Origin: Omphalotus guepiniiformis
Taxonomy: Eukaryota; Basidiomycota; Agaricomycetes; Agaricales; Omphalotaceae
Direction: 5' to 3'
Assembly: GCA_028554645.1 (NCBI GenBank)
Contig: JAQOOI010000079.1
Location: 372,001 to 436,000 of the forward strand
Length of the DNA stretch: 64,000 bases
Below, in pieces: positions 1 through 64,000 of the stretch; position 1 is the first letter of the stretch; each line of letters begins with the position of its first letter. The notes below the pieces were generated by a model that worked only from the letters and a program-made list of their open reading frames with translations, had not been told where the DNA came from and did not search any database. The translations under genes and the position numbers were made by a program.

Positions 1-544
1 TAGCGAGGCTCCGCAGGCTGCTGGGTTGACTGTGAAGTTCATCCGAAACAATTGCGAAAGAAGGTTGAAATGCATTCTCAATCGTGTTTACAGGATCGGA
101 GGCCTCAGTACTTAGCAGTGGCCCTTGGCTCTGAAGATGCATATTCCTCCAATTTCCGCCTTCGCAAAATCGCTACCATCGCAGCTCCGTGACACCGTGA
201 AGGTTTCAAACGTTCATCCGGCTGCTACAACATTGGATCATTCTCAAAACCTCTGTGTCTTGTCACTGACTCCCTGGTCAGCATCAAGGTGATGAGTGCT
301 GTGCATGTAAGTGATCAATAAAAGAAGCCCCGTGATCATTAAAACAGACTTACTGATGCGATGATACCGATCACAAAGGAACGAAGGTGGGTGAAGGAAG
401 TATACTACGATACGGTTCCTAGAGAGAACTTCACTGCCCAGTCTGGGGCGGGTCGACACGGCGTAGAATCTGGTCGCTACACTTCCACTCAGCCTGCTAT
501 CATATACATCCCAAGCAGCGCAATATCATCTCCTGGCGCTAAAG
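1..544. other. Upstream region of the MLKL-like kinase gene
   Basis: No gene recognised. The short open frames here have no recognisable motif and overlap each other. The last 100 bases before the ATG at 545 are pyrimidine-rich, as expected for a fungal promoter and 5' UTR. Part of an upstream neighbour's 3' end could lie at the very left edge, but I cannot support it. Confidence 0.4.
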
Positions 545-3500
545 ATGGCCTATATAATTATGTTAATGGCACACTCCCTTCTGTTCCTCACGACTATGCC
601 TCCTGTGGAAGGGACAGAAGTCATCGAGTTGTTCAGCTCTGTCTGTGATATCGTTCCGTTCCTCCGTCCTGCCAAGGCAATCATTGATTTGATCATCGCG
701 GCAATCGAGAAAGTCGAGGACAATACCCATCAATGCAGCTACCTGTTACACAGATGTCTGAACTTGTACTTGCACGTTCACGGTGATTGCTGCGAGGGCT
801 TTATCACTGAAGACGCTTACTCTGCCGCTCTCTGTCAGCTCCGAGCGTAAGTCCGATATCTTTGCGTTGATGCAGATGTTTCTCATTCTATGCTATAGAT
901 CGCTGGAGAAAATACATCTCTGCGTGGTTGAGATATCTCGTAAAACACCCCTGCAGCGGTTATTCCAGCGTCAGGAAATTTCCGATACAATTCAAAATGC
1001 CCATAGGGATCTTGATGGATGTGTGGAATTGTTTCATGTACGTGGTACGCAACATGAATATATCCCCCGGTTTCATGATGTACACTTCGTAGGTGGATGC
1101 TACCACATCGCTAATCTTCGTTCTCGAGAAACACGAAGCTGCTCGTGTGAGGGATCAAGCACAACTGAATACTACTTTGATGCAACTGCTAAGAAATGAC
1201 GTTGACATTCTGACCAACTTGGATTTGAGAACAGATCAAATAATGGAAGCTATACGGGGTCTTCAGAATGTACGTGCTCAAGAATTGCATACAGGAAGCG
1301 AGTACTGAGCTGAACTCGAATCACTTGAACATAGACCCTTAAGAGGGGCAATACCGATAGCATACAAGAGAAGTTTGCTGAAGAAAGCCTTCAATCATTG
1401 CTTCGTGAAGGTCACAATGTACAGCCTCCATATGAATGGGCTGTATCCTCAATGGAGATACTTGTCGAAGGAGAGGTGCTAGGTTCTGGTGCTTTCGGTA
1501 CAGTTCATTGTGGGCGGTGGAATGGTTCCCGGGTGGCAGTGAAAAAGCTCGCCAGAGGTACTCCGCGCCAGGTACGTAGAAATATTTTAAAAAATTGGTT
1601 CTTGTTTCGAGTGCATCTTAATTGTACTACCAGGTGCTCGTTCAAGAGATTGAAATTTGGCGGAAAATGCAGCATCCACATATTGCTTCGTTCTTTCGCG
1701 CTTGCATTGACTCACATCCTCCTCTCATGCTTTCGGAGCTTTATGAATACGGCAATGTCATTCAGTATATCTTCTCACACAAGGAGTGTAATCGCTTGAG
1801 ATTAGTACGTGATATTGGTTTCTTCTGACAAGGCATTTGATTCACTGCTAGGCTGTGCCTCCATAGTGTTACCAGATATCACTGGGGATGCAATTTCTTC
1901 ATGCTCACAAGGTTATACATGGAGACCTGAAACCTGTACGTGTTTCTTCTGATCATGGTCGAAATTGTTTAGTTTATCTTAGCGAAGGCAAACGTCCTCA
2001 TTGACAACTCACACCAGGCCAGAATCACAGATTTTGGACTTTCTAGAATCAAGACCTCTTTAACGACCCAGACGTGCGCTGATACGAGTACACCTACTGT
2101 GACACGAGTCCCTGGAACTAAGGCATTCATGGCTCCAGAGAGGCTTCTACGTGGCAAGAATAATTTCAAGACAGATGTTTATGCATGGGCAATGAGTGCT
2201 TATCAGGTAAGCTCTCTTATTGTACGGTACAAATCATATGCTGAAGCCAGTTAGATCTTCTGCGATGACGCTCCTTTTCAACATCTGCCAGAAGAGTACC
2301 TTTGCGCTCGTGTTATAGATCACGGTTTAAGACCTGACCGACCTGAAGAACCCGAAATTACTCAAAGAGGCCTTACGGATGAGGTATGGCAGCTGCTACA
2401 ACGATGCTGGACGCAAGATTTTAGGCATAGGCCCGAGTTCCACCAGATATCTGATACACTCTCATCATTCGTTGATGATATATGCCTTGGTACACCTCAT
2501 ACACATGCACGGACTGATTCGGACCAAACATCGTTGGTTCCAAATACTGCGGACGTCTCAAGGATGGAGGGTTTAGTTGCAATCATGGAGCATTCAAATA
2601 GCCAAGTACTACTAGTACCATCTTTCAACCATGATACAACATCAGTTGCATCAGGTGAATACACCGCTGGCTTGTTAACTTCTCATTCTCACCTACTCAT
2701 TTAGGAGATCATGCACACGCAAAAGAACACTTGAAAACAAAGACAAAACGACCTTCAAGTTGGACACGCAGGCATGCAGCTAGTGAGTGTGTCATTTACT
2801 GCTCTCAGGGGTGAACAATGACAAATTACTTTCAGAATCGACAAATGGTTCATCGATTGCTTCCACTGAATTCGGGTCGTCTAAAGCAGAGACGGGAATA
2901 GAATTGTATGGACAGAACTCTAATAAGAGACTCAACATTACCGTCGTAGGTAGAGGTGGATGCGGCAAGGTCTGTAACAACCTATCCTTCCAGCACACCT
3001 TACTAATGTCTCTTAATAGACGAGTTTATTGACTAATTTTGCTATGAAAGCAAAACCGCGCGACGTACGACCTTTCGTTTCTCTTGGCTGTTCATCGCTA
3101 ACGCTCATCCAACAGTATGATCCCACAATTGAAGATCACATCAGTGCAGACATTAGTATTGCTGGCAGTCGCGTGTTGTTGGACCTGACAGATACGGCTG
3201 GTCAAGAAGAATACGCCACCTTACTTGACTTCTCCCTGCAACACGCTGATGTGGCTATCATAACATTTTCCATCGCAAACCAAGCTGGCCTTGAAGAAGT
3301 CTCGTTGAGGGTATGCATGCAACAGACGTGACTCTTAGTGCATATGAGATACTCACTCCCTTTCAGTTCATTCCACAATTCATACGGGTAAACAAGACCG
3401 CACCCATGATTATTGTAGGGTTGAAGTCGGATCTGCGCTCTGGTAACAAACATAGTGTGGATCGGGAAACTGTAAGGTCCCTTATTCAATGCATTTATTT

Positions 3501-3736
3501 TCAGTATCTTTTTGACCTGGGGACAACAGGCAGAGGCAGTAGCGAAGCAGTATGGTGCTCCCTATTTGGAATGTAGCGCTCTTACAGGAGAAGGTGTCCG
3601 TGAAGTCTTTGAGATGGCTACCAAGGTCGCAATGGATGCTATGGTAAAGAACAGGCAGCCACGAACACCGCCGCCGACTAGGACTACCCATTCAAGTCCA
3701 GGGATATGTTCTTCTCCTGGTTGTACCATCGGTTGA
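545..3736 (+). CDS. MLKL-like helical domain + TKL kinase + Rho/Ras-like GTPase fusion protein
   Basis: An intact 14-exon model joins in frame: 545-846, 899-1037, 1093-1269, 1335-1571, 1634-1804, 1867-1935, 1988-2206, 2255-2654, 2705-2782, 2809-2969, 3020-3064, 3116-3310, 3367-3471, 3530-3736, giving about 834 aa. Residues 1-206 are helical with a hydrophobic stretch (FLRPAKAIIDLIIAAIEKV) and resemble the MLKL/HeLo-type N-terminal bundle common in Agaricomycetes. Residues ~246-510 are a TKL kinase: glycine loop GSGAFG (256-261), VAVK Lys276, HGDLKP Asp362, DFG Asp380, APE 414-416, so probably catalytically active. Residues ~638-800 are a small GTPase: P-loop GRGGCGKTS (645-653), DTAGQE (692-697), LKSD instead of NKxD (750-753), ECSAL, and a Rho-like VREVFEMATK helix. 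The chain ends in CTIG, a possible prenylation CAAX box. The last intron is ambiguous: donor 3477 with acceptor 3504 adds 10 aa and also keeps frame. Inferred role: membrane-associated signalling or cell-death protein. The start could also be the ATG at 569 or 596. Confidence 0.85.
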
Positions 3737-4161
3737 TGCTACTTGTTAAGCTCCGCTGCTCTATGATGGTGCTGTAATTGGACATTTCCTGCATATGTAG
3801 GCCAGTTAGTTACGGCTAACTTATTCATGTATTTTCACGAATTCGGACTGTCTTGTTGGCCCCTACCTCACCACTCCAGGGGCCATAATCTGACTGCAAA
3901 CTTCCGCGACGAGCTCCTTTCCGTACAGGGTGAAATCGTGAGCTATATATCCGATATTGAGTGGGTACACACCAAAGAATGGTAAAATGGTAAGCGAATT
4001 CAAAGCAACAACAGCGTATAAGAAATTCGTAGCCTTTGCGACGGAGTATAATACAAGATGAAAAGTAAGCGCAAGACATGACGCCGGGAATCAGGGATTC
4101 AAACACGACCTAAATCGACTATGAGATACAGGATCATGAGAAATGATCAAGAAATATACCT
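3737..4161. other. 3' flank of array copy 1
   Basis: No gene. From about 3940 the sequence matches the 3' flanks of the other array copies (for example 6020-6250 and 10250-10490): the runs 'attcaaagcaac', 'agaaattcgta' and 'gtataatacaag' recur in the same order. It is thus part of the repeated unit, probably a 3' UTR and downstream region. Confidence 0.6.
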
Positions 4162-4640
4162 TCAATTTAAAGGATCATAGTACCACTCCGGCTCCTTCTC
4201 CGTCTTCAACGCCTTCTTCAACCCCTCAATCGTCTCAGGTGTAGCAACTCCCTCCCCTCAGCACTCGCATTAGGCGAAACGTTATTGCGCGATACGGTTG
4301 TTCATTCACCACGGCCCTCATAAACATTGACAGTTTCCATACCCTCATTGCGCTGGATCTCAGCGCCAGAGTTACGCCAAATAAACAATTGTCTATGGGA
4401 GTGCCAGTGAAGCTATTTGAGGACGGATTACTACTGCGGACGAGACCGCTTTGCCTTGAGAAGAAGAGGTATTTTCATCTGAGAACGAGGAGGAGATTAA
4501 AAATGACTTGCGAGCTTTGGTACGTTCGACGTCCCGACGTACGCAGGATGGGCTCCTTATCTCATCTTCGGTAACCATTATGCCGTAAACTAGAAGTAGG
4601 TCGCCTTTGCGTTTGAGAGGAGTAGTTGAGTTAATTTCAT
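4162..4640 (-). pseudogene. Array copy 1 (MKLxxLPP family), frameshifted
   Basis: A decayed member of the tandem family whose best copy is at 9250-9744. The ATG at 4640 is kept, but one base is missing in the LPPLKRKGDL segment relative to its siblings, so the conserved N-terminal block continues in another frame (VYGIMVTEDEI). A further shift lies in the linker and another in the ITFSHNASAEG segment. It still ends with EPEWYYDPLN and a stop. The function of the family is unknown; this copy should not give a full-length product. Confidence 0.75.
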
Positions 4641-4819
4641 AGTTTTTGTGAACAGACAGCGTCAGAAGAGTCAGATATACTCTGGGGAGTCGCACTTAGA
4701 GGACGTGACAACATATTCCGCCTGGAGAGGTCTTGTGCCTGGGCTTCGCAGTAGATTCTTCAATATCGCCTTCGTCTGGTAACCCATCCCGCTTATCATC
4801 TGTCTCTTTCGAAGACATC

Positions 4820-5612
4820 TCAGGGCGGACTGCCCAGAGAGGACATGGTCGACAAATCCCTATCGTTCCACGGAAGGACAGACCAGACGGACGAAGAGGA
4901 CGTGTGTCGAGAGGTAGGTTGGTTTACTTGGTTAGTAGACGGTCGGCGAGAGGTTTCGGGAGACATCGTCGCAAGTGTCGCAGGACCGAGCTGGCCATGG
5001 TCGAGCATACGCTCACGCGCGGCGAGCTCTTCTCGACACATTTTGCAGCGAATGCGTAGACGTGGGAAGGTAAAGTTGGGGGGAATGTGGGTGTGGAGCG
5101 CCATCTATGAGTTGGGTTATCAGTCGGACACGAAAAAAGACTGTACGGATACGCGCACTCATGCATTCCTCTGCGCGTTCCATGTAAAACATACGAGTAG
5201 ACTTGTCTTCTTGAGAGTTTATGAAAGAGGCTTGATGGAATTGTGCAAGGAATCCAGGGTTCGGGCTGGAAATATAGGTGAGCCATATACGTCGTTTCGA
5301 ATGAGAGTTTGAAGATAGACGTACTTCCACTCTGGCCTAGCCTCTCGAATGAGTTCCAAAACCGCCCCGGGGCTCAGTTGTGCATAAGATACGCCACAAC
5401 GATAGTCGCACTGCGACCTTGTCATGTTTCAGGCGCCCTGAAAATAGTGGAGTAGTTGTAAAAGACGCACTGATTCCAGCCTGACAACGCACGACTCCAC
5501 AGCCCTTACCTAGAAATTGGATCAAGATGTCGGCGTCTTCAGTTCGAAGAGAATTCAACGCTTGATGAATATCTGGGCATATCACGGTACATGTAAGAGA
5601 AGCTAACAATCT
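4820..5612 (-). pseudogene. YVH1/DUSP12-type dual-specificity phosphatase, decayed
   Basis: Reading the minus strand from 5612 down, fragments of a YVH1-like protein appear in the correct order but in changing frames. The active-site segment at ~5470-5500 reads VVRCQAGIS, with Arg in place of the invariant His of HCxxG. ALELIREARP-like residues lie at ~5330-5362, NPGFLAQFHQASF at ~5220-5262, then DKSTRMFYMER, and the C-terminal zinc-binding start IRCKMCREELAARERML at ~4990-5060. YVH1 proteins act in ribosome maturation and sporulation. The frame changes and the lost His argue for a dead duplicate or dispersed fragment. No N-terminal part was found. Confidence 0.7.
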
Positions 5613-6254
5613 CAAGAAAAAAGAAATAAATTAGGCTTTGGCCTTGGAGGTCTCGGTGGTGGTAGCAGAGAGAGTAGGGGTGCTCAATTCTAAAAGTTCA
5701 AACGGTTCAAACAGCTCAAGAGTTCAAACAGTTCATCAAGAGTGTGGCAAGTGTCGACCTTGCACAAACTTTTCCCTGATTCGCAGAGCAAAACGAAATT
5801 TCGGGATCTTCAAGGTACATACGGTAAACTGTATGTAAATGAGTGGCGTTTGAAGCTTCAACTCTTCGTATTCCACTTCAATTGCAGGCAGATGTCACAC
5901 TCGCTAACTCTAGTATGACCATCTCGTCAAGATCCTATTCCTGCACGTTTTACAGTGCCGATGACGAAATTTGAACAAATAGATTTTATCGAATGCAGGT
6001 TAAAGAACCCTAAGCGTTGTTGGATATTGAGTGGTATGGACAAACAACGGTAGCAAATTCAGAGCAACGACAGCATAGAAAGAATTCGTACGACGTAGAC
6101 TTCGCCCATCGGAGTATGATACAAGTTAAAGAGCCATAACATTCGCAAAACACGACACCAGAAATCAGAGATTCAGATATTCAAATGCGGCCTGAAGCTT
6201 GAAGCATCGGCTATGAGATGTAAAATCACGCAAAAGAAATCAAGAAACATACCT
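5613..6254. other. Spacer and 3' flank of array copy 2
   Basis: 5613-6000 holds no recognisable gene; 5690-5735 has a short imperfect repeat of 'gttcaaacag/ggttcaaacag'. From about 6020 to 6254 it is the conserved 3' flank of the array unit, matching the regions below copies 1, 5 and 9250-9744. Confidence 0.5.
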
Positions 6255-6754
6255 TTACCCTTCCAGCGGGTCATCCAACGACTGATACCACTCCGGCTCC
6301 CTCTCCGTCCTCAAAGCCTTCTTCAACCTCTCAATCGTCTCGGGTGGTGGCAACTCCCTCCCGTCATCACTCGAATTATGCGAGAAAGTAATTGCATAAT
6401 AAGAGCGCCCATTCTCCACGGCCCTCATAAAGATTGATCGTTTCCAAACCCTCCTTGCAGCAGATTTCAGTGTCATGATCACCGTGATTAAATGATCGTC
6501 TAAGCGAATGCCTGAAGACAAATCACGACCAGCTCCTGCGAGTCTATTTCTGTACGCCGGGTCAGCCATGCCTTGAGAAGAAGGTTATTTGTATCTGAGG
6601 AGAAGGAGAACAAGGACGACTTGCGAGCATTGTGACGTTCGATGGCCCTATTGTACGCAGGATGGGCTCTCATCTCCTCTGTGGTGAATATTATGCCGAA
6701 AACCAAAGGTAATTCGCCTTTACGCTTTAGAGGAGGTAATTGAGACAACTTCAT
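6255..6754 (-). CDS. Array copy 2 (MKLxxLPP family), uncharacterised small protein
   Basis: The first segment from the ATG at 6754 reads MKLSQLPPLKRKGELPLV and continues through FGIIFTTEEMRAHPAY. The second segment, 6255-6511, reads RLDDHLITVIMTLKSAARRV, then ITFSHNSSDDGRELPPPE and EREPEWYQSLDDPLEG before TAA. The two halves are in different frames. An intron with acceptor TCTTCAG at 6512 would join them; the likely donor next to CTCAAG at ~6573 is GC rather than GT and does not give the matching phase, so this copy may also be broken. A conserved N-terminal block, a Ser/Asp-rich variable linker and a C-terminal block with a PPPETIERLKKAL helix define the family. No known domain recognised. 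Confidence 0.55.
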
Positions 6755-7348
6755 GGTTTCTTCTGACGGACTCTGGGGGTAGATGATAAATGGTTTGTGA
6801 TGGGCGGTCTATTAAATAAATGGCCGAAAGTAAGTGTCACGTGATCCATTTGGCCACTTTTCAAATCCTTGTTCTTATTTTCATCGCTTTTTCGACTTCA
6901 AGTTCCTTCTTATTCCAACACTATACAAGAGAAGAACAAGAACGAAGAATGAGGCAACTGCTCATCTGACGGAGGAACAATAAGATCCACAGAGCTAAGG
7001 CTGTGACTTATTGTCTGAGTTTTGAATCTAATTGCCGTTCTTATTTAGAGGAACAATGGCCACGATGTATTTTGAACTAGAACTGCAGCCTTTTCGGACT
7101 TTGACTCGGAATGCATGACTCGCCACAATGCCCTGGACCCTGTAACAAGATAGCGCGTCGTGGCTATCCCTTGTTGGAGTAACTGAATCCCGAAAGAATG
7201 AGATTCGAAGCTCTTATTCTTGTCTCGATGTGTTATTGTTCATCAAGGAAAAAAGACCAAGCAAAGCCATACTACTTAAAGGCCGGATAGTTTCTCGTTG
7301 AGGGTACATCATTTCTCGACTCTCGACTATCCTTTACTGCTTGCACTG
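6755..7348. other. Divergent intergenic region between copy 2 and the PD-(D/E)XK-like gene
   Basis: Contains a TCACGTGA palindrome near 6838 (E-box-like), a small inverted repeat around 6968-7012 (ACAATAAG ... CTTATTGT), and a weak TATA-like ACTTAAAGG at ~7273, about 75 bases before the ATG at 7349. The region probably serves both flanking genes. Confidence 0.4.
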
Positions 7349-8470
7349 ATGGCTAACGCCAACCCCCTCCCGAATGTTGCTCAAAATGCTGCCCCTCAGA
7401 CTGAGGAGGACGAGCTTGCGACTCGTCTGCGGACCTTGCGACTTCCCATTGGCTACCGGAATTCTCCTGCGCTGCCTGGCGCCTATCGAAGCAGCGACAA
7501 GGTTTTGACAGCGAAAGTACTAGCCTACTCGGTTCTTACCAATCGTCGAAACCTTGAGAGCCCACTCCATGGGTTGTACAGCCAGGTCTTCACCGAATTA
7601 ACACAACCATACTCCAACCTCACCCCTTGTATCAATTACACCATGTACTTGAATGTGAAAGATGACGATGTGGTGCCGGTGCCGGGACTCGGCCACAATG
7701 TGCCTGAGGACAGCGAGCCTGTCAGTGATGACGAGGACGCCGGTAGTGTGCATGAAAGAATACAGGACCTGGAAGATCAGAATCTATCTTTCATTAGCAG
7801 CAATTCCGTTCACGGGCAAGTTCCAGAAAAATGTCCGGACCTCGTTGTGGTTCATTCACGCTGGATACGAATGCCCGAAGTCACCTCGAACATGCCACGA
7901 AGAGAGATTGTACACTATGTGCATCGTCATGGTGTAAAGCCAAAGCACTATTGCCTAGCGCTGATTGGGGAATTCAAATCGGGTATTGATCGCTCTCTCG
8001 ATCGTTCTGTTGATACCCTTGAAAGCCATGAAGACCTACTTCTCAGGTATGTTTTTTTTCTGCCCATTCACATGTTCCTGTCGACATCGTGTTTCTGCAG
8101 TAACTTCGAGAAAGCTTACGATCAACTGGCAAAATATTGTGCCATGTTCTTTATATCTCATCCGCATATTGATCGTGTGTTAGCGGTTTCGGCGAGTGGA
8201 ATCTACTGGCGTCATGCATATATCACAAAGGAAGACTTACCAGAATATGACCCCTTCGAAGATGCGTTCGAAGAGGCGTTCATCGAACCTGAAAGCAGTG
8301 AATCCGGTGAATCGGATGATAACACTGAAAGCTTGGGGTTTGATATCTCAAACCTCTTCTCAACCATTTTTGAAGTGGGTACATCAGAGTCTGACCGCGA
8401 ATTGTCAACCCTACGGGATGATTACCTTCACCCATTGGGATGTGATGGTTACCTCGGGACTCGGAGCTGA
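7349..8470 (+). CDS. PD-(D/E)XK nuclease-like protein, basidiomycete type
   Basis: Two exons (7349-8046, 8101-8470) join in phase and give 355 aa. The intron is 54 nt (GTATGT...CTGCAG) and lacks an in-frame stop, so an unspliced frame also exists. Motifs that suggest the restriction-endonuclease fold: CPDLVVV with Asp164, then LIGEFKS with Glu208 and Lys210, followed by a helix with AYDQLAKY (Q...Y spacing), then FISHPHIDRVLAVSASGIYW. This order is seen in many repeated Agaricomycete proteins annotated only as hypothetical. Residues ~120-150 and ~290-320 are rich in Asp/Glu/Ser. The gene lies on the opposite strand inside the tandem array. Nuclease activity is an inference; it could equally be an inactive binding fold. 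Confidence 0.6.
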   Translation: MANANPLPNVAQNAAPQTEEDELATRLRTLRLPIGYRNSPALPGAYRSSDKVLTAKVLAYSVLTNRRNLESPLHGLYSQVFTELTQPYSNLTPCINYTMYLNVKDDDVVPVPGLGHNVPEDSEPVSDDEDAGSVHERIQDLEDQNLSFISSNSVHGQVPEKCPDLVVVHSRWIRMPEVTSNMPRREIVHYVHRHGVKPKHYCLALIGEFKSGIDRSLDRSVDTLESHEDLLLRYVFFLPIHMFLSTSCFCSNFEKAYDQLAKYCAMFFISHPHIDRVLAVSASGIYWRHAYITKEDLPEYDPFEDAFEEAFIEPESSESGESDDNTESLGFDISNLFSTIFEVGTSESDRELSTLRDDYLHPLGCDGYLGTRS

Positions 8471-8676
8471 ACTTGGAGCTGAACTTAGGACACTCCCAGG
8501 GCAGGTGGCGGTGAAGTGGGAGAACGATGATTATAATGTTCAGAGACTGCGCTAGATGTACTGTACCAAGTATCAAATGAAACTCCTGTATATATGCAAA
8601 TTGTGTAGACAAACCGTTGCTTCCGAATTGATTCTCACTGTGCTTCCCCAAAAGAAGGTATTCTACTCAGATACCG
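8471..8676. other. Short spacer after the PD-(D/E)XK-like gene
   Basis: Probably the 3' UTR. The segment just after the stop repeats 'cttggagctgaactt' over 'cggagctgaactt' at 8461-8486. Nothing else is visible. Confidence 0.35.
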
Positions 8677-8802
8677 CGCACCATTCAGGACTCCTTCGCA
8701 GAGCGTTCCAACCACCTCAAGCTCTGGCACCTCCCTTAGACTCGCCTCAGCACTCGATTTATGATAAAAGATAATGGTGCGATAAGTGCGCTCCTTCGCC
8801 AC
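8677..8802 (-). pseudogene. Array copy 3 relic (C-terminal block fragment)
   Basis: The minus strand reads KERTYRTIIFYHKSSAEA, which aligns with the family segment NEEVCRAITFSHNASAEG, then degenerates (LREVPELEVVG for LPPPETIERLKKA). No N-terminal half is present. The next relic's 3' flank (8815-8979) abuts it, showing deletion and fusion of two units. Confidence 0.6.
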
Positions 8803-8979
8803 CTAAAGCAACAACCAGCGTTATAATAAATTCTGGAACTTCGCGTCAGGGTATGATAAAACATAATTGAGTTATAGCAAGCCTATCGCAAGACATGACA
8901 CTGGGATGCAAATGTATTCTGAAGCAGCGCTATGTAGTATCCGAAAATGAACTCAGAGCAAGGAAGGCAACATATATAC

Positions 8980-9051
8980 CTCTTCAAACAACCCGTAGTT
9001 GGTACCACTCAGGGTCTCTCGTAGTCCTCAACATCTCCTTCAGTCGCTCAA
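8980..9051 (-). pseudogene. Array copy 4 relic (extreme C-terminus)
   Basis: The minus strand reads VERLKEMLRTTRDPEWYQ, the end of the family's C-terminal block, preceded directly by the 3' flank of the 9250 copy. Its own 3' flank (8815-8979, with 'gcaagacatgacactggga') is kept. This shows that unequal exchange within the array truncated it. Confidence 0.6.
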
Positions 9052-9249
9052 CAACAGCAACAACAGCATTTTAAAAACTCGTAGCCTTTGCAACGGAGTA
9101 TAATACAAAATAGAGAATTGTATCAAGCACGAGACACGACACTGGGATTCAGGGGTGCAAATTCAAATACGACCTGAAGCAAACGGCTATGGGATGTGCA
9201 TGTGAGGCCTGGCCATTGGTCATGTAAACAAAATTCATGCAAGATGCCT

Positions 9250-9744
9250 TCACTCCAAAGGATCGTCCAGTGAATAGTACCACTCCGGATCCTTCGTAGT
9301 CTTCAACGCTTTCTTCAACCTCTCAATCGTCTCGGGTGGGGGCAACACCATCCCCTCAGCACTCGCATTATGCGAAAACGTTATTGCGCGACACACTTCC
9401 TCATTCACCACCGCCCTCATAAACATTGACGGTTTCCATACCCTCCTTGCGCTAGATTTCAGCGCCCGAGTTACGCCATATAAACAATTGTCTATGGGAG
9501 TGCCAGTGCCTGAACGCATTTGGGGACGGGTTGCTGCGAGCGGGTGCGCTTTGACTTGAGAAAAGAAGATATCTTCATCTGAGGACGAGGAGGAGAACTT
9601 GAAAGAGGACTTACGAGCTTTGACACGATTGACCTCCTTCTTGTACACGGGATGGGCTCTGATCTCATCTTCGGTAAATACTATCCCGAAAACCAGAGGT
9701 AGATCGCCTTTACGCTGAATAGGAGGTAATTCAGACAACTTCAT
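9250..9744 (-). CDS. Array copy 5: best intact member of the MKLxxLPP family
   Basis: A single open frame of 164 aa with no stop. The start at 9744 matches the siblings' MKL(S/T)xLPP start. Layout: residues 1-~33 conserved (LPPIQRKGDLPLVFGIVF, then TEDEIRAHP); ~34-75 a variable Lys/Ser/Asp-rich linker containing SSSSSDED; ~80-164 the second conserved block with RALKSSARRVWKPSMFMR, AITFSHNASAEG, PPPETIERLKKAL and a DPEWYYSLDDP end. No signal peptide, membrane segment or known domain is recognised; it is probably a soluble cytoplasmic or nuclear protein. Other copies need an intron in the linker, so splicing here is possible. The upstream 150 bases carry the shared CACGTGAC block. Function unknown. 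Confidence 0.7.
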   Translation of the reverse strand: MKLSELPPIQRKGDLPLVFGIVFTEDEIRAHPVYKKEVNRVKARKSSFKFSSSSSDEDIFFSQVKAHPLAATRPQMRSGTGTPIDNCLYGVTRALKSSARRVWKPSMFMRAVVNEEVCRAITFSHNASAEGMVLPPPETIERLKKALKTTKDPEWYYSLDDPLE

Positions 9745-10497
9745 GTTTCTGTAAGCGCCGAACGGATAGCAACGAAAGAAAACTTTAGCAAGTTTTTGAA
9801 CGACGAGTCTCAGTTTAAGTTTGGTGGCTTGTTGGTGGCTCAATTTCACGACGCGAAAACGAGCACGTGACGTGAATGCAGCCGAAGCCGAATTCCCTGC
9901 GTCAAAAATCCGAAGCATAACGAGCGTAACGATCATGATCACGAATCAGAATAAATAGAAGATAACGCAAGACGATGGATTCTACAATTTTGTTTCCGAA
10001 TTCTGGAATGGGTAACACCTTGGATCTATCTGGTACGATGACTCGGAGAGTACGACAGTATGTTGAAATTCAATAGCACCATATGCATTGCGAAGAAAGG
10101 GAGTCTAGGACGTGCTTGCACATTTGTCATGGCCCTGTAGTGAAGCATGATTTAAGAAGAAAATACACTCATAGTCGGCGGTCGCGCTCTGCTCAGCAGC
10201 GAGCTCGTCTATGATAATGTTCCACCCAACCAAGTTTAACAATGGTCCTGAGGTATATTCGATACTGAGTAGATACAGACAAAGAACGGTAAGCGGATTC
10301 AAAGCAACGAGAGCATATAAAGAATTCGTACGACGACGTGGATTTCGCGGCGCGTCGGGGTCATGATACAAGATAAAGAGTCATAACAATCGTAAAACAC
10401 GACTCTTATACGGGGTCCAGGATCATTCAAATGCAACCTGAAGCATCGATTATGAGATGTACGATTATAATGTCAGAAAAAATCAAGAAACATGCCT
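9745..10497. other. Upstream region of copy 5 and 3' flank of copy 6
   Basis: 9745-9890 is the conserved upstream block, with ACGACGCGAAAACGAGCACG followed by TGACGTGAA. 9930-9995 ('cacgaatcagaata' ... 'cgcaag') matches the region near 16420-16460 upstream of copy 7. 10250-10497 is the conserved 3' flank. No gene is seen between. Confidence 0.5.
9846..9880 (-). promoter_or_regulatory. Shared upstream block with CACGTGAC core (copy 5)
   Basis: The string ACGACGCGAAAACGAGCACG, continuing into TGACGTGAA, lies about 105 bases upstream of the copy-5 ATG. It recurs upstream of copy 7 (15533-15565) and of the unrelated gene at 26 kb (27017-27050). The core CACGTGAC is an E-box/bHLH or bZIP type site. 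Conservation between duplicated flanks alone does not prove function. Confidence 0.45.
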
Positions 10498-10769
10498 TCA
10501 ATGCACACTAAGTTCATCCAGAGCTTGGTACCACTCCGGATCTCTCGTCGTCCCCAACGTCTCCTTCAACCTCTCAATAATCTCAGGTGGTGGCAGCTCC
10601 CTCGTCTCAGCACTCGAATTATGCGAAAAGATAATCGCACGATGTGCATGCCCTTCCACCGAAACCATCACAAACATCGATGGTTTCCATACCCTCTTCG
10701 CAGCAGATTTCAGCGCCATGATCACGCCGAAAAAGCGGTTGTCGATGTTACGAATTCGGAGTGTAACGA
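10498..10769 (-). pseudogene. Array copy 6, 3' half (split by the insertion at 10780)
   Basis: The minus strand carries the second conserved block: IDNRFFGVIMALKSAAKRVW, then IIFSHNSSAETRELPPPE, ending TRDPEWYQALDELSVH and a stop. It stops matching the family at ~10755, and the first half is found 3.4 kb away at 14215-14428, on the other side of a 3,350-bp insertion with a 10-bp target duplication. The gene is therefore interrupted, most likely in its linker/intron. Confidence 0.75.
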
Positions 10770-10779
10770 GAATTCGTTC
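10770..10779. repeat. Target-site duplication, left copy (GAATTCGTTC)
   Basis: The ten bases gaattcgttc at 10770-10779 recur exactly at 14130-14139, flanking the 3,350-bp insertion. Confidence 0.7.
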
Positions 10780-10914
10780 TTATGGCGGCACCATCCAGCC
10801 AAAAATTTGACGGTTAAGCGGCCTCCGCTTTGATCGGAGCAACCTTAAATTGTATATGTAATAATTGTATATTAGTCAGCATTCTCGGCCCTCGTTTTTT
10901 GCGCACTTATGGTC

Positions 10915-11015
10915 AGTTAAGCTGGCCTCCGGTTAAGTCAGTTGTCATTGCCGGAGGCCTGATTAGTCAGCGTTTCTCTTGCGCTCCGTGGTCAGTTAAG
11001 GCTGGCCTCCGGTTC
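10915..11015. repeat. Subterminal direct repeats
   Basis: 'ggtcagttaagctggcctccggtt' occurs twice with one-base variation (starting near 10911 and 10980), with partial copies near 10811 and 10950. Subterminal repeats of this kind are commonly transposase binding sites. This is inferred only from position. Confidence 0.45.
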
Positions 11016-11455
11016 AATCGGTCCGTCCTTGCCCGAGGCTCGTTCTGCCCCTCATCTGCCCCCTCATTTTTGTGCTCCATGCCACTGGCAGGACTGGGTT
11101 AGACATTATTTTGAGGATGTTTTAAACATAAAATATTCTAGGAGGTCCAAGTTATAAATGTATTAAAACAAGATGTTAAATACAAGTAAAAAAAAAACAC
11201 ATTTTTTGTAAGAAACATGTAATTTTTTATACAGTGGATGAAATTTAACATAAAATCTGTGAGAAAATGCTAAACATATGTTGAATTAATATGGAAATTT
11301 TTCATCATTTTTTTTGCTACTAATACTAAAATTATGTTAAAATTATAGTAAATTGTATCAACACAATACCTTCATTTCTCCAACATCAAACACAGTGATT
11401 TACAGTGAACAGATGTTGAACAAATATCAAAAATCATTTATCATAAAACTTTAAT

Positions 11456-12060
11456 TATACACTCTGTACACCTGTATACACCATGTATACACCCTGTCAC
11501 ATGTGTATACACCTGTATACCACCCATATACACCCTGTACACCTGTATACACACTGTCTGTATACAGGGTGACAGATGTACAGGGTGTATACAGGTATAC
11601 AGGATGACATGTATACAGGATGTATACAGAGTGTATACAGGGTGGATACAGGGTGGATACAGGGTGAATACAGGGTGTATACAGGGTGTATACAGGATGC
11701 ATACAGGGTGTATACAGGGTGTGTACAGGGTCAGGCTGGATACAGAGTGTATACAGAGTGTATACAGGATGTATACAGGGTGCATACAGAGTGGATACAG
11801 GGTGGATACAGAGTGTATACAGAGTGCATACAGGGTGGATACAGGGTGGATACAGGGTGGATACAGAGTGCATACAGGGTGGATACAGAGTGCAATACAG
11901 AGTGCATACAGAGTGCATACAGAGTGCATACAGGGTGTATACAGGGTGTATACAGGGTGGTACACGGTGTATACAGAGTGTATACAGGTATACAGGGTGA
12001 CATGTATACAGTGTGTATACAGAGTGTATATGGGTGTATACCTTGTCTGTATATACCTCA
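11456..12060. repeat. Minisatellite block 1, 11-bp unit with an internal orientation switch
   Basis: Tandem variants of TATACAGGGTG (also GGATACAGGGT, GCATACAGAGT) fill ~11562-12045. The first ~105 bases (11456-11560) are the same unit inverted (TGTATACACCCTG), so the array flips orientation near 11560. An 11-bp unit stays open in all frames as an 11-residue repeat, so the long open frames here on both strands are not genes. Confidence 0.9.
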
Positions 12061-12880
12061 CCTTGGAAACATCTTCTGTACGCAAGTTTGTATATATTAA
12101 CCCCTATGTTCTGTATACAGAGATATCAGTGTCCATCTACTAGGTCCATGCAGATGCATCCTGGATGTATACACATTGAGATATGCAAGATGAATTCACC
12201 TAATGTACAACTGTATCCATATACACAGACTATATACATAAATGATCCTGTTTACCATAGTTTTGTTATTTGTTCAACATATAGCCAGTATATATGAATA
12301 ACCAAAACATAAATTTTACCATCAGATATTTAACATTACTTTCACATATGTTTAGCATAAGTTCACAGTAATTTTCTGTCTGTTATTCTGGATCAATTTT
12401 AAATTGGTTTAGCATATTTTTCACACATCTACACCGCCAACAACTCAACATAAATCCCACAGAAAAATATTACAAATATGGTGAAATAACATGAAAAAAA
12501 TTAAACTTTTGATGTAATTTCACCATATTTTTAACATTTTCCCATGGAATTTATGTTGAATTGTTTGCAGTGCTATTCTATTTCTCTCTGTATTTAACTC
12601 TGAATATATCTTATTTGTTCAGCATATCTTCAGTATATTTGCACAAGCAAAACATGAATGTTTATTTTAGAAACATTTAACATTAGTTTCACATTTGTTT
12701 AGCATAAGTTCACAGTAATATCCTGTCTGTTATCCTGAATTGATTTTGAATTGCTTTAGCATAGTTTCCACACACCTTTTCCATTTGTCTCTGTATTTTA
12801 TGATGAAAACAATCATGATCTTGATTAACATAATTGCATCCAAAATTCAATATTTATTTTAAACAATTTTCTCAAAAATA
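12000..12880. repeat. Direct repeat unit 1 (paired with 13115-13850)
   Basis: About 0.75 kb following minisatellite 1 is repeated nearly identically after minisatellite 2, from 'agagtgtatatgggtgtat' through 'ttgatttgt' and 'cacacaccttttccatttgt' to 'ataattgcatccaaaattca'. It is AT-rich and has no gene. The main difference is the 141-bp MITE present only in unit 1. Confidence 0.85.
12432..12572. mobile_element. 141-bp foldback MITE with 3-bp target duplication (CTA)
   Basis: Nearly a perfect hairpin: the left end CACCGCCAACAACTCAACAT and the inverted right end CACTGCAAACAATTCAACAT continue as matching arms of ~60 bases. It is flanked by CTA at 12429-12431 and 12573-12575. The paralogous unit 2 at ~13541-13555 has the empty site with one CTA. 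CACTG-like ends with 3-bp duplications suit the CACTA superfamily. Confidence 0.8.
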
Positions 12881-12881
12881 A

Positions 12882-13190
12882 TGTATAGAGTGTATATAGG
12901 GTGTATACAGGTCTACAGGGTGTATTACAGGGTGTATACAGGTGAGATGTATACAGGGTGCATACAGAGTGCATACAGAGTGCATACAGGGTGTATACAG
13001 GGTGTATACAGGGTGCATACAGGGTGTATACAGGGTGTATACAGGGTGTACACAGGTGTATACAGAGTGTATACAGGTATACAGGGTGACATGTATACAG
13101 GTATACAGGGTGACATGTATACAGGGTGTATACAGAGTGTATATGGGTGTATACCTTGTCTGTATATACCTCACCTTGGAAACACCTTCT
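12882..13190. repeat. Minisatellite block 2
   Basis: The same 11-bp unit as at 11456-12060 (GTATACAGGGT / GCATACAGAGT variants), shorter and in one orientation. It ends in the same 'tatatgggtgtataccttg' junction. Open frames in it are artefacts of the repeat. Confidence 0.9.
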
Positions 13191-13850
13191 GTACACAAGT
13201 TTGTATATATTAACCCCTCTGTTCTGTATACAGAGATATCAGTGCTCCATCTACTAGGTCCATGCAGATGCATCCTGGATGTATACACATGGGATATGCA
13301 AGATGAATTCACCTAATGTACAACTGTATCCATATACACAGACTATATACATAAATGATCCTGTTTATCATAGTTTTCTTATTTGTTCAACATATAGCTA
13401 GTATATATGAATAACCAAAAACATAAATTTTCACCATCAGAAATTTAAACATTACTTTCACATATGTTTAGCATAAGTTCACAGTAATTTTTCTGTCTGT
13501 TATTCTGAATCAATTTTAAATTGGTTTTTAGCATATTTTTCACACATCTATTCTATTTCTCTCTGTATTTAACTCTGAATATATCTTATTTGTTCAGCAT
13601 ATCTTCAGTATATTTTGCACAAGCAAAACATGAATGTTACTTTAGAAACATTAACATTAGTTTCACATTTGTTGGGCATAAGTTCACAGTAATATCCTGT
13701 CTATTATTCTGAATTGATTTTGAATGCTTTAGCATAGTTTCCACACACCTTTTCCATTTGTCTCTGTATTTTATGATGAAACAATCATGATCTTGATTAA
13801 CATAATTGCATCCAAAATTCAATATTTATTTTAAACACTTTTCCCCAAAA
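13115..13850. repeat. Direct repeat unit 2
   Basis: Second copy of the ~0.75-kb AT-rich sequence found at 12010-12860. It lacks the MITE and differs by small indels. No gene. Confidence 0.85.
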
Positions 13851-14129
13851 ATAATGATAAGATTTTATGGAATTTATGATAAATGATTTTTGATATTTGT
13901 TCAAGATCTGTTCACTGTAAATAACTGTGTTTGATGTTGGAGAAATGAAGGTATTGTGTTGATACAATTTACTACAATTTGAACATAATTTTAGTATTAG
14001 TAGCAAAAAAAATGATGAAAAATTTTGGTATTGATTCAATATATGTTTAGCATTTTCTCAGATTTTATGTTAAATTGTGTCCAGTGACAGTTTTGTCTGT
14101 ATTGCATGCACAGATGTGCTGCCAAAACT

Positions 14130-14139
14130 GAATTCGTTC
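14130..14139. repeat. Target-site duplication, right copy (GAATTCGTTC)
   Basis: Exact copy of 10770-10779; it marks the right border of the insertion. Confidence 0.7.
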
Positions 14140-14428
14140 CCGCCTGCATCCCGTGATGCAGGCTGACAGTCCAAGTGAATGCCAGGAATCTGGGGATCGA
14201 CTAATGTGGGTCTACCTTGAGGAAAAGTAGTATTATCAGTTGAGGAGAAGTGTTCGGACTCTGGAGGGACAAAATGGCTTGAAACTCACGAGGTTTTATC
14301 CTATTATACGGCTCTGCGTCCCTAGTATACGCAGGATGAAGTTTCATCTCGTCTTGGGGAAAGATTATGCCGAAAACTAGAGGTAGGTCGCCATTGCGTT
14401 TAAGAGGTGGTAGTTGAGTTAACTTCAT
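14140..14428 (-). pseudogene. Array copy 6, 5' half
   Basis: From the ATG at 14428 the minus strand reads MKLTQLPPLKRNGDLPLV, then FGIIFPQDEMKLHPAYTR, the family's first block. A canonical donor context CCTCAAG|GTAGAC occurs at ~14217, after which the frame closes. The second block is absent here and lies at 10498-10755, beyond the insertion. It cannot make the normal protein unless a 3.5-kb intron is tolerated. Confidence 0.75.
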
Positions 14429-14429
14429 G

Positions 14430-14946
14430 GTTTTTGTGAACAGACAGCCACTGGCACAGGTGATAGAAAGGGTTTGAGTGACAAGGTCGGAGTTTACGAT
14501 TTTGTTTCAAATTTTGCACGACGCGACCCCGTGTACCGAAAGCAAACGCGTCGCGTCACGGTGAAGCGGCATAAACACACCTTCACTCTACATCATCGAA
14601 TGGTCCGACATGGCGAACCGTAATTTATGCACTGGAAGTTATAGCCCAAGTTACATGTTAAAAAAGATCCATAAAATCGATATTGAGTGTATAGTTCAGA
14701 CAAATATCATAAGCAGCATGAAAGGCAACGCCAGGGTATACAGCTTCGTAAATGACATGCGTAACAGGCATCTAGTACATGGAGAATAAAAATGCAAGGA
14801 CCTCAGGAATCAGACAACGACATCCAAAAGGCAAGTAAAGAGTACTTTGCATTGGGGGCTCGAATTTCAAATATTCAAATACGACCTGAAGTAATGGTAT
14901 GAGATATAGGATCCATGCAAGGAAATCAAGCAACACACCTAGGCCT
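14430..14946. other. Upstream region of copy 6 and 3' flank of copy 7
   Basis: 14505-14570 carries a diverged form of the shared upstream block ('gcacgacgcgacc' ... 'cgtcgcgtcacgg'). 14680-14945 is the conserved 3' flank of copy 7. No gene recognised. Confidence 0.45.
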
Positions 14947-15439
14947 TCACTTCGAAGGATCATCCGGAGTATAATACCACTCCGGCTCCCTCTCCGTTTT
15001 CAAAACCTTCTTCAACTCCTCAATCGTCTCGGGTGGTGGCAGCTCCCTCCCCTCAGCACTCGCATTATGCGCAAACGTTATTGCGGGATGGGTGCGCTCT
15101 TTATCCATAGCCCTCATGAACAAAGATGGTTTCCATACGCTCTTCGCGCTATACTTCAGCGCCATAATCACACCATATAAACGATCATCTATGGCAAGGT
15201 CTGGATCTGAAGGACGGAAAGATTACTACGGGTTTATCTTTTACCAACGGGTCCACTTTACCGTCAGAATCTTCATCTGAAGACTCGGAGGATAACAAAG
15301 TCGATGTACGAGGTTTATCACGGTAGAAGTCCCGACTGTACGCAGGATGAGCTTTCATCTCGTCTTCGGTGAAGATTATACCGAAAACAAGAGGTAAGTC
15401 GCCTTTGCGTTTTAGAGGGGGTAGTTGAGATAACTTCAT
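14947..15439 (-). CDS. Array copy 7 (MKLxxLPP family), two exons
   Basis: Exon 1 (15439-15262) starts MKLSQLPPLKRKGDLPLV and runs through FGIIFTEDEMKAHPAYSR and an SSDEDSD linker. A 55-nt intron with donor GTAAAG and acceptor CCTTCAG joins it in phase to exon 2 (15206-14947): AIDDRLYGVIMALKYSAK, TFAHNASAEGRELPPPET, EREPEWYYTPDDPSK, stop. The product is 145 aa. Together with 9250-9744 it is the best evidence that the family is a real gene. Function unknown. Its upstream region is interrupted by a 0.7-kb foldback element, which may alter expression. Confidence 0.7.
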
Positions 15440-15529
15440 GGTTTCTGTAGATCGGCGGATAGCACGACAAGAAAGATTTAGCAAGTTTTGGAACGATAAG
15501 TCTCAGTTTAAGTTTGGTGGCTCTTGAAT

Positions 15530-15586
15530 TTCACGACGCGAAAACGAGCACGTGACGTGAACGCAGTCCCAGACCGTGGTCCGCAG
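15530..15586 (-). promoter_or_regulatory. Shared upstream block (copy 7)
   Basis: ACGACGCGAAAACGAGCACG then TGACGTGAACGCAG and CCCAGACC; nearly the same string lies at 27017-27065 upstream of an unrelated gene and a diverged copy at 9846-9880. It lies ~90 bases upstream of the ATG. It carries the CACGTGAC core. Confidence 0.5.
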
Positions 15587-15592
15587 GGTACA

Positions 15593-16285
15593 CAGCCGTG
15601 GGCCAAGAGTTTTTGCGTGGGATTTTCGGAGGGTAAAAACTACTCGCGTTTGTGGCGGATTTTTGGAAGGAAAAAGACTTCGTTTTTGTAAAATATCTCA
15701 TAGATGAAAATGTGAAGATTCAATAAGATTTTTACATGAGTAGAATTACAAATGTTTACTAAAATTTATACAAAGAAAAATTCAACTGAAAGAACAAATT
15801 TTTGCCTTTGTTTTATGCTCAGTAAAATCAGTTAATTTTTGCCTGTTTTCTACCTCGTAAAAGGGTCGCGTTTTTGCCGAGGGAAAGCTCTGAAAAAATA
15901 AAGGAATTCTCACCTGTTTTTGCAAATAAATCGCCTAATATGGTAATTCCCCGATTTCCGGCAGGCGAAAACTGGACATTTTTCTGGAGCATTCCCTCAG
16001 CAAAAACGCGGCGCTTTTATGAGGCAGAAAAAAAGGCAAATATTATTCCTTTCTACATACATAAAACAAATGGAAAATTTTGTTCTTTCAGTCACATTTT
16101 TCTTTATATAAATTTTATTAAAGTTCTGTACTTCTGCTTCTGCAAAAATCCTATTCAATCTACTTATTTTTATCTATGAGATGTTATACAAAAATGAAGT
16201 CTTTTCACTTCCGGAAATCTGCGGCAAACGCGAGTAGATTCTACCCTCCGGAAATTCCACGCAAAAATGCTTGGCCCACAGCAGT
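15593..16285. mobile_element. 693-bp foldback element (MITE) with ~240-bp inverted arms
   Basis: The left arm 15593-15835 is mirrored by 16045-16285: 'gtgggccaag', 'tttttgcgtgg', 'cggagggta', 'tctactcgcgtttg', 'atctcatagat' and 'actgaaagaacaaa' recur inverted in the same order. A candidate 6-bp duplication GGTACA flanks it (15587-15592, 16286-16291). It has no coding capacity. It is inserted in the upstream region of copy 7: the sequence right of it resumes homology to the 27-kb block. Confidence 0.75.
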
Positions 16286-16291
16286 GGTACA

Positions 16292-17005
16292 AATTCCGTG
16301 CATTCGCTCAGCTCCTACCGCAAGGACGCCCCTCCTATCCCCCTATCCATTCTACATGTTGTTGGACCTGAACGCGTCAACGCCAGTATTAGTGGGATTT
16401 CGAACTCCCTGATCATGAAACCGAGTCAACGAATCAGAATAGGAAGAACACGCAAGTCGATGAAAAGTTCTACATTTTTCTATTTTTCTTTCCGAGTCCT
16501 CAAATAGAATGGGTGTACGAGCGCTATTCAGACACAGTCGCGCGTTGAACGTTGATCGATTGGTTCCCGAACACTCCAAAGTCCCAAGGCCTGACGCGGA
16601 CAACCTGAAGAATGATACCAATCTCAGGGTGACCGACTCACCCCCCTCCTTCGTTTCCCTCACACGATCGCAAATGCTCAAGCGCTCATTAACATTCCGC
16701 ACTTCCTGGGCTGCTCAAAACAGAACTCTCGACATCTAAGGACCTCCTGATTCACTCGGGTTACTCATACCCTGCACGACGGGCAACACCGGGCTACATA
16801 GTAACCATCCTCTTCCTCTGCGCATACACTGGCACCAAAATCTCACAACCCACGACCCTTCGCCTGTACAGGGGGGTACTCACGACGACGACGAACCAAC
16901 CACAGTGTAACACTGTACGCGCACAGCGGTACCGAAACCTCAAGGATAATGAAGTCGAGCCACGTACTAACGCTAACGCGAGTGATCATCTCCCCCCGCC
17001 AGGGG
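16292..17005. other. Continuation of the copy-7 upstream region and spacer
   Basis: 16305-16375 ('cagctcctaccgcaagga', 'ttctacatg', 'ggacctgaacg') matches 27125-27190; 16400-16465 resembles 9930-9990 above copy 5. The rest up to the retrotransposon shows no gene. Confidence 0.5.
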
Positions 17006-17010
17006 CTAGT
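17006..17010. repeat. Target-site duplication CTAGT, left
   Basis: CTAGT lies immediately before the 5' LTR and again at 24988-24992 after the 3' LTR; 5 bp is the length expected for Ty1/copia integration. Confidence 0.9.
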
Positions 17011-17352
17011 TGTTGGAATATCTGCTTAGTGTAGACGTACACGTACAGTAGTCCGACATCGCATTACTATGCAAGTATGATTACGCTAAATTCCCAAGAG
17101 GAATTATAGCTATTGGACAGTATTATAGATACTAGTACTTCTTAATCATACGCTACTTACATACATGAGCACGGACCATGTATTTTACATATAAAAGTAG
17201 TAGGTCGTCCAGCAAGGACGACAAGTTGAATACTTACTCAAGTTCGACCTCTACTGCTTGTCTATCCAAGAAACTATCAGCTACTGGTGGAGTATGCACT
17301 TACCGTCTTGTAGCTGACCTGTTCCCGGTAGTCCACTGTGACCGTTTCAACA
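17011..17352 (+). repeat. 5' LTR
   Basis: 342 bp, from TGTTGGAATATC to CCGTTTCAACA; a TATA-like ACATATAAAAG lies at ~17187. The partner is 24641-24987. Confidence 0.95.
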
Positions 17353-17368
17353 GGTTATGGGCCCCCGG
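17353..17368 (+). other. Primer binding site, initiator-tRNA anticodon-arm type
   Basis: GGTTATGGGCCC directly follows the 5' LTR. It is complementary to GGGCCCATAACC, the anticodon stem-loop of eukaryotic initiator tRNA-Met, as in copia-type elements that use a cleaved half tRNA. It does not match the tRNA 3' end. Confidence 0.6.
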
Positions 17369-17979
17369 CCATCGCTCTCGTAGACTATTCATCACTGACC
17401 AACGCACCACTTCGTTGTTGTCGACGTCTACCTCGATGTCCGGCTTGAGGATAATGACTAACGAGGATCATTTAGCAGAAAGGTAAATTCGGTTTCACCC
17501 GTTTGACATTCTCCTTCGTTGCATGTGCCTCTCATACCATGTAAATTACGGGCTTCACCTTTCAATTTCTTCCTAACCCAGTGTCCGGGCCGGGCCTTAT
17601 AATGCCTCCGCCAGACAGCTGAAGGGGGGTTTGTAAAACTCGAAAGAGTCCCCCATATCGGACAACCGTTCGGACCCGATATTACAATACAAACTTTTTA
17701 TACCTAGTATGGAAAAACTTTTACTAGAAATAGACGTATATAGTATATAGACTCCGCATAAGTCCCTTCTACGATCACAAGATCTTTCGAAGGCGGAGAT
17801 CTATTCTTTTACGTATACTTCGCAGGGGTGTTGAGACCCTGGAAGTCGAAGGAAATATGATCCTCATTAGAACCTCCATTACCTCATAGATCTGGAAAGC
17901 TCCCGAAATCTCTTCGTGAGGTTACCGACGGAGTTAGTACAGAACTAGTGTTTTGCCCATTGCCCAAGCAATAGTCACA

Positions 17980-18880
17980 TTGGATGTCCGTTACTAACGG
18001 CTTCCTTTCCAGAAACCTTTCAAAAGAATGTCTTCCAACCAATCCAATGGCTTTCTCTCTGATTCCTCTTCTGAAAATGAACAATTGGTTCACTTGGTCC
18101 ACTTTTATGCAATCTTTCCTTGAATCCAAAAATCTCTCTTTGCGGTTTTTGAAAATCGAGACGGAGTATGAAGTTACTGAAGTACCTGCCAGCACCTCTG
18201 GCACTACTACTACTCCGGCTAGTACTACCCGAAAACAAAAATATTCATTTACGAAACCTGGAAAGAAACTGACACCCAATGCATCGGTTACATCAAAATG
18301 AAACTTCCTATTGAATATCATTCTCACGTTGCTGCGAATTCTCATGATACCTGGGAAAATCTCAGAGCGGCTTTCGATTACCCCCACGGACATGACCCTG
18401 TTTGTTGAATTTGGAGCCATCAAGGACTTCAAAAATCCGAGACTCCCACGATATTCTTAAGAGCCTTGATCGATTCACTACCATGTGTGATCGACTCAAG
18501 AATCACAAGAAAATCGAATTCAATGAAACTTTACAAGTCATGACTTTTCTCACCGCTTTACCTTCCTCCTGGAGCACCTGGAGGACCACTATGCTTCATT
18601 CCCAGGAATTCACTTTCAATAACATTCGTCCACATGTAGTTTCCGAAATCATGCTTCGCAAACATCAACACGGAGAAGTCTTCTCCGCTTTCCATCTAAA
18701 ACTTCTGGACTTCACCGCTGAACAAGCAACCAGCCCATTGGAAAAACCAGAAATCTGGGTAAATCCAATAATCAGTCCGAACCTCTTTCTTCCTCTTCCC
18801 AGAACAAAGGGAAGAAGCGCAAGAACAAGCGCTCAGGAAAGAAAGGAGGACCTAAAAGGGAAAGGGCAAGGAACGTGCCA
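17980..18880 (+). pseudogene. Retrotransposon gag region (frameshifted)
   Basis: Segments in changing frames: NNWFTWSTFMQSFLESK at ~18080, YHSHVAANSHDTWENLRAAF at ~18320, SLDRFTTMCDRLKNHKKI and VMTFLTALPSSWSTWR at ~18460-18590, all typical of copia gag. No CCHC zinc knuckle is seen; instead a basic stretch (GRSARTSAQERKEDLKGKGQ) follows. Confidence 0.75.
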
Positions 18881-20590
18881 ACCTTGCCGATGTCATGATG
18901 AAAGATGTATTGTTTTACAATGATGCTACCACGGAATTTGCCTATCTGGCAAATGCCGAGTCACCTGACCATACCGATACCGAAGAAGAGGAAGAAGAAG
19001 AGAGTTCTGAAGCCACTCCCCTCAATACCGAGGAGGAGATTGTGTTTGAAACGGATTAATGCCGAAGCATCGGCTCTTTATCAGATGCCACAACCAGAAG
19101 ATCCCGCCTTACCGGTAAGAGCATCAATTGATCATCCAATCCGTGTTCCTTACGAAGAAGGACACCCTTACTGGTTCGAAGAATACCTTGATGACGAAAT
19201 CCGAAGCTATTGTAGGAGACTTCGAGACTGCATGCGAGACCACAGGGAAGGAAGACTCGACATCACGAACTTCCACCCAGAACATGGTCCAGGACCAAGA
19301 TACAACTACGTTGATCTCGCAGACGCAGAAATCCACTACGCTTACGTCTGGTACTACTGGAAACCGAAGATTCAATCCAGAAGGAAACGACCCAGACCTC
19401 TACAATGCCTACGTCATCGCAGAAGGGGAAGAACCCTGTATACCCGAAGAACGTGAAACTTCTTGCGCTTGCTCGCGAACCAAGAAGGGACGACATCGGG
19501 TCCCACGGTTACTTCCTTGAATATATCTTCCCACTTGGCTACAGAACCTGGGCCGAATGGGACCAACGAAGACATGAACTCGGTTTGATGCCGAGACCAA
19601 TGAGACCCTGCCGACTCAAACTCCGACAAGGAGAATGAGGAACCAGGAAGTAATGACAATGCCGATCAATCAGGTGAACGAATCATCGGTTCACCAATTA
19701 ATTCTGAACCGCATAATGAGACACAGGGCGGAAGCGGAAATGACCGCAAACTCTGATCCCTGGGCAGATGCCGAACCATGGGACAGCGATGGAGAATCCT
19801 CCATCGCATACCCAGTCGCAAGTCGACACTATTATGGCGTCTTCTACCCAGCAGGAACCACCCCATCTACCGACTCAGCAGTCGGATGGCTCAATCCCAG
19901 TCCAGAATACCAGCCCTCCGACCACGGAGAGCGACCTGCCTATGTACCATCAGATATATCCAGAGAGTCCCCAGACGACGAGGAACGAGCCATTGCTCTC
20001 CGAGAACAATACACTCATTGGAGAAGCTCCGAGCTCGAGACCTCCGACTCAGACGAGACGGAGATCGAGATTCCGATCACGGAGATCAGGCCCTCCCGCC
20101 ACAGTCATCTACATTTCATCAACAGAGGTCACACCAGAACCAGAGGACCGAGCACCCGGTTCCTCATCAAACCCCATCCGGGTCACATCAGAATCACCAG
20201 AACCCAGACCAGAGACCTACGACATGGAGGAGATCTTCGATCTCTCCAGCTTCTACACCAAACGATTCCGCGCCTTCCAATTCCGGAAGGCCTAGTGCAC
20301 TGTTTTCCGTGTCAACCACCGTCGGAGAATCGCGACATTCTGTCGATCAATCTCTAATACACGAACACGAGCAACAGAACAACCACCTCAGAGAAGCTCA
20401 GACAATAGCGAACTATCAGGCGGAACTAGCTCGTCAGTCCAGAGAAGACATGGAGGCCGAACGACAAGAACGTCAGCGTCTCCAGGAAACCCTTCTCGAA
20501 CATCTCCGCAGCATGTATCCCCGCCAATCGAGCCCGCAGGACCATCAGATGTCACTCCTCTCAGCCAGCCGAGGAGGTACTTGACAAGTA
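18880..20590 (+). other. Unassigned 1.7-kb block between gag and protease
   Basis: Two or three frames stay open over long parts. They include an acidic run (EEEEEEESSEATPLNTEEE), Tyr/Trp-rich segments (EGHPYWFEEYLDDEIRSY) and a C-terminal coiled-coil-like part (HEQQNNHLREAQTIANYQ, then LARQSREDMEAERQERQRL). I do not recognise any of this as a standard copia domain. It could be a gag C-terminal extension, a captured host segment, or a decayed nested insertion. Confidence 0.5.
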
Positions 20591-21054
20591 TTTTGGGCCA
20601 TCACGCTCTGAAAGACCTAACCGCCCTTCTTACATTATCAACTTTCAGCGCTCTGATGACGAACCATATTACAGACATCTTCGAAGAATTCCTAACTCCG
20701 AGGTTGCAGCACATGTTGGCGAGGCTAGTCTTCCCAGTGATTTTAATGACAGCGTTTTTTATATTGCAGTACCTCATGACCAGGGAGTAATCTTTCCTTA
20801 TAATGACCACACATCACTTATGACTTGCTTACAGATGAAAGAACTCGCAAATGAGAAAAAGAAGATGTATTTATATAATATCGCAGACACAAATCATGTA
20901 CTTTCTATCGAAACAATGTTGACTGCACATCATGTAATTCTCACACCTATCAATCTATTCGGTGATCTGCGAGCGTATTCATCTAAGAAGCAAGCTAAGT
21001 CGGTCATGGAAAGTTCTACTCTCTCCCAGGTCAATGTGGTGCAATTGAATGGAT

Positions 21055-21160
21055 ACTGAGACTCAGCGGCATCGGTTCATATAACCGGTGATAAATCTGA
21101 TTTCACGGACTTCGAATATTTCGATGTTCCTAAAGTTCTAACGTCTTCTGGAAAGGACTG
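21055..21160 (+). pseudogene. Retrotransposon protease region
   Basis: DSAASVHITGDKSDF, the aspartic protease signature of copia elements (DSGAxxHM), lies at ~21060-21105, after a one-base frame break and before another. Confidence 0.75.
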
Positions 21161-21179
21161 GTGAACAAAACACACCTGC

Positions 21180-22275
21180 TTACGGGCATAGGCACTGTTC
21201 ATATTCGCGTACGCGATCTGAACAAAAACACTCGAGTTCTTAAACTCGATGAGGTTCATTATCTTCAAGGGACAGACAGGCTTTTCTCGTTGAATAAATA
21301 TCAACGATATCTTCGTAAAGAAGATCGCTTATCTGTATATGATACCAATGGTAACATGCTGCTCATGGGATTTCCCAGTGAGAACCACAACGGGTTATTC
21401 ACTGTCGAGACCGAAAATAGTGCATCCCGAGCATGCTCACGTCATTAAACCACAACAACAAATTCCTTTACCATTTGGCACAACAGATTTGCCCATGCGT
21501 CATCAGATGTATTGCGACATCTACCTAATTCAGTTCAAGGTTTCCCAGGCTCAATAAAGCCGATCAATCTTTCCATGTGTGACGGTTGTAATAAAGGGAA
21601 AGAAACCGGCAAAATCCTATCCCGCAACCGAGAAGCCACGTAAATCGGAACCTTTACATCTTGTACATGCGGACCTCATGGAGTTCCCTGTACGTTCCTA
21701 TCACGGCTACAAATATATCGTCACCTTTCTAGACGATCATTCTTCTTACGCACACCCTATCCTTCTAAAGAACAAGTCTCCTGACACATTGCTAGCCTTT
21801 AAATACTATAAAGCGCTGCATGAGAAGGAAACTGGAAAGAAGATCAAGATATTACGAGTAGATCAAGGGACAGAATTCCTGAATGAACCATTCCGTACTT
21901 ACCTCAAAGAGGAAGGAATCCATCTTCAGTTCTCCACCGCTTATGTTCATCAACAAAATGGACGAGCCGAGCGCGTGAATAGAAGTTTTGGAAGACAAAT
22001 CGGAAGCAATGCGACAGCATGCTTGCCTTCCGGAGTCTTGGTGGCAATTCTCAGTACTTGCGGCTTCTCACGTTCGAAACCGCAGTCCCTCTCGTATCAT
22101 TAATTGGAAAACACCTGTAGAACTTTTCTATAACAAGAAACCGGATGTTTCTTACTTCCGCACCTTTGGGTCAGCTGCCTACGTTCATATTACAAGAGAC
22201 GAACGTAACCGTCGTAAACTGACAGCTAAGGCGGAATTTGATGACTATGATTGGTTACTCCGATCATTCTAAAGC
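21180..22275 (+). pseudogene. Retrotransposon integrase (GAG-pre-integrase and catalytic core)
   Basis: GAG-pre-integrase zinc residues WHNRFAH ... MCDGCNKGKETGK span ~21475-21610. The core (21640-22030) has HADLMEF, VDQGTEFLNE and NGRAERVNRS, which supply the D, D and E of the catalytic triad, then SWWQFSVLAASHVRNRSPS and TPVELFYNKKPDVSYFRTFG. At least two frame breaks occur (~21440 and ~22030). A Pro/Ser-rich linker (22270-22840) follows. Confidence 0.85.
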
Positions 22276-23039
22276 ATGGATATTCATGACGAAAGACAAC
22301 AAAGTGAAGGTCTCACCAGACGCTTCCTTTGATGAAACACGGTTCCCACGTTGTAAATGCGAACCTAAAATTGTAACTACTCCCGAGAACATCCCCGATC
22401 TAACGACATCAGATGGTACTCCCGAATTCGATGATGGCTTCAATCCTACCGGACCCTCATCAGGTCGTCCCGATCATCCGAGAAGTAGAAGTTCTTCTCC
22501 GATCGAGGATTTAGAGTATGTGGATTCTGCAGATCCAGACTCACACGGTAGTTCTTCTAAACCTAAAAAGGAAGTAAAGACAGAGCTTCCACCGAGTAGC
22601 ACGGTACCTCCAACACGAGAACGTCGTACACGTCGAGGAGTGACACCACCTCCTCTACCGACTGTACCACCTCGTTCTCCTTTACGGTCTCCTCATGAGA
22701 CACTACCTGCTCCTCCTATAGAACCTCCTGCTCAACAAGCGCGTCTCCGCCCTCGACGTGCTGTGAGGCCTCCTCTACGTGAAGGCAACGTATATGGTGA
22801 ACGTAGTGACCCTATTCAGTCAGAAACAGATGACTGAGCGACAATTTCACCGTCGCACACATGCCATTGATACCTTACGGCGTCAGGGCAATTTGGGTTC
22901 ACGTACTACACCGGATCCTTCCCAATCTGGACCATCGGATGAGACTGCGCTCGCGAAGCCTCTCTATCCAGATGTGCTCAAGAAGGGGAGTTGCTTACGT
23001 TGCACACCTTATGAACCAATCGGAAATCCCAGAAAGTGA

Positions 23040-23960
23040 TGTGATTAAAGAATGGGATTATAAAGACATCTTACGTCTTCCGAGATCAGAACAAAAACCA
23101 TGGTTCCAAGGTTGTCACGAAGAGATAGAAGCTTTAAAGAAGCGGAACGTTTATGAAGAAGTCGATTACCGGCAGATCGGGAAAGCAATTAAATGTAGAT
23201 GGGTTTTCAATAAAAAGAAAGACGGCCGATATCGTGCACGTCTTGTTGCTAAGGGATTCTCTCAAGTGGATGGAATAGATTACAATGAAACTGTTTTTCC
23301 CCTGTCGTTCGATACGAAACAGTTCGTCTCCTTTTGGCAATAGCAGCTCTCGAAGATTGGGACATCGAGGCGCTAGATGTTAAAAACTGCCTTCTTGTAC
23401 GGCAAGCTAGACGAGAGATATATATGGAACAGCCTGAGGCTTCCGGAAGGGGAATAAAGTTTGGAGATTGAAACGCGCTTTATATGGACTTAAACAGGCA
23501 TCACTAGCCTGGTGGCGCGAATGTGAACAGTCGATGAAGAAGTTAGGCTTTAAACGTAGTCAAGTTGATGCCGGACTATTCATCTTTCGACGAGGCAACC
23601 AATTGGTGATTGCTCTAGTCTATGTCGATGATGCAATGTTTATGGGTCCAGATAAGAAGCTGATGAGAGAACTCAAACAGCGCTTTATGGATACCTGGGA
23701 ATGCCGCGAGACCTAGGTGAACCCGAAGAATTCTTGTCAATGCGCATAACCCGTGACCGAAAGAATCGAAGATTATATCTAGATCAAACTGCGTATCTCG
23801 AGAAGATCGTGAGACGCTTCGGTATGTGGGACGCAAAGGTCGCTTCTACTCCTCTTCCCACGAACTTCAAACAAGGGAAGAACACACAGGATGTTGATCT
23901 AAAACTTCGCACTCAATATCAACGTGTTATTGGATCTTTGCTTTACTTAATGCTTGGCAC
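23040..23960 (+). pseudogene. Retrotransposon reverse transcriptase
   Basis: Motifs in order: CRWVFNKKKDGRYRARLVAK, GFSQVDGIDYNET, LEDWDIEALDV, RALYGLKQASLAWW, the catalytic LVYVDDAMF at ~23617-23643, LYLDQTAYLEKIV. Frame breaks near 23340, 23400, 23450 and 23700. Confidence 0.9.
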
Positions 23961-24600
23961 GAGACCAGACATTGCTTATGCTGTCACGAAGCTATCGCAG
24001 TACTCAATAAATCCTTCACAACAACATTACCAATGGGCAATGTATGTTTTACGGTACCTGCGAGGCACAAGTAAATATAGGATGGTTTATGATGGAAAAG
24101 AAGGATTAGGTCTAATGGCTTTCTCCGATAGTGACTATGCACAATGCCCTGATACGCGACGCTCCCAAACAGGAAATATCATATTTCTCGCCGGGCGCGC
24201 CTATCACATGGAAGTCACAATTACAGAAGGTTGTTACCGCTTCCAGCACAGAAGCAGCATACATCTCGCTTAGCGAAGCTGGGAAGCAAATCATTTGGCT
24301 AAAGTCTATTCTAACCGAGTTAGGCTTTGACGTCAAATATGTTGCCTTACTAGGCGACAATCAAGGGTCACTGTTTATCGCATCAAAACCCTGTTGCCGA
24401 CAAACGTACGAAACATATTGATGTTCGATATCATCAAATCCGAGAATGGGTCGAATCAAAAACAGATCGAGCTTCTTTATGTACCTACTGATCAGCAGAC
24501 CGCAGATCTACTTACGAAGAACTTAGGAGCTACTTTATTTTGGCAACACGTCTCCTACTTAAATATTGAGTTTCTTCAAGTAACTATGCTTTATGATTAT
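23960..24600 (+). pseudogene. Retrotransposon RNase H
   Basis: YLMLGTRPDIAYAVTKLSQY, LRYLRGTSKYRMVYDG, FSDSDYAQCPDTRRSQTG, VVTASSTEAAYISLSEAGKQ, LLGDNQGSLFIASKP and VPTDQQTADLLTKNL follow the copia RNase H order. The end of the chain is shifted near 24230 and 24395. Confidence 0.9.
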
Positions 24601-24630
24601 GCTTTCGAAACATTATGTACATGTTCTTAG

Positions 24631-24640
24631 CAAGGGGGAG
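24631..24640 (+). other. Polypurine tract
   Basis: CAAGGGGGAG lies immediately before the 3' LTR, the usual plus-strand primer position. Confidence 0.8.
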
Positions 24641-24987
24641 TGTTGGAAATATCTGCTTAGTGTAGAACGTACACGTACAGTAGTCCGACATCGCATTACT
24701 ATGCAAGTATGATTACGCTAAATTCCAAGAGGAATTATAGCTATTGGACAGTATTATAGATACTAGTACTTCTTAATCATACGCTTACTTTACATACATG
24801 AGCACGGACCATGTATTTTACATTATAAAAAGTAGTAGGTCGTCCAGCAAGGGACGACAAGTTGAATACTTACTCAAGTTCGACCTCTACTGCTTGTCTA
24901 TCCAAGAAACTATCAGCTACTGGTGAGTATGCACTTACCGTCTTGTAGCTGACCTGTTCCCGGTAGTCCACTGTGACCGTTTCAACA
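24641..24987 (+). repeat. 3' LTR
   Basis: 347 bp; aligned with the 5' LTR by eye, only single-base insertions/deletions within runs of 1-4 equal bases are seen (for example GGAA/GGAAA, TTCCC/TTCC, CAAGG/CAAGGG). Confidence 0.95.
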
Positions 24988-24992
24988 CTAGT
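24988..24992. repeat. Target-site duplication CTAGT, right
   Basis: Matches 17006-17010. Confidence 0.9.
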
Positions 24993-25895
24993 CTACAGTG
25001 AAGGTCACTTCCATTGCCCGCTTTTCGTAACACATCTCTTTCCACCCACTTCCTCTCAAAATTCTTCATTCGCAAATGACCTTTCTATAACCAACACCTT
25101 TTTCAAAATGTTTTCTTACTACCCAGATACGCTGGAATGGTATCGAACTCCAACTCTGAACACCTCTTCCTTGAGTCGAGTCGAGCCGAGTCGAGCTAAG
25201 GCGAGATAGCTGGTAGAGTTAACCGTTCGTATTCTTGGCTTCTCCGGCGCAAAGCTGTGAAGATTTAAGAAATAGAACTGACTGTGGCTCTGGTCACTGC
25301 AGAGATTTCAAGTTCATCTTAATCGTATCAGTCAATCCAAGGGATCCAAGAGATTCAAGGATTCAAGGATTTAAGGATAACGAGAGTGTGGGGGTTAACG
25401 TCGTTGTCGTCGTTGCTCGAGTCGCGTTCAAGGATTCAAGGATAACGAGAGTGTGGGGGTTAACGTCGTTGTCATCGTTGCTCGAGTCACGTTGCAGGTT
25501 CAACGTTCAACGTTCAGGGATAGTGTGGAGATTCGAACTTCAACAAGGGGGAGGAAACTGATCATGAGTGTACATGTGTAACACACCGTGAAAATGTTCC
25601 TGTACGAACGACTCGGAGGATTTTGTGTGTATCGTATCTGGGGGCCATCCATGCAGGTGTCCAGGACGACTTGGACAATTCCGCCCTTCCTTGTGCAGTT
25701 GCAGTACAATGACAATTGATACTATGTAGTTGTACTAGTCGAACGTTGCGACCCCTAATAGAACTAACTGACTACGATGCCTGCCTCCCTCCGAGTCTAA
25801 TTTCAAACAAAGATCTTCCCCTCGTCCGGTGTGATAAAGCATATATATCTAGATATTAATACACATAACACGAAGGTACCATAGACAAGATTCAA
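24993..25895. other. Intergenic region with a 65-bp tandem duplication
   Basis: 25365-25429 and 25430-25494 are near-identical 65-bp units ('ggataacgagagtgtgg', 'gttaacgtcgttgtc', 'gttgctcgagtc'). 'gttcaacgttcaacgttcag' at ~25498 recurs at ~28259. No gene recognised. Confidence 0.6.
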
Positions 25896-26957
25896 TCAGC
25901 GCGGTAGCTCCGAGTCACTCTCGCTCTCCTCACTCTCACTCTCACTTTCCTCGCTCTCCTCACTCCCACTCTCACTTTCCTCGCTCTCCTCACTCTCACT
26001 CTCACTCCCACTCCCGTCACTATCCTCCTCATCAGACTCAGACGAGCTCGAGCTCTCGTCAGCATCCGCATCACCCTTCACCTTCGCCTTCGCCTTCGCC
26101 GCCTTCACCTTCGCCTCCAAAGCCTCAATCCGAGTCAACACCTGCATCACAGGATGCACGTAGGTGATTTGAGGAGGGTTATAATCAGGAATGGGACATA
26201 TGTATCCAACCCAATGAGTTCCTCACATCCCATAGCCCATAGCTTGATAAAACGCGACTCGGACGCGACTTGTGACTCACCCAACGCCATTCTGTCGACA
26301 CCACCACCACTTCGCTTCTTGTTCCCCAAGACCAAGTTCATCCCTAACAACCTTCAGCGCATTCCCCGTCAAACCTTTCCACCTCCTAACCTTCCTATAC
26401 CTCAACCTATCCGTATCATCCAGCGCAAACACCACATTCCTCATCCTCGTCCTCTCATAGTCCTCAAACGGCTCTACCGTCGTCACCATAATCCCATACT
26501 CGGACAGCAGATAATCCTTGATAGCACGCATCGCATGGAGCTTGTACTCCGAATCGGAAAGCTCTGCCACTGGGGTACCAGGTAGCCCCACTGTGAGGTT
26601 GTTGCGATCAACGCAAGGTTTAAATGAGTCCGGATGAACTAAGAGACCGTAGTGCAACCATGGTTTCTGTTCTGTGGAAAGAAAAGGACTGAGTGTGGTT
26701 GATAACTCGATGATACGTGGGTCGAGGGTATCTTGGGGCTGTCGAACAGCGAGATGAGCTCTCAGTCTCTGTGGGATCGGGTTCAAACGTTCAAATTCAA
26801 ACTTTTGAGTTGAGTTAAAAAGAGTGGAACTCTCGCGCACCTTCTTACACTCCAGTCTAGCCCTATCCGTAAGCCGCGTAGCATGCGGCTTACCAGGTAC
26901 ACCGGTAGTTTCCTCGCATAATCTTTCGTCCCATTCATCTAGAGAAGTCGAAGTCAT
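25896..26957 (-). CDS. Uncharacterised protein; possible acidic Ser/Glu-rich 3' exon
   Basis: The ATG at 26957 opens MTSTSLDEWDERLCEETT and continues to NGVG at 26280 (226 aa unspliced). An in-phase intron (GTGCGCGAG...TTCGACAG, ~26755-26846) could remove residues ~38-67. Conserved-looking parts: KPWLHYGLLVHPDSFKPC, ELSDSEYKLHAMRAIKDY, EDYERTRMRNVVFALDD and WKGLTGNALKVVRDELGL. At 26279 a strong donor GTGAGT follows. Downstream, in the same frame, is PIPDYNPPQITYVHPVMQ, then a Lys/Ala coil and a long Ser/Glu/Asp tail to 25896. The strongest donor (phase 2) and the TGATGCAG acceptor (phase 0) do not match, so the junction is unresolved; the chain may instead end shortly after 26279. Function unknown. 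Its upstream region shares a block with array copy 7. Confidence 0.55.
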
Positions 26958-28833
26958 AGCGAAGTTAGGGTTCTGGTCAACGTTCTGGTTCAGGGTGGGG
27001 TGCTTTTGTGACCCATGGCGCGTACGACGCGAAAATGAGCACGTGACGTCAACGCAGCCCCGGACCGGGTCCGGAGGGTCGTTCATTTCTTTCTCTCCTT
27101 CGCCCGGCAGCTCTTCGCTCACCCTACCAGCTCCTACTGCAAGGAGCCCCCCTCTTATCCTTCGTTCTACATGAAGTTGGGCCTGAACGTTGACAGAACG
27201 AATACGAGATACTTGCATCGTCCCCAGAATCGATTCCTGACATTTTTGAAGGGAGAAAGTTGTTGAACAAGGACGGGTCACCGGTACCTGCGCATGGAGC
27301 GTACACTGTGTCGACGACATCCAACATACGAGCTCGCCTTTTCGTATCAACCCAGGCGAAGAGACTTGACTCGCTTGACTCGCTTGACTAGTTTGATTTT
27401 TTCCTCTTTGCTCTGAAGTTCCACCCTTTCTTCTTCCTGTTTCCCTCGGGACCCGAGCAGCCAAGGTCATCTGAGGCCAGAGAGTCGAGACTATGAGAGT
27501 CTGTGATACAAAGTATGTATGTATTGTGTGACCTCGCTCTTCTCGGAGATTCCTAGGAGGACGCAGATCGATCGAAGCGAAGCGAAGCGTGTATAAGGCT
27601 AGAAGTTGCCTATACGTACTTACTGTAGATGGAATTAATGGGATCGTGGAACCGAGTGGGTGTGTACCATACTGTGTAAATGCGTCACGTTCAGTTCAGT
27701 TGGCAGGCTTTGGTGGGGTGTATTGGTAAGTTGTAACGTGTATCTCTGGATCCTACGGATGTGAAGCAATCTCACTGGGACAGCGCGTTTGAGATGGACG
27801 TTGACGCGAACTTCAGCGCGTGCGAAATAATCAAGCGCTGCTGAGCGCCTCTCCCTTACTTGCCTCGACTACTCTTGGGATTTCTAAAGTCCAGTCTCGA
27901 GCCCTCACTCGTCTTGTCTAGATCTGTTACTTACATACTAAACCGCGAACGCCAAGGTCCCCCGAGTCGAGTAATCATCGTTACTTATTAGAATACTTAT
28001 TGCTATTGTCATCAGTATGTAACCAAATTCTTTACATATCGTACAAGGACATTCCTTCGATCGCGATGTTCCTATGTATCAGGGGGTCTTGCACGGTGTA
28101 CCTTATGATAATGTACATTCGGGACATTGAAGTTTGAACTGACACTGACATTGACTAGGCTATGTCGGCGGATCGGCGGATATCATGTACTGTATCGTAT
28201 CTAGATCCCAATCCTCTCGAGCTGCAGGAACTCCGAGTCCTCAAAGTTCAAGTTGGTGGTTCAACGTTCAACGTTCAGCCCTTGACGTCAAGGTACTGCA
28301 AGATATCACTCCCTCTGTGATTTACGAATCCCCGAGTTGATGGGCTCCCCCGACGTCTCCGAGTCATCAACATCTGGCATCTGCTGTTAATCACTGGAGC
28401 CTGAAGGTCAGATCCTAGGGGGTCGCTCCTTGGTTCACGGGTACTATACTTAGTACTTGAGCTGTACCCATAGCTGTAAGTACTTACGAAAGGGTTCCAA
28501 CCCCTGGCAGCCCCTGGCAGGAATAGGATAGAACTGTACATATCAGACCTTCGTGGTGACCTTCGCGTTGACCTTTATGTCGATGAAGCCTACAATTGAC
28601 ACTAGCACTCCACCACAAACTCCACCACCCACCACCCATCGCGGGCATCATGATGATGGATTATCGTTCTCCTCTGACAGTGAGTGAACGTTCGACTGTT
28701 CAAAGGGTTCAAAGCATCCCGGGCGCCGACGTGACCATGCATACCGTAAAACAGCGTAAAACCCTCCTTCGTAAGTCGTATCGCAAACTGTAGCCGTAGC
28801 CGGTGGCCACGCATCTACCACGCATCCTGATAC
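26958..28833. other. Upstream region of the 26-kb gene and spacer
   Basis: 27017-27190 is the block shared with the copy-7 upstream region. 27200-28833 contains only short frames on both strands, AT/GC-mixed, with no recognisable gene. 'gttcaacgttcaacgttcag' at 28259 is a repeat of 25498. Confidence 0.5.
27017..27190 (-). promoter_or_regulatory. Upstream block shared with array copy 7
   Basis: ACGACGCGAAAATGAGCACG, TGACGTCAACGCAGCCCC and GGACC, then 'ccagctcctactgcaagga' ... 'cgttctacatg' ... 'gggcctgaacg'. In copy 7 both halves are found, separated by the 693-bp foldback element. It lies 60 bases above the ATG at 26957. It includes CACGTGAC plus a CRE-like TGACGTCA. Confidence 0.5.
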
Positions 28834-28840
28834 CTTCCCT
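28834..28840. repeat. Probable hAT target duplication, left (CTTCCCT)
   Basis: CTTCCCT at 28834-28840 and again at 32401-32407 directly after the right end. 8 bp is usual for hAT; the eighth base differs (C against G) and four bases lie between this and TAGGGCTGGG. Confidence 0.45.
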
Positions 28841-28844
28841 CAGG

Positions 28845-31800
28845 TAGGGCTGGGTTTGTTACTTGGGTGTTAATAACATAGAGGTATTTAACATGTATTT
28901 AACACGTTAATAACATATATAACACGGAGGGGTCCAAAATGTGTTGTGAAATACTGTGAAATACCTCAATTGGCCGCGGCGCCATGCGGGCGGTGTGCGC
29001 AGCCACGCGCGCAAGTGAAATTTTCGCCTTCCTGCACTCGGAGTCCACTGGCAGCTACCAGTACGAAGCTACTATGGCACTCTCTCAGCCTGCCTATGAC
29101 TCATTACTTCAGCTCTGCCAACAATTCATCCACTCAGGCGAAGAGTTGAATCTTGCACATCTCCTTGATGCAGTCAGCAACGCAATTCCGGACCAAAGTA
29201 GTCAAGAATGGAAAGATTGGACCAGGCATATGGAGACACTGAATGAGACATGGACTCAAATCCATAAGGAAGATGAGCAGATCCCATGGCCCGTCGTGAG
29301 TAATTCTTCTCTCAAAATGAATGAATGATTGCTCACTGAATATCAGCCTCCTTCTCACGACAATATGGACTCAGTCAGTGACCAACAAGCGGTTTCCGGA
29401 TTTGCCACTAGCGTTGAGATCGAGTCCGAGTCATTAAATATCATACTATCGCCAAGAGAGCTGCGAGAAAAGATGAGAATGGAGCGTAAGGCTAAGCTCG
29501 AAGGTGGCAATGGTGCTGGACCTGCGCGGCAGCCTAGTCAGCTTGCAGAAGAGAGGAAAAAAGGCGGTAAACCTCGAGATGAACTGGTGGACGAATTAAT
29601 CTTGGAGTTTGATGAGCGGAAGACAGGTGAACCAAAGCCTCATCCGGTGGTTTACTGCATTGGATGTGATAGAAGGTCGGTTGGCCGGGATGCCAACCGG
29701 ATTAGGGCTCATGCAAAGTCGTGCAATGTACTGCTAGGTTTCTGTATTCTTTAAGATAGTTAAAAGATGTTGACACCTTTCGTCAGGATCTAGTGAAGCT
29801 TTTTCCGAGTCTTCACAAGCGAACCACAGAAGCATTGATGTCAAAAGCACATTCAACGAAATTGGAGAAGTCTGGCTCTTTCCAGGATGTAGAGGATCCT
29901 GAAGTCACGTCAAAGACTGAATCCGGGCATGGTAGATCTATACTGACCTATATGAACCCAGCGAAGATTAGTGAGCAGCAAAGAATTGAAGTCGAGTGGC
30001 TCTTGTTTCGGTTGTTTATTTGCTGCGCCTTGCCCTGGGCGCTTCTCAATAGCGAGTTTTTCGCAGCCTTTGTGTTTGCGCTGGCACCGAACTTCACCAT
30101 TCCGGACCGTTCTGCATTCTTTCCAAAGCATCTAGCACAAGAGGTGACAGTATGGAACCAGCGATTCAAGGAATTCTTGGAGAACAAGAGGCATCTAACT
30201 CTGTCACTTGATGGTTGGAGTACCCGGAAAAGTGACGAAATTTATACTTTTCATACCACAACACCAAAACGGCGGTCATTCTTTATGGATGGATATGTAT
30301 TTAAAGGGATATCTGTAACGGGACAAGCTCTTTTTGACGTGGGCTATAAGGTGATAGGCATTACTTTCTGAATAGCTGTTTCAATGACTGAATGGCCAGT
30401 TTAGCTTCTCTATATGTTTGCTGGTCCTGAGCAGTATAGTGCGATTGCAGGCGATGGAGGTCCAAATGTGCGGTCAGCAAAGATCAAGCTGCATGCACGC
30501 TTCCCTTGGATCCTGAATATATACGATCCATGCCACAACCTTAACTTATTTTTGAAGGATCTCGGTAAACTTTTCAAGGATGTAAGTAGCTAAAACATTT
30601 ACTCTATTCGTACTACTTATACTATGACGCTCCAGATGCTGTCGACAGTTTCCGGCATTGCAAACTACTTCGGAAAATCTAATTACGGAACCCATCACCT
30701 TAACGAGCAGCGCAAAAAGGATGGGGTAACTGAAGGTATCAAGTCACATTCGGAAACCCGGTTCTCTTCCAGTTATGGACAGGTTGTGTCTGTTCACGCC
30801 TGTATGAATGCTATCAAGAAATGTGTTGACGCGGGAACTCTAAAGTTTGATACTGCTGCGGTGAGTTGCAATAAATTGTGTGAACTTATTACCATGACTC
30901 TAATCAGATGTGATACACAGACGAGAAAGTTACTTCCTTATATAAAGGATGGAGCCTTACACTGGACATTCATGGCCCAGATGTCAGGTTTTATACAGCT
31001 GCTTTCATCAGGCGCCAACGCCATTCTCACATTAGAGGGACAAAACACAACCTGCGCTGATGTCTTTTACGTCTGGGTGTCCATCGCATATCATCTCGAA
31101 AACGTCTTGGGCTCACCAAGTATTGGGGTCTCACATCTACGAGTGCAGGTCATCGAGATATACAACCACCGCTTCCATCAGATGATGACAGAGTCGTCAG
31201 ATAATGTATTCCTTCTCGCATACTATCTCCATCCCAGTACGTCTTTTGCACCTATGTATTGCCGTGACTAATTGTCCTGAAGTGTTCCGCCACTACGGAG
31301 GGCTACAGCTAACAATGCCGAGCCTTGCTGAGGGACAATCCGTGCCGGATGTGCAGCAGTATCCTAGCTTGTTCAATACCCTACTTGGCTCGCTTCTGAG
31401 CATCTATCAAGGTGAACAAATTCGGTTACAAGATTCTGGAGAGGAGACGGTTCCACAATTAGTCAAGGAGTTCATTGCCCCTTTCCGAAGTGCATCATGG
31501 TCACGAGAGACAAAGCCGCTCAAATGGTGGTCGCAGTTGGCAAAGGATTCAAATTCACGTTTACTTGGGGTATGTGATCAACCCTCCGAGTTTGCTAAAT
31601 CTCATTGTGTGCAATAGCGGATTGCAGTCAAGCTTTTCTCAGTCTCACCATCGGAAATCTGTGATGAACGTACTGCATCACGTCTTGGCTGGTTCAATGC
31701 TGCACGTCGTAGCTCTATGACACCAGAGCATCTCGTTGACTGTGCCAAGCTTTACGATTTCTATGTGAATGGGTTCAGCGAAGGCAAATCGAAACACACT

Positions 31801-32400
31801 GCTCGTGTCCATCTCTCAGCAGTTAACAACTCATCAACGTCTGCTCCAGTCGTTCAGTCTGCACCATCATTGATGGATCTTCTCAATGCTGACAATGTCG
31901 AGCCTGCACCCATGGATGATACTATCGCTATGGAGGAGATGTGGTTTAATCACCCGGACCCATATGACCTGGCTGAAACCGAGCGTGTTGATGAGGTGCT
32001 TCAACAACCCAGCGTAATTCGGTCGTCTTCTCGCTTTGAGGTTGGTGACTATGTCAAGTTAGATGACCCAAAGCTTGGCACTCTACTCACATCTGTCGAC
32101 GAGATTGGTCCAGGTGCATCCGTCAAGGCCCAGTCTGCTCAAAATACACCAGCTGTGCCTATTGGAAAGCCTGGTCAGTGGGATATCGCGCGTTTCCTGA
32201 AGCCTGCGTAGTAGTGACGTGGCAGTTAATAACCTGTTATATAACGTGATTTTTTAGTATTTAACATGTTAATAACAAAAAAATTTCGGCGCTTCGCGAG
32301 ACCAAATCACAGTTAATAACACAAGTAACTAACATCACATCCAACTCAGATCCATTATCACGTTAATAACATCGCCGGATACCATTATAACCCAGCCCTA
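28845..32400 (+). mobile_element. hAT DNA transposon (3,556 bp), apparently complete
   Basis: The ends are TAGGGCTGGGTT, inverted at the right as AACCCAGCCCTA. Both subterminal regions carry repeated GTTAATAAC / TTAATAACAT motifs (28870-28925; 32225-32380), probable transposase binding sites. The internal gene is open after splicing, so the element could be autonomous. Confidence 0.85.
28984..32211 (+). CDS. hAT-family transposase with BED-type zinc finger
   Basis: Seven exons join in phase: 28984-29295, 29347-29727, 29787-30350, 30405-30581, 30636-31236, 31283-31569, 31618-32211; 971 aa. The ATG at 29071 is an alternative start. At ~200-230 a BED-like finger has VYCIGCDRRSVGRDANRI, then HAKSCN (C-x2-C ... 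H-x4-C). Catalytic-core segments: LSLDGWSTRKSDEIYTFH (first Asp), AGDGGPNVRSAKIKLHARFP (second Asp), then SHSETRFSSSY. The C-terminal hATC dimerisation part reads KPLKWWSQLAKDSNSRLLG, then SPSEICDERTASRLGWF. The last ~150 residues are a Pro/Ser/Asp-rich tail ending GQWDIARFLKPA. The protein would bind the element's ends in the nucleus and catalyse cut-and-paste transposition. I see no frameshift. Confidence 0.85.
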
Positions 32401-33339
32401 CTTCCCTGTTCCCTGCACGCTGCCAGCCAGGCCAATCCCGGGCTCATATCGGAACATCTCGGAAAGACCCAGCCCAGGCCGTTTGGCACGTTGTCTGAGT
32501 CGAGAACTCGAGGCAAACAGGGCAGCAGTATCCTCGTTGTCATTGTTACATACGAGCCCGGGCCATATGTTCAAGAAAACGAAAATCAACGCGATGTGCG
32601 ATGGGATGGGAAAATCACAGGCGAGTCTAAGGCGACACGTTACGCGTTAAATCCTTCCAATCCTTCCTTCACTCGAGAGTCGAGTGTGTTCAAATCGTGA
32701 CCTTCGGTGGCCGTGGAACCCTCCTGTCGACGAATCATTAATCTTTCTTACCCACCTTGGCCCTTGGAGTCGACACAAACATTCCTAATCCTAGCAAGGG
32801 TCCAGCCAAAGTTAACACGCGCGTTAACGTCGGACGTCGAGGTCCTGTCCAGTTCCACCCACCCACGTAACATACAAACCTTACGTTGGGTACATATACG
32901 AGGGAGGGTATACATAGTACCGGCCCTGATAGCCCTGCCAGCTCCTGCCAGCAGTGCATCGCATCACATCTACCGATTTCGGTAATTCGGATTCTGTTTA
33001 GGACCCGGCCCACCCTTCGATCTTTCGCTTCGATCTTCCGACTCATCTGGGCATCTGCCAGGGCCCTGCCTGCCAGGAGGCAAAAGAAAGGAAAAAAAAA
33101 AAACTTCTTTGTCTTTGTCTTGAGTATTTAATAGAGGATTTTAAGTGGCGTTTAGGGTACGTCCCGTCTACGTCCTCACCTTCGGTGAAAACTCGGAAAA
33201 GGGGGGTCGGTCGTTATTAACCAACTGCTTCCTGTTCTTTGAATACAATACAGACATACTTCAAAACCTCGCACTCACATCCACCCCAACGCACCTCAAC
33301 GCACCCCAACGCACTACCACTACAACCACACGCAATACA
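32401..33339. other. Upstream region of the F-box-like gene
   Basis: No gene recognised. 33090-33115 has an A-run followed by a CTTTGTCTTTGTCTTG stretch; 33280-33335 is A/C-rich ('caacgcaccccaacgcac'), typical of a 5' UTR just before the ATG at 33340. Confidence 0.45.
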
Positions 33340-34893
33340 ATGGGCACTCTCACCCACCTTACCCACCACCACCCCCACCCATTCTTCCTCCTCCCAACCG
33401 AACTGCACACCGAAATATTCACATGCGCATGTACACCCTCCTCCTCCTCCGCCTCAAGTCCCTCATACTACGAATCATTCTACACCAGCCTCGCACTATC
33501 GCGTGTATCGCGGTACGTTAGAGCTGCTGCTGCGCCTGCGAGGTTGAGAGCTGTGGTTCTTGAGGGGTGGAGGGAGATGGTTGGGTTTTTGAGGGTTTTA
33601 GAGTCCGGGGGAGAGAGAAAGGGAATGGGGTGTGGAAGAGGGGGGATGGGAAAAGTGAGGTATTTGACGGTTATTGCGGATGAAATACCTTTCGATCCTA
33701 TCGAGATGTTAGCTGAGAGGGTTTTGTACCCTCCTCCTCCCACCACCATCACCACCACCTCCTCTTCCTCCTCCACCACTTCCACCACCACAGACCTACA
33801 ACTCCAAGTCCAACCCCAACCCCAACCCCACATAAACGCAACCCTCGACAACCGCTCACGTCGAAAAGAAAAAGAAGTCCTTCGAGAAAAAATGATGCTC
33901 CATACGTTGGGGAAAATCCTTGACTTCGTTGGAGGGGATTTGTATGAACTTGAGTTGGGGATGCAGGCTGTTGTTCATTTTCGTGATCCGCTCAGTGGGT
34001 TCGGGTTTGGGTCTGGGTTTGGTGTTGGTGGTTCTGGGGGAAAGGGACAGGGAATGGGGAAGCAGATGTGTTTTCCGAGGTTGAAGAGTTTGTTTTATGC
34101 TTGTTCGCCTGCGGGTGTGTACCCCTGGGCGTCTACGGCGTCTACCGCGGTGGCGGTGGCGGAAGAGAACGAGAGGTTCCCGTGTTTATTCTGCCCGGTG
34201 TTAAATTCCCTAACAGTGGTAATATCCAACGAAGTCCTAACTCCTTCGTTTGATGAAGAAGGACGCGATGTCGAACCACTCACCACCAACCCCACCGACG
34301 CAGGTACCCCCCAACCACACTCCGAGTCCGAGTCCGCGTCCGAATCCGAGTCTGAGGCCGGATCCGAGAGTACCACCGCCAGGAAACCAAATGCAACACC
34401 TTTCCCGGTGTTGAGGACCCTAACGTTACTCGCTTCGACGCCAACACAAGCGCTAGCGGCGTTGGACGTACAGGATTGGGAAGTTGGTTCGGAGTTTGGT
34501 ATCGTACCGGCTTTTGAGTTTCCACGAACCTCGGATGACGGGACTTCGACCTCTGGTTCGCATTCCGGAGGCGGAGGCGTAGACGAATCGGCTGGCGTAA
34601 CCTTAGCCTCAGAGCGCGAGGAGGGTGAGGCAGAGAACGAACAGGACCTAGAGGCAGAGGAAGGAGAGAACGAAGAAGAGACCTCATGGGTATGGCCACC
34701 CCGGACACTCGAAACGGTTGTTATGAGGCCTAAAGCGAGATGGGGTGAGAGGTGGGAGAGTTTGAGGGATGTTGTTGAGAGGGATCGGGAGGTGAGGGAG
34801 CGGGAGCGACCGAGGGAGGCTGGGAAGAACGTAAAGGGGAAGGGGAAGGGAAAGGTTGTGGTTAAGGTGTTGATGCCTGGTGAGGAGCTCTAA
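33340..34893 (+). CDS. F-box-like domain protein
   Basis: Single exon, 517 aa from the first in-frame ATG; the frame is open further upstream, but without ATG. Near the N-terminus FFLLPTELHTEIFTCA, then LALSRVSRYVRAAAAPARLR and AVVLEGWREMVGFLRVLE follow the F-box pattern common in Agaricomycetes (LPxEL...IF ... LSxVSRxxR ... LxxxVxL). F-box proteins bring substrates to SCF ubiquitin ligases. The rest holds low-complexity runs: Pro/Thr/Ser, Gly (FGFGSGFGVGGSGG), Ser/Glu (SESESASESESEAGSES) and an acidic stretch before WVWPPRTLETVVMRPK, a typical end motif of these proteins. No leucine-rich repeat is clear. The assignment rests on the N-terminal motif only. Confidence 0.65.
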   Translation: MGTLTHLTHHHPHPFFLLPTELHTEIFTCACTPSSSSASSPSYYESFYTSLALSRVSRYVRAAAAPARLRAVVLEGWREMVGFLRVLESGGERKGMGCGRGGMGKVRYLTVIADEIPFDPIEMLAERVLYPPPPTTITTTSSSSSTTSTTTDLQLQVQPQPQPHINATLDNRSRRKEKEVLREKMMLHTLGKILDFVGGDLYELELGMQAVVHFRDPLSGFGFGSGFGVGGSGGKGQGMGKQMCFPRLKSLFYACSPAGVYPWASTASTAVAVAEENERFPCLFCPVLNSLTVVISNEVLTPSFDEEGRDVEPLTTNPTDAGTPQPHSESESASESESEAGSESTTARKPNATPFPVLRTLTLLASTPTQALAALDVQDWEVGSEFGIVPAFEFPRTSDDGTSTSGSHSGGGGVDESAGVTLASEREEGEAENEQDLEAEEGENEEETSWVWPPRTLETVVMRPKARWGERWESLRDVVERDREVRERERPREAGKNVKGKGKGKVVVKVLMPGEEL

Positions 34894-37190
34894 CGAACGA
34901 CTCCTAAAAAATTGGTTATGATGATTTCATAACGGTATACTCGATGGTTTTGCTTTTCGATGCGCATGCTTGCTTGCTTTGCTTGTATTTAGTTAATGTT
35001 AACCCTCACGACTCTCAACTCTGTTATCACTGATTTCGTTCTTGTGTTTTTGTTTTTGTTTTTGTTTTTGTTTTTGTGTTTTTGTTGCATGTATACCCGC
35101 CCCCCGTACGTAGTGTACCTCATTCTAGATGAACGTATGTAGCTCAGGCTCAGGCTCTTGATGTTTATCTAGTCCGTAATTATTAATTATTATCTCAATC
35201 GGAATTCCGAGTCTTTTGCTCAGCTCAATCAACTAATCATCGAAAGAAAGAACAGAACATAGTACTACTACATAGTATCAGTATCAATTATCAATTGCAT
35301 CATCATTGCACAAAACGGCGCAGTTGTCGTTCATCGACATCATGCTTGAAAACGCCTTACTCGACGTATAAGCCTAGTCTGAGTCTGAAAGACCAGAACC
35401 TCCTTGACCCTTGACATACTGTACTTATTAATATTATCATCAAAAGTACACCTGATATTCCTGGAACATTCGTATGTAATATCGCTACGACGCTATCCGA
35501 CCGAGGAGGAATGGTCTTGTACGATAAAGAAACTGTTGACTACAGCAGACTCTTCCAATAAAGTAAGGAGCCCTTGAGGACCTTGGGCCTTGGCAAGCGT
35601 TCGCGGTTTATTATCATGATGTAACAGGTCTAGACGAGACGAGACGAGGGAGGGCGACTGGGTGAGTGTTAACGTTAGTGAGGGCTCGAGACTGGTAAGG
35701 TTAGTGAAATCCGGAGGAGTCGAGGTGGTGGTAGTAAATGGGGAGCGCCTGGGAGCGCTCATTGAAGGCGCTTGATTATTTCGCACGCGTGCAAGGCACG
35801 TTCGCGTCATGTACTAACATCTCATAACGCGACGATCCCAGCTTTCGCTTCGGAGTGTCCTAGTCAAGTGTCTTTCTAGTAACTCGCCCGGACCGCTCGA
35901 AAAGCCTGCATGCACATGACCCACCCAAAAAGCCAGCTCAATTCGACCGTTCGTTCCTTGAAAGCGTCGGATTCAAAGATACAGATACACATCACACAAC
36001 TCGCCCCAACTGAACATGACGCGTGTACAATGTACACAGGTCCACCCACTCCACAGCTGATCACCGGTCTACCATTCTCTACCATCCCAATGATCCCAAT
36101 GATCCCATCTAGTACACTGGCAACTTCTAGCCTTATACGCACACACTCCAACCCCTTCCCTTCCCCTCCCCTCACTTCGCTTCAATCGATCTGAGCTTTA
36201 GGAATCTCCGAGGTCACAACAATACTTTGTATACTTTGTATCGTCAGGTGCTCAAAATTCCCCTAGTTTCTAGCCTCAGAAGACGATTGAAGATTCTGAA
36301 GAACCTTTGGCGTTTGGGTCACGAGGGAAAGAGCAGAGACTCAGAGCAAAGCTAGCAAAGAGGAATGGGTACCCGGTCTTTGACCGGGTCGAGAGGTCGC
36401 ATATAGGATGGGTCGATGGAAGTACACTCACTCATACGCAGGTGACTTCGGTACGGGTAAGGGTACTTGTATCCCGATCCGATAGAGCTCGTGAGTGACA
36501 GACTTTCAATTCTCAATTCTCAGTTACGTGGCAGGCTCACACTCAGATCTCAGAAACCCAAAAAGGCGTAGTGCGTAGCGTCTATCCAACTCTAAGCTAC
36601 ATACAAAGATACATAGAGGATCGGAACGCACGGACGATACGACGATACAGCACTTATATCCCTCGGATCCTCGTCGGATCTTCCCCGAGATGATACCGGT
36701 CACTGGGAAAGGGTATGTATGTAGATGCGCAGATGACCTCGCCTCGCCTCGCTTCCTCAATTCAGGACGGACTACATAACTATCGTGATATCGCCCAGGT
36801 CGGGTTTTGGAGCTAATCATGCTGGAACGTCCCTCGACTCGATAACTCGCTTGATCGCCCGAGCGTTTTAGCTCCAGTACTTCAGTACTTTAGGTCCTGG
36901 AACTACGCAGTATACGTACCCCTGATCTGGTATAAGTGCGAGGAGGGGGGGGGGGGGGTCACTAGCACTCTAAGGACCGGATGGTGAGTCGACCATATCC
37001 GTACTTGTCAAAGTACATAGCTGACATGAATTTCACGCTGTAGCACTCCTCATCCTCACCCACTGGCATCACCCTCATTTATCATACCCTCCTATCCACC
37101 CTCCCATCCCCCAACTCCCGAACAACTTTACACCGCGTAACTCTCGCCCTCGCACCCCATACAAACCCACCAATCCAACACGTTCCCGCA
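34894..37190. other. Intergenic, gene-poor
   Basis: No gene supported. Visible: a (TTTTTG)n run at ~35045-35085, a 15-base G run at ~36943-36958, and short frames on both strands without motifs. Confidence 0.5.
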
Positions 37191-37282
37191 GGTCCAATAG
37201 TGTAGAGGTTATCACATGAGATTCTGATGAAAAAAGATTGTTTCGGTTTTCTCATGACCCAGGTTCGAGTCCTGGTTGGACC
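37191..37282 (+). tRNA. tRNA-Gln (anticodon CUG), intron-containing
   Basis: Acceptor stem GGTCCAA pairs with TTGGACC; the T arm is CCAGG-TTCGAGT-CCTGG. Anticodon stem TGAGA/TCTCA with loop TTCTGAT gives anticodon CTG at positions 34-36. A 21-nt intron (37228-37248) sits after position 37, the canonical place. The mature length is 71 nt without the CCA end. Confidence 0.9.
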
Positions 37283-37953
37283 TATACGAATATTTTGAGG
37301 TTTTTCGCTTTTTGAGTTTCTTTCTCTTCAAACTTATCTATGTATCTAACCACGGTATCGTCGACATATATCTCATCTCCATCATCCATGATTTATATAC
37401 AGACACGCTCGCCGGATTGGGCACCTCAAAGCTTACAACTTGAAGCTCTACGGTTACGGTATTCCTTGGTTCCGGACCCTCCTGGGTTCGTGGGTTCTTG
37501 GGTCTTGGTTTGTTGATAATAACAATCACTGGCCCGTACTTATTTACTTGTTTACTTGTTTACTTATTTACTTATTTACTTACTTGGATAGGATATTCCT
37601 CTCGCTTGAACTGACATTGTTCATACGGGCTTATGTACATAAATTCATCAACGTCAAGGCCACTCAAGTCCTAGCATATCAGGATCCATACCGTACGGTA
37701 CTTACTATAAACTCGTCGGACTCGGAGGGAGATCTTTTCGAAGGCTCTCGGACGGACACTCTTGACGGTCGTCGGTAGCCCCCCCGCCCGGGCCTGTCCA
37801 CTCCAGTACATACTTATTTACTTATGGATCCTTTCGGGTCTAATCTAGACCTTGCGTAAGTTACCCTCCCATCCCATCCACCTTCGAGCTTCAGCTTCAG
37901 CGCTTCAGCTTCAGCCCCTTCATAATCACCCACCGAGAAGGATACTTAGTGCT

Positions 37954-38045
37954 GGTCCAATAGTGTAGAGGTTATCACATGAGATTCTGATACAAGAAAT
38001 TGATTCTGATTTTCTCATGACCCAGGTTCGAGTCCTGGTTGGACC
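37954..38045 (+). tRNA. tRNA-Gln (anticodon CUG), second copy
   Basis: The mature sequence is identical to the copy at 37191; the 21-nt intron (37991-38011) differs. The 670-base spacer between them holds no gene; 37545-37585 has a TTTACTTG/TTTACTTA run. Confidence 0.9.
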
Positions 38046-39340
38046 TTTCCTCATGAAGTTGGCGGTTATTTTGGCATATTCTGTTATAGTGTTTAGGGTT
38101 ACTTACTCGTATCTTATAATCCTTTGGCCCGTCTTCCCTGGCTCAAGGAGGTATGTGCGTACGTAAGGGGGGGGGCTTCACTGGGCTACAGAGATCGAAG
38201 GACCTCGAGCTCGAGCTCGAAGAAGTACTTAGTACTTGGTACTCACTTCGAGTTCAGGCTATCTGTATAATTTATAAACCCAAAAGCGCTCCAGCTTCAG
38301 CTTCAACACTTCAACAGGTTACCGATCTTACGAACATCCAAGAATTAAAATTAAGAATCAAGAATCAAGAATCAAGAAATACCAAAAAAACGAAGCAAAA
38401 AACGAAGCAAAAAACGAAGCCACACCAAACCAAACGGTAAAGAGAAATCAAAACCGAAAACCGAAAACCGAAGAACGAAGAAAAAGTGGAATGGTATGAA
38501 CGGTATGTACGTATGTTTGTATGAAAGTGGTATGAATGGTATGAATGGTAAGTAAGCAAGCGCGTAAGGCGAGTAATCAAGTGAGTGGGTGAGTAAATAC
38601 GCGTAGGTAGGTAGGTAGGTATATATAAATATGTTTATATGTCATGTACAAATCATTTGTACACACTAAGTATTCTCATCAGAGATTGGGGAAATGAATG
38701 AATGAATAAGAGACTCTCGATTTTTGATTTGATATCAGAATAAACAAGGGGGGGGTAGTACGTGGTGGTGGCTTCTTTTTTCGTTCTGTTCGTTCGTTCC
38801 GTCCGTCAAATTTGAATATATCATACCATACGTAGGGGGGTTCGTTCGTTCGTTCGTTCGCTTCATCCATTCGATTCTTGCATCGCGTCGCGTCGCTTCT
38901 CCTTCTCCTTCTTCACACTTCGTCGTCGTCTTCTTGGTTCTTCCCAACCAAAGAAACACGCACACGCACACGCACATGCACCACCCCGCCCAATATATCC
39001 CCTTCCCTTCCCCTCCTGGCGCGCACGCACAGCACACATTACCATCCCTCTATCCCACCCCACCCTCACCCAAGGAAGCGAAACACTATGACTGCATCGG
39101 TACACCCTGCGAATACGTAGACAGTGCAAACGGTGCAAGAGCCGTATCAGGACGTGTCACTTCTTGGTATATAAGCACTATTTTATTTGGAATCCCGGCG
39201 TCGCGTGTTCAGTGCAAAGCAAAGCAACGGCGGCAGCGCAGATGTCGAGGGTATCAGACAAGAGATAGGCGAAATGCCACGACGACAAAAAAGAAAGGAG
39301 GAAACAAGAACCAAAACCATAGTAAGCTCCCAATTTCATT
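38046..39340. other. Intergenic with simple repeats
   Basis: 38385-38420 (AACGAAGCAAAA)n, 38495-38560 'tatgaatgg' repeats, 38605-38625 (TAGG)n, 38840-38865 (GTTC)n. No gene recognised; the region above 39300 is likely the 3' UTR or last exon of the MAPK gene. Confidence 0.5.
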
Positions 39341-41691
<2,351 letters not shown>

Positions 41692-44600
41692 AACGCCTTG
41701 CTTATCTTCAAAATCGCAGTAATCTTTTGTAGAGTGGCCACAGGAAACAGCGATTTCGAGTGAAAAAAGTTGTGGGGGGGGGTAACAGCGTGATTCTTTA
41801 CAGCCTTTAATACTCGATTATCACGGGTGTTCGGGTGCTTGTATATCGCAAGAGTGGCAGCCGATGAGCAGTTCGTCTTCGCACGAAGAAAGAGATGTAC
41901 GTGGATGAGGGAGAGTCTCGTGTAAGATGAAGGAAGAAAGGAAGAAGAAGGGGGGAAGGAGGAATCAACGAATCTGACCGAGAGAACAATAATAATTCCT
42001 CTCCCCCCGTAGATCTACCGGCGAGGTACTTCCGAATTCGTCTACTCGGTGCCATCTCCGTTTACCGAAAGGTCCCATATCGGGAAGTCATCCTCCGGTG
42101 GGCATACTGAGTGATGTGTCGTGCGACACGTCGCCGGACAGGTTTCTTCTTTGCTTTACGACCGCTACCAGCTTATCCGAGCCCATTGCTACGGAGACGA
42201 AATGAAAAGGTTTGACACATTACCAGGGGAGGACCTTTACCAGCCTTTACCTCACTGGTACTTGAAGTCAAAAAATTTAGTCGAGGCTCGGCGGATTACC
42301 TTAGCCAAACAAAACGAATTTGTCTACAGTCTGGCTTCTTTCTTTCATCTGTTGCGCAGTCTAGCTAGTCTAGGTTATAGCTATGTACTACACTCTGCGC
42401 TCGACTTATGATTACCGTCATACGGCGCACGCAACGTCCTGCAACGTCCTGCAACCGGCAAACGAATGTCCCTACGATCGTCGCTGACTGCGTTCAGGTT
42501 GGCAACGGTGTCTCCTTCGATTCGCCGCTCTTTTACCCTGTCCAATTGAACACTCTCCGACTCAACAAAACTGAAGGAAAGAATACATAGGGGACGACGT
42601 CTACTTGACAGGATCGAGAGGTCGAGACGAGAATAACAAGGTCACCTGCCGACATGTCCGGGACCAGTCGCCAATTGTATGTGATGTGTTTTTTCTGATT
42701 CTACAAGTTTCCTCGACAGTATGTACATATCATCTCAGTATCTATCTATCTCCTTCTAGTTCTTGCATTGTTCTTTTTGACGTTTTTTTTTCCAGGCTCG
42801 CTTAGATTTCATCGAATTTGTAGCTTACCTGTACAACACGTTCGATGAACAGGAGTGAACAAGGCCGCATCCTACTCCTACTCCTACATACTCCTAGTTC
42901 GAGCACCCCCTGGACCCCTTCAACTTACTTGAGCCCTCGGATACACCATTTCACGTACCCTTCAAGCCGCAAGTTATGTAAAACATTCCAATCACCATTC
43001 TTTCCACCATCCGAAAACTTTCCGTACCCGCAGCAATGTTTCAGCAACGTCAACGGAATGGTTACATAGCGTACATAGCGTCCCCGTCAAACTGTCTTCA
43101 AGCTCCATAATTAACGTCTTTCCTTCGCTTATACACGTCCTTGTCAGTTTTGAAACCCCAGCATCAACAATCACGATTTGACATCCGTCAATACTGAATA
43201 AATCGGAATATCACCACGAACTTCCGGATTCCGGTGTAAATCACGGAACCTCCGCTCGGACACCTATTCTCTCGGTAATCACGTACACCAAAGCCATTCC
43301 ATCTCCGTTTCGCACATACCGTATCTCAAACTCCATCCATTGATCCTTCGGATTCAAGCGCTCGTTAACGCAAACATATAAGCACCATCACTCTATTGAC
43401 ATTCACCCTACACTACACATGCATCTGCGCTAGACCCGATGACAGAAGTAAGTGTCTCCATATGACAACGTATCAAAAAAAAACAAGCTTAACAATATAA
43501 ACATTGTCTCTCCCTAGGCTTACTCGCTTCCTCGCTCATCGCACCTCCCTAACCAAAACCTCCGAACCTCCGAACCTCCGTTCCTCACCTTCCCTCTAGA
43601 AAGGTCCACCAAGAACCCACCCCAAGACCCTGCACACGGGGTGGACCCATATGCACCCACCCCGAAGGTGTACTTCGGCCTTCGGACACCCTTCGGACAA
43701 CTCCCATAGAACACATCGAACACATCGAACATCGTGAAACATCGTCATGATCGACAATGCCGAAACGGCTACTTTGATTTCAGGATTCAGAACCGTATGG
43801 CACTGTAATTGAAAGACTCCGACTCCGCGCTAGAATCCTTTCGATGGGAGGTAGCCTGACCTGACCCGGGCCACTGCGTATCCGGAATTTCGGGTTGCGG
43901 GAAGTCCTCCACCCTCCACTCTTTTCTCCGAAAAACGCTTCCGAGGTTTAAGTTGAGTTAAGTATGGTACTTCATTGAATAACAGACTATTCGCCATTCC
44001 GCTCCTTCTCCTTATCCACCCACGCCGAGTAACTTACATATTCTCTTCCACTAGACTTCCAGCTTCCAGTTTCGCACTTCCCTTCCCTTCCCTTCGCTCG
44101 CGCCACAAAACAGAATAGCATATCCGTTCCTCAAATTTGGCGTCCTTCCGCCCGGGAGAACTTTCATTCCGAAAACCTTATCTCTCTCTTCTCTCTTTTC
44201 TCTTCGCTTTTCTACTTTCGTACATCTCAGTCTCTCGTCTTCCGCTCCGAGTGTCTTCTCAAACCCCGTCATTATGAACAGGAGAAGTGTAAATAATTAA
44301 AGAAACTCCCTGGCAGGGGCCAGACTCTCAAGACCACTTCGACTTCGACTTCTTCGTTGATCCTTTCGATCTATCATCTATCATATCATTCGTCCGATGT
44401 ATGAAATTCTAATACATGAACGCAGATGAACGCCCACATTAATTATCGCACATCTCCTGCTGCTTCTCCCATCTTTGATTTTGAAGAACAAAAAAACACG
44501 ACTGAGTACTGATCCTTGGCGCTGGCCTTCACTAGCACTCTCCTCATCACACACATGGCTCCCGATGTAAGAAGTTCAAGGATATTTTAGTTCGTGTCTT

Positions 44601-45929
44601 CTGATTCTCAAGTTTGATCATGTTCCGATCTAATGAATCATGATGCACAGCTTACAGGCGAACCTTCACATACATAGTACATACATACTTACAACACAGG
44701 TACAGTGTACTATATCTCTCTCTCTCAATGAATTCACGACATACAGTGCTATAGTAATAACAATCTGTAGGTACATAGATCAAGTTTCTCCCGCTCCCTC
44801 ACTGGCACGACAAATCAATCACATCCATCATCAAAGAGTCAAGCTTCAAGCTTCAAGACCAACTCACCTGTCCTGCCATGGTCTCTTCTCTTCTCGCCCT
44901 ACAAATCCCCTCGAACAAGCCGAACGATCTCAAAATCGAACGCCGCTCTTAGCTCTACGTGTTTATTCAATTCATTAAAGACTCAAGAATCGACATTCCA
45001 TTCCGAACGCCAACGCAGATTCACAGCCCAAAAGAAAATGTCGATATACAAATAACTTATATAAGTATATGAAATAATCTCCTACACCTCGCTGCTTAAA
45101 TCGCGTCATGGGCCGATCAGGATTCAGGAAGAAAGAACCACCGTATGATGTACTTACTGTATTACTACGTGGAACTCCGCAATACATCTCCAGACTCCTG
45201 ACCAGTACCTACAAATACAATTCAATGAACTAAGTTTCAATTGATCCCTCTCATATGCATCAACCTCTAATCGCTCGGCGAAGTAAAAATACCAACAGCC
45301 AACAGCGCCGCTGAAGTCTATATATGACTCATAAATTTATTCAAAAGACCCCTCCTGAGCCGCTGAGCACAGAACAGAACAAAATCTGATAACGCTGATC
45401 ATAAATCACGATAAGTACCAACAAAGCTACAAACTTCTACGATCATGATTCGCATCCAGTGCTATGTAGCACACCCACGAACGACGATCTATGTACACCT
45501 TTCAAGTTCACCATTCGATCTGTACAGCAATCCAATTCACTATTCAATATTCAATAATCATCATCGATAGATATCCCGATCTATGTTCATCAAGGTTCAA
45601 ATAGAAGATACTCATCATTACAGTCCATATACCATACACCCACGGCCTCATCTGTAGACTGCGTCATCCTACACCTATCTGTACACGTCCACGGTAATTA
45701 CTTCCAAGAGATTCCGAACAACTACGCAATTGCGATAAGAATAATCATCCGCTGACGGATACTTCCTAGAAGCCGGCGACGTAATCTCAGCACAGGCCAG
45801 TAGCCATTTCCTCTGTGTCCCGTCTTCAGACTATTTTGGAATCCTGGACTTCGCCATCCGATGTTCGAACTACAAAATTAGCAATTCGCAAAAATTCGCT
45901 GAAAAAAACAAATGTGACCACTTCTTACA
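41692..45929. other. Gene-poor stretch
   Basis: 4.2 kb in which no open frame over ~110 aa or recognisable motif is found on either strand. The part next to 41691 is the MAPK upstream region (pyrimidine/purine tracts, G run at 41775). A non-coding RNA gene cannot be excluded. Confidence 0.45.
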
Positions 45930-46012
45930 GGTCCAACCAGGACTCGAACCTGGGTCATGAGAAATACTGATTACATCAGAATCTCATGTGATAACCTCTA
46001 CACTATTGGACC
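45930..46012 (-). tRNA. tRNA-Gln (anticodon CUG), third copy, inverted
   Basis: The minus strand gives the same mature sequence as 37191 and 37954, with a shorter 12-nt intron after position 37. The flanks are unrelated to the other two copies. Confidence 0.9.
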
Positions 46013-47889
46013 ACGGTTATGTTTTCGTTTGTCAGAGTCAATATGAGTCATTGTTTTCGGAGAGAACGTGGATCGAGAGGGTCAACTTGATTCATTTGAA
46101 GAACACAGTAATTTCAGAATTTTATGCGACCACCACTGGACGCCGTGCAAGGGGAATATCGTTATCCATTGCAAGCTTAGGATTGAAGTCCACCTGGAGA
46201 CCTCACTCCTGTATCCGGTGTACTTTGCACGACAGTACTTATGAGCGAGGTTCTCTATAAGTACAGTACATGCTGCATGCATCCTGACAAAGGTCACGAT
46301 TAAAGCCATCATTAATCCTGGATCCATCCGTGCGCTCCGCGATCTACACATCCTGGACCCTGACAAATACCACCCAAAATACATGTAACGTCGGTAAGAT
46401 TTTAGTATATCCCTTCTTAATATACACCACCAATCAGCGAATCGTCCCAAGACCTTGTGTTTCTCTGAGCTCACGGCCGGTCATCACGTCGTCTGAGAAG
46501 ATACGCGCACCGCGGTGCTGGCAGTGATAGGTATCCCGGACATACAGTCTTTCAAGTACTTACTTACTGTACATGAAGCACGAAACACCCCGGAATCAAG
46601 ATCGGTCAGGACCACAACAGTAACATACCTTGATCTTCGTATCTCTAGTGACGTGATCATCCACATTACTCAGTGTACCGAGTCGTATGAGATTTGAGAA
46701 TGGCATTGGAGACGAAATGCACCCAGCCTAACACCGGGCATCACGGGGGTGCATACATGGCTCCCTCCTCGGATTCTCGAACCAGAAGATCTTGATTAAG
46801 ATTTCAAGCACTACAATGCCTATGTATACCAAGAAAGTTCTGCGAGACTTACGGGATCACCAAATTGCTGAGTCGATACCTCAAAGACTCGGGTTTTGAA
46901 AATCGTTTGCTTCATTCAGTCATCGACTCATCGTCGAACAGGAAACCCAAAGCCTGTATACGCGTAGGCTTATCGAACCAATCAAAGATAAGTACATAAG
47001 TACCCGCAGCACCAAGTGAATACGAACATACATATTTCCATACCGTCATTGAAACGTCTCAGAGACAAAGAAAGGGTTCTACTTCCAGACGCTCCTACGG
47101 TTGACCTCAAGGACAAGGTCTATTCTGACTTGATCGAACGTCGCTTTTGATGACACCTTCCTGATTAGGTACATACGCTTGGGGTCCTGGCACTCCGTGA
47201 CTATTCCGTGTTACATTTACCATAGAACGTGGTCCATGTTCCGTTCACAAGACGAGCGATGGAAGCTGCCGGGAACGATGATATGGGTGAGGGATGCACG
47301 GGTGTAAATGGTGAGGGTGGGCCTGAGTTGGTGGAACGGCGGCAGTAGCAGCCACCATTGATGTTGTATACACGCACGACCAGATATGCGTTATTGACGC
47401 ACGCATCTTCTTTGTTGTTTCCGGTACCACCGTGCTCTTGGCTGACCCCAATGTAGCGCCTGTCGCTGAGGGTATAGAGGAGTGAAGGAGGGAGAGGTCC
47501 CGGTGCTCATTGAGTGAGGGACAAGAAAAAGAGGAACGGGGCGAGGAAGAGGGCGGTGTGCAAAAGGGCCTCTCGAGTTAATGCTGATATAAACGGCGGC
47601 GTAAACGAGCGTTGTTCCCGATCAGGGATCGTGAGCGCGGTGAGTAGGGCCCTCGAGAGACCATTCCTCTTAGCTGATACCTCAGTTAGGACCCCTGAGG
47701 CATCCGTTTAGCCTCGTATCGAGCCCGCCACCCAGCCGCCACCTGCGCACGTCGGTGGCACTCTGTTCACCCGGTCCATGGACGCGACTCATGGGGTATG
47801 TCACATCGGTGAGTGACATTATGCTATAGGACCCCGTCATTACTAAACATCATCCGATCAAGTCAAAACAGACCTTGTCCTCCAGGACA

Positions 47890-48190
47890 ACCGTACGCTC
47901 CAGTATCTTGAATACACTTGCTCCACCACCAGCGGGAACTGAGGTCGTATTCGCATCCCCATCATACTGTCAATGTTATCCGTCTAAAGTTTCAGCTTCC
48001 AGCAGACTCCATGCTCCATATAAACATCGAGTCAATACAAGACGCCCCAGTAGTATCTTGAATATACTCAGTGCTCCACCAGCGGGAAGTGAGGTCGTTT
48101 TCGTTTTCGCATCGGATGATCCCTATATCATATTGTTATCCTTAAACTTCAGGCTGCCAGCAGACTCCGTGCTCCATGTAAACATCAACC
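47890..48190. repeat. Imperfect ~145-bp tandem duplication
   Basis: 'agtatcttgaata', 'ccaccagcggga', 'gaggtcgt', 'cagcagactcc', 'tgctccat' and 'aaacatc' recur in the same order in 47895-48025 and 48040-48190. One frame stays open through both (137 aa), but the divergence and indels do not clearly favour coding. Confidence 0.6.
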
Positions 48191-50189
48191 AAAGGTATTG
48201 CGTCACAGCTAACCTATCATTAGAATCTATGTATATCTATACAAATGCAGGGCAGGCTCAACTTAACGTGGATTTGAAACCGGTCTGAACGAATCCTAAA
48301 AGCACCCTTTCCTGTTATTCTCGTAAGGTATCGGGCGGGAAGAAGTCACTCAAGTAGATGACCCCGAGAGAACAACAGAATTGAATCAACAGTTATAGCT
48401 GTTGCACGGAAATAACCCCAAGCTGAGCAATACACCTATCATTCCTTCCGTAAGATGAGAATGAGTGAGAGAGAAGTGTACCGTTAACGTTATCTTCTAA
48501 AACCTCCTTGAATGACGTTCCCTGGTCCGTATCGCATCGCATTGGTCGAGAAAAAGTTCTTGGGGTGGCAGAACAGGCCTGGGGATGGGATTAAAGTTCA
48601 GACGGAGTCAAAACGGAGTCTGAAAAGCCTCGGCGTCGTGCCCTTCGCCCCTCTGAACTAACATCGATCATCTGCGCATTCCCAATTTCCCATCCGCCTC
48701 GTTCTTGGAGAACAGCCCCGCACGAAGGGTCTGTGTTATCACAAAGCACGTTCGTTCGTTCTACAGCTTGAAGCTTTTTCAATCAATTTGGGAGAACGTC
48801 ACGGTGCTGTTCTTGGTGCTGTTCGTGGCGGAGTTAGGCCTAGGCTAATCAGTGCTACTGGGTAAGCATGTATGCACCCATTGTATTTGTATTTCGCCCA
48901 TTTCGCCCGTGCAATGATTATGATGTATGAACTGATCACTTGATTGACCACGTACAGGTCCTACAGGACTTTCAAGGGGCTAGCGAAGGCAGCTGAACAA
49001 CCAAAACCGGAATAGGATCGCGAACGCACGACGACTCGAGTAGTCTAGCATGACTAGTGACTAGCCGGGGCCTCGTCAGATCCTTGTGTACTAGGCTATG
49101 CCAGCTATACCAAGTTCGGTAGTTCGGTGGGTTCGGTCAAGTTCGGTCAAAACGCGCCGTTCATCTCAAAACCCGTCCGTACCCGTAAGATCGTTCTTCA
49201 AAGACATGCAGTGCCTTTCTTTCATTTTAACACCGAAATTCTGGGGTTATTGCCGCCATGAGCCACCCTTAGCTTTAGCGACGATTTTTTATGAAGAAGG
49301 CGGGACTACAAATCGTCGATCGTCGACAGCTGTATGGCGGGACTCCCCATGGTCGGTAATATGTATGTATGTATATCTCTGGCTAATTTCGAGTCATTTT
49401 CTGCCTTGCCCCTCGCCTACGTACGATACTAATGTGCATGCAGTATATTCTTCTGATGGCCTAACAGTGCGTGCTCTCTCTTATTCTTTTTTTATAACAA
49501 ATGACACAGTTCTGACATAAGACCGCCCTTCTTTCCAGAACCGTACAAGGTCACAGCACGTACACGCGTCATTCCCGGGCTCTACTATGTATTCAACAAA
49601 AAACACGCGTTTTCAACGACTTTCTGAACCCTGGTTGATATGTTTCTTTATGTGGGTATGTAGGCTGTTGATATGATCTACGTACCTTCCTGAGTCCTGA
49701 CGCGGTTCGGTTCTGATTGAAGGTCACGGTTAGGTAAATTGGAAAAACTCGTGTATTCCCAAAAACAGACCAGAAGTGGGTTTTACGCTTCAAGTGCCTG
49801 GACTGTCTGGACTTTGGGATCCCTGTACCTACCGAAGCGCGGTATACAATGGTCTATATGGCCCGAATGAACGATTCTTCTTTGTCAATTTGTCCAAGCT
49901 GAAGCCATATCTAAAATGCCCTTTGACCAGGAAAAGATAAGTAAAGGAACGTGTTCCCAAAACTTCCGCTTACATCGCCGGCGGCTGCAGTAACTTGTAA
50001 CTTCGTGGGCAATGCTCTGCCTCGGCTATGTAGAGGAACCGACAGCACTTGGAGCTTCAAATAGTAATCATTCGATTACGGTGCGCTTTTACATATTCAG
50101 TCATCGACTAACCCTGAGGCTTGGAAGGCTGTTATCCGAGGGGCTTCTTCTCGGTTTACGAGAAGGAGCATTGTTTTCTGGGATATAAG

Positions 50190-50198
50190 TATAAAAGG
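50190..50198 (+). promoter_or_regulatory. TATA box of the DUF6699-type gene
   Basis: TATAAAAGG 104 bases upstream of the ATG at 50302, in an otherwise TATA-poor region. Confidence 0.55.
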
Positions 50199-50301
50199 CC
50201 TTGCTAGACTGACCGACCCTAGGCAACCCCCGCTTCATAAACCCGATTCGTTTACCTCTGTACATACAGTGTAGGGAGGGAGGTTTTTTTGCTTATCAGT
50301 C

Positions 50302-51623
50302 ATGGCGTCCTATCTACGAAGCATTTTCGGAAGCAACAGCAATGATTCTAGCCCTCGGGTCTCTTCGAAGGATAACGGTGGTCGTCGTTCAAAAAGCCAC
50401 AGATCAGAAAAGCATTCTAGGTCACGTAGTTGCAGTATGTCTCAAGTCTACGCTGCGTATCCTCCTACTACTGTGGTCGCTCCAGTACCAAATTCATCAT
50501 CTCGAGGATACACTCTTTCTTCTCAAGCTAAACATCCCTCGCCTTTACGATTCAATGCATATGATTCTTCTACGATTTCATCCAAGACACGACCTACACG
50601 ACCTCTCGAGTTGCCTTCAGGGACAGTCAGCTATCAGTCGGGCGATACATGTAAGTGGTTCACATTACTTACTGACGTTTGATCTTACCACGAAATTCCG
50701 TTCTAGTCTTTCCTTATCCGATATACACGCCCACCTTATCGACTTCCTCTCGGACGAATTCTGGTTCTTCTTTATATACGTCATCTGCATCTGGACATGG
50801 GCATCCCACATACAGTTCAAGTCACCACGGGCATCGGCCTCCCATGACACCACGTACTTCGAGTTCTGGGAGTGTACCGAAGAGACCTGCTTTAAAGCAG
50901 ACTCACACCTGGCACGCTACCGAATCTAATTCTAATTCACGTAAGTACTCTTCCTTTTGCTGTTTTTCCTTTCAATAAGTATCTCACGATCAAACAGGAC
51001 CAGGACCTCCTCATGCGCACGTATCATTCGTTAACCCGAAACGTCCCTCAACGCTACACATGCACCCACTCTTTGCTTCATCTCATTATAACCGTGCACC
51101 TATCTCCTATGACGTACTCTACCCGCCTTCCCCACGTACCATAGTCGATCGAAACACACGTACAGCCGTACCCTCACATACACTTTCCCAACCAGCAACA
51201 GATCCACCTACACTATCCAGACTAACCCTCCGAATCGAAAAATTACCTTGGGCAGTCATCGTCGAGAGTAAACCGCCGAGATCAGCTGCAAAGTTTTATA
51301 TCGGTGATACCTCCCCTTCCGGCGGCGGCGCATATAACAGTAACAACAGTACACCCGTAACGAACATCGACGTGCTTAATGCTCTATATCAAACTCTTTC
51401 CCAGAGGGCGACTAAAGAAGAGTGGGAAGCACTTGGGAAGGGAAGTCATGCGCAGCGAAAGATTAGTAGGGCTTATGATAGGAGGTGTAGAGCTTTGGGA
51501 GGTGGATGGGATGGTGGGATATGTAGGATTGATTGGTTGGGTGAGAAGACGAGATTGGTTGGTGTTGAGGTTGATTCGAAGGGTGGGTGTCAGGAGGGGA
51601 AACTTGTTTTTGCGAAGCCCTGA
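50302..51623 (+). CDS. DUF6699-type protein
   Basis: Three exons in phase (50302-50650, 50707-50940, 50998-51623) give 402 aa. Residues 1-~220 are Ser/Thr/Pro/Tyr/His-rich and probably disordered (SKSHRSEKHSRSRSCSMS; YTSSASGHGHPTYSSSHH). The C-terminal ~150 residues carry the pattern of this basidiomycete family: LRIEKLPWAVIVESKP, VTNIDVLNALYQTLSQRA, WEALGKG, AYDRRCRALGGG, CRIDWLGEKTRLVGVEVD. The function of the domain is not known. A TATA box precedes it. I am fairly sure of the domain, less of the exact splice sites. Confidence 0.75.
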
Positions 51624-52545
51624 GCCCTGCTGCCCCTGAGTTTACCTTTGTCAGGGTCAAGAGCCTGCATGCCTTTCTTTCCTTTCTTTTTCCCGGCGGG
51701 TTTATGGACTACGTACGATAGGACTTTCGAGGAACGAACGCAACGCATGCAGGATACATACCTCCTGCGTCGATTCGTTCAGTCTTCTTTGATTCCGAAT
51801 CCCGAGTTATGTATGGGAATGGGATTTGTATGGACATTTACGAAACGTTTAACGAAACGAAACGAAACGAAACACAAAAAACAACATCTTGGGTCATTGG
51901 GTTCATCACTTTTTCTGTCTTCTTTCTTTGTTTTTTCACGCGCACTTCCGGGCATGGCATTCTACCACCCCCACCCCCACCCCCACCCCCACCCTAGTAC
52001 ATACGTACATACATAATTGCCTTGCTTTCCTTGCTCGCCTTGCTACTTACTATTTATTCGAGATCTGTATCATGCTTTGCTTTTGCTTTTGCTTTTACGT
52101 TGTTTTTGTTTCTTATCTTTCGTTTCTTTTGTTGTTCGTCGAGGGTTTCTTTGGGTTGTATTTAGCTTGTACCATACATACATAGTCTCAGTCATCATTC
52201 TGTATCATGAGTCTCCATCTCATCTCGTTTTAGCGACTCCTTCCCTTTCCTTTCCTTTCCGGTTATGTAGTACTTACTTGTTTCGCAATCGTGCGTGTTC
52301 ATTCATTCACTGACAGTGTTTTCAATGGGTACATCGTGTCTTTCTTTCTTTCGTGATATCTCGCTTTGACTTCTTCATGCATAATGAGTCGTTGCACACC
52401 CACTAAGTGATAGGCCAATCCCATAATCAGAAGCACCCGAAACTACGTATATAGACATAATGCAATGCATGAAAGCTGTGGTGTCTTCCTTCAATTAACG
52501 ACAAAATACTATACAAAATGTAACCAACCTCTATAGTGTACGACC
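51624..52545. other. Intergenic between convergent genes
   Basis: 3' flanks of the DUF6699-type gene (+) and GPI8 (-). A (CCCCCA)n run lies at 51967-51993. No gene seen; open frames here lack motifs. Confidence 0.5.
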
Positions 52546-54195
52546 TCAAGACCTCAACCAAACAAAACCCAAAACAACACCGATAATAAGGAACGAACCC
52601 CACGCACGGACACCCAACCATAACCCTCTCGAATCTTTCGTATCTACTCCAACGTGCACGTGTAGTTTCTTTGTTTGTACAGGCGGGCGGGAGCGGGAGC
52701 GGGGGTCTGTCTTTATCGCAGCAGCAGCATCCACCTTCACCTCCTCCACCCCCACCACCCCTTCCTCATCCTCGCCATCCAAATCCAAATCAACATCAAC
52801 AACCCCCCCAAAAAAATCCGTAATAAGCGCTTCCCTCCTTCCCCCTCCCCCTTCCCCACCTTCCCCACCTTCCCCTGTCCCTGACTCCCTAAGTTTCCTC
52901 CCTTCATCCTCCCTCCCAACCCACTCCCCACGTTCACGCCATCCTTCACCTGTACCGTAAGACATCATTGCGGCTCCGCCTCCGAGGGGTCGAGAGAATA
53001 GGTCTGAGCGGACGCCTGGGTGGGATCCGATTTTGGGGACGTTGTATGATGTGAACTGTGGGGAGGGGTTAGTAGGGAAGGGAGGGAGGGAAGGAGGGAA
53101 GGAGGGAGGAGGAAGGGAGGGAAGGAGGGAGGAGGAAGGGAGGGAAGGAGGGGAGACTCACGAGGTCACCCATTGTTAGTCTTGAGGTTTTGTTTACGTG
53201 TTCCATATATTCTAGGACGTAGTGCGTGTAGCTGTCGATGACAGCTACGCCTATATCATTATCGTTCTCATGCTATACCCCCCACCGTTAGTAAAATCGT
53301 AACATCTACACAGACGGAGGAGGGTATAACTCACAGAATACGAATTCTCCCCTTCCAACGAACTCCCCGTAGCCAAAATATTCGGCGAATAAAACTTCGA
53401 ATACATCGTATTCGCCTGACACGTATCAATCATAAAAAAAACCTCATTATACCTCCCCCCTTGCCACATCTGTTCAAACGCATCAGCAATATCATGCGCA
53501 CTAATCTCTTCATTATCCTGAAACTTCAAAAACTCATTTCCACCATGTCCAGTCATATAAACGAAGATATTCGAATTCGAATCTGTCAAAAGGCGTTTTG
53601 ACCTCGGGACGGAAGGGGGTAAGCGGCCAGTGAGGACTCGGAGGAAGTTTTCGGGGGTTACTTCGTAGCCACGGTAGTCGACTTCTATTGGGGGGGTGTA
53701 GAGGTCGAGGTGGTGGTGGGAGTTTGAGTAGATTGAGGATGGGTGGGTGTTGCGGGTGTTGCAGGCTGCGTCGTCGGCTAGCATTAGGATTATGTTGGAG
53801 TCGGGGATTCCGAGACGTTTGACGGTACGGTACCTGTGGGTGGAGAGGGTGAGGAAGAGGGTGAGAGGGTGTGGTTTTTTTTGGAAGTGTGAGGGAGAAA
53901 CGAACATTCCCAAGGCATTTGCCATATGCTATACGATACAATCGTTAAGTACGGACGAGCTCATGAAGCAAACGGAAACACGACATACACGATAATTAAA
54001 CCAATACCTAGACGAACAAACCAACACAGCCCAATTATTCGTATGAGTCGAGGAATTAGAAGAGCCGAAGAAATCTTTGACGATTTTCTCGTTTTCGTTC
54101 TCGTTCTCGTTCTCATTTGAAGCGTTAACGGATAAACAGTATACGAGTAAGACCACACTGCATAGTAATACCCATAGGCATACTTTCTTCGCCAT
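52546..54195 (-). CDS. GPI8: GPI-anchor transamidase catalytic subunit
   Basis: Five exons join in phase (54195-53989, 53928-53906, 53833-53335, 53272-53162, 53055-52546); 449 aa. MAKKVCLWVLLCSVVLLVYC is a signal peptide/anchor, followed by an unusual Asn-Glu repeat. Then SSRYWFNYRHMANALGMYRT, LADDAACNTRN, and VEVDYRGYEVTPENFLRVL-like residues. The catalytic His173 is in YMTGHGG and Cys215 in IDTCQANTMY, as in C13 cysteine proteases. The 23-nt second exon is supported by exact phase and homology. The C-terminus has Gly/Glu-rich low complexity, then a membrane segment (WGSFLIIGVVLGFVWLR). The enzyme transfers preformed GPI to ER proteins as part of the GPI transamidase complex with Gaa1, Gpi16, Gpi17 and Gab1. 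An alternative upstream in-frame ATG exists. It diverges from the HCNGP-like gene. Confidence 0.93.
53056..53161 (-). repeat. G-rich (+ strand) simple repeat filling a GPI8 intron
   Basis: Runs of GGGAGGGA / GGAAGGAGGGA at ~53070-53155 fill most of the last GPI8 intron. On the transcribed RNA the run is pyrimidine-rich, consistent with a long polypyrimidine tract; on the + strand it could form G-quadruplexes. Confidence 0.7.
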
Positions 54196-54313
54196 CGTCC
54201 TCGTCGCGGGAGATGGTCCAGGTAAGAGCATTTGTCCGTTATCGGAGTTCGAATTGTTTCTCTTCATACCTTCCTTCACTTCACTTGACGCAACCCCGGC
54301 CTCTCAACTCAGT
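54196..54313. promoter_or_regulatory. 118-bp divergent promoter, GPI8 / HCNGP-like
   Basis: The two start codons (54195 minus, 54314 plus) are separated by only 118 bases, so the promoters must overlap or lie within the 5' ends. No TATA box is seen. Confidence 0.6.
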
Positions 54314-56098
54314 ATGCACGGTGAGTATCGAATTCATCCTATTATTACTTTTTCTCTTTTTCTTTCCGAATCCTTGCTTAGCGCTTATCGTATCTCTTCA
54401 CGCGCACGGTTCATAGGACTCGTAGCTTACGACGGTGACAGCGATTCCGGCGACGACAACCCCACGCAGACGCAGGGTCACCCTCATCCTCATACGGATG
54501 GAAACACTAACACTAACGCTACGAAACGCCCAAATCCCATTGAATTAGTCACAACAAATGTGAGAGTTCCCCATCGCACGTCCCCATCCTTAGCCATTTC
54601 CCTCGTTCCCGCTATCATTTTGTTTTCTTTGTTGGATAGGATAAAAAGCTGAAGATGGGTAGTGACATTGATTTAGAAGGTGAGGCTCTGCAGTTCGGTT
54701 CGAGTCAGGAAGGAGAACTGAGGTACTGATGTTTTTTTTTTCGTTGTGGTGGGGTTATTGGTGTTGGTGTTGGTGTTGGGTAGCGCGTCGACAAAAACAA
54801 AAACCTCAATCTCAAATTATTATTAAACGACCTATACATAAACCAAAAACGGTACATCATCCACGAGGACATTTATCTGAGGATTTTAATCAGTCCGAGT
54901 CCGAGTCTGTCGACTTTCCCAGCACCAACACCGCCGCCAGCACCTCGAGTCCCAATACGAACGGTAAAGCCCTAGCCCTAGCATTGCAAGGACAAGGACA
55001 AGGACAACCCACCGCATCATCCTCATCCTCATCCTCTTCCAATTCCCGTCTACCCTTCCCAAACCCCAACTCCGAATCCGACCCCAGCACGGGGGGTACG
55101 GGTACAGCTTCGACAACCTCCGAAGTAGACGAAATCAACTATATCCGTTCTATACTCAAACCACCTGAAATACCTGGTATACCCGATTGGGGTATGCGGC
55201 CTGATGTTTCGGTTGATGAGGATGATAAGTGGGAGGCTTGTGATCCTGTTGTTGAGGTGCGCGTCGTGTCCCGGTTCCCTGCAGGTGTACTAAAACGTTG
55301 CCTTGTTTTTTGTTGGTTTTTTGGTAACAGGCTAAATTACGTCAATTTCATGCACTCAAGTTTCCCCAATCCCAATCGACTTCGACGTACACCGTGGAAC
55401 CGCCGGTCCCAAAACACTTCAACGACTCGTTAATGTCAAACCGATCGTTCAGGAATCCGCATTTATATGCTAAACTTGTAGAGTTTGTTGATATTGATGA
55501 ACGTAGGACGAATTTTCCGAAAGGGATTTGGGATCCTTTTGGTGTTCGGGGTGGGGAGGGGTGGGATGCGGAGAAGATAGGTTAGTGTTGTGTGTTTTTG
55601 ATTCCGTTTTTTTTGGGCACTGTTTGAAGAAGATTGGGATCATTGCTGATTTGGTTCTTTTGGTTGTGCTGTGTGCTGTGTGGTTTTGTAGCTGCGTATC
55701 AAAAGAACCGGTCGTTACAACAGGGGAAAGCACAAGAAGCTGGGAAGAGGACGAGTATTGAGTTTTCGTCTGGGGTTGGGGTTGGGGCTGGGGCTGGGGA
55801 GGGGGTACTTGCGAATGCCAATCCCAATCCCAATGCGAAGGAGAAGGATACATCGGGATCCGCTGGATCGGGATCTGGGAGGTATAATCCCTATGGCGGT
55901 GATTATGGAGGTGGGTATGGGAGAGCGAGAACGGGGATGAGAGCGAGAGGTCCGCACGGGGTTCTTGGTGCTGGAACTGGAAGTGGAGGCGGAAGAGGGC
56001 AATTTGGGCGTAGTTTAGGGGATGGGGGTGGGGCTGGGAAGGATATGGGGAGGGAGAGGGGGAGGGGGAATTCGAGTGTGAATACGAGGTGGGGATGA
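54314..56098 (+). CDS. HCNGP-like / SAP30-binding protein homologue
   Basis: Six exons in phase (54314-54320, 54417-54559, 54640-54679, 54784-55256, 55331-55580, 55692-56098); 439 aa. The 7-nt first exon joins to give [16 protein letters not shown], the acidic N-terminus typical of the family (LVxYxxDSxxD). The HCNGP domain is at ~205-310: [68 protein letters not shown]. The C-terminus is Gly/Arg-rich ([22 protein letters not shown]-like), suggesting RNA binding. Homologues bind the SAP30 corepressor and take part in transcription and splicing. Nuclear location expected. Confidence 0.88.
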
Positions 56099-57347
56099 CG
56101 CGATGAGGCCTGCCTTGAGGTTAAGTGATGATTTGTTTAAGTTTGGATTGTGTACTGCGTTGTATGGGTTTGGTGGTATTATCAAGGTTTCCGTTGGTTT
56201 TTCGAGATTGGTGATGTGGATTTAGAATGTGTGATTAAGTGTAGTTCACTTTGGAGTTGTTGGTGTGTACTAGCATCCGGGGAAGGGTGCTGAGACCGAG
56301 AGGGTTAAAGTTGAAGTTAGTTCCCACGAGGCTCATCAACCTCCCTTCCTCAACACCTCATGTTCGTCTGAGTACCTGACTGAAATTCCTGGGCTGCACG
56401 ATTGAATATCGTCAACGTCAACGTGACCTACTAGTACTCATGGGAAGATCATCGAATTTTGAATGCCGCAGGGTTTCAAGTTCGCTGGGGGGTTCGTTGG
56501 GACGTACGATTGGTTGGTTACTACTGCTGCTACATCCATCATCATCATCATCATTAGATGGTGGGATGCCGGCTGATACTGGCTACACTGGCTACCTGAG
56601 AATTAAATCTTGAATCCTGATTTGCTAGTGATCCATCAAGAATCAAGATACAAGAAGGAACTTCTACATCGCGCGCGCGCGCATCATGACATGACTCGGA
56701 GAGGTGCTCGTGATTACTTTCTGTACACTTTCTTCAGAATCTCTACACAGAAATCACCACTGGTGCCAGATACTCCGAGTCACAACCCCAACCCTGCCCA
56801 AGTTACTAGTGATCCACAACTCCCACCGCGCCCGTATACGATTATGGTTATGATTCAGAACCCTGAATTCAACAACGAAAAAAAAAAGTGGCCTTGGGGT
56901 TTCGCACACGTACACTGGAAAGCTGGAAATCAAAAACCTCACTTCAATCGTGATTCAATGATTCAATGATTCGACGAATCACGATGATCATGATATGATA
57001 TTCAAGTTGATATGTTTTAAACCAGTACTCATTGTCAAGGTATACAGGTACCATCCGGGCGCGGTAACTGTACGTATGTATTTTGTATCACGAAGAGGAA
57101 GTATCAGAAGCATTTGGGTTGAGGATAAAGATCGCCGTACACTAGCAGTAAGTCCACCTACTTCAAGGGTCAATTTCACCTTCATTTTCGTTTCCCATCC
57201 CAATTCAAGTAACTGTAACTCCTCCTCGGACTCGGAAACCTGCCTCGGAGAGTAGACTCGGGTTACCTCGAACCTCGAAACTCGAACCTCGAAACTCGAA
57301 ACTCGAAATTCGAAACAAAGGTTGAAGCGCTGAAGCTTTGAAATCGA
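56099..57347. other. Intergenic
   Basis: No gene recognised. A (GCGCGC) stretch lies at ~56670, ATCATC repeats at ~56540, and the short repeat 'ctcgaaactcgaa' at 57265-57315 just above the 7-TM gene start. Confidence 0.5.
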
Positions 57348-59228
57348 ATGGCGCTAGACGACGAAGGAATGCACCGAGCTGGTCTCGGTTTTGTGTATAG
57401 GATAACTCCTGTTATCGTAGCTACGGTTTTATATGGTGAATATTCCCTCTCTCAGTGTCACGGTGTGGTGGCGGTAGACTCGTCTGATTGACAAACCCGT
57501 ACTGGCACTTTACCCAGGTATCTACATCGCTCTACTGTGTATCGCAACTCGTGGATTATGGTACGTCATGGTATACGTATTTCCAACCACCTCAACCTAT
57601 ACTAACTAACTCGCAGGCAAAGAGGTTGGAAAACCCGCTCCAACATAATAATCCTCTCAATCCTCTACACCCTATTCCTCCTAACAACAACCCTGTGGGC
57701 ACTCGAAATCGCTCAACTTATGGGTCTAGTAGAGATGTTGTTAAGTCCGAAGGATTTGAGTGTTGATGCGCAGTTTGATTTGTTTTATGAGGTTGTGGAG
57801 CGTGAGACGAAGGGGACTAGTGTTCTTTTTGAGATTCAGGTATGGAATTTTGAATTGGATTACGGATGGATGGAAATTGATAGCTTTTCTTTTTGAGATT
57901 CAGATGATTGTAGGGGATATACTAGTTATATGGCGTCTTTCTGCTATATGGTTTAACAAACGAGTTTTGGTTTTGATTCCTCTCTTTTGGTGGGGTTTGA
58001 TGATAAGTACGTAGGTTTCCTCTCACTCTTCAACTCATACACCTTCGTACCCTCATAACATATCAACCACTAACCGGAACCCCTTGATATGACTCTGTAG
58101 TAAACATGATCCTCTGCGCAACACACTGCAGCTCCGGGGTCTCAAGCACAAACTACACCGTTCTATGTAAAGTGACACAAGTCCTAGCACCTGTTTTATC
58201 GATCATTACGAATGTATCGGTTATGGTGCTTACTATATGGAAAGCCTGGTACGTGCGTAGTGTTACACCTACAAGCAGCATCCGGCGCCCGTACTCAAAA
58301 GTCAAAATTGAACTCACCTACTCACACTCGGTTCGTTCGTACAGGCTCCTCCGCGAAGCATTTAAAATCGCATTCCGAGCAAAGAAAAAGAATCAAGTGT
58401 TTAGTGTATTTGTTCTCCTTATTGAGTCGGGTACGTTGTACGTCGTTATGTTGGTGAGTTCCCTCCCCCTCCCCCTTCCCCTTCCCCCTTCCCCTTCCGC
58501 CTTCCCCCTTTATCCCGCACACACATACGGCAATCTGGCATCTAACAAAATCCAATCCATCCCGCGCTGCGCCACGCAACAGGTAACCGACCTGCTCATC
58601 ACATCATTCGTCGTCGGAGGTCCAGAAAGTGTAGGAAGAATGATAGATTGTATATCTGGCTACTCGACTGTTCAATTTGTTGTATGTTATTTTCCCTCCT
58701 TCCCTTTCCCTTCCCTTCCCTTCCGCACCGTCCCTCCCGCACCCCTTCAATTCTCCTCGGAGTAATCCTTTACCTCCCCACCCCAAACGCACAAACGCTG
58801 ATCTTCCGGGACGCACATAGGCAATCTACCCAACCCTAATGCTCGTAATCCTCCGTGAATCAATCTGGAATGCGCCTACCCACATCGACGCCTCCGATGC
58901 CTCCGACAACGGCGGCGGGATGGAAGTGATGTCGGTGAGTAGAACTCAGTTTTCTAGTACGTGTCCGACTGGGTTTGGATCTGCGGGGTCGCGGTCGGGG
59001 ACTCTGGGTACGACGTTACGTGGACACTGTGTTGAGCGGACTGGGAATCTTGGTGTGATGGAGTTTGCGAGTAGGACTCAGGTTGGTAGTGACTCGTATG
59101 GTACTGCCCGGGGTCAGGAGAGTCGGACTTTTGGGATCGGCAGTGTTGGCACGGGAGTGGATGGGGACTCGGAGGGTGTCAAGGGTGTTATTGGGGGGAA
59201 GGTTGATTTGGAGAAGGGGGAGTTGTGA
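57348..59228 (+). CDS. Seven-transmembrane-type integral membrane protein, basidiomycete-restricted
   Basis: Eight exons in phase (57348-57435, 57518-57560, 57617-57839, 57904-58006, 58101-58248, 58345-58453, 58583-58681, 58821-59228); 406 aa. Hydrophobic segments in order: ITPVIVATVLYGIYIALLCI; IIILSILYTLFLLTTTLWAL; MIVGDILVIWRLSAIW; VLVLIPLFWWGLMIS into NMILCA; VLAPVLSIITNVSVMVLTIW; VFSVFVLLIESGTLYVVML; and the last around FVAIYPTLMLVIL. The C-terminal ~110 residues are Ser/Gly/Thr-rich and presumably cytoplasmic. The (I/V)GDxxxxWR motif at TM3 is seen in a large family of uncharacterised Agaricomycete membrane proteins. Receptor-like topology is suggestive, but it is not a Ste3-type or rhodopsin-type protein by any motif that I can see. 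Confidence 0.7.
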
Positions 59229-59495
59229 TTGTGTGTATGTATACACAGTGTACTATGGATGATACCGAGAAATAGTTGTGTACTTCAAGTAAGTAAGTAA
59301 GAATGTATGTATGAATGGGTGATTGATGATGAACGAAGCCCAGTGATAGGTCAAGATACTCAAGTTGTAGGGTACCACCTCACGTCGTCTCGATTGTCCA
59401 TTCTATTCGACTATTCACATGCTTTCTCTATCTCTCAGTATCTTCATTGCAACCGAGTCTTCTCGGACTCATTCAAATGTCGATATCACTACGTG

Positions 59496-59885
59496 ATCAG
59501 TGGCGTTGATCTGAGAACTTCACTGTAAGTATGTATACATAATACAGTTGTATAATCGTGATATAACAGTGACTCCCTGTTAATTCTCCCACTAAATGAA
59601 TTAAACGAATATCATATGTCAATCATATGTAGAAACTTGAATCAGTGGCGTTGATCTGAGAACTTCACTGTAAGTCACTGCAAGTAAGTTGATATAATTG
59701 TACAGTAATACAGTAACATACTTAATCCCTGTTAATTCTCCTACTAAATGAATTAAACGAATATCATATGTAGAAACTTGAATCATCAGTGGCGTTGATC
59801 TGAGAACTTCACTGTAAGTCACTGTAAGTAAGTTGATACAATTGTACAGTAATACTGATTCTCCCCCTGTCAATTCTCCCACCGA
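59496..59885. repeat. Tandem repeat, ~145-bp unit, three copies (last partial)
   Basis: Units begin with ATCAGTGGCGTTGATCTGAG at 59496, 59641 and 59785. Each contains 'aacttcactgtaagt', 'ttaattctcc' and (units 1 and 2) 'actaaatgaattaaacga' and 'atatcatatgt'. Unit 3 lacks the last third. Confidence 0.85.
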
Positions 59886-62800
59886 GGCTAATCATGGCCT
59901 TACAAACCACAATGCTGCTATTTCTTACAATTGACATACGTACGTGGATCGTGGGATGACTCTGTAAAAATGCCCTCCTGTTTTTCGTGACTCGTGAGCA
60001 AGCAAACACCAGAACCGGCCCGTGCTCAAGCCCGAAGCGCCGAAGCTCTAGGGCGCTAAACATTAGTAGCGCCCGTTGACTCTAACCTGGCAAAACCTTC
60101 GTTTCGTCACCGAGATTCGAGTTACACCAGTCACCAATGGACTTTCCCAAATGTCATACTCGTGACTATTGCTCCTAAGATACTGTGTATCTCCAATGCC
60201 AATAAAATTCGAAATACGACGCGGGTCCCTTCTGACAGGACTTTCCAGGGGTTTCCAGGGGTTTCGAGCGGATTCTGAATTTCAGATACCTACGGCACAA
60301 AAGAACTTGCTGCTAGGAACTACTATGGTTTGGAATGCGGGGGTTGGGAGACATTTGGCTCGAATTCGGATATGTTTTATGGGAGAATTGAGCATTTGAA
60401 AAAAGGTGAGGATATCTATGAGTCATTTCTATTACCCTTTTCACCTTCTTAACATATCTTTCGCGATTACCGTGTCGGAAGTCTTGAACAGGGCGAGTAT
60501 GTCCAGGATCGTAGGCTGAGGGTGGGTTCTGAGCGCTTTTCGCATGATGGTAACTTTCTCTCTCGGGATACGCCTTTTGTATGGTATGATTTTGACTTGT
60601 CATATACATCTTCCGCAATCTTATGATCTCTTGCCTCCTACAGTTCCAACTCTCCCTTTCTCTATCTCATGATGATCATCACGCGTGCAACGCTCCTACC
60701 CCTTCCTGCTCGGGCAGTGGGCCGCCTGTACCATCTACCGGACCTTTCCTGCGTCCCCCGGGTCAAGATCATTGCACAGGCAGCAGAGCATAACACAATC
60801 AAACGATCTGGGCGCTTCTGGGCGTCATCATCGACTACATGATCCATCAAGCTTCATAATACAAACCTTCATCACTCGCCCGCCGCCCGGGCTCATCAAT
60901 GATCGAAGGCGGAGGCTTTGTACTGTATACAGTATGAGATTTCGGACAATGCCACGGTTCCTCAAGAAGGGAAGACCTTATTTTAAGGGTTGAGGGCTGT
61001 TGCTTATGTACTTCAGGGCCAAGAGTCCGGTACGTGATGCATTCCTGCATGTCACTGTAACGATGTATATCTGAAATATCATTTGACAGCAATTCATGTT
61101 AGTTCATTCCCTGGCGCTCCTCATTTACGCAGTACAGCATGTCATTGATGATGCTGCGTTGAATGACATTGGTACATAGGCGGCGTAGATCACGCAAGTG
61201 TTTGAGGTATGCCGAGTTTTCATTAATGTTTCCTTACTTAGAACGAAGTCGATTGATTCTGAAGCCTAAGGTCTGGCCTGAGGCTTCCACCAGCTTCCAC
61301 CGCGCAAATAATCGACTGCGTATACGCAGACGGGCAGAATAGTTCGAAAGCATACACGTCTAATGCTCTTTCTGGAAGCTCTAGACCTTCCATCAATATA
61401 CGAGCCGTTTAACAACCCAAGTAAGTAGCATAATGTTAACCCTGTCTCCTCGGTCCGAGCTCGGTCCCAAATCATAACGAAATATGAACCACGTCATTCA
61501 TTCATGGCCTTTTGAGCTTCTCGTAAGCGACTTTTCTTTATTCATTCATTTTATATCAGGGACGTCGAATCTGGGGAAAATGGGATACGTCCTGTCTGGT
61601 TCTGAAACATAAAAGGATATATGTGTGCAACATAAACATGTATATTGCCCTGGGAAGCCGGAGGTAGAGAGGTTACTCAGGGATGTATATTTATGTAGAA
61701 TGAATACACAGTTAGTCTGTGTGTGGGGCATACGAAAGCCGCGCGAATACTTTTTGCTATTGGCATGTCCGGGTGGGACACAGCCAGTTTCAAAGAATCA
61801 TTAGATGCCGGTGACTATACAGGTGAATATCTATACACCCTTACACTGATGGATCTGATACATACACAATTAGTTTGACCACTGTTTGACCCCGATGTAT
61901 GGGAATTAGAGCAAAGATAGGTCCGTGAGCACCGGCTAGTTCGGTATAAAAGGTCAACGCATCGGTGCCCGCGCTGGAATTGCTCAGTTCCGCGCTTGGC
62001 AGCGGTGCCAACGCAAATCGAAGTGTTGGGTGCATAGCCTGGGGTATCGCTCAAGGAGAGAATCTACCATCTTCCCGTGTGGACAGCATCTGGACGTCTC
62101 CTGCTACTCTAGTCCTGCTTCACGCACGTCAGTCTATTTCAAGCAATGGGCTAATAGCACGGGAACACCCGCATAACGGCACTGGCTGGGACTGACCTGA
62201 TCCTACGTATAGTGTTCCATGTTACCATGCCGCAGGAATACGAACAAGGAAACCCATCCATCGGCATCCAGCAGCGTCTACCAACATAGCATCTGTCGCG
62301 TGGAGTTCCAGCCTTAGCGTGCCTTATTCAGATGTTCTGACGGTTCTCTTTCTCCGCGAATGTTTTGACCGGTTTTTATATATTTGTCCCAGAGTCCTTT
62401 GATACATAGTTAGATGGCGATAAAGCGATGAAATAACACGGACATAAGTACCGCAGTTGGGGAAATTGACACGATCTCACGTATTAGGTATGTCTCGTCC
62501 TAGTTCTTGGTATCACTGGAATAGTTAGTTCGTACTGAAAGGCATGGTTCTTGAAGACTGCTACTCACGAAAACTGAAGCTGTTGAGAGAAGCCGGAGCC
62601 GAGATTCCAGATATGAGAAGAGTCGCGACATGTAGAAGTAGAAGACAGTAGAAATCGTGTCGCCGCTGCGGCCCATTGACGCACGAGTGAATTCTAGTAC
62701 GAGTGTGATAATGCGGAGCAGGAAAGACACATGCTACCGTGGAAATGGATCAGAGCTAATCTTTACGAGGCAGGAAGATGGAAAGATTAGTGAAAGGAGA

Positions 62801-62910
62801 ATGGAAGAAAGAGGAAGAAAGGGTGCGAAATTCCGTTGATGGAATCTGTTGCATCTAATCTACCCGAACGGCACTGATTTACTTGTTGCCCTCAGATCAC
62901 GCGAGACTAC

Positions 62911-62983
62911 TATAAAAGGCTACCGCCGGCAAGTCGTGGGAAGGAAGTGTACGGCGAAATAATTTGAAAGAGGCTATATAAGG
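62911..62983 (+). promoter_or_regulatory. Two TATA-like boxes upstream of TUP1
   Basis: TATAAAAGGC at 62911-62920 and CTATATAAGG at 62974-62983, 219 and 156 bases before the ATG at 63130. The second is better placed. Confidence 0.45.
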
Positions 62984-63129
62984 AGCGGAAGTGCTGTTCC
63001 ATCAACCGATTTGCTCCCTTTCCCCTCTCATCACTGTCATCAGCTCTCGAGCTCACCGCTGTCCACGACGAGCTACGTCCTTTCGTCGGCATCCTCTTTA
63101 TCATTCTCTTTTAGAAATAATTCTCCAGC

Positions 63130-64000
63130 ATGTCGAGTGGCTCGATCTACAACGTGAGTATTGGCGGAGTTTTGGGCTGATCCCCGGCGGCACGAGGCTA
63201 ACTTTTCTCTTTCAACCATGTCCCAGCATCGCAGCCTCCAGCCGACTGGTCCTCCCTCCGCTCCTGGTGGCCCACAGCTCAGCCTCACTCGTCTTAATGA
63301 TTCTTTTGATGCTATTAGAAACGAATTTGATGTTCTTGCTAATGAGGTGTCGGTTGTGCGGAGCCAACGCGATGACTATGAGAACAAAGGTGAGTTTTAC
63401 CTCCTTCTTTCTCCTCGATATGGTAATATATCTATCGTAAAACTTTTTTTCTCAGTAGGCTCGCAAATTAACGAGCTCAATATCATCCGTCAATCCCTGT
63501 ACGACCTTGAGGCACAGCATGGAAAAGTTCGCCAACAGTACGAGGAGGAGCTAGCGCGCCTGCGCGCGGAAATCCATGCTTTGCGCCAGGGTGGTCTTCC
63601 TTCTGGTGCACCACATTCTGCGGTCGTTGGTCCCGCCTCTGCAGGCCCACCATCCGCAATATCAGGCAGTGGTGGCGTACCTCCTTTCAACGACCCATAT
63701 TTCAGCCGTGATCGCGATAGGGATCGGGAGCGCGAAGCGAGGGAGAGGGACAGAGATCGCGCTGAGCGTATTGAGAGAGAAAGGGAGCGAGAACGCGACT
63801 CTATGAGGGATCGTGACAGAGATCGTCCTGTGGACACACGGGATCCAAAAAGATTGAAGGCAGAGCGCATTAAAACGGATCGCCCTGGTACTTGGTTCTC
63901 CTCTTGTTGTTCCATCTTGGCCTTACATCTTTTTTTTCATTAGATCTGTTCAGCCCAAATACTATGCCTAAACTTCCACCTCCCGGATCAGGTGCCGGCC
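63130..64000 (+). CDS. TUP1: Tup1-type transcriptional corepressor, N-terminal part (truncated by window end)
   Basis: Four exons visible (63130-63153, 63227-63389, 63456-63887, 63944 onward), in phase. After MSSGSIYNHRSLQPTG, the Tup N-terminal tetramerisation helix reads LTRLNDSFDAIRNEFDVLAN, then RSQRDDYENKV, QINELNIIRQSLYDLEAQHG and YEEELARLRAEIHALRQG. Then come an Ala/Pro/Gly linker and a striking Arg-Asp/Arg-Glu repeat (SRDRDRDREREARERDRD) before KRLKAERIKTDRPG. The WD40 propeller expected downstream is outside the window. Tup1 with Ssn6/Cyc8 represses many genes in the nucleus. The RD/RE repeat is unusual for yeast Tup1 but of a kind seen in basidiomycete proteins. Confidence 0.88.

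What the first reader, a model, noticed from the sequence alone, without database searches (positions are those of the whole stretch)
545..3736. Single protein joining an MLKL-like bundle, a TKL kinase and a Rho/Ras-like GTPase with a CAAX-like end
The sequence shows 14 exons that join in phase into one ~834-aa chain with three recognisable parts. Animals and plants execute necroptosis-like death with a helical bundle next to a (pseudo)kinase; here a small GTPase follows in the same polypeptide and the last four residues are CTIG. That suggests a nucleotide switch and lipid anchor built into a membrane-acting death or immune protein. Domain identities come from motif reading; the role is inference.
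Basis: partly seen in the sequence, partly recalled or inferred. Interest (0 to 1): 0.88.

Follow-up and report, generated by a model that had tools for sequence, protein, structure and literature searches.

The report
MLKL-like kinase fused to GTPase
This stretch of apparently fungal DNA carries one 14-exon gene model, with a similar but frameshifted second copy and a counterpart in the mushroom Tetrapyrgos, that joins an apparent distant relative of the cell-death protein MLKL's helical bundle, a protein kinase and a Ras/Rho-like GTPase in a single predicted protein, which likely acts as a self-contained, membrane-anchored death or defence switch.

Summary
Fourteen exons join in one frame; homologs put the start at 596, giving 808 aa. 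Pfam finds a protein kinase (2.1e-44) and a Ras-type GTPase (1.5e-38). The N-terminus has no Pfam match in that scan, but a profile of it and three homologs, searched against PDB sequences, puts MLKL in its first six places (best E 0.0013), aligned through bundle and brace. An inverted copy on the same contig keeps all 13 introns; dN/dS is 0.07 for the N-terminus, 0.10-0.15 for the kinase, 0.74 for the linker and 0.29 for the GTPase. Tetrapyrgos nigripes has the same three-part order in one annotated protein. An MLKL-like bundle plus kinase is known in animals, plants and fungi; the GTPase, with a tail ending CTIG here and CIIS in the copy, is the new part, absent from the listings of seven literature searches. 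Function is inferred: most likely a GTP-gated, lipid-anchored necroptosis-like executioner (0.45). Against: the copy is frameshifted in the kinase activation loop, the window's CaaX box is weak, two of three close foreign relatives are annotated without a GTPase, and there are no transcript or activity data.

The parts
596..3736 (+). Whole coding region, 14 exons, 808 aa: 596-846, 899-1037, 1093-1269, 1335-1571, 1634-1804, 1867-1935, 1988-2206, 2255-2654, 2705-2782, 2836-2969, 3020-3064, 3116-3310, 3367-3471, 3530-3736 (stop included)
   Evidence: One open frame; start chosen from homologs and paralog; 13 of 13 introns with GT..AG at the same places in the paralog
596..1269 (+). MLKL/HeLo-like N-terminal helical bundle and brace (residues 1-189, exons 1-3)
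   Evidence: Profile A6 vs PDB: MLKL in the six best rows, E 0.0013-0.029; with two bridging sequences E 1.7e-8; MLKL_N sub-threshold in four family members; helix order of a low-confidence model of an ortholog; dN/dS 0.07 over residues 1-206
1470..2461 (+). RAF-like TKL/TK-type protein kinase domain (residues ~235-490) with G-loop GSGAFG, K259, E273, HGD(345)LKPAN, DFG 363-365, APE 397-399
   Evidence: Pfam PK_Tyr_Ser-Thr 2.1e-44; most of the 60 listed PDB matches (of 267) of ortholog P0001 are RAF; residues in alignment A1
2462..2918 (+). Fast-evolving linker between kinase and GTPase (residues 491-608)
   Evidence: dN/dS 0.74; frame kept through length changes that are multiples of three
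2919..3649 (+). Ras-superfamily small GTPase (residues 609-780): P-loop GRGGCGKT 619-626, T644 in YDPTIED, DTAGQE 666-671, LKSD 724-727, SAL 756-758
   Evidence: Pfam Ras 1.5e-38; PDB best hit Rho1 4.4e-31; alignment; dN/dS 0.29
3650..3733 (+). C-terminal tail ending C-SSPG-CTIG: CaaX-like box (3722-3733) with a cysteine five residues before its Cys; paralog ends C-SSPGG-CIIS
   Evidence: Sequence; paralog alignment

Best explanation
The gene encodes, in one open reading frame, an apparent MLKL-like helical bundle, a catalytically complete-looking TKL-type kinase and a Ras/Rho-like GTPase with a lipid-tail-like end, and the protein likely works as a self-contained, GTP-gated executioner of necroptosis-like cell death or defence. 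Shown here: the continuous frame, the domain identities (the N-terminal one by distant homology), the intact catalytic and nucleotide-binding motifs except a departing G4 (LKSD), and purifying selection on all three domains. Inferred: at rest, kinase and brace hold the bundle in check, as in MLKL. The GTPase, probably lipidated at its tail, takes the protein to a membrane and, when GTP-bound, gathers copies so that the kinases phosphorylate each other's Thr/Ser-rich activation loop, a Ras-to-RAF relay in cis. That releases the bundle, which oligomerises and damages the membrane; GTP hydrolysis (equivalents of Ras Gly12, Gly13 and Gln61 are present) would reset it.
For: One frame over 14 exons. 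Kinase and GTPase by Pfam. N-terminus related to MLKL: profile A6 puts MLKL in the six best rows from 177,635 distinct PDB sequences, the best aligned over residues 32-185, bundle plus brace; bridged profile E 1.7e-8; MLKL_N hits in register. Predicted helices of the Galerina ortholog, 6-17, 21-39, 44-67, 74-95, 99-104, 106-170, follow the order described for basidiomycete MLKL-like domains (extra N-terminal helix; short helix between helices 3 and 4; PMC9815663, passages seen). Selection per domain. Same order in the T. nigripes protein. CIIS in the paralog. An MLKL-like bundle with an active-looking kinase gives mildew resistance in wheat (Pm13, PMC10951266, passages); HELL domains in kinase or pseudokinase proteins are mentioned for fungi (PMC12881547, passages).
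Confidence: 0.45

Rival explanations
1. The protein is a membrane-tethered signalling kinase, not a killer: the GTPase places and switches the TKL kinase (a Ras-RAF-like relay in one chain), and the helical bundle only oligomerises it or binds lipids, for example in hyphal growth, fusion or development.
For: Kinase and GTPase motifs look intact; nearest solved kinases include RAF; fungi-specific TK-like kinases are expanded in Agaricomycetes and thought to act in development (PMC3937382, passages); no immune-type gene among the 20 neighbouring ORFs scanned.
Against: The N-terminal domain is the slowest-evolving part (dN/dS 0.07) and appears to belong to a superfamily with several members tested as cell-death inducers (PMC12881547 and PMC10951266, passages).
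Confidence: 0.35
2. The gene pair is decaying or dispensable: a duplicate in a repeat-rich region, with one copy frameshifted and the other with a worn CaaX box.
For: 73-nt deletion in the paralog; CTIG versus CIIS; tail dN/dS 0.99 on 15 codons; repeats on both sides of the window gene.
Against: The window copy has no broken frame or splice site; dN/dS 0.07-0.29 over the three domains, averaged over both copies.
Confidence: 0.12
3. Two neighbouring genes were joined by exon reading: an MLKL-like kinase gene and a separate small GTPase gene.
For: Galerina P0001 and Stygiomarasmius P0028 are annotated without the GTPase; retention of intron 8 would stop the chain after the kinase (frame 2255-2704); the paralog has one in-frame Met in exon 10 ahead of its P-loop.
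Against: Exon 8 holds the end of the kinase and just over half of the linker; in the window no in-frame ATG lies between exon 8 and the P-loop; the linker stays open and in frame in both copies; T. nigripes is annotated as one protein.
Confidence: 0.06

Closest known systems
Animal MLKL (necroptosis executioner)
   Same: N-terminal four-helix bundle, helical brace, then a kinase fold, in that order; profile match to the PDB chains of MLKL
   Different: Kinase here keeps the catalytic residues; a linker and a small GTPase with a CaaX-like tail follow; identity is remote
Plant MLKL_NTD-kinase proteins such as wheat Pm13
   Same: MLKL_NTD fused to a kinase with all key catalytic residues (PMC10951266, passages)
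   Different: Pm13 is 476 aa with MLKL_NTD and a C-terminal kinase; no GTPase is mentioned in the passages seen
Basidiomycete MLKL-like (BaMLKL) domains and HELL-kinase proteins of fungi
   Same: Same helix order in prediction; profile match to the MLKL_N protein of the same genome, hhalign 79%, E 1.6e-5, and to Pholiota P0030, 90%, E 1.5e-6
   Different: BaMLKL domains were described as N-termini of NLRs; kinase fusions are mentioned (PMC12881547), but 'GTPase' does not occur in the main text of PMC9815663, PMC12881547 or PMC10197012
Roco proteins (LRRK2 type)
   Same: Ras-like GTPase and RAF-like kinase in one chain (Roco features recalled)
   Different: Roco order is ROC-COR-kinase; here the kinase comes first, no COR match, and there is a lipid-tail-like end
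Ras and Rho small GTPases
   Same: G1, G2, G3 and G5 motifs; C-terminal CaaX-like box with an upstream cysteine, as in N-Ras and H-Ras (recalled)
   Different: C-terminal domain of a large protein; LKSD at G4; no Rho insert

Membership tests
MLKL | N-terminal bundle homologous to the MLKL four-helix bundle | tested here: met
   Profile A6: MLKL in the six best PDB rows, E 0.0013-0.029; bridged E 1.7e-8; MLKL_N sub-threshold in four members; no hit for the full window queries; fold search agrees but is not decisive
MLKL | Helical brace between bundle and kinase | tested here: met
   Best profile match continues to residue 185 against position 177 of the MLKL chain; predicted helices 175-190 and 196-211 in ortholog P0001, low confidence
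MLKL | Kinase fold that is a pseudokinase (animal MLKL) | tested here: not met
   K259, E273, D345 and DFG 363-365 present
MLKL | Chain ends with the kinase fold | tested here: not met
   Linker and GTPase follow
MLKL | Membrane permeabilisation after activation | not testable with these tools
   Needs expression or liposome assays
BaMLKL (basidiomycete MLKL-like domain) | Extra N-terminal helix hG and short helix hM between h3 and h4 | tested here: inconclusive
   Helix order of the ortholog model fits, but pLDDT 67, pTM 0.39
Ras superfamily GTPase | G1-G5 motifs | tested here: met
   Pfam Ras 1.5e-38; G1, G2, G3, G5 intact, G4 is LKSD
Rho subfamily | Rho insert between G4 and G5 | tested here: not met
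   Gap of about ten residues where Rho1 sequences have the insert
CaaX prenylated proteins | C-terminal Cys-aliphatic-aliphatic-X accepted by a prenyltransferase | tested here: inconclusive
   Window CTIG (X = Gly, weak by recalled specificity rules); paralog CIIS fits; prenylation not assayed
Roco proteins | ROC-COR tandem N-terminal to kinase | tested here: not met
   Pfam Roc matches the GTPase (2.1e-12) but less well than Ras; no COR match at E <= 1; GTPase lies C-terminal of the kinase
FslK (fungi-specific TK-like kinases) | Position in the FslK clade of a kinase tree | not tested
   No tree built; named as a lead from PMC3937382

The most novel reading that the evidence does not exclude
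A necroptosis executioner with its own Ras switch: one fungal polypeptide that carries the lipid anchor, the GTP clock, the activating kinase and the membrane-breaking bundle, so that a Ras-to-RAF-to-MLKL pathway runs within a single chain.
Probability: 0.3. Interest if true: 0.85.

Novelty: new variant of a known kind. Interest (0 to 1): 0.62.

Why it matters
MLKL-type bundles are known to be released by an upstream kinase (animals), fused to a kinase (plants, fungi) or triggered through NLRs and amyloids (fungi). A small GTPase in the same chain would be a different control principle: nucleotide-timed, lipid-anchored activation. It would also give a compact natural system in which GTPase, TKL kinase and membrane-acting bundle can be tested as one protein.

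Full report
WHAT IS THERE. The window is bases 372,001-436,000 of contig C78 of an unnamed 42.5-Mb assembly. Bases 545-3736 hold 14 exons with GT..AG introns of 48-65 nt in one open frame, 825 aa from the ATG at 545. Two homologs start at the equivalent of MPPVEGTE. In the paralog the ATG at the place of 545 opens a frame that meets a TAG just before the MPPVEG ATG. The likely protein therefore starts at 596 and has 808 aa.

KINASE AND GTPASE. Pfam gives PK_Tyr_Ser-Thr at 2.1e-44 and Ras at 1.5e-38; Roc also matches the GTPase, less well (2.1e-12). In 808-aa numbering, the kinase has GSGAFG, K259, E273, HGDLKPAN with D345, DFG 363-365 and APE 397-399, so it looks catalytically complete. Of 267 PDB sequences matched by its Galerina ortholog, 60 are listed; most of those are RAF kinases, the top row is an EGFR chain. 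The GTPase has GRGGCGKT, YDPTIED, DTAGQE and SAL, with LKSD in place of N/TKxD. Its best PDB match is a Rho1 (4.4e-31). It is nearer to Mortierella Rho1 (37%) than to Cytospora Ras (28%) but lacks the Rho insert and has a Ras-like switch I.

ONE PROTEIN OR TWO. A second copy lies inverted at C78:442,530-445,804. All 13 introns are at the same places with GT..AG. Ten of 13 introns differ in length between the copies, two of those ten by a multiple of three. Six of 14 exons differ in length, five of those six by a multiple of three. The exception is a 73-nt deletion in exon 7 of the copy, which breaks the frame in the activation loop. With 765 of 808 codons compared, dN/dS is 0.07 (residues 1-206), 0.10 and 0.15 (two parts of the kinase region), 0.74 (linker), 0.29 (GTPase) and 0.99 (tail, 15 codons), with dS 0.27-0.28 in the three domains. 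The 118-codon linker stays open in 14 of 20,000 shuffles, a 182-codon stretch of the copy in 1 of 20,000. In the window no in-frame ATG lies between exon 8, which also holds the end of the kinase, and the P-loop; the copy has one Met in exon 10. In Tetrapyrgos nigripes the same order is annotated as one 774-aa protein, though that model lacks HGDLKP, part of the bundle and any CaaX, probably by mis-annotation. Galerina P0001 and Stygiomarasmius P0028 have no GTPase in their models: of three close foreign relatives, one is annotated with it. All three are Agaricales.

TAIL. The window ends C-SSPG-CTIG, the copy C-SSPGG-CIIS. CIIS fits a farnesylation box, and the upstream cysteine recalls the palmitoylation site of N-Ras and H-Ras (both recalled, no call). 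CTIG is a poor box because of its glycine (recalled). An anchor is thus likely ancestral and uncertain for this copy.

MECHANISM. Established for the families: the MLKL bundle is held by its kinase fold and released by phosphorylation (PMC12881547, section 18 read; PMC11476962, passages); Ras-GTP activates RAF kinases at membranes (recalled). By inference, the same steps are put in one chain here: anchor and GTPase at the C-terminus gather the protein on a membrane, the kinases trans-activate, the bundle is freed. The main rival is a signalling kinase whose bundle is only a scaffold.

KNOWN AND NEW. Bundle plus kinase is known in animals and plants (Pm13, PMC10951266, passages) and is mentioned for fungi (PMC12881547, passages). 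The GTPase is the departure. The listings of seven searches showed no such fusion. Hence: new variant of a known kind, with function untested.

Noticed in passing
L029 (C78:442,530-445,804, minus strand), exon 7: Inverted second copy of the gene with a 73-nt deletion across the kinase activation loop that shifts the frame; its exons 8-14, GTPase and CIIS tail, form one open frame.
   Followed up: yes
window 4177-4649, 6200-6766, 9274-9752; L030 4053-4618: A dispersed repeat of roughly 0.5 kb lies on both sides of the gene; the copy upstream of the gene (L030) is 97% identical to window 6200-6766.
   Followed up: partly
window 11456-11999: Dense tandem array with self-matches on both strands.
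   Followed up: no
P0023, Nowakowskiella sp. JEL0078, 895 aa (partial): A protein joins a Rho-like GTPase part, a TIR domain and a protein kinase in one chain: another GTPase/immune-domain/kinase fusion in another order.
   Followed up: partly
P0006, Arthrobotrys flagrans, 638 aa: A protein that its source names 'Fungal N-terminal domain-containing' ends in a Rho-like GTPase; Pfam names no helical domain in its N-terminus at E <= 0.01.
   Followed up: partly
L031 (C13:211,576-211,923, minus strand): The one MLKL_N match in a six-frame search of this assembly (6.9e-8; the search missed the window gene); long open frame with a different, unidentified C-terminal part.
   Followed up: partly
L004, L005, L006 (contigs C55, C39, C61): Three loci 96.6-99.6% identical over about 3.4 kb, each with a Ras-type GTPase frame: recent multi-copy GTPase genes or assembly duplicates.
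   Followed up: partly
window 53254-53928 (-), 63158-63940 (+), 22223-22834 (+): Peptidase C13, Tup N-terminal domain, and a retroelement polymerase fragment (the last below its Pfam cut-off).
   Followed up: no
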